From Armatimonadota bacterium (GTDB lineage: Bacteria > Armatimonadota > JAAZEB01): 35,643 nt of DNA. Below, in pieces: positions 1 through 35,643 of this stretch. Numbering within the stretch: position 1 is the first letter of the stretch; every line of letters begins with the position of its first letter. A model generated the notes under the pieces. That model worked only from the letters and a program-made list of their open reading frames with translations. It ran no database searches and had not been told where the DNA came from. The stretch covers positions 1 to 35,643 of the forward strand of contig JAAZEB010000082.1 of assembly GCA_012512505.1 (NCBI GenBank). Reading direction: 5' to 3'. The position numbers were made by a program, and so were the translations under genes.

Positions 1-282
1 CTCTCCTTCTTCCCCTCTGGCGCCGGGCAGCCGGCACAGCCGGGCGCCCTCCTTAGCGACGACAGCGTGCTACTCACCGCCCTGAAACAGGCGGAAGAGA
101 GCAATGACCTGATCGTGCGCCTCTTCGAGCCAACCGGGCAAGCACGCGTCACCACCCTTTCCCTCCCCGCGCTAGGCATGGAGACGGAGGTATCCCTCTC
201 CCCCTTCGAGATCAAGACGCTGAAGGTCGAGGTGCAGACGCGGCGGTTCGTGGCGGTAGACCTGCTCGAGCGAGGCATCTAG
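1..282 (+). CDS. GH38 alpha-mannosidase, C-terminal end (partial)
   Basis: The frame is open from base 1, so the start lies outside the window; 93 C-terminal residues are present. The readable tail (VLLTALKQAEESNDLIVRLFE, in pieces, then SPFEIKTLKVEV) matches the closing beta-domain of glycoside hydrolase family 38 alpha-mannosidases. In that family a conserved 'LTALK-AE' strand precedes a 'PFEIKTL' strand near the C terminus. The family removes alpha-linked mannose from glycans; the catalytic domain is not in this window, so activity cannot be judged. The gene converges on the pseudopilin gene ending at 494, with a C/G-rich repeat between them. The family call rests on this short C-terminal signature only. 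Confidence 0.66.
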   Translation, partial: LSFFPSGAGQPAQPGALLSDDSVLLTALKQAEESNDLIVRLFEPTGQARVTTLSLPALGMETEVSLSPFEIKTLKVEVQTRRFVAVDLLERGI

Positions 283-306
283 GGGTGCGGGGGGAGGCCC
301 CCCTAG

Positions 307-490
307 CCCCCCGAAATCGGGGGGAACTGTCTCAGTGGTCAGGAAGTGCCCCCCAGCCTTGGGGGGTAGGGGGGCTACACCGCTTCCCCCCAGCATTGGG
401 GGGCCAGGGGGGCCAAACCGCTTCCCCCCAGCATTGGGGGGCCAGGGGGGCCAAACCGCTTCCCCCCGGATTCAGGGGGCCAGGGGGCTA
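307..490. repeat. C/G-rich tandem hairpin repeat, about 38-bp unit
   Basis: Between two convergent genes lies an array with units starting near 354, 391, 429 and 467 (period 37-38 bp, last unit partial). The two middle copies are almost identical. Each unit holds a run of six C, a 5-6 base centre (AGCATT or a variant) and a run of six G, so each can form a short hairpin, then GGCC-rich sequence and CAAACCGCTT. A separate palindrome, CCCCCCGA / TCGGGGGG, sits at 307-324. The array may help end transcription from both sides, but no U-tract is present. No protein-like reading is convincing. Confidence 0.75.
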
Positions 491-493
491 ATC

Positions 494-1159
494 TTAGTCC
501 GGCTGAACCGACCACATACTCGGCTTGGTGCTGCCAATGCGGACGGTCTTGACGTGCCCGTCGGCATAAAGGACGTTGAAGCTGTCGTTGTGACGGTTCG
601 CCGGCAGCGACCAGGGGCCGTAGTCGGTGTTGGCCTCGTTCCACAGCTCGGGGCCATGGGCGTCGAAGAGCCAGATGGTGCCGCTGGGGTCCTGGATGGC
701 TGCGGTGGAAACCATGCGCAAGCCGTACTTGCCGGCGAAGCTGGGAGTCATGGTCCAGTAGCCCGGGTCAACGTGGTTGTAGCCGTAGCTCATCGGCTTG
801 GTGCCGTTGCGCCAGTGGTTACGTGGCGCCGAGAACCCAGTCTCGTCGTAGAAGCCGGAGGGGCAAATCACCACCTCGCGGTTCTTCGTATACGGCAGCA
901 GGAGATCGTCGAACCAGTCGAGCTGGCTGACATCGCCCCAGACGCCCTGGTACATGTAGCAGGGGCAGATCATCTCGTCGTAGTCCTGCGAGTACATCAT
1001 CATCGCTGAGCCGAGCTGCTTCAGGTTGCTCTGGCAGGTCGCTTTGCGAGCGTTCTCACGCGCGCGGGCGAAAACAGGAAAGAGGATGGCCGCCAAGATG
1101 GCGATAATCGCAATGACGACCAGCAACTCGATGAGGGTGAAACCATCTCTTCTTCTCAT
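494..1159 (-). CDS. Pseudopilin-like secreted protein with H-X9-DG motif
   Basis: This is a 221-residue protein with a type IV pilin/type II secretion pseudopilin N terminus: MRRRDG, then [18 protein letters not shown] as the methylated hydrophobic helix, with cleavage expected after Gly6. [13 protein letters not shown] and a Cys-x-SN-x-KQLG segment follow, then [10 protein letters not shown]. Near the C terminus, [12 protein letters not shown] is an exact H-X9-DG motif. I chose the ATG at 1159 because AGGAGG lies 7 bases upstream and the leader is then the usual length; the longer reading frame adds 44 unlikely residues. The family is very expanded in Armatimonadota and Planctomycetota, and its precise role (surface fibre, secretion or sensing) is not established. 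It has its own promoter module at 1274-1328. Confidence 0.9.
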
Positions 1160-1182
1160 AACTGGCCTCCTAACACGCCAAC

Positions 1183-1227
1183 ACGCTCCTGGAGCGGCCC
1201 TCCGACGCGGTGGGCACTCAGGAGCGT
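1183..1227 (-). promoter_or_regulatory. Hairpin in the pseudopilin 5' leader
   Basis: A 9-bp perfect inverted repeat (ACGCTCCTG at 1183-1191, CAGGAGCGT at 1219-1227) lies in the leader between the promoter at 1274 and the ribosome site near 1165. A competing small palindrome, CGCTCC-T-GGAGCG, occupies 1184-1196, so two folds are possible. Whether it controls translation is unknown. Confidence 0.35.
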
Positions 1228-1273
1228 AGAACAGCAGTGGGCTGCGCAGATGTTCCCCCTGGCAGCCCTTTTT

Positions 1274-1328
1274 ATTGTAGCGTGTGAACATTAGAATAGG
1301 ATTAGAGACACATTAGAGTTCTCTAATG
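1274..1328 (-). promoter_or_regulatory. TCTAAT-box promoter module, copy 1
   Basis: Read on the minus strand from 1328, TCTAAT boxes start at 1317, 1306 and 1295, exactly 11 bp apart. An inverted box (ATTAGA) lies at 1327-1322, making the perfect palindrome CATTAGAG-TT-CTCTAATG at 1311-1328. TACAAT at 1279-1274 is a good -10 hexamer, ten bases after the last box. There is no -35 hexamer: boxes two and three lie where sigma would contact DNA. An ungapped second copy at 7956-8010 has 42 of 55 bases identical and also precedes a pseudopilin gene. I infer an activator or repressor array; the protein that binds it is unknown. Confidence 0.8.
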
Positions 1329-1447
1329 AAAGCGAGGGGCCGGCGAGTGCCGCTCCGGGGCACCGCCTGGGGGCTTGGGGAGCGGTGTTAGAGCGCCTCC
1401 GGTCGGGGAACGACTCCTGGGAAGAGGCGTTCGCGGAGGAATGGAAC

Positions 1448-2758
1448 GTGCCTGAGGGGGTCGCGCTAGAGCTCACGATCGTTCTGGCGCTCATTCTGGC
1501 CAACGGCATCTTCGCCGCGGCGGAGATGGCCCTGGTCTCGGCTCGCCGCAGCGTGCTGCAGCGCCGCGCGGAGGAGGGCGACGCCGGCGCCCGGGCGGCG
1601 CTGGCGCTGGTCGATGCGCCCAACGACTTCCTCGCCACGGTGCAGATCGGGATCACTTTCGTGGGCACGTTTGCCGGCGCTTTTGGCGGCGCCAGTGCCG
1701 TGCGCGCGCTGGCCCCCTGGCTGCGCAACCTGGGCCTGCCCCTGATTAGCTCCTACGCCCACTCCGTGGCCCTGGCGCTGGTGGTGCTCCTGATCACCTA
1801 CCTCACGCTCGTGGTAGGCGAGTTGGTGCCGAAGCGGATCGCCCTGCGCGATCCTGACCGACTGGCGCTCCGCCTGGCCCGGCCGATGCGGCGGTTGGCC
1901 CGCCTGACGCGGCCGCTGGTCCGCCTGCTCGGCGCTTCCACCGACGCGCTGCTGCACCTTCTGGGCTACCGTACGCCGCGCGCCGAGCCGGAGACCACTG
2001 AGGAGATCGGCTATCTGCTGGAAACCGGCATTCGCCGCGGCGAGATCGAGCCGGTGGAGGCGGAGCTGGTGGAGGAGGTCTTCCGCTTCACCGAGACGCG
2101 CGCTCGTGACGCGATGACGCCGCGGCCCGACATGGTGGCCCTCCCCGATGATGCCACCCCCGAGCAGGTGCTCCGCCTCAGCTTGACCAGTGGCTGCTCG
2201 CGCATCCCGATCTACCACGACACCCCGGATCAGGTGGTGGGCTTCATCCACGCCCGCGACCTGCTGGGCCTGTGCCTTGGGGAGGAGACGCCGCCACTGG
2301 CCGACCTGCTGCGCGAGCCGCTTTACGTGCCGGAATCGATCACCATTGCCGCGCTGCTCTCCCGCTTCCGCCAGGAGCGCGCCCACCTGGCCGTCGTCCT
2401 GGACGAGTTCGGGCTTACCTCCGGCATCATCACCCTGGAAGATGTGCTGGAGCAGTTGGTGGGCGAGATCGAAGAGGAGCACCGGCCTGAGGAGACGCCC
2501 GTCGTGCAGCGCTCGCCCAACTCCTGGCTGGTGGATGGCGCCGCCAGTCTGGAGGACCTGCGCGATACGCTGCCGATCACCGAATGGCCGGAGCGCGACC
2601 GTCTCGGCTACACCACCCTTGCCGGCTTCCTGCTGGCGCGCCTGGGCCACATCCCTCGTCGCGGCGAGGCGGTGGAGTGGCAAGGCTACCGCCTGGAGGT
2701 GATCGACATGGACGGGCGGCGCATCGATCAGGTATTGGTCACGGCGCTGGGAGAGTGA
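1448..2758 (+). CDS. CorC/HlyC (CNNM-type) membrane protein with CBS pair
   Basis: This 436-residue protein has the order of the UPF0053/CorC family. A DUF21 (CNNM) transmembrane domain fills roughly residues 1-180 (ANGIFAAAEMALVSARR near the N terminus). A CBS pair follows at about 200-320 (MTPRPDMVALPDDAT, then SRIPIYHDTPDQVVGFIHARDLL), and a CorC_HlyC C-terminal domain at about 345-430. The family is linked to magnesium or cobalt efflux or to control of divalent-cation transport. The GTG at 1448 is preferred because GGAGGA lies at 1435-1440, seven bases upstream. An upstream GTG at 1385 extends the frame by 21 residues that look non-coding. Confidence 0.9.
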   Translation: MPEGVALELTIVLALILANGIFAAAEMALVSARRSVLQRRAEEGDAGARAALALVDAPNDFLATVQIGITFVGTFAGAFGGASAVRALAPWLRNLGLPLISSYAHSVALALVVLLITYLTLVVGELVPKRIALRDPDRLALRLARPMRRLARLTRPLVRLLGASTDALLHLLGYRTPRAEPETTEEIGYLLETGIRRGEIEPVEAELVEEVFRFTETRARDAMTPRPDMVALPDDATPEQVLRLSLTSGCSRIPIYHDTPDQVVGFIHARDLLGLCLGEETPPLADLLREPLYVPESITIAALLSRFRQERAHLAVVLDEFGLTSGIITLEDVLEQLVGEIEEEHRPEETPVVQRSPNSWLVDGAASLEDLRDTLPITEWPERDRLGYTTLAGFLLARLGHIPRRGEAVEWQGYRLEVIDMDGRRIDQVLVTALGE

Positions 2759-2772
2759 CGGCAGCGGCACTC

Positions 2773-3156
2773 CTACTCGCCGGTGATCACGCCCGTTTCC
2801 ACCAGGGTGTAGGTCCGCATATGTGACTTCGGCGGCTCCGCCACGATGGTGTAGGTATCCGTGTCGACGGTGGAGCGGAAGACGTAGTCGCTGTTGGGAT
2901 CACTCTCCCCTTCAGCCACCGGGCTGGCGCCGGCTGCCGCTAATGCGTCGAGATTTCCGTAGCTGCCCAACTGGGTCTTGCGCTGCACCTCCGCTTTCTG
3001 GAGGCTGCGCAGTACCTGCATCGCCGCGCTCTCGCAACTGGCCTGGCGGGCACGCAGCAACGGGCGGATTGCCACGCTGGCCAGTACGGCGATGATGGCG
3101 ATCACGACGAGCAGCTCGATCAGGGTAAAGGCGCGACACCTTCCGGGCCGCAGCAT
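2773..3156 (-). CDS. Small type II secretion/type IV pilin-like protein
   Basis: This is a 127-residue protein with a pseudopilin N terminus: MLRPGRCRA, then [21 protein letters not shown]. It lacks [13 protein letters not shown] and H-X9-DG, so it belongs to a different branch from the genes at 494, 8225 and 35143. The segment LRSLQKAEVQRKTQLGSYGNLDALAAAG is typical of minor pilins in which an alpha-helix leads into a small beta-domain. The C terminus (DTDTYTIVAEPPKS) looks like a beta-hairpin. The ATG at 3156 has GGAAGGA upstream at workable spacing; ATGs at 3165 and 3180 are alternatives. It converges with the CorC-type gene, only 14 bases from its stop. One Cys follows the leader (RCRA), unusual right before the cleavage site. 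Confidence 0.8.
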   Translation of the reverse strand: MLRPGRCRAFTLIELLVVIAIIAVLASVAIRPLLRARQASCESAAMQVLRSLQKAEVQRKTQLGSYGNLDALAAAGASPVAEGESDPNSDYVFRSTVDTDTYTIVAEPPKSHMRTYTLVETGVITGE

Positions 3157-3529
3157 GTCGTCCATCCTTCCCCGCGGCATCCTGCGCCACGCTCGGCTCC
3201 GACGGCGCGACGGCGCGGCGGCACGCGGCTCCGCTATCAGACCATTCGGCACCTTGGTCCCGCTGGTTAAGCGGAGTATCCGGATGATCCCATGCCGGGA
3301 AGGCGGGCGGCTGCCGAGGGCTACCCCGGCCGACGAATGGTACCCCCGCCGCCGTGATCACTTTCGAGCAGTGCAACCCCGCGAAGCAGCTTTCCCATGT
3401 TTACCAGCCCCCCCAGGATGGGAAAGGAAGTAGACGGCCGCTGTGGGGACGCGAGAGCGCCTACATGCCGGCCCGAACGACTGGCTGGCGGCAAGCCGTG
3501 CGACTGTTGATGAAGGGAGGCAACCACTG
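3157..3529. other. Divergent intergenic region with one inverted repeat
   Basis: These 373 bases separate the divergent pseudopilin and CBM48 genes and should hold both promoters, but I cannot identify convincing -35/-10 pairs. A 9-bp inverted repeat (CTTTCCCAT at 3390-3398, ATGGGAAAG at 3418-3426) encloses a run of seven C and could be an operator or hairpin. No TCTAAT boxes are present. Open frames across it have no recognisable protein features. Confidence 0.4.
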
Positions 3530-3811
3530 ATGCCATCTACCGAAAAGGCAGCGCCCCCCCGCAAGCGCGTCTCGTTTAGCATCTACGCGCCGGACGCCCA
3601 GGATGTGGCTATTGCTGGTGATTTCAGCGACTGGGCCCCCAGACCGCTGAAGCGGGACGAGAGCGGGGAATGGAAGGCAACCCTCACTCTGCCTGCCGGC
3701 GTGTACCAGTACCGCTACTTCATTGATGGCAACTGGGTTGATGACCCGCAGTGTGACCAGCGCGCGCCCAACGCCTTCGGCACGCTGAACTGCGTCCGCA
3801 CTGTTGGGTGA
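3530..3811 (+). CDS. Small CBM48 / glycogen-binding-like domain protein
   Basis: This 93-residue protein consists almost wholly of one carbohydrate-binding module of the CBM48/AMPK-beta type, an early-set Ig fold found in isoamylases and branching enzymes. The signature is clear: VSFSIYAPDAQDVAIAGDFSDW at about residues 14-35, then WKATLTLPAGVYQYRYFIDG, and NWVDDPQC. The GDFSDW and Y-x-Y-x-F-x-(V/I)DG segments are the usual sugar-contacting strands. There is no signal peptide, so it is probably cytoplasmic and may bind glycogen or a partner enzyme. The ATG at 3530 has GGGAGG nine bases upstream. It is a single gene followed by a strong hairpin. Confidence 0.87.
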   Translation: MPSTEKAAPPRKRVSFSIYAPDAQDVAIAGDFSDWAPRPLKRDESGEWKATLTLPAGVYQYRYFIDGNWVDDPQCDQRAPNAFGTLNCVRTVG

Positions 3812-3836
3812 GCCAAGCCCGGTTTCCCCCATGATT

Positions 3837-3869
3837 AGGCCCGCCGATCTACTGCCGCTCGGCGGGCCT
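3837..3869. terminator. Hairpin, possible bidirectional terminator
   Basis: An 11-bp perfect stem (AGGCCCGCCGA at 3837-3847, TCGGCGGGCCT at 3859-3869) with an 11-base loop lies between the convergent CBM48 and FecR/TPR genes. It is 26 bases past the CBM48 stop. The T-run after it is very short on the plus strand and absent on the minus strand, so intrinsic termination is likely but not certain. Confidence 0.65.
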
Positions 3870-3900
3870 TCTGCTGCTCCGATGCTGCCGCGCGGGTGAG

Positions 3901-4932
3901 CTACTCCCGCCGCAGCGGCGGGTTGACCGGATCAACACCAGCAGCGGTGAAGTGCGCGGTGGCATCCAGGCCGACGTGCCGGCAGAGCCACCCCAACTCG
4001 AAGTGGATCCCCGGATCGTCGGGCCGAAGCGCCAGCGCCCGGCGGTAGTGGGCGATCGCCTCGCCCAGGAGGTCGTGCTTCGTGCAGAGCGAGGCCAGGA
4101 GGAGGGGCGCCGTGGCATCGCGGGGCGCGGTCCGCGCCAGCGCCCGCAGCGGCGCCTCGTCGCGTTCGAGCTGTTGGCACGACCGGGCATCGAGGAGTCG
4201 GAAGGTACCAGAGCTCTTCGGCAAAGGGATCCCCTGGGAGCACGGCTCGATCTCCCAGGCGTACTCCGTTCCCGGCTCTAGGTCAGGTGCGCCCTCCGGG
4301 TAGGCGGCCTGCGTCTGCGGGGTCTCCAGGGCGAACACCTCTCGCGGCGGCTCCTGCCCCCGGGCAAAGAGGCGCACCCGGTAGAGATCGGCATCGTCAC
4401 GCCCGGACCACCGCAGGGCCGGCCGGCGCTCGCGGATAGTAGGGCCCAGCGGCGAGAGAAGCGTCACCTCCGCCCGCAGCGCAATGGCCCCCGCCCGGCC
4501 CGCCGCCGACGAGTATCCGGCGGCCAGCTTTGGCCCGCCGCGGAAGGCCAGGATTCGACCGCTGCCGGTGGGCGCCCGCCCGCCCGAGGCCACGGTCACC
4601 CGTCGTGACCCGGGCAGCGGCTTCAGCGTTGACGCGGTGACGGTGCCCGCGCTTGCCGCCAGGAGCTGCTCGCGGTGGCCGTCGGCGAAGAAGACGAGGG
4701 AGGCGGTGGCGGCGCTGCCGGTGCGCACCTGGTCTCCCGCCCGCAGCAGCGCCATCAGGCTGGCGGCCTGCCAGCGTGCCTGGCCGGCGCGCCGCACCTC
4801 CACCGTGCCTTGCGCGTTGGTGAGCATTGCCGGCGCGGCGCCCGATGCCGCCTGTGCAGCGCCCGGCGCCATCTGCGCCGCCCCCACGCCACACAGCAGG
4901 CAGAGTAGCAGTCGGCCGCAGCCACTCTTCAT
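3901..4932 (-). CDS. Exported FecR-domain protein with C-terminal TPR
   Basis: This is a 343-residue protein. An N-terminal signal peptide (MKSGCGRLLLCLLCGVGAA...) ends near residue 28. A FecR-type domain at about 34-105 shows GTVEVRRAG-x-RWQAA, LRAGDQVRTG, ASLVFFADG and a short strand set. A beta-rich middle at about 150-245 reads 'RERRPALRWSG...YRVRLFARG...GTEYAWEIEP', as in FecR proteins that carry a fibronectin-like module. The C terminus at about 255-330 holds TPR-like helices (LLASLCTKHDLLGEAIAHYRRALALRPDDPGIHFELGWL, in pieces). FecR domains here are not linked to iron sensing, since no sigma factor or TonB receptor is nearby. ATG 4932 follows AGGAGG. It is probably periplasmic; function unknown. 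Confidence 0.82.
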   Translation of the reverse strand: MKSGCGRLLLCLLCGVGAAQMAPGAAQAASGAAPAMLTNAQGTVEVRRAGQARWQAASLMALLRAGDQVRTGSAATASLVFFADGHREQLLAASAGTVTASTLKPLPGSRRVTVASGGRAPTGSGRILAFRGGPKLAAGYSSAAGRAGAIALRAEVTLLSPLGPTIRERRPALRWSGRDDADLYRVRLFARGQEPPREVFALETPQTQAAYPEGAPDLEPGTEYAWEIEPCSQGIPLPKSSGTFRLLDARSCQQLERDEAPLRALARTAPRDATAPLLLASLCTKHDLLGEAIAHYRRALALRPDDPGIHFELGWLCRHVGLDATAHFTAAGVDPVNPPLRRE

Positions 4933-4965
4933 TGTGAACCTCCTGGAAAGCAGACCAGCGCCGCT

Positions 4966-5080
4966 GGAGCGCCGCAGCAATGCGGCCGGAAGGCCCGATT
5001 GCTCGGGCACTCCGTCAATCGCCCAAGAGAGGCCGCAGCAATGCGGCTTCCCAACCGCTGAAGCCCGATGGCGCGGCGGG
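4966..5080. repeat. Two degenerate copies of the folded dispersed repeat
   Basis: Copy one (about 4966-5013) keeps GCCGCAGCAATGCGGC, a 6-bp stem with a GCAA loop, then GCCCGATTGCTCGGGC and a closing GGCACTCC; the segment between the two hairpins is shortened. Copy two (about 5029-5080) keeps the first hairpin and the linker TCCCAACCGCTGAA, but its second hairpin is decayed (GCCCGATGGCGCGGC). The intact copies are at 14264-14481. These lie between htrA and the FecR gene, both on the minus strand. Confidence 0.8.
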
Positions 5081-5167
5081 GCGCCGATACACCGCCGGGC
5101 GCCCCGCCCATTCACGGTCTGGGCAGGGGCGCCCGGTATGCGAGGCACGGCGCTCGCCGACCGACCG

Positions 5168-6724
5168 TTAGTCGTCGAACGGCTTCACCGGCACAGTCTG
5201 GCCTTCACCCTGGCCACCGGGGCCCATCCGGTAGATGCGCAGGCCCACAATCTCACCGGCTTTGACGGCGTTGAGCGCCCGCTCGAAGGAGGCGCGATCG
5301 GTCACCGCGCGGCCGTTCACCCGCTGGATGATGTCACCGCGGGCCAGGCCGGCTTCCTCCGCCGGGCCGCCCGGCATCACCTGGACGATGATGACGCCCT
5401 TCACCTCTGCTGGCAGCCGCATCCCCTGCCGCACCGCCGGGGTGATCTCGCCGACGCGGATGCCCAGGCGCGCGCTCGGCTGCGAGTCGCTGCCGCCGGT
5501 GTTCGACGCCACCTGGCCATCCTGGGGGAACTCCGCCAGGGTGATCGGCACCGTCATCTCCTTGCCGCTGCGGATTAGCTTGAGCTGCACCTTGGTGCCC
5601 GGAGGCGTCGCGCTCGCCATCTCGACGAGATCGCTGGAGCTGCGCAACGGCTTGCCATCGAAGGCGATAATGACATCTTCCGCCTGAATCCCGGCCTTCG
5701 CCGCCGGCGTGTCTGGTGTTACCTCCTGGACGAAGACGCCCTGCTTCACCTTGGTCAACTGCTGGAAGTCGGGGGTAAGATCCGACACCTTCACGCCGAT
5801 GAAGCCATGGGAGACCTTCCCGGTGGCGATCAACTGCTCCATGATGCGCTTCGCCTTGTTGATCGGGATGGCGAAGCCGACGCCGGCGTTGGCGCGCAGG
5901 CCGCCGGTCGCAATCGCGGTGTTGATGCCGATCACCTCACCGCGGATGTTCACCAGCGCCCCACCGCTGTTGCCGGGGTTGATCGCCGCGTCGGTCTGGA
6001 TGAAGTTGGTGTAGTCGGTCGACTGAATGCGCTGCGAGCGGCCCAAAGCGCTCACCACGCCGACGGTAAAGGTGGAGGCGAGGCCGAAGGGCGAGCCGAT
6101 GGCAATCGCCCACTGGCCGACGCGCACCTTGTCCGAGTCACCCAGCCGGGCCTGATAGCGCGCCGCGTCCAACGGCTTCTCGGTGGTGACTTTCAGCACC
6201 GCCAGGTCGGTCTTCTGGTCTACGCCGCGCACGGTCACCTTGTCTTTGCCGCTGATCTCGGTGCCATCCTGGAGCACGACGCTGATCGTCACCCGCTCCC
6301 CATCCACCACGTGGGCATTGGTGAGGATGTAGGCCTGGTTGCCGTCCACCTTCACGATCACGCCAGAGCCGGTGCCCCCACCACCCCGCGGGGGCATCTG
6401 GGGCGGCACCTGGCCGAAGGGGAACTGGCGGAACAGATCGTCAAACGGGTTCTCCTCATCGCCGTCCTTGTCACCAGTGCCCGGCCGGGAGCGCTCCCGA
6501 CCCGTCTTGATCTGCACCACGACCGGTTCCACCGTGTCTGCAATGGCGCTGAAGGCCCCTTCGAGCGCCTCCAGGCTGCGAACGTGCTCGTCCGTGATTC
6601 CGGCGCGCTCCTGCGTGTAGGCGGGATGCCGGTCGAACGCCACATTCGCCAGCGAGATCGCCAGCGCCAGCAAGCTCACCAGCAGCGCCACTCCTCTGCT
6701 GCGTTGTCGGACGCTCCTCACCAT
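5168..6724 (-). CDS. htrA: HtrA/Deg family serine protease, two PDZ domains
   Basis: This 518-residue envelope protease has an N-terminal membrane segment at about residues 11-30. A trypsin-like domain at about 115-285 carries the full triad: His138 in TNAHVVDG, Asp173 in KTDLAVLKV and Ser253 in NPGNSGGAL. PDZ1 lies at about 300-390 (GFIGVKVSDLTPDF) and PDZ2 at about 420-515 (LGIRVGEITPAVRQ). A Gly/Pro-rich linker and an acidic stretch lie before the protease domain, where Deg proteins have their variable LA region. The family degrades or refolds damaged exported proteins. ATG 6724 has GGGGAGG seven bases upstream, which rejects a start nine codons earlier. A minus-strand extended -10 promoter lies at 6943-6948. 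Confidence 0.95.
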   Translation of the reverse strand: MVRSVRQRSRGVALLVSLLALAISLANVAFDRHPAYTQERAGITDEHVRSLEALEGAFSAIADTVEPVVVQIKTGRERSRPGTGDKDGDEENPFDDLFRQFPFGQVPPQMPPRGGGGTGSGVIVKVDGNQAYILTNAHVVDGERVTISVVLQDGTEISGKDKVTVRGVDQKTDLAVLKVTTEKPLDAARYQARLGDSDKVRVGQWAIAIGSPFGLASTFTVGVVSALGRSQRIQSTDYTNFIQTDAAINPGNSGGALVNIRGEVIGINTAIATGGLRANAGVGFAIPINKAKRIMEQLIATGKVSHGFIGVKVSDLTPDFQQLTKVKQGVFVQEVTPDTPAAKAGIQAEDVIIAFDGKPLRSSSDLVEMASATPPGTKVQLKLIRSGKEMTVPITLAEFPQDGQVASNTGGSDSQPSARLGIRVGEITPAVRQGMRLPAEVKGVIIVQVMPGGPAEEAGLARGDIIQRVNGRAVTDRASFERALNAVKAGEIVGLRIYRMGPGGQGEGQTVPVKPFDD

Positions 6725-6942
6725 GCACAACCTCCCCTTCGCTCTGCTCAAGCCCGGCCACTATTTGCACCAATGCCGGGGCATCGTTCCTTTCGCCGGG
6801 GATACCCGCGCCGTCGCGGCTCCCTACCCCTTTAGACCCACGGCGAGGCCATCCGTTCCGCTGCTCCGCCACCGCCCCGACGGACGGCGACTCCCCCACC
6901 CCATGGCTCGCCTCTGGGCGCGCTCAGATGGCCTGGCGCTTC

Positions 6943-6948
6943 ATTATA
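6943..6948 (-). promoter_or_regulatory. Extended -10 promoter for htrA
   Basis: On the minus strand, TGG-TATAAT reads into htrA. It is an extended -10 with a perfect hexamer in an otherwise GC-rich gap (6725-7058). No -35 match exists at 17 bp (GGCGAC). The implied leader is about 210 bases. I see no other feature in this 334-base gap. Confidence 0.55.
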
Positions 6949-7058
6949 CCACACCCTGGGCCACCGTCGCCTCTACCGCGCGGGGTTACTCGCACGCCCA
7001 GGTTCTGTTACGGTTGGGGACGCCTCCACGCGAAGCGGTGTTCACCAGCCGGCGGCAA

Positions 7059-7757
7059 CTACTCGCCCAGCGAGAGCGGGTTGAAGTGAGTGTCGGTATC
7101 GTAAACATCGAGGCCCTCGCGGCGCTTCAGGGCCCCCACGATGACGTAGGTGAGCGGGGTGGCCAGCGCCTCGTAGGCCGACTTCGCCAGCCACTGGGCG
7201 ACAACGGCGGCGAGGAGCCCGCCGGCGGGGATGGTGCCAGCAAACGCCACCGTCATGAAGAGGAGGGAGTCGAGGCCCTGGCCGACCAGGGTGGAACCGA
7301 TGGTGCGCATCCAGAGCCAGCGGCCGCGGGTGGCAACCTTCATCTTTGCCAGCACGAAGGCGTTGGCAAACTCGCCCACCAGGTAGGCCACGAACGAGGC
7401 GCCCAGCAGCCGCGGGGTGAACCCGAGGATGCGCTCGTAGGCGGCCTGGGCCTCCCAGAACGGGGCCGGGGGCAGAAGCTGGCCAACGACGATCGCCAGC
7501 ACGGCCAGGGCGTTGCAGGCAAACCCCAACCAGATCACCCGGCGCGCCTGACGAAAACCGTAAACTTCCGTCAGCACGTCGCCGAAGATGTAACTCACCG
7601 GGAAGACCACCGTGCCGGCCGGCAAGATGAACCCGAAGAGGCTCACCAACTTCACGCCGATGATGTTGGCCGTCACCAACGAGGTGACGAACAGCGCCGC
7701 GATGGCGACGAACAGCGCTGAATAGCCCTTCCCGGCGGCATTGGCGTGCTCGCTCAT
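7059..7757 (-). CDS. yhhQ: Queuosine precursor transporter (YhhQ/VUT family)
   Basis: This 232-residue protein is hydrophobic throughout, with about six membrane segments. The VUT/DUF165 signature is clear: TANIIGVKLVSLFGFILPAG, then FPVSYIFGDVLTEVYGF-x-QARRVIW near residues 45-75, and GQGLDSLLFMTVAFAG late. The family imports queuine or preQ0/preQ1-type bases for tRNA queuosine. The ATG at 7757 (MSEHANAAGKGYSAL) is the natural start; its ribosome site is weak (GGCAGGG). The longer frame upstream is GC-driven read-through. No other queuosine gene is in the window, and I did not find a convincing preQ1 riboswitch upstream. Confidence 0.92.
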   Translation of the reverse strand: MSEHANAAGKGYSALFVAIAALFVTSLVTANIIGVKLVSLFGFILPAGTVVFPVSYIFGDVLTEVYGFRQARRVIWLGFACNALAVLAIVVGQLLPPAPFWEAQAAYERILGFTPRLLGASFVAYLVGEFANAFVLAKMKVATRGRWLWMRTIGSTLVGQGLDSLLFMTVAFAGTIPAGGLLAAVVAQWLAKSAYEALATPLTYVIVGALKRREGLDVYDTDTHFNPLSLGE

Positions 7758-7955
7758 CAGCGGGCGGCCCTGCCGGTGGGAGAAGCCCAGCAGGTGTGGA
7801 GAGTGCGCGGACGTTCCATACCCTCTGCCTTCGCCCGGGGGCCGGGCCGCTCCTGCCGGGAACCCCGGTGCCCTGGAAGTCACGAAGAGGGGCAAGGCAA
7901 AGCCGGCGCCGCTGCAGGTCGGTCCACATCGTCCCCTGCCCCCGGCAAGCCTCTT

Positions 7956-8010
7956 CATTAGAGGGTTCTAATGCGTTTCTAATCGTTTCCTAATGTTGCC
8001 CTGGTACAAT
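7956..8010 (+). promoter_or_regulatory. TCTAAT-box promoter module, copy 2
   Basis: Direct boxes start at 7967 (TCTAAT), 7978 (TCTAAT) and 7989 (CCTAAT), each 11 bp apart. An inverted box (ATTAGA) is at 7957-7962, forming CATTAGAGGGTTCTAATG with its neighbour. TACAAT at 8005-8010 is the -10, at exactly the same distance as in copy 1. Transcription would run right into the pseudopilin gene at 8225 with a leader of about 200 bases. The AT-rich block stands out sharply from its surroundings. Confidence 0.8.
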
Positions 8011-8154
8011 GGGAGGGTAGCAGCACGCATGTTTGGCGAGACCCGGTCGTGGGCCAGGATGAAGCAAGCACACGCGCCACTCGCCCACCTGCTGCCAGTG
8101 CCGCGTAGCCGCTTCGTCTCCGCCCGGGTTCGTCCAGGTATGGTTGGCGTGCGA

Positions 8155-8205
8155 CGGCCGTGGGCCAGGCTCCGGCCCCCCCGAGGCCCGGGGTCGCCAC
8201 GGCCG
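8155..8205 (+). promoter_or_regulatory. Hairpin in the leader of the 8225 pseudopilin gene
   Basis: A 9-bp perfect stem, CGGCCGTGG (8155-8163) with CCACGGCCG (8197-8205), encloses a C-run and G-run that can also pair. It ends three bases before the AAGGGAG ribosome site. The fold is not sequence-related to the leader hairpin at 1183-1227. The rest of 8011-8224 shows nothing I recognise. Confidence 0.4.
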
Positions 8206-8224
8206 CGAAGGGAGTTGGCTACCC

Positions 8225-8944
8225 ATGAGGCGAAGAGACGGTTTCACGCTCATCGAACTGCTTGTGGTGATCGCGATCATCGCGATCCTCGCGGCGATCC
8301 TCTTCCCCGTGTTCGCGCGGGCACGGGAGAACGCGCGCAAGGCCAATTGCCTCTCCAACGAGAAGCAGATCGCCCTGGGGGTGATGATGTACGTGCAGGA
8401 CTACGACGAGATCTTCCCCCCGAACGGCAATGGGCCCTCCGACAGTGGCGGGTGCTGCCTGCCAAACTACGCCGACCCGGCGGTGATTGCCGCCGGAAAG
8501 ATCGCCTGGATCCTCCGCGTCGCCCCCTACATCAAGAACGCGGGGGTGTGGCGCTGCCCCAGCGCGATCGGGGCCTGGACTGCCGGAACCGGAACCGGTA
8601 CTGGGGACTACCCACTGGCCACGAACTACGTCGCCAATGGAATGTCGTTCGGCAAGGCACTGGCGCGGATTCAGGAGCCGGCCCGGGCCGTCTTTCTCGT
8701 CGAATGGTCCGCCTGTGAACCGAACGCCTACGCGCGGCCGTGCAAGAACGCCGCCGACGCGGGCTGTGCCGGCGGGCTTCCCTACAACAGCGTTCTGTCT
8801 CACTGGGGAACAAACCACGGCGGCACCTCCGGCGGCACCACCGGCACCCTGGAAGACGGGCTGTACAACGCTATCTTCTGCGATGGGCACGCCAAGACGG
8901 TGAACCCGAAGCGGACGTGGACAACCGATCTCTACATCTACTGA
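8225..8944 (+). CDS. Pseudopilin-like secreted protein, H-X9-DG class
   Basis: This 239-residue paralogue of the 494-1159 protein has the same MRRRDG / [18 protein letters not shown] leader and helix, [13 protein letters not shown], Cys-x-SN-x-KQ and [15 protein letters not shown]. The globular part has extra Cys residues (GGCCLPN, WRCPSA, ACEPN, RPCKN, AGCAGG), which suggests disulphides outside the cytoplasm. At the C terminus, [11 protein letters not shown] aligns with the H-X9-DG region, but the residue nine before DG is Glu, not His. ATG 8225 lies after AAGGGAG. It is transcribed alone: the L25 promoter begins directly after its stop. Confidence 0.9.
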
Positions 8945-8945
8945 T

Positions 8946-8974
8946 TTGACAGGCGCCGCCGCGTGTGCTATACT
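8946..8974 (+). promoter_or_regulatory. Near-consensus sigma-70 type promoter for L25
   Basis: TTGACA at 8946-8951 and TATACT at 8969-8974 are separated by exactly 17 bp. This is a perfect -35 and a five-of-six -10, two bases after the pseudopilin stop. The start of transcription would be near 8981, giving a leader of about 270 bases to rplY. Confidence 0.85.
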
Positions 8975-8980
8975 CCCCAG

Positions 8981-9252
8981 GTGACTTGTGCTCCCGCGGC
9001 GGCGCCTGGCGACTCCGGGGGAGAGGCCCTCCTGCTCCGCACGGCGCCTCCTCCTTCCCGGCGTCGGCAAACCCCGTTGTCACCGCGAGACGCGCGTTGG
9101 CGTCTCCGCCCGCCCCGTGGGAGCCTGCAACTGCGTGGTTCTGATCGCGGCGCCTGCCTCCGGGGCAGCGGCCACGCCGGCCACCGGCGGTGGGCCGCCC
9201 AGTAGGGGTGGGGTTCCGCCATCAGCGTGCGGAAAGAGGAGACCGGTTACCC
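8981..9252 (+). other. Long GC-rich leader upstream of rplY, possible structured RNA
   Basis: The segment contains no convincing gene. GGTGAC at 8980-8985 can pair with GTCACC at 9079-9084, and GAGACGC (9087-9093) pairs with GCGTCTC (9100-9106) around a 6-base loop. It does not match the SRP RNA, tmRNA or RNase P landmarks that I know. It may be an untranslated leader or a small RNA made from the promoter at 8946. Confidence 0.4.
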
Positions 9253-9885
9253 ATGGAACGTTACCGTTTGGAGGCCACGCCGCGCGCCCAGCTCGGCAAG
9301 CAGAAGGTGAAGAAGCTGAGGGCGCAGGGGTTCCTGCCCGCCGTCATCTACGGCAAGGGGATTGAGCCAACGCCGCTGCAGGTGCGCACCGACGACTTCC
9401 GGCAGATGGTCAAAGAGGTGGGATCGAACGTGCTGCTGGATCTGGTAATCGAGGGCACCACCACCACGGCGATGGTGAAGAAGATTCAGCGCAGCGCCCT
9501 CTCCATGGAGCTGCTGAACATCGACTTCCACAAGGTGTCGGTGACCGACGTGATCACCAACCGGGTGCCGGTAGAGCTCGTCGGCGAGCCGGCAGGCGTG
9601 GCGTTGGGCGGCACGCTGATGCAGCCCCTCGCCGAGGTTGAGATTCGCGGCGTGGCGGCAGAGCTGCCTCCGTCCATTCAGGTGGATGTCTCGCACCTCG
9701 GCCTGGATGAAAACCTGCTCGTCAGCGACATCCAGGCGCCAGAGGGGATCGAAGTCATCACCTCGCCAGAGGAGGTTGTGGCGGCGGTCCACGCGCCGAA
9801 GGCGGTCGAGGAGGTGCCGGTCGAGCCCGAGGCAATCACCGAGCCCGACCTGGCCGTGGGTGGCGAGAGCGCCGGCGAAGCCTAA
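9253..9885 (+). CDS. rplY: 50S ribosomal protein L25/Ctc (two-domain form)
   Basis: This is a 210-residue protein of the TL5/CTC type. An N-terminal 5S rRNA-binding L25 domain covers about residues 1-92 (MERYRLEATPRAQLGKQ, LRAQGFLPAVIYGKG, LNIDFHKVSVTD). The C-terminal TL5 beta-domain covers about 93-185 (VPVELVGEPAGVALGG, LMQPLAEVEIRGVAAELP, IQVDVSHLGLDENLLVSDI), and an acidic tail rich in Glu, Pro and Val follows. The long form is the usual one outside the gamma-proteobacteria. ATG 9253 follows AGAGGAGA. It has its own strong promoter and terminator, so it is one transcription unit. No pth gene follows, which differs from many genomes. Confidence 0.96.
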   Translation: MERYRLEATPRAQLGKQKVKKLRAQGFLPAVIYGKGIEPTPLQVRTDDFRQMVKEVGSNVLLDLVIEGTTTTAMVKKIQRSALSMELLNIDFHKVSVTDVITNRVPVELVGEPAGVALGGTLMQPLAEVEIRGVAAELPPSIQVDVSHLGLDENLLVSDIQAPEGIEVITSPEEVVAAVHAPKAVEEVPVEPEAITEPDLAVGGESAGEA

Positions 9886-9897
9886 ACCCAGGCACGA

Positions 9898-9934
9898 CGC
9901 GGGCCGGAACGGGCGTCCCCTGTTCCGGCCCGCG
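9898..9934. terminator. Strong hairpin terminator after rplY
   Basis: A 13-bp perfect stem, CGCGGGCCGGAAC (9898-9910) with GTTCCGGCCCGCG (9922-9934), has an 11-base loop and is followed by CGCGTTT. It sits 13 bases past the rplY stop and also just past the end of the convergent oxidoreductase gene, so it can serve both. Confidence 0.82.
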
Positions 9935-9939
9935 CGCGT

Positions 9940-10950
9940 TTAGAACTCCGTGCGCACGGCTACCGGCTTGCCGGTGGCAGCAGACTCCACGGCGGCACGG
10001 CAGGCAGCCACCGTACGCGCCCCCTCGCGGCCATCGGTCGCCAGCGGCCTGCCCTCCACGATGCAGGCAACCAGCTCGTCGATCTCCGCGGCCACGTTGT
10101 GCGAGGCCAGGTTTACCGGCAGCGTGATCCAATCGAGGGTCGTCGGCAGGTCTTGCGTGTAGAGCTGGATCGACGGCGAGGTGTTGTCACTGATGATCGT
10201 GCCCTTGCTGCCATAGAAGACCGAGCGCATCGTGTAGGGCCGCTTGCAGCCGATCGAGCACATCACCTTGCCGATGACGCCATTCTCGAACTTGTAGGTG
10301 GCGATGGTGCAATCATCCACCGGCCAGTCGGTGAGCACCTTGTGGTTGCTGTAGGCGAAGCACTCCACCATGTTGCCGGCGATCCAGCGCACCAGGTCGA
10401 CGGCGTGGCAGGCCCCACCGACAAACGGCTCGCGCTTTATCTTCGGGTCCTTGCGCCAGTTGCCCGCGCCCACCGCGTGGGTGTAGTCATGGGCGTACTC
10501 CGACTCGACGAAGAAGAGCTCGCCGATCTCGCCGCGCTCGATCAGGTGCTTGGTAAGCCGGAAGCCGGGGGCGAAGCGGCACACCTGGCCCACCATCAGC
10601 AGTTTGCCGGTGCGGTCGGCGGCAGCAATCATCTCCTCGCACTCCGGCAGGGTGAGGGCCATCGGCTTCTCGCACAGAACGTGCTTTCCGGCTTCCAGGC
10701 AGGCGACCGTCATCGGCGCGTGTAGCGGGTCTGGCGTTGCCACCGAGACGATCTGGATGTCGTCGCGGCGCAGTAGCTCTTCCCAGTTCGCGGTAGCCAC
10801 GGCGGCGCCGTGCGCCGCAGCCAGGCGCTGTGCCGACTCCAGGTTGAGATCACAGACAGCACGCAGTTCCGTGTGCGGGTTGTTCACATAGCCCACCGCG
10901 TGCCCCGCGCCCATATTGGCACCGATCACCGCGGCTCCAAGCTTCGCCAT
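9940..10950 (-). CDS. Gfo/Idh/MocA family oxidoreductase
   Basis: This is a 336-residue NAD(P)-dependent sugar oxidoreductase. The N-terminal Rossmann fold (about 1-120) begins KLGAAVIGANMGAGHAVGY, a glycine-rich loop. VSVATPDPLHAPM follows, then the family hallmark EKPMALTLPECEEM near residue 95, in which Lys and Pro contact cofactor and substrate. The C-terminal domain (about 130-325) has GGACHAVDLVRW near 178, where the family usually has a catalytic His, and FYGSKGTI. The substrate cannot be read from sequence; relatives act on inositols, glucose derivatives and amino sugars. ATG 10950 follows AAGGAG; the TTG three bases upstream is an alternative. It lies next to other sugar genes but is not visibly in an operon with them. 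Confidence 0.93.
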   Translation of the reverse strand: MAKLGAAVIGANMGAGHAVGYVNNPHTELRAVCDLNLESAQRLAAAHGAAVATANWEELLRRDDIQIVSVATPDPLHAPMTVACLEAGKHVLCEKPMALTLPECEEMIAAADRTGKLLMVGQVCRFAPGFRLTKHLIERGEIGELFFVESEYAHDYTHAVGAGNWRKDPKIKREPFVGGACHAVDLVRWIAGNMVECFAYSNHKVLTDWPVDDCTIATYKFENGVIGKVMCSIGCKRPYTMRSVFYGSKGTIISDNTSPSIQLYTQDLPTTLDWITLPVNLASHNVAAEIDELVACIVEGRPLATDGREGARTVAACRAAVESAATGKPVAVRTEF

Positions 10951-11130
10951 CAACGGCCACTCCTTCCATCCCCGGTGGGAACCGCCGACCTCCGCGCCGT
11001 CGGCCCATCGTTTACCTCACGCACCCGGGGGCCAGGCGACGAACCGGCAGCCTGCTGCCCCCCGGTGCCACACTCCCACGTTCGCCCGACGCCCGGCGAA
11101 TCCTGCCCTCCGGGTAGAGCGGAGGGCGGG

Positions 11131-11150
11131 GGGCGCCGTTCATGGCGCCC
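11131..11150. terminator. Small hairpin over a stop codon
   Basis: GGGCGCC (11131-11137) pairs with GGCGCCC (11144-11150) around a 6-base loop that contains the stop codon of the 11140 gene. The stem is only 7 bp and no T-run follows, so this is a weak candidate. The rest of the gap 10951-11139 shows no other feature. Confidence 0.3.
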
Positions 11151-12198
11151 GGCGTGGGCGGGGAGGCAACACCGCCAGGTCCGGCAGGCGGAGGAGGTCT
11201 TCCTGGTAGAAGAAGCGTTCGCGCGCGGGGGCCAGGGCACGCAGGTAAAGGCCGTGGTCCACCGAGTAGCGCAGGGCGCCGGCCAGCTTCTCGCGCACGC
11301 GGGCTGCCGCCTCGTGCTGGCCCATCTTCCACAGCGCCATGAAGCGCCAGTAGTCGGCATCCGCCGGGAAGGCACGCTCCAGCTTCTCGCCAAGGGCACG
11401 CGCCGTGGGGTCTTCCGGGCTCAGGATGTAAGCGAGGGCAAACGCGTTGGCCATCCCATCAGGGTACCACCGGGCAAACTCGGTGTGTTGCTTCCCGTCC
11501 TCGAACATCGCCATCGCGAAACGCCCCTCCGCCGCCAGCCAGAGCTGAGCCAGGCCGCGGCGGTTCTGCTCCAGGAGGTCCTCCCACTGGCGCTGCCGCT
11601 CGCGGTCGCCCAGCGTCCGGGCAATCCGCACGGCAGCCCGCAGGCCAACGCGTACTTCGAGGTTATCCATCAGGTACTTCACCCGGTAGGTAGGCTTGGC
11701 GAAGGTGAGGCCGTCCGGCTGCCAGGTGAGCTGAATGCCAGCCACGCAGCGTTGCAGCGCCGGCCACAGCCGCCGCAGCCAGGCGCGGTCGCCGGTCACC
11801 TGGAACGTCTCCCAGCACAGCGAGAGGAACAGCGCCGGGTAGGCATCCGACGAATCGTAGTCGCCGGTCGGCTCCGGCTGGTCGCGGCTGCCGCGGAAGT
11901 CGTAGATCGTGCCATCCGGGTTCAAGTGGGCGGCGTGCCAGTCGATGTAGCGCAACACGGCGCGGCGGTAGCGGGAATCGTTCGTCTCCTGATAGGCACG
12001 CAAGAGGCCGAGGGCGGCCAGGTCGGCAAAGTAGGGCACCAGCCACACCTGCGGATCGGGGGTCATAGCGATGCCCCCGTCCGGCAGTTGGCAGCGCAGG
12101 ATGTGATCGGCCGAGCGAGAGATCGCCGGCTCACTCTCGCCCGCGGCAGGCAGGCCGGCCGCCGCGACGCACACGATGGCAACCACGCTTCGCACCAT
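11140..12198 (-). CDS. Secreted (alpha/alpha)6-barrel-like protein, glycosidase-like
   Basis: This 352-residue protein has a signal peptide (MVRSVVAIVCVAAAGLPAAGES). The mature part is helical with repeated aromatic pairs: ADHILRCQLPDGGIAM, FADLAALGLLRAYQETND, AVLRYIDWHAAHLNPDGTIYDF, DSSDAYPALFLSLCWETFQVTG, LRRLWPALQRCVAGI. This alternation of helical hairpins and DG loops is typical of six-hairpin glycosidases (GH88/GH105/GH15-like folds). I do not recognise a catalytic pair with confidence; the acidic YDSSDAYPA segment is a candidate cleft. ATG 12198 is the only sensible start; its upstream GGGGG is a weak ribosome site. It probably acts outside the cytoplasm on a polysaccharide. Confidence 0.75.
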   Translation of the reverse strand: MVRSVVAIVCVAAAGLPAAGESEPAISRSADHILRCQLPDGGIAMTPDPQVWLVPYFADLAALGLLRAYQETNDSRYRRAVLRYIDWHAAHLNPDGTIYDFRGSRDQPEPTGDYDSSDAYPALFLSLCWETFQVTGDRAWLRRLWPALQRCVAGIQLTWQPDGLTFAKPTYRVKYLMDNLEVRVGLRAAVRIARTLGDRERQRQWEDLLEQNRRGLAQLWLAAEGRFAMAMFEDGKQHTEFARWYPDGMANAFALAYILSPEDPTARALGEKLERAFPADADYWRFMALWKMGQHEAAARVREKLAGALRYSVDHGLYLRALAPARERFFYQEDLLRLPDLAVLPPRPRRAP

Positions 12199-12485
12199 AC
12201 GGCACCCCCAGGTGAGCAGATATTGCCCCGGGGTTACGACAGCCAGGAGCGCACCTCCTGCCCGACGGCTTTGTCAGGAGGAGTTCCGCCCAGACGCGTA
12301 GCACTTATCCGTCGGCAACAGAGCACCCAACCGGGAAGTCCATCCGAGGAGGGGATGCATCCGGCACCGGACGGCTGGCAATGGCCGCGCTGCGCGCAAG
12401 GAGCCAGGGTGCCGGGTGGACCCCTTGGCCGGTTGCCATTCACGGCCTGCGCCAGTGGAGGATCAGGGGGTACACACGGACGACG
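12199..12485. other. Divergent intergenic region
   Basis: It separates the (alpha/alpha)6 protein and the BadF-type kinase and should hold promoters for both. CCTCCTG at about 12255 can pair with CAGGAGG at about 12275, a 7-bp stem. I see no clear -10/-35 pair. Open frames crossing it (such as the upstream extension of the kinase frame from 12381) have no ribosome site and no family features. Confidence 0.3.
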
Positions 12486-13463
12486 ATGCAAAGAGTGCTG
12501 GCCATCGATAGCGGTGGCACGAAGTGCGACGCGCTGCTGGTGGATGAGGAGGGGGTTGCGCTCGGTTGGGGACGCTGCGCGTTCGCCGACCCGGGCAGCG
12601 GCAGGGGGCTGAGCGGCAGCGGCCGCGCCCGCGAAACGGTGGTGCGCGCCGTGACATTGGCGCTGGGCGAGCAGCGCTGCGACGTGCTGCACCTGGTGCC
12701 CGGGTTTCGCTGGCTGCAGGCGGAAGGGTGCCTGAACGACCCAGGCCGGGTGATCCCCTATGGCACGACGGAGTATGATGGCCCGATGGCGCTGGCCGGT
12801 GCCACGGAGGGGGTCGTAGCCCTTGCCGGCACCGGGGCGTTTGTTTGGGGGCGCACGCGCGATGGGCGCACCTGTCACCTCGACGGCCTGGGCCCCAACC
12901 TGGGCGACTACGGCAGTGGCTTCCAGATCGGGGTGCTCGCCTTGCGCGCCGCCGCGCGCTCGGGGTGGCATCCCCGGCACCACACCTCGCTCGCCGAGCG
13001 GGTCTACCGGGCCTGCGTCAACGCCGAGGAGGACCACTATGGCCACGGCCACGGGCTGGTGGCCTACTCGCTGGCCCATCACGACCGTGCCGAGATCGCC
13101 TCGCTGGCCCGCATCGTCGGCGAGGAGGCCCTGCGCGGTGACCGCATCGCGCGCGAGATCCTGCAGGAAGCGGCGACGAGCCTGGCGGATACTCTCTATG
13201 ACGTGGTGGAGCGCCTGGGCATCCGCGACGAGGAGTACCTGCTGATCGGCACCGGCAGCATCGCCACGCGTTCCGATGTTTACTGGGAGCACTTCTGCCG
13301 GCTGGCGCATGAGTTTGCGCCGCGGCTGCAGCCGTTCCGCTCGCCGCTGCCGCCCGTCGTGGGCATGGCGCTGACGGCGCTGCAGCAAATCCAGCCACAG
13401 CGCTATGAGACGGTGCGCCAGCGCCTGCTGGAGACGGCGCCCGGCGTCATCGGGCCGATCTGA
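12486..13463 (+). CDS. BadF/BadG/BcrA/BcrD ATPase-family sugar kinase (NAGK-like)
   Basis: This is a 325-residue protein of the ASKHA fold. Phosphate-1 is IDSGGTKCDALLVDEEG at about residues 6-22. LAGTGAFVWG near 115 is phosphate-2. GLGPNLGDYGSGFQIG near 135 is the family signature, and LIGTGSIATRSDVYWEHF near 255 is the adenosine region. N-acetylglucosamine kinases of this family normally read GDEGSG; here Tyr replaces the Glu. The gene is followed by two SIS proteins, which argues for an amino-sugar kinase rather than a CoA-reductase activator (no 4Fe-4S cysteines). ATG 12486 has no good ribosome site; GGAGGATC lies too far upstream at about 19 bases. Confidence 0.87.
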   Translation: MQRVLAIDSGGTKCDALLVDEEGVALGWGRCAFADPGSGRGLSGSGRARETVVRAVTLALGEQRCDVLHLVPGFRWLQAEGCLNDPGRVIPYGTTEYDGPMALAGATEGVVALAGTGAFVWGRTRDGRTCHLDGLGPNLGDYGSGFQIGVLALRAAARSGWHPRHHTSLAERVYRACVNAEEDHYGHGHGLVAYSLAHHDRAEIASLARIVGEEALRGDRIAREILQEAATSLADTLYDVVERLGIRDEEYLLIGTGSIATRSDVYWEHFCRLAHEFAPRLQPFRSPLPPVVGMALTALQQIQPQRYETVRQRLLETAPGVIGPI

Positions 13464-13493
13464 GCGCGCACCGGAAAAGCGAAAGGTTGAATC

Positions 13494-14234
13494 ATGGTTC
13501 CTATCCGATACCTGGAGGCGGTTCGGGGCATCCTCGACCACCTAGAGCAGACGCAGTTGGAGGCCATCGAGCAGGCGGCGACGATCGTCACTGAGAGCCT
13601 CTCCAACGGTGGGGTGGTGTATGTGCATGGCATTGGGCACGGCAACGAGGGCGACTTCCTGAACCGCGCCGGCGGTCTGGCCGCTGTGCAGCACTTCACC
13701 TACAGCATTCAGGCCAACGCCCCAGTGCCGAAGTGCCTGCAGAACCGACCCCGGCCGGAGCCGTTTGAGGCCGACCTGGAGAACATCCGCTACGCGCTGC
13801 GCGCCAGCAACATCCGGGCGGGCGACGTGATGGTGGTTGGCTCGGTCTCGGGGAAGAACCGGGCGCCGATTGAGCTGGCGCTGGCCTGCCGGGAGATGGG
13901 AGTGAAGACGATCGGCTTCACCTCCTTTGAGTATACCGCGCAGGTGGAGTCGCTGCACCCCTCCGGCAAGAAGCTGCGCGAGGTGGTGGACGTGGCCATC
14001 GACAACGGCGCTCCCTTCGGCGATGGCGCCGTCGATATTCCGGGCTTCGACTTCAAGCTCCTGCCGGTCTCTGGCGTTTCGATGACGGTGATCGGCTGGA
14101 TGATCTGGGGCCGGGTGATGGAGCAGATGGCCGCCGCGGGCAACCCACCCACCGTCTTCATGAGCGTCAACCGCCCGGGTGGCAAGGAGTACTACGACCA
14201 GGCGGTGGCCGAGTACCAGCGCCGGGGCTACTAA
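13494..14234 (+). CDS. SIS-domain sugar-phosphate protein (COG4821/UPF0309 type), copy 1
   Basis: This is a 246-residue SIS-fold protein. VVYVHGIGHGNEGDFLNRAGG at about 41-61 and VMVVGSVSGKNRAPIELAL at about 117-135 are the phosphosugar-binding loops (Ser-Gly-Lys-Asn in the second). HPSGKKLREVVDVAIDNGAPFGD near 160-182 is the block shared by this subfamily. Members are uncharacterised phosphosugar isomerases or binding proteins. It begins 30 bases after the kinase stop, with GAAAGG before ATG 13494, so the two are probably cotranscribed. The paralogue at 14568 shares the HPSGKK, VVIDNGAP and GDGAV/GDAAV blocks. Confidence 0.9.
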   Translation: MVPIRYLEAVRGILDHLEQTQLEAIEQAATIVTESLSNGGVVYVHGIGHGNEGDFLNRAGGLAAVQHFTYSIQANAPVPKCLQNRPRPEPFEADLENIRYALRASNIRAGDVMVVGSVSGKNRAPIELALACREMGVKTIGFTSFEYTAQVESLHPSGKKLREVVDVAIDNGAPFGDGAVDIPGFDFKLLPVSGVSMTVIGWMIWGRVMEQMAAAGNPPTVFMSVNRPGGKEYYDQAVAEYQRRGY

Positions 14235-14263
14235 GAACCAACCCGGAGCATGGCGGAGAGCAG

Positions 14264-14481
14264 CGGAGTGCCGCAGCAATGCGGCATCCCAACCGCTGAA
14301 GCCCGATGGCTCGGGCACTCCGATAGTCGCCCTGGGAAAGCACCGGAGTGCCGCAGCAATGCGGCTTCCCACAGTGCGAAGCCCGATGGCTCGGGCACTC
14401 CGATGATCGCCCGGGAAAGCAGCGGAGTGCCGCAGCAATGCGGCATCCCAACCGCTGAAGCCCGATGGCTCGGGCAATCCG
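14264..14481. repeat. Three tandem copies of a folded 59-bp repeat
   Basis: Copies lie at 14264-14322, 14344-14402 and 14423-14481 (period 79-80 bp) with about 21-bp spacers that are themselves similar (TCGCCC...GGGAAAGCA). Each copy is closed by CGGAGTGCC and GGCACTCCG (copy 3 has one mismatch, GGCAATCCG). Inside are two hairpins: GCCGCAGCAATGCGGC, with a GCAA loop, and GCCCGATGGCTCGGGC. Together they would form a three-way junction in DNA or RNA. A 15-base linker varies between copies. Two older copies are at 4966-5080. The copies sit in the 333-base gap between the two SIS genes, so they would be transcribed. Confidence 0.93.
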
Positions 14482-14567
14482 CCTTGCTTCCGGGTCGGTA
14501 CTAGGGGCCATGGTGGCGCGGCTCCCCGGGCGCCCTGGCCCGCGAGCGACGTAGAGAGAGGAACGGG

Positions 14568-15308
14568 ATGTCTTACCAGGAGTATTTCGAGACGGCCGCG
14601 GCCGCGCTGCAGCGGGTGGCAGAGCAGGAGCGTGAGAACATCACCCGGGCGGCGCAACTGATGGCCGACGCCATAGTCGGCGGGCAGAGCCTGTACGCGT
14701 TCGGCGCCAGCCACTCCTTCATTCTGGCGGAGGAGATGGTTTACCGCACCGGCGGCCTGATGCTCGTCAACCCGATCTACCCCCATGGGATGAACCTCTT
14801 CGTGCGGCCGCTGACGGCAACCTCCCGCTGGGAGCGCATTCTCGGCCTGGGCAAAGAGATCCTGGCCTCCTCCACCGCCAAGGCGGGCGACGTGCTGATC
14901 ATCGCCTCCACCTCCGGCCGCAACGCGGTGGTGATTGATATGGCGATGGCGGCGCGCGAGCAAGGGATCCAGACCATCGGCATCACCTCCCGCGCCTACA
15001 GCGAGGGGGTTTCCAGCCGCCACCCCTCCGGCAAGAAGCTTCTGGACCTGTGCGACGTGGTCATCGACAACGGGGCACCCTATGGCGACGCGGCCGTGGC
15101 CATCGAGGGCTTCCCCCAGCGCATCGGGCCGCTCTCCTCGGTGACCGGCTGCGCCATCGTCAACGCCCTGGCGGTGGCGGTAGTGGAGCGCCTGGTGAAG
15201 CAGGGCGTTACCCCGCCAGTCTTCGTGAGCGCGAACCTGGACGGCGGCGATGAGTTCAACGCGCGCCTCCTGGCCGAAAACCGCGACCGCATTCACTATC
15301 TGGAATGA
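14568..15308 (+). CDS. SIS-domain sugar-phosphate protein (COG4821/UPF0309 type), copy 2
   Basis: This 246-residue paralogue of the 13494 protein has the same length and domain layout. LYAFGASHSFILAEEMVYRTGG at about 42-63 and VLIIASTSGRNAVVIDMAM at about 108-126 are the binding loops (Ser-Gly-Arg-Asn). HPSGKKLLDLCDVVIDNGAPYGDAAVAIEG follows in two pieces. It is closer to typical COG4821 proteins than copy 1, which has a divergent N-terminal loop. ATG 14568 is preceded by GAGAGGAACGGG. The gap to copy 1 is filled by the tandem folded repeat. The pair could form a heterodimer or handle two related phosphosugars; that is inference. Confidence 0.9.
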   Translation: MSYQEYFETAAAALQRVAEQERENITRAAQLMADAIVGGQSLYAFGASHSFILAEEMVYRTGGLMLVNPIYPHGMNLFVRPLTATSRWERILGLGKEILASSTAKAGDVLIIASTSGRNAVVIDMAMAAREQGIQTIGITSRAYSEGVSSRHPSGKKLLDLCDVVIDNGAPYGDAAVAIEGFPQRIGPLSSVTGCAIVNALAVAVVERLVKQGVTPPVFVSANLDGGDEFNARLLAENRDRIHYLE

Positions 15309-15343
15309 TCCGGGTCGGAAGCCCGGGGGGATGAGAGGTCACC

Positions 15344-16720
15344 ATGTGGCAGACAGGCGCAGCCGTGATGGCGCTCACGCTCGGCGTGGTTGGGTCGCTG
15401 GCCGCGGCACCCGCACCGATAGAACCGGTGGTGGAGGTGGAGGAGGATGTCTACCGCTATCAGCCGGCCGACAACGGCGCTGGCCCGATGTGGACCGCCG
15501 GCAACACCTGCATCGTGCGCGTCGGTGACCAGGTTCTGGCCAGCGGCCTGGAGACGCTGCCGGACTACAAGCCACTGAACAACGTGCGCTGGACGCTGTT
15601 CAAGCGCGGCGACGAGGGCTGGAGCCTGCAGGCGCGCGGCGACGGCACCCACGAGCGCGAGCCTTGCCCCTTGGTGGCGTTTCCCGACGGGCGCGTGCTC
15701 CTCTCTACCAATCCCAACGACTCCAAGCCGGACGAATACGACGGCAAGGCCACGCCGCAGATCCTGCAGTTCAGCGCCCGGAACCCCAAGCAGCCGCTTG
15801 AGACGCTGCTGCCACAGTGGGACCGGGAGATCCGGTTCCACGGGCACACCTACCGCAGCTTCGCCGCCGATGGCCGCCGCGGCGAACTGATCCTCTTCTA
15901 CAACACCGCCTACGACATGGCCTACTGGAGCTTCCGCGACGCGCGGGGCCGCTGGGCCAAGCAGGGCGCACTCGAGTTCCCCTTCGGCGCCGAGTACGAC
16001 GAGCCGCAGCCGATCCGCGTCTGCTACCCCAACGTCGCGCTGAAGGACCGCAAGGTCTACTTCTGCGGCGTCTCCGACATCATCGAGCCCTACAAGGCCT
16101 GGCGCGACTACAAGAAGGAGCTGACCGGCCGCGACTGGGACTACGACTTCCGGCGCCTCTTCTTCACCTGGAGCGACGACATCACCACCGGCCGCTTCCG
16201 CCCCTGGGTGGAGGTCGCCAGCCGCGACAAGACTTGCGGCTGGATCTTCCCGAACGACCTGTACGTGGCCGACGACGGGGCGGTCCACATCCTCTGGTCG
16301 GAGCGCGCCCTGGACGAGCGCCTGCGGGAGAAGTTCTTCCCCGAGGCGAAGCAGAGCATCGCCCTCAACTACGCCATCGTGCGCGACGGCAAGGTGACCG
16401 TGCGCCGGCCGGTGCAGGAGTGGAAGGAAGGAGAAGCCTCCGGCGCGCGTGCCGGCAACGGCCGCTTCCAGGTAACGCCAGACGGCCGCCTCTTCGTCTT
16501 CTACTACGTGGGAGGCAGCGTCTCGGAGAACCGCCTGGTGGAGGTGCTCCCCGACGGCTTTAGCGCCCCGGTGAAGGTGCCGCTGCAGAAGCCGCTGAGC
16601 TCCTTCTACACGGCCACGCCGCGCGCCGGCTGCGCCCCATCGCACACCCTCGATCTGCTGGGCGATATCGGTGGCACCCTGCGCTACGCGCGCGTGCGGC
16701 TGGCCGCTAGCCGAGAATGA
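15344..16720 (+). CDS. Secreted beta-propeller (BNR-type) protein
   Basis: This 458-residue protein has a signal peptide (MWQTGAAVMALTLGVVGSLAAAPA). The rest is strand-rich with repeated sheets of the form 'FAADGRRGELILFYNTAYDMAYWSFRD', 'VALKDRKVYFCGVSDI', 'FFTWSDDITTGRFRPWVEVA' and 'FRQVTPDGRLFVFYYVGG-like' turns. This fits a six-bladed propeller of the BNR-repeat group. Canonical Asp-boxes (S-x-D-x-G-x-T-W) are absent, so a sialidase activity is unsupported. It starts 36 bases after the second SIS gene and may be the last gene of that operon. ATG 15344 follows GAGAGG. It overlaps the convergent sialidase-fold gene by 14 bases. Confidence 0.82.
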   Translation: MWQTGAAVMALTLGVVGSLAAAPAPIEPVVEVEEDVYRYQPADNGAGPMWTAGNTCIVRVGDQVLASGLETLPDYKPLNNVRWTLFKRGDEGWSLQARGDGTHEREPCPLVAFPDGRVLLSTNPNDSKPDEYDGKATPQILQFSARNPKQPLETLLPQWDREIRFHGHTYRSFAADGRRGELILFYNTAYDMAYWSFRDARGRWAKQGALEFPFGAEYDEPQPIRVCYPNVALKDRKVYFCGVSDIIEPYKAWRDYKKELTGRDWDYDFRRLFFTWSDDITTGRFRPWVEVASRDKTCGWIFPNDLYVADDGAVHILWSERALDERLREKFFPEAKQSIALNYAIVRDGKVTVRRPVQEWKEGEASGARAGNGRFQVTPDGRLFVFYYVGGSVSENRLVEVLPDGFSAPVKVPLQKPLSSFYTATPRAGCAPSHTLDLLGDIGGTLRYARVRLAASRE

Positions 16721-17804
16721 TCCAGCGGATGTTGGCGACGCAGTCTTCCACGCACCAGAAGGCAACGAGGATCTCGCCCGTCTCCAGGGGCACGGCGCAG
16801 GGCGCGCCGAAGCGCAGCACGTTGAACTGGCTGACCATATCGTCGCCGGGGCTGCCGGTGAAGAGCGACGGCGCGCCCCACAGCGGCAACTGGTGCTCCG
16901 TCTCCCACACGTCGCCGGCCACCGACGCCTCCGCCAGCCACAGGCCGGGCACATCGACGCGGCGGTAGAAGCACAGCACGTGCTCCGGGCTGAGGGAGAG
17001 GAGCGCCGGCGTCTGCCCCTGCAGGCCGGTGGAGCGCGGCGCGGCGAAGGTGCGCCCGCCATCGTAGGAGACGGTGTAGGCGTTGGGGCGGTCGCGTCCG
17101 GCTGCCTCGTCGTAGCTCCAGGCCACAGAGAGCAGCCGGCCGGGAGAAAGCTCGATGATCTTCTGCTCCCAGTAGATGATGCCGTCGGCGGTGCCATCCA
17201 TCACCAAGGCGTACTCCGGCCAGCTTCGCCCGCGGTCGGTGGAGATCAAGGCGACCGCCTTCATGCCGGTCGGGTCGGAGCCATCCCAGGCGCGCCAGGT
17301 GGAGGTGGGCAGCAGCCAGGTGCCATCCGCCAACTCGACGATGGGCGAGCAGTTCTCGAACTCCGGCCCCACCAGGGGCGGCGGGAGCGGCTCGAGCGCC
17401 CCCCAGCTCCGCCCGCCATCGCGGGAGCGGCACAGGAAGAGGCTGGTCTCCACGAAGCCGAGCGTCTCGGGGTTAGCCAGGCCCTCCTCCGCGCGGTGCC
17501 GGTCGTGCCGGAAGACGATGGCCACCAGGCTGCCGTCGGCGCAGCGCGTGAGGCGGCACGACTCCGAGAAGGAGCCGGGGGTCGGCTCCGGCAGCATCCG
17601 TCCCTCCAGGTTCCAGGTGCGCCCGTAGTCGCTCGAGCGCGCCAGGAAGGCACGGCAGTCGGCGCTCTCGAACGCCTGGCCGATCACCATACTGCAGAGC
17701 AGTTCGCCACCGCCAAGGTTGACCAGTGACGGGAAGTAGGCCTGGCGGCTCCAGACGTGGGGCTTGGGGTTGCGGTAGATGATGCCGGTATCCTTTAGTT
17801 CCAC
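16707..17804 (-). CDS. Sialidase-fold (BNR/Asp-box) protein
   Basis: This 365-residue six-bladed propeller has four Asp-boxes in order: SSDYGRTW, SRDGGRSW, STDRGRSW and SYDGGRTF. The family includes exo-alpha-sialidases (GH33) and many non-enzymatic glycan-binding relatives. I cannot place the full Arg triad and Tyr/Glu pair of GH33, though YWEQKIIELSPGR in the middle may carry the Glu. There is no signal peptide, so it is probably cytoplasmic, unlike its neighbour at 15344. The start is GTG at 17804 because GAGGAGG lies 8 bases upstream; a TTG at 17831 lies before that site and is rejected. It resembles the 33843 protein in size and fold. Confidence 0.88.
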   Translation of the reverse strand: MELKDTGIIYRNPKPHVWSRQAYFPSLVNLGGGELLCSMVIGQAFESADCRAFLARSSDYGRTWNLEGRMLPEPTPGSFSESCRLTRCADGSLVAIVFRHDRHRAEEGLANPETLGFVETSLFLCRSRDGGRSWGALEPLPPPLVGPEFENCSPIVELADGTWLLPTSTWRAWDGSDPTGMKAVALISTDRGRSWPEYALVMDGTADGIIYWEQKIIELSPGRLLSVAWSYDEAAGRDRPNAYTVSYDGGRTFAAPRSTGLQGQTPALLSLSPEHVLCFYRRVDVPGLWLAEASVAGDVWETEHQLPLWGAPSLFTGSPGDDMVSQFNVLRFGAPCAVPLETGEILVAFWCVEDCVANIRWIILG

Positions 17805-17951
17805 GCGGTTGACCTCCTCACGCGCGCCCAAACGGCGCCTCCAGTGGGTGCCAGCGTTTGGCCGAGGTGCCCCTCTGGCGCCCTCACCTGGCGCTTCGTC
17901 TCACGCCGGGCAACCTCCTGCCCCAAGGGCCGATCCGGTGATGGGGGCGGG

Positions 17952-18470
17952 CTACTTGTCGTCCGCCTCCAGCACGCAGATATCCGGCAGGTGGCGAAAG
18001 CCCTCGGCCAGGTCCATGCCATAGCCGACGACGAACAGGTCGGGAATCGTGAAGCCGACGTAGTCAGGGCGCACCGCGAGGCAGCGCCGCGAAGGCTTCT
18101 CCAGGAGGCTGACGACACGCACCGAGGCGGTTTGGCGGCTGGCCAGGGTGCTGAGGAGGAAGCGCAGCGTGTGGCCGGTATCGACGATGTCCTCGACGAC
18201 GAGCACGTGCCGGCCCTGCAGGGGGCGCTCCACGTCGCGCTCGAAGCGCACGAAGCCGGCGCTCTCCGTGCCGTCGCCATAGCTGGCAAGCTGCACGAAA
18301 TCCACTTCCAGGGGGATCGCCAGGGCGCGCGCCAGGTCGGCCAAGAATATGAACGATCCCTTCAGCACCCCCAGAAGCAGCGGGTTTCGGTCGGCATAGA
18401 GCGGTCGCAGTTCGGCGGCCAACTCCTCCACCCGCCGTTGGATCTCCTCCCCCGAATAAAGCACTCTCAC
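17952..18470 (-). CDS. hpt: Hypoxanthine (guanine) phosphoribosyltransferase
   Basis: This is a 172-residue purine-salvage enzyme that makes IMP/GMP from free base and PRPP. VLLGVLKGSFIFLADL-type loop I is at about 33-46 (LLLGVLKGSFIFLADL). The PRPP-binding signature VVEDIVDTGHTL is at about 91-102, and PDYVGFTIPDLFVVGYGMDL at about 135-154 holds the base-binding loop and the conserved GYGxD. Length matches the bacterial family. GTG 18470 is chosen because AAGGAG lies 8 bases upstream; the longer frame reading from 19232 passes through the BON gene region and is not real. It is divergent from the BON gene. Confidence 0.96.
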   Translation of the reverse strand: MRVLYSGEEIQRRVEELAAELRPLYADRNPLLLGVLKGSFIFLADLARALAIPLEVDFVQLASYGDGTESAGFVRFERDVERPLQGRHVLVVEDIVDTGHTLRFLLSTLASRQTASVRVVSLLEKPSRRCLAVRPDYVGFTIPDLFVVGYGMDLAEGFRHLPDICVLEADDK

Positions 18471-18818
18471 GGTTGCATCTCCTTCACGCGCTGCCCGGCC
18501 AGCCCTCCCGTGCGTCGGGCCGAGCGCCAGCCCGGTGGCGCGCTGGCTGAAGGCGGCATCCGCGGCAGGAAGGGCGTGGTGAACGCGGGCACGCCGCTGT
18601 TGGCGCGAGCGTGCCACGCCAGGGCGGTACTCCCCAGGACAGAAGCGCCGGGGCGCGCGTTCCTCCCGGAAGGCACCCCCGGGCTCACGGCCGGCCCCAA
18701 CCAATGGCGTGCGCCCCCGCCCCGGGCGCCACCAGGCGCCGGCAGAACCGGCAGACCGCGCGCCGTTTGGCGGCCCCTGGAGACGGGTATCCGCTGTAGT
18801 GGAAGGCGAGGGAACGCG
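18471..18818. other. Divergent intergenic region, no clear features
   Basis: These 348 GC-rich bases separate hpt and the BON gene. They contain short GC-rich inverted repeats such as GGGCGCC / GGCGCC near 18725-18740, but no convincing promoter hexamers and no gene with family features. Frames open across it on both strands are read-through typical of GC-rich DNA. Confidence 0.35.
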
Positions 18819-19082
18819 ATGGAGCGAGGAATCCAGGACGAGTGGGCACAAGATTCGGCCCTTGGCGAGACGCACGACGAGCTGCTGCGCCGGCGGGTCG
18901 TCGACGACCTGGCGGCCGAGGAGCTGCTGGACAGCGTCGATATTGTGGTGTCGGTGGTGGGGGGTGACGTGGTTCTCCAGGGAATGGTGAACACGGAGTC
19001 CCAGCGCAAGCAGGCGGAGGCCGTCGCCAGCTCCGCCGGAGCCTCCAGCGTCCGCAACGAGTTGCGCGTCAGGGGGCAGTAA
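18819..19082 (+). CDS. Small BON-domain protein
   Basis: An 87-residue protein in which residues 24-86 form one BON domain (alpha-beta-alpha-beta-beta): DELLRRRVVDDLAAEELLDSVDIVVSVVGGDVVLQGMVNTES (in pieces), QRKQAEAVASSAGASSVRNELRVRG. BON domains usually bind phospholipid or stabilise envelopes, as in OsmY, but no signal peptide is present. The N terminus is acidic and helical. ATG 18819 is preceded by GAGGGAA. Its end overlaps a short membrane-peptide frame on the opposite strand by 14 bases. Confidence 0.85.
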   Translation: MERGIQDEWAQDSALGETHDELLRRRVVDDLAAEELLDSVDIVVSVVGGDVVLQGMVNTESQRKQAEAVASSAGASSVRNELRVRGQ

Positions 19083-19179
19083 GGTAACGGTAGAGCAGCA
19101 ACACCGCCAACAGAAAGACGATGGCGACGGCGGTAACCGCGATGGGGCTGATCCCCGGGTCCTCCTCGGGATCCTCCAT
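19069..19179 (-). CDS. 36-residue single-span membrane peptide (hypothetical)
   Basis: The frame reads MEDPEEDPGI, then SPIAVTAVAI VFLLAVLLLY, then RYLTAP. This is an acidic N terminus, one membrane helix of about 20 residues and a short basic C-terminal end (Arg-Tyr), giving a clear N-out or N-in single-pass topology. Nothing else in this 160-base gap explains it. The ribosome site is weak (GGAAAGGTAGG ending 7 bases before ATG 19179). The last 14 bases overlap the BON gene tail on the other strand. It would be read in the same direction as argJ-argB, 66 bases past the argB stop. I do not recognise a family. Confidence 0.5.
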   Translation of the reverse strand: MEDPEEDPGISPIAVTAVAIVFLLAVLLLYRYLTAP

Positions 19180-19244
19180 GAAGCGCCTACCTTTCCGCAC
19201 GAGCGCGCCCGGCCGACGCGGGGCATCGGCACGGGGAGGCCCCG

Positions 19245-20099
19245 TCAGGCGATCATCGTGCCGATGCCCCGGTCGGTGAACAGCTCAATCAGCGTGGCGT
19301 GGGGCAGCCGACCGTCAATGACGTGCGTGCGCTCCACGCCCCCTTCCAGGGCAATGAGGCATGCCTCCACTTTGGGGATCATCCCCTTCTCGATGGCGCC
19401 AGACGCGATCATCTCCCGCGCCTCCTCAGGCGTCACGCGAGAAAGGAGGCTGCTCTTGTCATTGAAGTCGCGGTAGATCCCCTCCACGTCGGTCAACATG
19501 ATCAGCTTCACGGCGCCCAGCGCGGCGGCAAGCTGGCCGGCGGCATGGTCGGCGTTGACGTTGTACGACTCGCCCTTCTCACCAATCGCCACCGAGCAGA
19601 TCACCGGGATGAACCCCTGCTCCACCAGCACCTCAATGATCCCCGGGTTCACCGTAGTCACGTCACCCACGAAGCCGAGGTCGGGCCCGGGGCGCTTGCG
19701 CGCCACCATCAGGCTGGCGTCCTTGCCGGAGAGGCCGACCGCCTGGCCCCCCTTGCGGTTGATCAGCGAGACGATCCCCTTGTTGGTCTTGCCTGCCAGG
19801 ACCATCTCGACGATCTCCATCGTCTCCGCGTCGGTGACGCGCAGGCCGTTGACGAAGGTCGCCTCCTTGCCCATGCGCTTCATCGCGTCGGTGATCTCCG
19901 GGCCGCCGCCATGCACCAGGATCGGCCGCATGCCGACGTAGTGCATCAAGACGACATCCGTGATCACCGCCTCCTTCAGCGCCTCGTCGATCATGGCGTT
20001 CCCGCCGTACTTGATCAGGACCGTCTTGCCGTGGTAGCGCCGGATGTAAGGAAGCGCCTCGATCAGCGTCTGTGCCCGCTCTTGAACCGTGATCTCCAT
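19245..20099 (-). CDS. argB: Acetylglutamate kinase
   Basis: This 284-residue amino-acid kinase phosphorylates N-acetyl-L-glutamate, the second step of arginine synthesis. LIKYGGNAM near 28-36 is the ATP-phosphate lysine block, VHGGGPEI near 63-70 the acetylglutamate-binding glycine loop, and [28 protein letters not shown] near 178-205 the nucleotide site. The N-terminal helix before [11 protein letters not shown] is the type found in hexameric, arginine-inhibited enzymes, so feedback inhibition is likely. ATG 20099 is the standard start; the ribosome site (CAGGCGGG) is weak. It follows argJ in the same direction after a 106-base gap that holds an 18-bp hairpin. Confidence 0.98.
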
Positions 20100-20125
20100 A
20101 CCCGCCTGATTCCGTGAGGTTGGCA

Positions 20126-20193
20126 GAGCGCGGGCGCGAGCGGCGAGGCGAGGAGGGGTGTCCTTCCTCCCCTACCCGCTCGCGCCCGCGCTC
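20126..20193 (-). terminator. Very stable intercistronic hairpin between argJ and argB
   Basis: An 18-bp perfect stem (20126-20143 with 20176-20193, core CGGGCGCGAGCGG) has a 32-base top that can pair further (GGAGG / CCTCC). It follows the argJ stop by 13 bases and ends 27 bases before argB. There is no T-run, so it may be a weak terminator, a processing or stability element, or an attenuator lowering argB relative to argJ. Confidence 0.6.
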
Positions 20194-20205
20194 CGATACG
20201 CTCGC

Positions 20206-21426
20206 CTAGGTGTGATACTCGGCGTTGATGCGCACGTAGTCGTAAGTAAAGTCGCACGTCCAGATGCGCTGGGAGGCGCTGCCGGCCCCCAGGTCTACGG
20301 TGATCGCCACCTCCGGGGCGGCGAACGCCGCCTGCGCCGCCTCTGGCGCGAACGGCACCGCCAGCCCATGGCGGAAGACGGTCACCTCCCCGATGCGCAC
20401 GGTCACCTGACCCGGGTCCAGCGTCACCCCGGCGCGCCCGGCGGCGGCCAGGATGCGACCCCAGTTCGGGTCCTGGCCGAAGATGGCCGTCTTCACCAGG
20501 GGCGAGTTGGCGATGGTGCGCGCCACGGCATCCGCCGCCGCGGCGTCGGCGGCACCAGTCACCGTGACCTCCACCAACCGGGTGGCGCCCTCGCCATCGC
20601 GAGCGATCTCGCGCGCCAGGAAGGTGCAGACGTGCTCCACCGCCTCGTAGAGGGCGCGGCGATTCTCACGCCCGTCGGGCCGGTCGTTGGCAAACGCCGT
20701 CGCCGCCGGGCCGGCCTGTCCGTTGGCAAAGAGGAGCAAGGTGTCGTTGGTGCTCGTGTCGCCGTCCACCGTCACGCAGTTGAAGGTGTGCTGAGCGACG
20801 GTGGCGAGCATCTCCCGCAGCGCCGGCGGCTCCAGGGCGGCATCGGTAGTGAGGCAGGCGAGCATGGTCGCCATGTTGGGGGCGATCATGCCGCTTCCCT
20901 TGCACATACCGCCCACGCGCACCGGTCCCTCCGGCAGCGTCAGCTCAACGGCGATCTCTTTCGGGCGCGTGTCGGTGGTCATGATCGCGCGCGCCGCGTC
21001 GGCGGCCCCCTCAACGCGAAGCTGCCGCACCGCCTCGGGGAGCGCCACAGTGATCTTTTCCACCGGCAGCTCGTGACCGATCACCCCGGTGGAGCAGACG
21101 AGCACCTCCTCGGCCGACAGCCCGAGGGCGGCCGCCGTATCCGTTTGCATCCGCCGGGCGTGAGCCATGTCGTTCGGCGCGCAGCAGTTGGCATTGCCGG
21201 CGTTGAAGATCACGGCTCGCGCCGCGCCCCTGGCCGCCACTTCCCGGCTCAGCAGCACCGGCGCCGCCTGCACCTGGTTGGTGGTAAAGACCCCCGCCAC
21301 CGATGCCGGCGCATCGGAGACGACCAGCGCCAGGTCCAGGTTGCCGCTGCTCTTCAGGCCGCAGCGCACGCCAGAGGCGCGGTAGCCGCGCGGGGCCGTC
21401 ACGCCCCCGGGAATCTGCCTCAGCAT
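20206..21426 (-). CDS. argJ: Bifunctional ornithine acetyltransferase / N-acetylglutamate synthase
   Basis: This is a 406-residue Ntn-type enzyme that moves the acetyl group from N-acetylornithine to glutamate and, in many forms, also makes acetylglutamate from acetyl-CoA. The self-cleavage site is ATML within KGSGMIAPNMATML, with Thr187 as the new N-terminal nucleophile. VFNAGNAN-type (AVIFNAGNAN) near 71-80 and STGVIG near 112-117 form the oxyanion hole region. DPNWGRI near 325 and the C-terminal YDYVRINAEYHT are also typical. A GGAG ends five bases before ATG 21426. The start overlaps the stop of the PIG-L gene in TGATG, so translation is probably coupled. Confidence 0.97.
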   Translation of the reverse strand: MLRQIPGGVTAPRGYRASGVRCGLKSSGNLDLALVVSDAPASVAGVFTTNQVQAAPVLLSREVAARGAARAVIFNAGNANCCAPNDMAHARRMQTDTAAALGLSAEEVLVCSTGVIGHELPVEKITVALPEAVRQLRVEGAADAARAIMTTDTRPKEIAVELTLPEGPVRVGGMCKGSGMIAPNMATMLACLTTDAALEPPALREMLATVAQHTFNCVTVDGDTSTNDTLLLFANGQAGPAATAFANDRPDGRENRRALYEAVEHVCTFLAREIARDGEGATRLVEVTVTGAADAAAADAVARTIANSPLVKTAIFGQDPNWGRILAAAGRAGVTLDPGQVTVRIGEVTVFRHGLAVPFAPEAAQAAFAAPEVAITVDLGAGSASQRIWTCDFTYDYVRINAEYHT

Positions 21427-22178
21427 CACTGCTCCAGGATCTTCACCAGGATGTTATCCGCCGGGTAAGGATGGCCGCGGTGCTGGCGGAACCCCTCGGC
21501 GTACTGCACGCCGAGCTGCGCGCCGCGAGCGGCAGCCGCGCGCCGCATCGACTCGAGGTACTCGTCCATCCCGTGCTGGTCGCGTAGCCAGTTGCGCTGG
21601 CTCTCGTGGCAGGCCAGCATCTTCTCCTTCATCTCGATCGTATCGGTGATGTCAATGAGGATATCAACCGGCACCGGATCGCCGTACATGTCCTGCTGGC
21701 CGAAGTAGTCCCAGTAGTAGAGGTAGGGCACCCCACCGGTGGTCGGCTTTTCGCCGCCCGGCACGCCAAAGTTGGGCATGGTGATGCCGAAGCAGGCATC
21801 GCGCACCAGGCGCCCGGTGATCTCGTGGTCCATCATGTAGTCGTTCAGCGGGTGGGTGAGCACCAGGAACGGGTCGGCGGTGCGCAGCAGGCCGGTCACC
21901 TTGCGGCGGGTGGCGGTGTTGTAGTCAATGGCAAGGTCGCGCTCTTCGAGGCAGTAGTACTCAGCGCCCAGCAGTTCGGCCGCGGCCCGTGCCTCATTGC
22001 GGCGGATCGTCATGATCTCTTGCGACGAGTACTCCAGGGAACCGCAGTCACCCGGGGTCAAGGTTGCCATGACGATGTGGTAGCCCTTGGCCTTCAGGCG
22101 AGCCAGCACACCCACGCAGTTGAACTCGATGTCATCGGGATGAGCCCCGACGGCGAGGATCCGTCCGTTGTCTTTCAT
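21426..22178 (-). CDS. PIG-L/LmbE family deacetylase
   Basis: This 250-residue zinc-dependent N-deacetylase acts on GlcNAc-type substrates in known members. AHPDD at residues 12-16 supplies His13 and Asp16, and Asp15 is the likely base. LTHPLNDYMMDHEI near 105-118 supplies the third zinc His after the HP-x-(N/D)D block. PYLYYWDYFGQQDMYGDPVPVDILIDITD near 157-185 is the substrate lid region shared with bacillithiol and carbohydrate deacetylases, and the helix EKMLACHESQ follows. ATG 22178 follows AAAGG. The stop overlaps the argJ start by one base. No obvious link of deacetylation to arginine synthesis is known to me. Confidence 0.93.
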   Translation of the reverse strand: MKDNGRILAVGAHPDDIEFNCVGVLARLKAKGYHIVMATLTPGDCGSLEYSSQEIMTIRRNEARAAAELLGAEYYCLEERDLAIDYNTATRRKVTGLLRTADPFLVLTHPLNDYMMDHEITGRLVRDACFGITMPNFGVPGGEKPTTGGVPYLYYWDYFGQQDMYGDPVPVDILIDITDTIEMKEKMLACHESQRNWLRDQHGMDEYLESMRRAAAARGAQLGVQYAEGFRQHRGHPYPADNILVKILEQ

Positions 22179-22212
22179 CCGTCTGCCTTTCTGATACGCA
22201 ATACGCAATCGC

Positions 22213-22359
22213 GTAGGGGCGAAACATTAGCAGCACAGGCTCAGTGGGCACACGATTGCGCTCGATCCGCCAATGCTTCACCATGGCGCGGTTGCCGCCA
22301 GCCGCTCTGCGTAGCGCGGCCACACGATCATGTTCGAGCCGCCAATGCTTTGCCCCTAC
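22213..22359. mobile_element. 147-bp MITE-like element with 19-bp terminal inverted repeats
   Basis: GTAGGGGCGAAACATTAGC at 22213-22231 is matched in reverse complement at 22341-22359 with three differences. Inside, a 30-base direct repeat (22249-22278 and 22321-22350, 25 of 30 identical) lies 72 bp apart, starting CACACGAT and ending CCGCCAATGCTT. There is no coding capacity. The right end contains the stop codon of the deacylase gene (TAG at 22358-22356). No clear target-site duplication is seen at either end. Confidence 0.62.
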
Positions 22360-23927
22360 CCCATCCCCTTGCGCAACACCCGGCCCGGGAGGGCACCCGT
22401 ATGCCGGTCTCCCTCCTTCACCGGCACGCCGTTCACCATCACCAACTCGATGCCGTCCGGATAACGGCAGGGATCTTCGTACGTTGCCGTGTCCTGCACC
22501 GTAGCCGGATCGAACAACACCAGATCCGCCGCGGCGCCCGGGCGTAGCACACCGCGGTCGCTCAACCCCAGGCGGCCGGCGGGCGCGCCGGTCATCTTGT
22601 AGACTGCCTGCTCCAGGGTGAGCACCCGGCTCTCGCGCACGTAGCGCCCGAGGACTCGGGGGAAGGTGCCATAGAGGCGCGGGTGCGTCTTCCCCTCCAG
22701 GTGCAGGCCGTCGCTGCCCACCACTTGGTAAGGCGAGGCGAGGATGGCGCGCAGGTCCTCCTCGCTGCCGGTGTGTGCCAGGAACGAGACGCGCAGCTCC
22801 TCTTCCACCACCAGGTCACACACCAGCTCGTCGGGAGTGACGCCTCGCTCGCGGGCCACCTCGGCGAAGCTGCGCCCCTCCAGCGCCTTGTTGGCCGCCG
22901 AGGCGACACCGCACACCTGGCCGCGCGACCAATCGACGTGCCCGGCGGCCAGGTCGGCCACGGCGCGGGCACGCAGCTCCGGATCGCGTAGGCGCGGCAG
23001 CACCCCTTGCGGGCCGTCCTGGGTCACCCACTCCGGCAGCATCGCGTAAAGCAGCGTGCAGCCAGCCAGATAGGGATAGGTGTCGCACCACACGTCTACC
23101 CCCCGCGCGTGCGCGGCGGCGATCATCTCCAGCAACTGTGCCGAGCGGCCCCAGTTGGGCTTGCCCACGCAGGCCAGGTGCGCCACCTGCAGCTTCACCC
23201 CGGTTGCCTCGGCGTGGCCGATCTCCTCGGCCAGCGACTCGACCAGCCGGTCGGTGTAGCTGCGCATGTGGGTGGCATAGAGGCCGCCGTAATCCCCGGC
23301 CACGCGCATCAGCGTCCGGACCTCGTGCGCCTGGGCGCTGTTCATCGGCGCGTACCAGGGGCTGGTGGTGAACCCGAACGCCCCCGCTTCCATCCCCTGG
23401 CGCAGGAGGGCGCCCATGCGCGCCAGCTCGTCCTCACTCGCTGGCCGGGCCTCCAGCCCCATGACGGCCGCGCGCAGCGCCGCGTGCGGTACCAGGAAGG
23501 CGACGTTGACGGCGGCGCGGCCATCCAGGCGCTCCAGGTACTCCGCCACCGAGCGCCAGTCCCACTCAACGCCCGGATCCGGCCCGAAGATCGGCCCGTA
23601 GAGATTGCGCAGCAGCGGGGCAGAGTGATCGGTAAGTGGCGCGAAGCCGATCCCGCAGTTGCAGAAAACCTCGGTGGTGACGCCCTGCATCACCTTCGGC
23701 GCGTGGCACCCGTCCGCCAGGAGGGCAACGTCGGCGTGGGTGTGGATGTCGATGAACCCGGGTGCCAGCACCCGCCCGGCACCTGCCACCGTGTGCCGGG
23801 CCTGGACGCCCGCCAGGTGGCCCACCGCGGCGATGGAGCCCCCCGTCACCGCCACGTCGGCGCGGAACACCGCCGCCCCCGTGCCATCGACCACCAGGGC
23901 ATCCCGGAAGAGCCAATCCGCGTTCAA
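22356..23927 (-). CDS. N-acyl-D-amino-acid deacylase (D-aminoacylase family)
   Basis: This is a 523-residue amidohydrolase. FIDIHTHAD near 58-66 is the HxH metal site. EVFCNCGIGFAP near 86-97 carries the Cys that bridges zinc in D-aminoacylases. GLYATHMRSY near 216 and VAHLACVGKPNWG near 248 supply the two further His ligands, and VVGSDGLH near 405 has the catalytic Asp. The family hydrolyses N-acyl-D-amino acids, which can come from peptidoglycan. The start is uncertain: GAGGAG lies five bases before TTG 23927, while GTG 23933 is too close to that site. The stop codon lies inside the end of a MITE-like repeat. Confidence 0.9.
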   Translation of the reverse strand: MNADWLFRDALVVDGTGAAVFRADVAVTGGSIAAVGHLAGVQARHTVAGAGRVLAPGFIDIHTHADVALLADGCHAPKVMQGVTTEVFCNCGIGFAPLTDHSAPLLRNLYGPIFGPDPGVEWDWRSVAEYLERLDGRAAVNVAFLVPHAALRAAVMGLEARPASEDELARMGALLRQGMEAGAFGFTTSPWYAPMNSAQAHEVRTLMRVAGDYGGLYATHMRSYTDRLVESLAEEIGHAEATGVKLQVAHLACVGKPNWGRSAQLLEMIAAAHARGVDVWCDTYPYLAGCTLLYAMLPEWVTQDGPQGVLPRLRDPELRARAVADLAAGHVDWSRGQVCGVASAANKALEGRSFAEVARERGVTPDELVCDLVVEEELRVSFLAHTGSEEDLRAILASPYQVVGSDGLHLEGKTHPRLYGTFPRVLGRYVRESRVLTLEQAVYKMTGAPAGRLGLSDRGVLRPGAAADLVLFDPATVQDTATYEDPCRYPDGIELVMVNGVPVKEGDRHTGALPGRVLRKGMG

Positions 23928-23984
23928 TCTCACTCCTCACCGGCGCCGCGCCGCCCGGTTCGTGCCTCAATCCGCAATCGCCCG

Positions 23985-24855
23985 TCACCCCATGCAGGCA
24001 AGGGCGACGCGCACGTTCTCCGCCACCTGATCCGGCTGGTGCTTCGTGTAGACCCCCATCACCACCGCGTCGGTGGAGCGAATGTGGGCGTAGGCGAAGC
24101 GCAGGGCATCCACCGGGTCGTTCCGGCCGGCGGCGAAGACCTTATAGGCCAGGCAAGGGCGCTCCAGCTCCTGCAGCGCGGCCACCGCCGCCTCCCGGTC
24201 TTCCGCCAAGTACTGCTCTTCCTGGTCCGCGACTTCGATGCGGCCGCGGCGCCCGGTCAGGTTGTAGAAGCAGACCAGGTGGAACTCTTGCCCCAGGTTC
24301 AGGCGCTGGGCTTCCAGGTGGGCGGCTGGCTGGTGGGCCGCGATGCCAGGTACCATCCCCAACTCCCGGATCAGCGCCAGCGGCGCGCGCAGCTTCTCCA
24401 GTTGGCCCCGCTCGAAGTGCTGGTCTACCACGCCCCCCTGGATGTAACACGCGTGCGCGCCGAAATGTTTCGCGCGGCGGATGTTGTCCTCCAGCGAGCC
24501 CATCTCGGGAGCGGTTTGCGCCAGCCACTGGATCGTGCCGCCTTCGTTCCAGTACTCGTGCAGCAGGCGCATGATGTGCTGGTCGGCCCGGGCCACCAGG
24601 GCGTTGATCCCGAGCCGCTCACACTCGCGCAGCGTCTCCTTGATCCGCGCGCAGGTGTAGTAGGCAAGCATCTCACGGTCTCTCTCCCCACTTTGGTGAG
24701 AGATCCCGCTGAACGGGTTGCCGCCGACGATTAGGCGACTCCCCTGCCCACACCTGCACCCCGCCCACCTGCGCCGGCACGCTGAACGGGTTGCCGCCGA
24801 CGATTAGGCGACTCACTTCGAGGCGACCCAACGCCACCCGCGGCATGCTGTGCAT
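23985..24855 (-). pseudogene. Frameshifted TIM-barrel protein (aldo/keto reductase-like N terminus)
   Basis: The gene starts at ATG 24855 (GGAGG five bases upstream) as MHSMPRVALGRLEVSRLIVGGNPFS. It then runs into a different frame and stops near 24673. The rest (from MLAYYTCARIK, 228 residues) is open to 23985. Removing 73 bases (24742-24814) rejoins the frames to read GGNPFS, GISHQSGERDRE, MLAYYT: a continuous protein of 265 residues with the expected NPFSG-SHQ signature of this uncharacterised family. Later blocks are GINALVARADQHIMRLLHEYW, IQWLAQTAPE, GAHACYIQGGVVD. If real, the gene is inactive; an assembly error is possible. Translation could restart at 24671, but that would lack the first barrel strand. 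Confidence 0.85.
24707..24814. repeat. 35-bp direct repeat flanking a 38-bp insertion
   Basis: The 35 bases at 24707-24741 recur exactly at 24780-24814 (beginning CGCTGAACGGG, ending GGCGACTC). Between them are 38 bases (24742-24779) with no counterpart in the coding sequence. The offset of 73 is not a multiple of three and explains the frameshift in the gene at 23985-24855. The 38-base segment has internal similarity on the minus strand (GCAGGTGGGCGGG and GCAGGTGTGGGC). Confidence 0.95.
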
Positions 24856-25066
24856 CGGCTCCTCCGTGCTCCCCGGTCAGGAACGCTCTCACTGGCCGAT
24901 TCGGCGCCACGGGCCCGGCATCCTGCCACTATGCGATGCAGGGGCCTTGACCACCGACGGCGAAGGCGTGGCAAGGAGTGCGCCGCGTCCGACGCGACGG
25001 GGCAAGGGCGGAGGCGGCGAAGGCTTTCTGCTACCTGCTAAACCAGACACCCAAAGGAGTGATCGC

Positions 25067-28000
25067 ATGTCGCGCTCGATGCTGGTTCGTGCTGGGGTGC
25101 TCATCGGTCTGATTCTGTCGGCGGCATGGGCGCAGAACCCCTCGCGGCTGGAAGGCTGGACCTACCGCTGCGATAACCACTTCCTCAGCGACGAGTGGGC
25201 CGACAAAACGGGAAGGGCACTCAACGACGGCGACCTGTCCCGCCAGGGCGTGGTCATCTACACCGGCGGCACCATCGTGGTCGACATCAACCTTGGGAAG
25301 CCCGCGCGCGTCTCCTCGGTGGCGGCGCACGTCTCGCGCCCGAACGATAACTACAAGCTCCGCACGTTCACCGTGCAAGCGAAGTTGCTGGGCCACTACC
25401 AGCCGGTCGCCAGTGTGGAGGGGTTCTGGGGCCACACCGAGCAGCGCAACTTCCGGTTGGAGGCAAAGGGCTTCGACGTCACCACCGACAGCCTCCGGCT
25501 CGTCTTCGATGCCGCCTCGATCCTCTACCTGGCCGAGGTCGAGGTGTTCGGCACGCCGGCATCCAGCGCCAGTGCCGCGGCCGTCCGCGTGCCCCCCTTG
25601 GCGACGGCGAAACCGTCGGCGCGTGCCCTCGACGTGGACGGCGACGGCAAGACGGAGGTCGTGCTGGAGAACAGCCTGGTGCGCCTGGTGTTCTGGCCGG
25701 CCGACGGGGGTGTCTGTCGCAGCTTCCTCTACAAGCCGGCCAACTGCGAGCTTGTCGGCTCGGCCAGCGCGCAGTATGGCCTCCTGCGCGATCAGCTCTG
25801 GTCGCCCAACTACTCCTTCGCCGGCCGGCCCTACGAGTGGCGCACCGGGGGTGACGAGCGGAGCGCCTGGGTCGAGCTCTCTACGTCGGGCGCGGGAGGC
25901 ATGCTCAGCTTCACGCGCCTCTCCAAGCGAATCCGCCTCATCGAAGGGAGCCCGGTCGCCCAGGTGCACTACCGGCTGCTGAACGATCCCTCGTCGCAGA
26001 CGGAGTACGCCTACGGCCTCTGGTTCCACCACTTCACGGGGGTACCAGGCGGCGAGAACCGCTACTACGACCCGACCGAGGAAGGCGTGCGGGAGTTCCG
26101 GTTCGCTCCGCAGGCGGGCGACGAGGGCTCGGAGGCGTGGCATCACAACCCGGCCCGGGGGTGGACCGCCGTCTGCGGGGCGAACGGCGCCGGCCTGGCG
26201 ATGGCGGTCGACTACCGCTACTTGCAGTGCTTCTACCACTGGGGCGGCGTGGGGGTGCCGGTGGCCACGCACGAGTGGCGCTTCAACCGCATCCCGCTGA
26301 AGAGCGGCCAGGCGCTGGAGACCGACCTGGCCCTGATGCCGTTCCAGGGCCTGAGCCGGGTAGACGGCGTGGTCGATGACGTGCTGGGCGCCATCTCGCT
26401 GGCACCGGCCGAGGGCGATCCCACGAGCGCCGCCGTACGGCTCCAGCTTGCTTCTCCCCTCTCGAAGCCGGCCACCGGGATCGTGCGCCTGCGCGCGCTG
26501 CCGGACGGAGCGTGGCGCGAGGTGACCCGGGTGGAGGCGCGGCCCGGCACGCCGGGCGAGGCCACCCTCTCGCTGGCCGACCTGCCACCCGGAGGCTACG
26601 TCGTGAATTGCCGGGTGCAGCGTGACGGGGCCGTGCTGGATGACTTCGAGCGGCCCTTCACGCGTGGCGGAGCGCGGCTGGCCTACCGGCGGGCGCCAAG
26701 GGAGAAGCGCGTCGGGCTGGGTCCGGAAGAGGCGCCCGCCCTGCCCCGGCACGATCTGTCGGATGCCGTGGTGACCCCGCACATCCCCTGGGCGCGACCG
26801 CTGCCCGGTGGGCCGATCAAGGCGGTGGTCCTCTGCGACGATATGAACGCCCGCGAGGTGATCGAGCTGAAGCAGCGCCTCGACCTCGACCTGACCTACG
26901 TGAAGTTCCGAACCTACTCCTGGAAGGAGGAGGACCTTTACTGCGGCGACCGCTCGATCGCCACGCCCGAGCAGGCGAACAAGCGCCTCCTGGAAGCCCT
27001 GAACGCCCAACGCTACGAACTCTTCGTGCTGGCCGGCTTCCACTGGAACGAGCACTTCTCGCCCGAGGTGCGCGAGGCGATCACCCAGCAGGTGCGCGAG
27101 GGCGCCGGCCTCCTCTTCATCGAGCCGGATGGCTTCAAAGAGGCCGATCCGCTCGCGCCGATGATGGGCCTGGCGAAGGGCCGTGACTACCACACGTGGA
27201 CCGGCTGGCAAGCAGCCGGCGACTCGCCCCTGACCAACGGCCTGCCCTGGGAGCTCTTCCCGCAAACACGCTTCATGGACTACGAGCGCTGGCCCGAGGG
27301 AGACGTGCTGGCCCGGCTGGGGAACGGCAAGCCGCTGCTCCTCACCAACACTCTCGGGAAGGGCCGCACGGTCACCCTCACCTACGACGTGCTGACCCAC
27401 GACATGCCCTATCGGGGCTACTCGGCGCTCACGCCGATCCTCTCTTACCGGGGCGCCTTCATGCGCAACGAGTTCCGAGAGATGACCTGGCGCTACTGGG
27501 AGGCGTGGTATGCCCTGCTGGCGCGGCTCTCCGTCTGGGCCGCCGGGCGTGACACCGGGGTGCGCATTGCCCACCTGGCCCCGGTAGACGGCGCGCCCCA
27601 CGGCACGCCGGGCCAGCTCGCGCTAGCGCTGGAGGGCGGCCAGGGGCGCTACCAGGTAACGGCTGACTTCGAGAACCGCTGCGGCCGTCCCATTGGGCGC
27701 ACCCAGGCGGTCTACACCCCCGGCCAGGAACAGGTGCTGATCCCGAGACCGGCCAACCTAGGCGCGGGCATCAACCTGGTGAGCATCATCGTGCGCGACG
27801 CGGCGGGAGCCAGCGTCGCCTGGGCGCAGACCTGGATCCGGGCCTGGGCGCCGGTGGCCATCAAGAGCGTTCGGCCAGAGAAGGAGATCGTCCTGGGCGA
27901 GCGCGCCCCCCGAGCCGGCCAGCCCTACGACCGCGCCTTCCGGGCCCGGGAGCCCTTCCGCGTGGATGTGGCGCTGGCGCTGGCAGCGGACGACCCACGT

Positions 28001-30532
28001 GTGGACCAGTTCCGCGTGCGCGCGCGGCTATACGACACCCATCACCGGCTTCTGTTCGAGGAGACGCGCCCGGTTCAGGCAGGCACGTCAGAAATGCGCT
28101 TTGAGGCTCGGCCGGCTGAGCTGCGCTCCATGGGCCTGGAGTGGGAGATCACCGTACTCGGCCGCGCCGGGCAGGCGGACATCGCGACCGCGAAGGTCAT
28201 TTGCCCGTGGCCACGCGACTGGAACCGCTTCCGCCTCTCGAGCTGGAGCGGCATCTACCTGTGGCGCTCCGAGTACCTCTTCCGCTACCTGGCTCCGCTG
28301 GTCGAGGACCTGCAGGAGGTGGCGATCCACGGCGCCACGGAGCTGAGCACCGGGCACGTGTGGCGCCACTACTGGCACAACATGGAGTGGGGCTTCCTCG
28401 GCCTGCTGAGCTACATGGGCCAGGGGATACCAGACTTCATGGACAAGCAGTTCGCGGAGAAGGCGGCGAAGTACAGCGAGACACACGACAAGCAGTGGCT
28501 GGTGCGCACCCCCAGTCTCTCCGACGCGGAGTGGCGCGCGAAGGTGGCGGCGCACATGCAGGCCCAGGCGAAGCTGGCGATGCCGTTCGGCGGCGCCTAC
28601 GACTACTGCATGGGCGACGAGATGAGCCTCACCTACTACACACAGTACTTCGACTTCGACTGGTCGCCCCACTCGCTGCGCGATTTTCGCAAGTGGCTGC
28701 AGGCGCGCTATCCCAGCCTGGAGGCCCTCAACCGTGCCTGGGAAACGAGCTTCGCGACCTGGGACGCCGTCGTGCCGATGACCCTCCAGGAAGCGCAGGG
28801 CCGGGCCAACGCGGCGCCCTGGTGCGAGTTTCGCGACTTCATGAACGACGTGATCGCCGACTTCTACGCGATGGTGCAGGCAAACCTGAAAAAGGTCGAT
28901 CCGAAAGCGCGGGTCGGCCTTTCCGGCACCCAGGAGCCTCGCGCCGGCAACGGCATGGATTGGTGGAAGAACTCGAAGGCGTTCAACTACTACCACGCCT
29001 ACAACACCGGCTGGTCCAACGAGATGCGGCGCTCCTTCGCCCGGGAGACGGGCGTGGCGCAGTCGCCCTACTACGCGGGCTACTGGCAGGCCGGGCGCGC
29101 CGCCGAGAACAACCTGTTCTGGTGCCTCCTGCACGACACCAACGGCGTCAGCGCCTGGGCAACACCCATTCTCTTCTACAACGACTTCACCTACAGCGAA
29201 TCGGGCCGCGATACGCGGGCGCTGTGCCACGAGATGAAGCGCGGCATTTGGGACCTGATCCGGAGCGCCCGCCGCCTGCACGACGGCATCGCCATCCACT
29301 ACAGCCACAGCAGCATCAACGCCGCTCAGCTCCTCGGCAAGGAAGAGCAGATCGTGGTCGTTCGCGACGCGTGGGTGAAGCTGATCGAGGACCTCGGCCT
29401 ACAGTACGACTTCGTGGCGACGCCGCAGATCGAGGCGGGCGCCCTCGTCACCCCAGCGACCGCGAAACGGGGGAATGGGGCGACGGGGCAAGCCGGGCTG
29501 GGGCGGTACCGGATGCTGATCCTGCCGCAGTCGCTGGCGATTTCCGACAAGGAGAAGGCGCAGATTGAGGCGTTCGTGCGAGCCGGCGGAACGGTGATCG
29601 CCGACCGCGACGCCGGCCTGATGGACGGCAAGTGCCGCCGCCGGCCGGCGGGAATGCTCGACTCCCTCTTCGGCATCCGGCGCACCCAAGGGTCGGTGCC
29701 TGCGGCCATCGGCGCGTCGGTGCGGCTGCCGCGCACGCCGGCCATCGACCTGAAGCTCCCGGCGGCGGAGGCCGTGCAGGTCACCACCGCGCGGGCCTAC
29801 GGCTCGCTCAAGGCCGCGAAGGCGCCGGTAGTCACCTGCAACACCTTCGGCAAGGGGTCGGCCTGGTACCTCAACCTCGACCTGACGCCCTTCGACAACG
29901 AGCGCGTGTTCCACACACCGACCGAGAAGGGGCTGCGCTCCGCCATGAAGGCGATCCTGGCCGGCGCGGGCGTGAAGCCACAGGTCAGCATCACGCTGGC
30001 ATCCGGGCGGGCGCCGCACGTCGAGGTCGTGCGCTACGCGGCCGGGGAACTGCGGTACATCGGCCTGTTGAGCGGCGTGGACCGGGAGGAGATGGCGCGG
30101 GTCACCTTCCCGCAGGCGCGTTACGTCTACGACTGCCGCAAGGGAGAGGCGCTGGGCAAGCATCGGGAAGTGCGCGCCACGCTCGTGGGCGGGCAGGCAC
30201 GCGTCTACTGTCTCTCGCCGAAGCCACTGCTGGCGCCGCGCCTGGCCCTGGCTGGCGGGGGCGTGAAGCCGGGCGGCGCCGTGGCCTACACCGTCGCCCT
30301 TCCGGGCGGCAGCGATGCCCGCAAGCAGCTCGTGCGGCTAACGGTGCTGCGGCCAGATGGGAGCGAGTATGGCGACTACGCCCGCAACCTCCTGCTGGGC
30401 AGCAAGGCGTTTTCGGGCAGCTTCCGCCTGGCGCTGAACGACCCGCCGGGCAAGTGGCGCGTGGTCGCCCGTGACCTGTGCAGCGGCCAGAAGGCCACGG
30501 CGGCGCTGACGGTACGAGCAACGTCTCGCTGA
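25067..30532 (+). CDS. Giant secreted GH42-like multidomain protein
   Basis: An 1821-residue protein, far longer than GH42 beta-galactosidases (about 650-700). In order: signal peptide 1-22; a discoidin-like (F5/8C) domain about 30-165; a Ca-loop-like DVDGDGKTEV near 187, then a beta-rich region to about 560; a ThuA/GATase1-like domain about 580-790 (IKAVVLCDDMNAREV, GLLFIEPDG); Ig-like strands about 830-1040; a GH42-like barrel about 1050-1410 with MGDEMSL (Glu1185 a candidate acid/base) and LRDFRKWLQARYPSLEALNRAW; a beta-galactosidase trimerisation-like domain about 1480-1540 (RMLILPQSLAISDKEKAQI); C-terminal beta-domains. ATG 25067 follows AAAGGAG. The nucleophile is not obvious, so specificity is unknown. 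A thioesterase gene follows 54 bases later. Confidence 0.85.
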   Translation: MSRSMLVRAGVLIGLILSAAWAQNPSRLEGWTYRCDNHFLSDEWADKTGRALNDGDLSRQGVVIYTGGTIVVDINLGKPARVSSVAAHVSRPNDNYKLRTFTVQAKLLGHYQPVASVEGFWGHTEQRNFRLEAKGFDVTTDSLRLVFDAASILYLAEVEVFGTPASSASAAAVRVPPLATAKPSARALDVDGDGKTEVVLENSLVRLVFWPADGGVCRSFLYKPANCELVGSASAQYGLLRDQLWSPNYSFAGRPYEWRTGGDERSAWVELSTSGAGGMLSFTRLSKRIRLIEGSPVAQVHYRLLNDPSSQTEYAYGLWFHHFTGVPGGENRYYDPTEEGVREFRFAPQAGDEGSEAWHHNPARGWTAVCGANGAGLAMAVDYRYLQCFYHWGGVGVPVATHEWRFNRIPLKSGQALETDLALMPFQGLSRVDGVVDDVLGAISLAPAEGDPTSAAVRLQLASPLSKPATGIVRLRALPDGAWREVTRVEARPGTPGEATLSLADLPPGGYVVNCRVQRDGAVLDDFERPFTRGGARLAYRRAPREKRVGLGPEEAPALPRHDLSDAVVTPHIPWARPLPGGPIKAVVLCDDMNAREVIELKQRLDLDLTYVKFRTYSWKEEDLYCGDRSIATPEQANKRLLEALNAQRYELFVLAGFHWNEHFSPEVREAITQQVREGAGLLFIEPDGFKEADPLAPMMGLAKGRDYHTWTGWQAAGDSPLTNGLPWELFPQTRFMDYERWPEGDVLARLGNGKPLLLTNTLGKGRTVTLTYDVLTHDMPYRGYSALTPILSYRGAFMRNEFREMTWRYWEAWYALLARLSVWAAGRDTGVRIAHLAPVDGAPHGTPGQLALALEGGQGRYQVTADFENRCGRPIGRTQAVYTPGQEQVLIPRPANLGAGINLVSIIVRDAAGASVAWAQTWIRAWAPVAIKSVRPEKEIVLGERAPRAGQPYDRAFRAREPFRVDVALALAADDPRVDQFRVRARLYDTHHRLLFEETRPVQAGTSEMRFEARPAELRSMGLEWEITVLGRAGQADIATAKVICPWPRDWNRFRLSSWSGIYLWRSEYLFRYLAPLVEDLQEVAIHGATELSTGHVWRHYWHNMEWGFLGLLSYMGQGIPDFMDKQFAEKAAKYSETHDKQWLVRTPSLSDAEWRAKVAAHMQAQAKLAMPFGGAYDYCMGDEMSLTYYTQYFDFDWSPHSLRDFRKWLQARYPSLEALNRAWETSFATWDAVVPMTLQEAQGRANAAPWCEFRDFMNDVIADFYAMVQANLKKVDPKARVGLSGTQEPRAGNGMDWWKNSKAFNYYHAYNTGWSNEMRRSFARETGVAQSPYYAGYWQAGRAAENNLFWCLLHDTNGVSAWATPILFYNDFTYSESGRDTRALCHEMKRGIWDLIRSARRLHDGIAIHYSHSSINAAQLLGKEEQIVVVRDAWVKLIEDLGLQYDFVATPQIEAGALVTPATAKRGNGATGQAGLGRYRMLILPQSLAISDKEKAQIEAFVRAGGTVIADRDAGLMDGKCRRRPAGMLDSLFGIRRTQGSVPAAIGASVRLPRTPAIDLKLPAAEAVQVTTARAYGSLKAAKAPVVTCNTFGKGSAWYLNLDLTPFDNERVFHTPTEKGLRSAMKAILAGAGVKPQVSITLASGRAPHVEVVRYAAGELRYIGLLSGVDREEMARVTFPQARYVYDCRKGEALGKHREVRATLVGGQARVYCLSPKPLLAPRLALAGGGVKPGGAVAYTVALPGGSDARKQLVRLTVLRPDGSEYGDYARNLLLGSKAFSGSFRLALNDPPGKWRVVARDLCSGQKATAALTVRATSR

Positions 30533-30586
30533 CGTGGCCAGAGCGGCCACCGATGGCGAAGGCGTGGCGTGGAAAGGAGCCAGTGT

Positions 30587-31099
30587 ATGCAGCCGAAGCG
30601 GATTGAGGAGTCGCGGGTGATCCTCAGTCAGTTGATGCACCCGGAGCACGCCAACAACCTGGGCAACGTTCACGGGGGCGTGCTGATGCGGCTGATTGAC
30701 GAGGCCGGCGCCCTCTGCTCCGCCCGGCACGCCCGGCGGCCCACCGTCACCGTCGCCGTCGACTCCCTCACCTTCCTGGAGCCGGTGCAGATCGGCGACC
30801 TGGTCACCTTCTGCGCGCGCCTCACCTATGTCGGCCGCAGCGCGATGGAGGTCGAGGTGTGCGTCGAGGCCGAGGAGATCACTACCGGGGAGCGGCGGCT
30901 GACGAACCGGGCCTACGTGGTCTATGTGGCGTTGGACGCGGCGGGCCGGCCGGCAGAGGTGCCTCCGCTGCTGCTGGAGACAACCGAGGAGCGCGAGCGT
31001 TGGGAGCAGGGGCGGCAGCGGCAGGCGGAACGCCTTGCCCGCCGGGCGCGCGAGACACCGGCAGCTACCTCTGCCTGCCGCCGCCCACGGCCCGAGTGA
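30587..31099 (+). CDS. Hotdog-fold acyl-CoA thioesterase
   Basis: This is a 170-residue protein of the YciA/BFIT-type acyl-CoA hydrolase group. VILSQLMHPEHANNLGNVHGGVLMRLIDEAGALCSARHA (in pieces) at about 10-48 includes the key N-x-G-x-VHGG turn and the Asp in MRLIDEAG that attacks the thioester. VDSLTFLEPVQIGDLV at about 60-75 is the second strand set. The C terminus from about 125 is a charged helix (TTEERERWEQGRQRQAERLARRAR) beyond the hotdog core. ATG 30587 has AAAGGAG seven bases upstream. It is cytoplasmic and may be cotranscribed with the giant protein gene, though no functional link is evident. Confidence 0.92.
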   Translation: MQPKRIEESRVILSQLMHPEHANNLGNVHGGVLMRLIDEAGALCSARHARRPTVTVAVDSLTFLEPVQIGDLVTFCARLTYVGRSAMEVEVCVEAEEITTGERRLTNRAYVVYVALDAAGRPAEVPPLLLETTEERERWEQGRQRQAERLARRARETPAATSACRRPRPE

Positions 31100-31106
31100 T
31101 AGCGCC

Positions 31107-31358
31107 TCAGTCGTGCGCCGAGGGGCGGCGCAGCCGGGCCACCTTGCGGATCACGGCGATGCAGAGGAAAACCGCCACGCCAAACAGGATCGCCCCGTCG
31201 GTGCCTGCGCCCCGGGTGATCGAGCGCCCTGACTGCACCAGGGCCAGCACCGCCGCCAGGCCGAGGATGATCGCCGTCGCGGCGTCGTAGTGGGCCGCTC
31301 CGCGCTCTCGCCAGTCCCCCCGGCGCCAGCCACCGGGCGCCGGCCAGATCGTGCGCAT
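31107..31358 (-). CDS. Small two-span membrane protein (hypothetical)
   Basis: An 83-residue protein: a Trp/Arg-rich N terminus (MRTIWPAPGGWRRGDWRERG), a first membrane segment AATAIILGLAAVLALVQSG, a short loop, a second segment DGAILFGVAVFLCIAVI, then a basic tail RKVARLRRPSAHD. This is a helical hairpin with both ends probably inside (positive-inside rule). The start at ATG 31358 is supported by GGGAGG seven bases upstream. It is convergent with the thioesterase gene, 7 bases apart. I do not recognise a named family. The gap 31359-31531 upstream shows nothing else. Confidence 0.75.
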   Translation of the reverse strand: MRTIWPAPGGWRRGDWRERGAAHYDAATAIILGLAAVLALVQSGRSITRGAGTDGAILFGVAVFLCIAVIRKVARLRRPSAHD

Positions 31359-31531
31359 TGCCAGTCCTCCCACGGTCAAGATTCCAGACCAAACGTTGCT
31401 GCGACAGTACCCGTTTCGCGCCGCCTCACCCGGTTCCCTGCCGGCCAGGCATCCAGTCTGCCGGCAGCCCGTTCAGGAACAGAGCGGGCGCAGTGGCTCG
31501 TCACCGGGCAAACCACCGCGCCCACCACCGC

Positions 31532-33823
31532 TCACTCAATCGTGCCGCTCAGGCGAACGAAGTAGAGGACGCACCGATCACGCGGGGCGCGGTTCTGGTA
31601 GCGGCAGCGCACCCAGAAGCGCTCGGCGCCACGCACCGTCGCCGTCACGTCGTGCTCATCCGCCAGGCGGAAGACGGCGTTCTCCTTCACCGGCGTCCAC
31701 GTCTGGCCATCCAGCGAGATCTCAATCGCGTTCGCCGTCTGGTCGTCCCAGAAGCCGTCGAACGCCACCTTCGCTTCGGTCCAGCGGTGGCCCGGCTGCG
31801 CGCCCAACTCGTAGACCAGGCTGGCGCTGCCGTTGGCGGAGACATCCAGGCCCCACAGGCCATCCAAGAAGCCGTCGACCTGCGCGTGCAGGCGGGCGTT
31901 GCCGCCGGTCGCAAGGGTATCGCGGTACTCAAAGCGGCCGGTCGGCAGCCGGGAGAGGTCGAGGATGTAGGCATCCACCTGCTTCTGCGCCCGGGCCTGC
32001 CAGCGGGGGAGCTCGTTCTCGGCGAAGGCATGCGTGCCCTTCAGGCGCTCGAAGTAGGCGGCGTACTCCTGCCAGGCGGTGCGGGCGGCCGCCTTCGCCT
32101 CCGGCCCGGGCGCCTGCCGGAACGCGGCGTGCGCTTCCATCGCCGCCAGGTGCAGCTCGGTGTAGCGCCAGCCCAGCTCCACGAAGTCGAGGCGGGCCAA
32201 CACTTTCGGCTCCTCCTTGGCCAGGGCGCGCGCCTCATCCAGCCAGCCGCGGCACTGCCGGCGCAGCGCCGGCGGGTAGATCTGGGGCAGGTTGAACTCG
32301 TCGCCACTCCAGTAGCGGTCCGGCCCGCCCGACTCTTCCAGGGCGAGGTAGAAGCGGCGCATCGGCTCGGCCGCCGGCCCATAGAAGAGGCGGAAAAACT
32401 CCTCCAGCATCGCCTTCACGTCGGTGGTGTGATCCCACCAGAGGCGACTGAAGGCGTAGTAGAGGAGGTGGTTGGTTGACCAGCGCTGCTGCGTCTCGGA
32501 ATAGAGGCCGTCCACGCCGATCCGCTTGTAGTAGCCGATCTCGTCGGCGAGGCGGTAGAGGGTTACCGGCAGCGCCTCCAGCCAGTTGTAGAAGCCGTAG
32601 TAGTCATAGACCCCGCGCTTGGTAGCCAGCGCGCTCCAGGCATCGAGGTTCTCCCGGAAGCGCGCGCCTTGTTCGGAGCGCGGGTTGAGGAAGCTGGCGC
32701 CGTAGTTGTAGCAGTAGTTGGTCTGCTCGATCATCAGGTTGGGCGCCGGCTTGATCCAGCTCGGCGGGTTGGCCGCGCTGGCGTAAACAAAGAACATCAG
32801 CACGGCGTCCGGATAGCGGGCCGCTACCCGCTCGGCCACCTGGTTCAGGGCATACAGCACGATGTCGGCACGGGTGGATGGATCCCGGTCATCCAGGGCG
32901 CGGCAGCGCGCGCACTCGCACCATCCCTCGCCATCGTTCTGGCTCATATCCACGAAGAGGATGCTCGGATCCTTCGCCATTTTGGCGGCGCCGGCCAGGG
33001 CATACTCGGTCAGCTTGTCGATCACTTCGGGGTTGGTGAGGCAAAGCTGGCCCTCCGGCTGGCGCTGCCCGTTGATCTCGGGGTACCAGTCGGGATGCTC
33101 CTGGAAGTAGCGCGCCGGCGGCAGGATATGCTGCCAGTTGTGCCCGGAGCCAACCTTGGTATCAGTGCCGCCGCGCTCCGCTACGAAGCGCCGCTGCCGA
33201 TCTCCCGGGGGCGACTGCAGCCAGAAGTTCTGGTGGTTCTTCACCAGCCAATCGACCACGTCCTTGCCCCACTGGACATCTTTCCAGCCGTCTTCTGGGC
33301 CGCCCATGGCGTGGCGGCGCCGGAAGGAGGGCTCGTACGTCACCGCCAGGCTAGGCACGGTGATGGTTGACAGCGCCGGCGTCACCTCCCCGGTCTCCCC
33401 CGGCCAGTACCAGCGATAGCCGAGGCGCTCGAGGAAAGCATAGGCCGCGTAGACGACGCCGCGGGGTCCACCGCCGGCAACGATCAAGGTGCTGCCGGAG
33501 GTGCGGAGGGCGATCCCCTCCAGCCCCAGGGCACGCTCGGCGGCCGTGGCCCGCACCCCCAGGCGCGCGAGCCGGCTCACCTGGCCCACCACCAGGGCAC
33601 GGCGGCCAGAGCGGGGCGCCTCGGTGCGGATCGGCAGCCGGGCACCGCTGGACTTCTGCAGGTAGCGCTGCAGCTCTCGGGCGGCGAAGCGCTCCGGGAG
33701 CGAGGCATCGGCGGCGACGTAGATGGCAGCCGCGGGTTTGCCCTCGCGCACCAAGAGCACCTCGGCAGAGGCCGCCGGAAGGAAGGCAGCACAGAGCATC
33801 GCGGCGGCAAAACCAATGCGCAT
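31532..33823 (-). CDS. Secreted DUF4838 protein (alpha-glucuronidase-like N domain)
   Basis: This is a 763-residue protein. A signal peptide (MRIGFAAAMLCAAFLPAASA) is followed by a GH20/GH67-type N-terminal alpha/beta domain at about 22-150 (AARELQRYLQKSSGARLPIRTE, RGVVYAAYAFLERLGYRWYWPG). The DUF4838 barrel at about 165-480 shows VDMSQNDGEGWCECARC, with a Cys-x-Cys-x2-Cys cluster typical of the family, and YYGFYNWLEALPVTLYRLADEIGYYKRIGVDGLYSE. A helical region and a C-terminal discoidin-like beta-domain (about 640-760, WDDQTANAIEISLDGQTW) follow. DUF4838 proteins are probably glycan hydrolases of unknown substrate. ATG 33823 has only a weak GAGAG ribosome site. It is read in the same direction as the 33843 gene, 19 bases apart, and is probably an operon partner. 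Confidence 0.9.
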   Translation of the reverse strand: MRIGFAAAMLCAAFLPAASAEVLLVREGKPAAAIYVAADASLPERFAARELQRYLQKSSGARLPIRTEAPRSGRRALVVGQVSRLARLGVRATAAERALGLEGIALRTSGSTLIVAGGGPRGVVYAAYAFLERLGYRWYWPGETGEVTPALSTITVPSLAVTYEPSFRRRHAMGGPEDGWKDVQWGKDVVDWLVKNHQNFWLQSPPGDRQRRFVAERGGTDTKVGSGHNWQHILPPARYFQEHPDWYPEINGQRQPEGQLCLTNPEVIDKLTEYALAGAAKMAKDPSILFVDMSQNDGEGWCECARCRALDDRDPSTRADIVLYALNQVAERVAARYPDAVLMFFVYASAANPPSWIKPAPNLMIEQTNYCYNYGASFLNPRSEQGARFRENLDAWSALATKRGVYDYYGFYNWLEALPVTLYRLADEIGYYKRIGVDGLYSETQQRWSTNHLLYYAFSRLWWDHTTDVKAMLEEFFRLFYGPAAEPMRRFYLALEESGGPDRYWSGDEFNLPQIYPPALRRQCRGWLDEARALAKEEPKVLARLDFVELGWRYTELHLAAMEAHAAFRQAPGPEAKAAARTAWQEYAAYFERLKGTHAFAENELPRWQARAQKQVDAYILDLSRLPTGRFEYRDTLATGGNARLHAQVDGFLDGLWGLDVSANGSASLVYELGAQPGHRWTEAKVAFDGFWDDQTANAIEISLDGQTWTPVKENAVFRLADEHDVTATVRGAERFWVRCRYQNRAPRDRCVLYFVRLSGTIE

Positions 33824-33842
33824 CACAGATTACTCTCTCTCT

Positions 33843-34940
33843 CTACAGCTCCGCCAGCGGGGTGCGCAGCACCTCCACCCCTTCCTTCTGGCGCGAGATG
33901 ATGACGTACAGGAAGCCGTCGTGAATCACCGTGTGGGGATAGCCATACTCGCCCCCCTTGTACCGGCCCGGGCGCTGCATCGGGTAGTGCCCCTCGCCCA
34001 GGATGAAGTGGCGGTCAAAGCAAACGCCATCGTGCGAGAGGGAAAGCACCAGGGGGGTGCGGTCGCCAGCGACCGGGCATCCCACGTAGTAGAAGCGCCC
34101 GTCCGGCAGCCGGCCAAAGTGGAACTTGGCGTCCGCGTCGCTGAAGGCGGTCTCGACCGGGCTGGACCAGGTAACGCCGTCGTCGTGGCTCTCAGTCACC
34201 CACAGGCGGTAGCGGAAGCCCGGGCCGGTGCTGCGCAGCAGCAGGCGCAGCACGCCCTCCGCCGTCTGGTAGAAGGATCCCTCGCAGAGAGCCACTGGCC
34301 AACCCTGCTGCTCCGCCACCGTCCGGAACGTCGCCGGGTCATCGGCGCGGCCGGCAAACTGGGCCGGGTAGATGCCGGAGAGCTTCCAGCCGGTCAATCC
34401 CGAGGGGTCGTCGGTATAGGGGAAGGTGGTGTGGCCGGTGAGGATCAGGCGCCCGGATCGAGTGCGCTGGGGGCCATGGTTGGGGCACACCGCCAGGCCC
34501 AGGTCGCGCGGCGGCGCCCACTGCTCGCCATCGGTGGTCGTCACCGCCAGCAGCCGGGTGCCCTCCTTGCGCGGGCCGTAGTCGCAGAAATAGGCGACCA
34601 GCGTGCCCTTATGTTGGTGGAAGCCACCGGCGGTGAGCACCCGCTCCTGCCCGTCCGGGCCAACGGCCGGCGCGGCCAGCACCCGCGGCGCCGACCAGCG
34701 GCGGAAGTCTCGCGCGCTACAGAGGAGGACCCGCTGCCCAGGCGCATCCTCATCGACGCGGCCGTTCGACCAGATGGCGTAGAAGCGGCCCTGGAAGTGG
34801 GCAAGGTGGGGGTGGTGCGAATAGGTCCACTCTGCCACCGGCTGATAAAGCCGGACGCGCTCCACGGGCGGGCGGCGAACGCCGGGCCACACGGCCGGCA
34901 CCCCCTCCAGGAGGTATGGCTGGTTGGTGATCACGCGCAT
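33843..34940 (-). CDS. Sialidase-fold (BNR) protein
   Basis: This is a 365-residue beta-propeller without a signal peptide. One full Asp-box is present (SHDDGVTW), and a partial one (TTTDGEQW). The order 'YSHHPHLAHFQGRFYAIWSNGRVDED', 'LLCSARDFRRWS', 'GFHQHKGTLVAYFCDYG', 'GEYGYPHTVIHDGFLYVIISRQKEGVEV' matches exo-alpha-sialidase-like proteins common next to DUF4838 genes. GH33 catalytic residues cannot be assigned, so a lectin or glycan-phosphorylase-like role is possible. ATG 34940 is the first in frame; there is no clear ribosome site. It is followed by the DUF4838 gene on the same strand. It has the same length as the 16707 protein but little direct similarity by eye. Confidence 0.83.
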   Translation of the reverse strand: MRVITNQPYLLEGVPAVWPGVRRPPVERVRLYQPVAEWTYSHHPHLAHFQGRFYAIWSNGRVDEDAPGQRVLLCSARDFRRWSAPRVLAAPAVGPDGQERVLTAGGFHQHKGTLVAYFCDYGPRKEGTRLLAVTTTDGEQWAPPRDLGLAVCPNHGPQRTRSGRLILTGHTTFPYTDDPSGLTGWKLSGIYPAQFAGRADDPATFRTVAEQQGWPVALCEGSFYQTAEGVLRLLLRSTGPGFRYRLWVTESHDDGVTWSSPVETAFSDADAKFHFGRLPDGRFYYVGCPVAGDRTPLVLSLSHDGVCFDRHFILGEGHYPMQRPGRYKGGEYGYPHTVIHDGFLYVIISRQKEGVEVLRTPLAEL

Positions 34941-35082
34941 CGTTCACTGGCCCTGGCGGCTCCGGGGAGGGCCGGGCCGCCCCCATCTCGGCCGGCGGCG
35001 GGCAGGGCGCGGCGCCGCCTGTCGTGGTATTCCACTCGGGGTTCGCGCCAGACCCGGCGCGCACCTGCCGCCCGTACACGCG

Positions 35083-35123
35083 CCAGCCCTGCCCAGGGGC
35101 CGTAGCGACCGGGGCAGGGCTGG
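35083..35123. terminator. Hairpin after the terminal pseudopilin gene
   Basis: A 12-bp perfect stem (CCAGCCCTGCCC at 35083-35094, GGGCAGGGCTGG at 35112-35123) lies 20 bases past the stop of the 35143 gene on the minus strand. No T-run follows. The rest of 34941-35142 shows no other feature. Confidence 0.6.
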
Positions 35124-35142
35124 TCAGAAGCGGCGATGCTTC

Positions 35143-35643
35143 CTATTGCGGGACCCACATCGCGCGGTTGCTGCGCCGGATCCACTTGACGTGGCCGTCA
35201 CAGAACGCGGCGTTGAACCCGTCGCCATGGCGCCGGGCAACGTAGCCGCCGTCCACCACACCGTAGTCGGCATAGTTGTCCGGGTCGTAGATCTCCATGT
35301 AGACGCCGTTATCGAAGAACTGGATCAGATCGGCGGGGTTCTGGAACAGGGCGAGCGAACGGTACATCACCAGCGCGTTCACCCCGTAGCTGATCGGCAC
35401 ACCCCAAACGCAGGTGTGGTGCCCAGAGGGGCATACCTTGACCTGCTCGTTCTTGGTATAGGATTCGAGCAGCTTCCACCAACCGGTCAGGTTGGCCGGG
35501 CAGGCCGACCCGTTCTCGTAGAAGTACGCCGGCACCGTGACCTCGTCATAGTCCTGGGCGTACATCATCGCGGCACTGCCGATCTGCTTCAGGTTCGAGA
35601 GGCAGTTCGCTTTGCGGGCGTTTTCACGCGCCCGGGCAAATAC
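35143..35643 (-). CDS. Pseudopilin-like protein with H-X9-DG motif (5' end outside window)
   Basis: The frame is open to the window edge; 166 residues are present, beginning [11 protein letters not shown], then NCLSNLKQIGSAAMMYAQDYDE, the conserved region right after the pilin-type helix. The start, leader and promoter lie beyond 35643. The C terminus has H-GDGFNAAFC-DG, an exact H-X9-DG, followed by HVKWIRRSNRAMW. Cys residues recur (GSACPA, KVCPSG, HTCVWG), as in the 8225 protein. An ATG at 35568 would give a shorter protein without the leader and is not the start. It is a third H-X9-DG-class paralogue in this window. Confidence 0.92.
   Translation of the reverse strand, partial: VFARARENARKANCLSNLKQIGSAAMMYAQDYDEVTVPAYFYENGSACPANLTGWWKLLESYTKNEQVKVCPSGHHTCVWGVPISYGVNALVMYRSLALFQNPADLIQFFDNGVYMEIYDPDNYADYGVVDGGYVARRHGDGFNAAFCDGHVKWIRRSNRAMWVPQ

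Follow-up and report, generated by a model that had tools for sequence, protein, structure and literature searches.

TCTAAT direct-repeat arrays before pseudopilin genes of an Armatimonadota bacterium are probable operators of an OmpR/PhoB-family response regulator

Introduction

Published operators of the OmpR/PhoB family of two-component response regulators are short direct repeats. PmrA recognizes (C/T)TTAA(G/T)-N5-(C/T)TTAA(G/T) (PMC10729948), the WalR/VicR box reads TGTWAH-N5-TGTWAH (PMC4168254), and Mycobacterium tuberculosis PhoP binds 7-bp motifs with a strict 4-bp spacer, with higher affinity for three or four motifs than for a pair (PMC4832192). At its box, PhoB makes contact with sigma (PMC4660055, PMC4168254). 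SARP regulators also use heptamer repeats, which are spaced by 4 bp, lie on one face of the helix, and usually overlap the -35 element (PMC3367932).

Armatimonadota and related phyla contain dozens of DUF1559 pseudopilin genes without known role or regulation; in Fimbriimonas, 79 pseudopilin genes were reported (PMC4072686). A readable operator would provide a handle on which pseudopilins are expressed together and on what signal. We found no work on DUF1559 promoters in the open-access literature, where absence is weak evidence.

Here we analyze a 35,643-nucleotide stretch of DNA from an Armatimonadota bacterium (referred to here as the window) that contains arrays of TCTAAT boxes in front of pseudopilin genes. 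Contrary to the initial annotation, which knew of no named system with this layout, it is the layout of OmpR/PhoB-family operators (PmrA, WalR/VicR, M. tuberculosis PhoP) and also of SARP heptamers. The enterobacterial PmrA/BasR operators (PMC10729948, PMC4660055) likewise consist of AT-rich hexamers with a 5-bp gap and an 11-bp period that are bound by head-to-tail protomers, but they have two hexamers (CTTAAT/TTAAG) whereas here TCTAAT(G/C) occurs in three or more boxes together with an inverted box. WalR/VicR sites (PMC4168254) are direct repeats as here, and individual Streptococcus mutans half-sites read TCTAAT; however, they comprise two half-sites, and the candidate regulator described below is not WalR/YycF. 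The operators of M. tuberculosis PhoP and Escherichia coli PhoB (PMC4832192, PMC4168254) share the 7-bp repeats with a 4-bp spacer but have a different box. Streptomyces SARP sites (PMC3367932) have similar one-face repeats, but SARPs are not two-component regulators and their boxes differ. The S. mutans VicR half-sites were the only TCTAAT-N5 operator found in the open-access literature, again a weak absence. The system is of a known kind; in the open-access literature searched, we found no description of its box, of its regulator subfamily, or of its pilin regulon.

Two arrays in the window precede pseudopilin genes

Read on the minus strand from 1327 down to 1274, the first array has the order ATTAGA-N4-TCTAAT-N5-TCTAAT-N5-TCTAAT-N10-TACAAT (Table 1). 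The initial annotation had described three TCTAAT boxes at an exact 11-bp period, an inverted box, and TACAAT 10 bp on, and our base-by-base check agrees with this description. All boxes of the plus-strand copy at 7957-8010 are in register with the minus-strand array. The match between the two arrays is real and not due to chance: the previously reported ungapped identity to 7956-8010, 42 of 55 bases, was reproduced, while the maximum among 200,000 random 55-mer pairs of the window was 33. Moreover, the 44-bp pattern with up to three mismatches matched twice in the window and not once in 100 shuffles. Both pilin genes of the window contain the N_methyl (PF07963) and DUF1559 (PF07596) domains of the class (Pfam) and encode a prepilin N-terminus. 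Since the neighbours of these genes, a CNNM/CorC-type protein and a Vut_1 transporter, are unrelated, the arrays belong to the pilin genes.

Table 1. Positions of the two arrays and their pilin genes in the window.
Feature	Position	Strand	Basis and remarks
DUF1559 / N-methylation pseudopilin, 221 aa, H-X9-DG C-terminal motif	494..1159	-	Pfam
-10 hexamer TACAAT	1274..1279	-	sequence; TA...T invariant in 24 copies
Box 3 TCTAAT	1290..1295	-	sequence; 10 bp upstream of -10
Box 2 TCTAAT	1301..1306	-	sequence
Box 1 TCTAAT, predicted response-regulator half-site	1312..1317	-	sequence
Inverted box (ATTAGA read on minus)	1322..1327	-	sequence; 4 bp upstream of box 1
Inverted box, second array	7957..7962	+	sequence
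Boxes 1-3, second array (TCTAAT 7967, TCTAAT 7978, CCTAAT 7989), 11-bp period	7967..7994	+	
-10 hexamer TACAAT, second array	8005..8010	+	sequence
Second DUF1559 / N-methylation pseudopilin, 239 aa	8225..8944	+	Pfam

The array has the geometry of an OmpR/PhoB-type operator

We built a sequence-only profile from 24 array copies. Box positions mostly carry 1.5-2 bits of information, and the spacers are nearly free. The spacing is exactly 11 bp in all aligned copies, the direct-repeat arrangement of OmpR/PhoB operators, and the distance from the last box to the -10 is 10 bp throughout, a gap that is partly fixed by the search pattern. In E. coli, the pho box likewise stops approximately 10 bp short of the -10 and takes the place of the -35. 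Consistent with the missing -35 hexamer noted in the initial annotation, no TTGACA-like element is present at 16-18 bp spacing in the 24 aligned copies (3-5 mismatches of 6), and the array takes the position that OmpR/PhoB operators have at activated promoters, where they replace or overlap the -35. The -10 had been correctly read as TACAAT; what was overlooked is that it is usually extended, with TG one base before the hexamer in 15 of 24 copies.

The array is very probably an operator-promoter on which a two-component response regulator of the OmpR/PhoB family acts. Published operators of this family are such direct repeats, and the half-site sequence, the 11-bp period, and the higher affinity for three or four repeats agree with published members (PMC10729948, PMC4168254, PMC4832192); the best interpretation of TCTAAT(G/C) at an 11-bp period is therefore a half-site for an activator of the OmpR/PhoB type. 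The boxes would be head-to-tail half-sites with one protomer per 11-bp turn, and the phosphorylated regulator is predicted to bind the array cooperatively. Once bound, it would replace the missing -35 and hold sigma-A RNA polymerase on the extended -10 (class II activation). We infer activation rather than repression because the -35 is absent.

The inverted box, whose ATTA core is conserved among the copies, is not standard in OmpR/PhoB operators and counts against the operator reading. It is conserved in this Armatimonadota family and is also found in a few other phyla (L160, L163, L169, L190, L193, L207); a number of Bacteroidota loci have further direct boxes in its place.

Arrays precede a third of the pseudopilins and additional genes

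We searched the genome of the bacterium (G000, 5.66 Mb) and two relatives of the same family (G001 and G002), which together represent three genera. The profile search of G000 yielded 17 strong sites and one weak site, and 14 of the 17 strong sites, as well as the weak one, lie directly before FTLIELLVV-type pseudopilin genes. Since G000 contains 45 such genes, approximately 0.15 pilin-upstream sites are expected against the 14 observed (P approximately 1e-27 for any plausible gene number). Many genomic copies linked to FTLIELLVV gene starts, the check that the initial annotation had proposed, were indeed found. Of the many pilin-like surface-protein genes of this uncultured bacterium, the candidate regulator appears to turn on a selected third.

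Of the three remaining strong sites, the one on C208 is before a class I methyltransferase gene, the one on C246 before the gene of a 129-aa orphan protein, and the one on C281 before that of a small membrane protein of 90 aa. In G002, five of six sites are before pilins and one is before the orphan protein, while the two sites of G001 are before the methyltransferase and the orphan protein, and none of the 86 pseudopilins in this 5.0-Mb genome has an array match. In each of the three family genomes, the orphan protein (122-129 aa) follows an array (L031:1821-2207, L014:1586-1951, L021:1110-1496), with 50-56% identity across the three genera; it has no Pfam or NCBIfam match, and a fold search gave no match at E <= 0.001. 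Because the methyltransferase, the 90-aa membrane protein, and the orphan protein also follow arrays, we rejected a pilin-only regulon. The copies at FTLIELLVV gene starts support the earlier proposal that a regulator controls a group of pilin-like genes, and the regulon extends beyond the pilins.

At one G002 locus (L019, G002:C223:122-209), TCTAATGCAAT is repeated seven times almost perfectly in front of a pilin gene; the repeats resemble a variable-number tandem repeat and could tune binding.

Promoter type is independent of pilin ancestry

On a tree of 33 pilins from G000, array promoters are scattered and unclustered, the array label changing 12 times compared to 11.3 times in shuffles. 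The first window pilin has an array, whereas a paralogue on C304 that shares 81% identity with it across 216 residues has a TTGACA-N17-TAGACT promoter. Given the scattered label and this paralogue, promoter type has been exchanged many times among pilins, and we infer selection for pilin co-regulation. A TTGACA-N17-TATAAT type promoter is found at a number of array-less pilins.

Could the copies be functionless homologous DNA, carried along by recent pilin duplication? The tandem copies at C236, near-identical in both gene and promoter, fit this explanation, but we consider it highly improbable since the boxes are invariant while the spacers between them are free, since the array label shows no clustering among the pilins of the tree, and since, in three genera and many phyla, unrelated genes follow arrays as well. 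Under the operator reading, the box would have been placed before a subset of duplicated pseudopilin genes in this family, yielding a co-regulated surface set.

Two other G000 pilins (L079 and L085; G000:C260:5093-5613 and 6098-6618) have TTAAC-N6-TTAAC boxes with an 11-bp period that end 21 bp upstream of the -10 and are located directly downstream of the gene for a different OmpR-family regulator (C260:6365-7024). These boxes and this regulator are a possible second regulator-pilin module.

Arrays accompany OmpR-family regulators across phyla

An exact-pattern scan of 84,980 species identified at least 113 matching stretches, and these matches reject an invention specific to the family. After exclusion of 16 contigs with long dispersed arrays (15 of the MAG JAAZLV and one similar), which are noise in the scan, at least 97 loci remained; some AT-rich matches also look like chance. 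Among the matches listed, 33 of the 97 non-repeat loci include a gene for an OmpR-family regulator, a kinase gene, or both. In 21 of the 97 listed, the distance from the kinase stop codon to the array, on the same strand, is -2 to 72 bp; in three the array is before the regulator operon, and in three it is flanked by the regulator and a divergent target. Targets elsewhere (Pfam, among the matches listed) include outer-membrane efflux proteins, PepSY proteins, MgtC, and a trypsin-like (HtrA-type) protease; relatives of the candidate regulator described below are thus beside efflux, PepSY, and HtrA-like genes in other phyla, which suggests envelope or metal stress as a candidate signal.

From phylum to phylum the array stays the same and the sigma element changes: Armatimonadota arrays stand before TATAAT-like hexamers, and Bacteroidota arrays often stand before TAnnTTTG (17 of 97 loci among the matches listed). 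This bears on direct recognition of the boxes by an unusual sigma factor, which the initial annotation had offered as one option. The missing -35 and the fixed distance of the boxes from the -10 would agree with such a factor. It is nevertheless very improbable, since the -10 is of the standard extended sigma-A/70 type (TGnTAtaaT) and the same array also precedes a different element in Bacteroidota; repeats of one-turn period in 3 to 7 copies and the repeated linkage of the array to response-regulator genes argue further against it.

The array-adjacent regulators resemble one another. All 25 of those in our tree set, including that of G000, contain the recognition-helix signature N.[VI][DE]VY[VIM].[YF][LV]R.K, compared to three of 29 other regulators, two of which are the same array-bearing loci fetched again. 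A branch with 100/97 support separates all 25, along with nine regulators for which no array is known, from 18 other OmpR-type regulators. In a reverse test on 49 Armatimonadota regulators, an array was present at two of seven regulators with the signature and at none of 42 without it, while the other five of the seven had none nearby; shuffled loci never came closer than six mismatches.

Two observations from the scan concern unusual loci. In the Bacteroidales MAG JAAZLV (L138, L153, L155, L157, and others), TTCTAATCTCG / TTCTAATATGG units form approximately 15 long arrays at dispersed sites, often with an inverted GATTAGAG after them, and these look like a dispersed repeat element. In L156, from an AT-rich MAG, a TCTAAT-type array stands before a PstS-like gene and the adjacent OmpR-type regulator is of another type; this array may be a phosphate operator or chance.

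A candidate regulator in the same genome

In G000 and G001, the array before the methyltransferase belongs to an operon with the order OmpR-family regulator, histidine kinase, array, methyltransferase. The regulator gene (G000:C208:28521-29207), two genes upstream of the array, encodes a receiver (PF00072) and a Trans_reg_C (PF00486) domain, and the C208-type regulators of the two genomes are 86% identical. We consider the C208 protein, which is encoded in this operon, the likely reader of the arrays in G000. An AlphaFold2 model of the kinase sensor domain had a mean pLDDT of 47.8 and was set aside.

The best-scoring model for the C208 regulator is that of the CusR/CopR/CzcR heavy-metal regulators (TIGR01387), yet its 266.8 bits are below the curated cut-off of 279.2. 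The same model is best for six array-adjacent regulators from other loci (236-277 bits, all below 279.2). We also rejected assignment to PmrA (NF007928; 192.3 bits, cut-off 330), PhoB (TIGR02154; 192.6 bits, cut-off 296.2), and WalR/YycF (175 bits, cut-off 340).

Several observations count against the operator reading. Neither a C208-type regulator nor the methyltransferase was found in G002, which has six arrays; since this assembly is 80% complete, loss of the regulator and an assembly gap are indistinguishable. G001 has the regulator but no array match at its pilins, and five of the seven signature regulators in the Armatimonadota test have no array nearby. In addition, no array is present upstream of the C208 regulator gene itself in G000, and the array-adjacent regulator of L156 is of another type.

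The arrays may instead be bound by a different OmpR/PhoB-type paralogue (e.g., the C118/C132/C187 regulator), perhaps as a repressor. This paralogue is present in all three family genomes, including G002, and its G000 copy has a partly similar helix (NTVDVYIGFLRKKID). However, there is no array near the three paralogue genes, the G001 and G002 copies contain DVHIK rather than DVYVN, and none of the 25 array-adjacent regulators belongs to the paralogue branch, which makes this assignment unlikely.

A possible phylum-crossing regulator-operator pair

Returning to the C208-type regulator, we tentatively propose, with somewhat more doubt than confidence, that DVYxNYLR-type OmpR-family regulators and TCTAAT(G/C) arrays form an undescribed pair that crosses phyla. 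The pair might originally have served envelope or metal stress and, in one Armatimonadota family, have been redirected to part of a large pseudopilin repertoire, independent of pilin ancestry, such that promoter choice would decide which surface filaments are made under stress. The inverted box might add an opposite-facing protomer that is not known in such operators. The linkage of arrays and regulators connects a single probable operator sequence with a single regulator subfamily across many phyla, and regulons predicted from sequence can thereby be put to the test in Bacteroidota that are in culture (Mucilaginibacter, Hymenobacter, Spirosoma, Rufibacter).

A related layout occurs in another Armatimonadota genome (L281, approximately 5118, minus strand), where TTTCAT-N5-TTTCAT stands approximately 10 bp before TATAGT beside a related regulator, the same arrangement as in the TCTAAT array with a different box.
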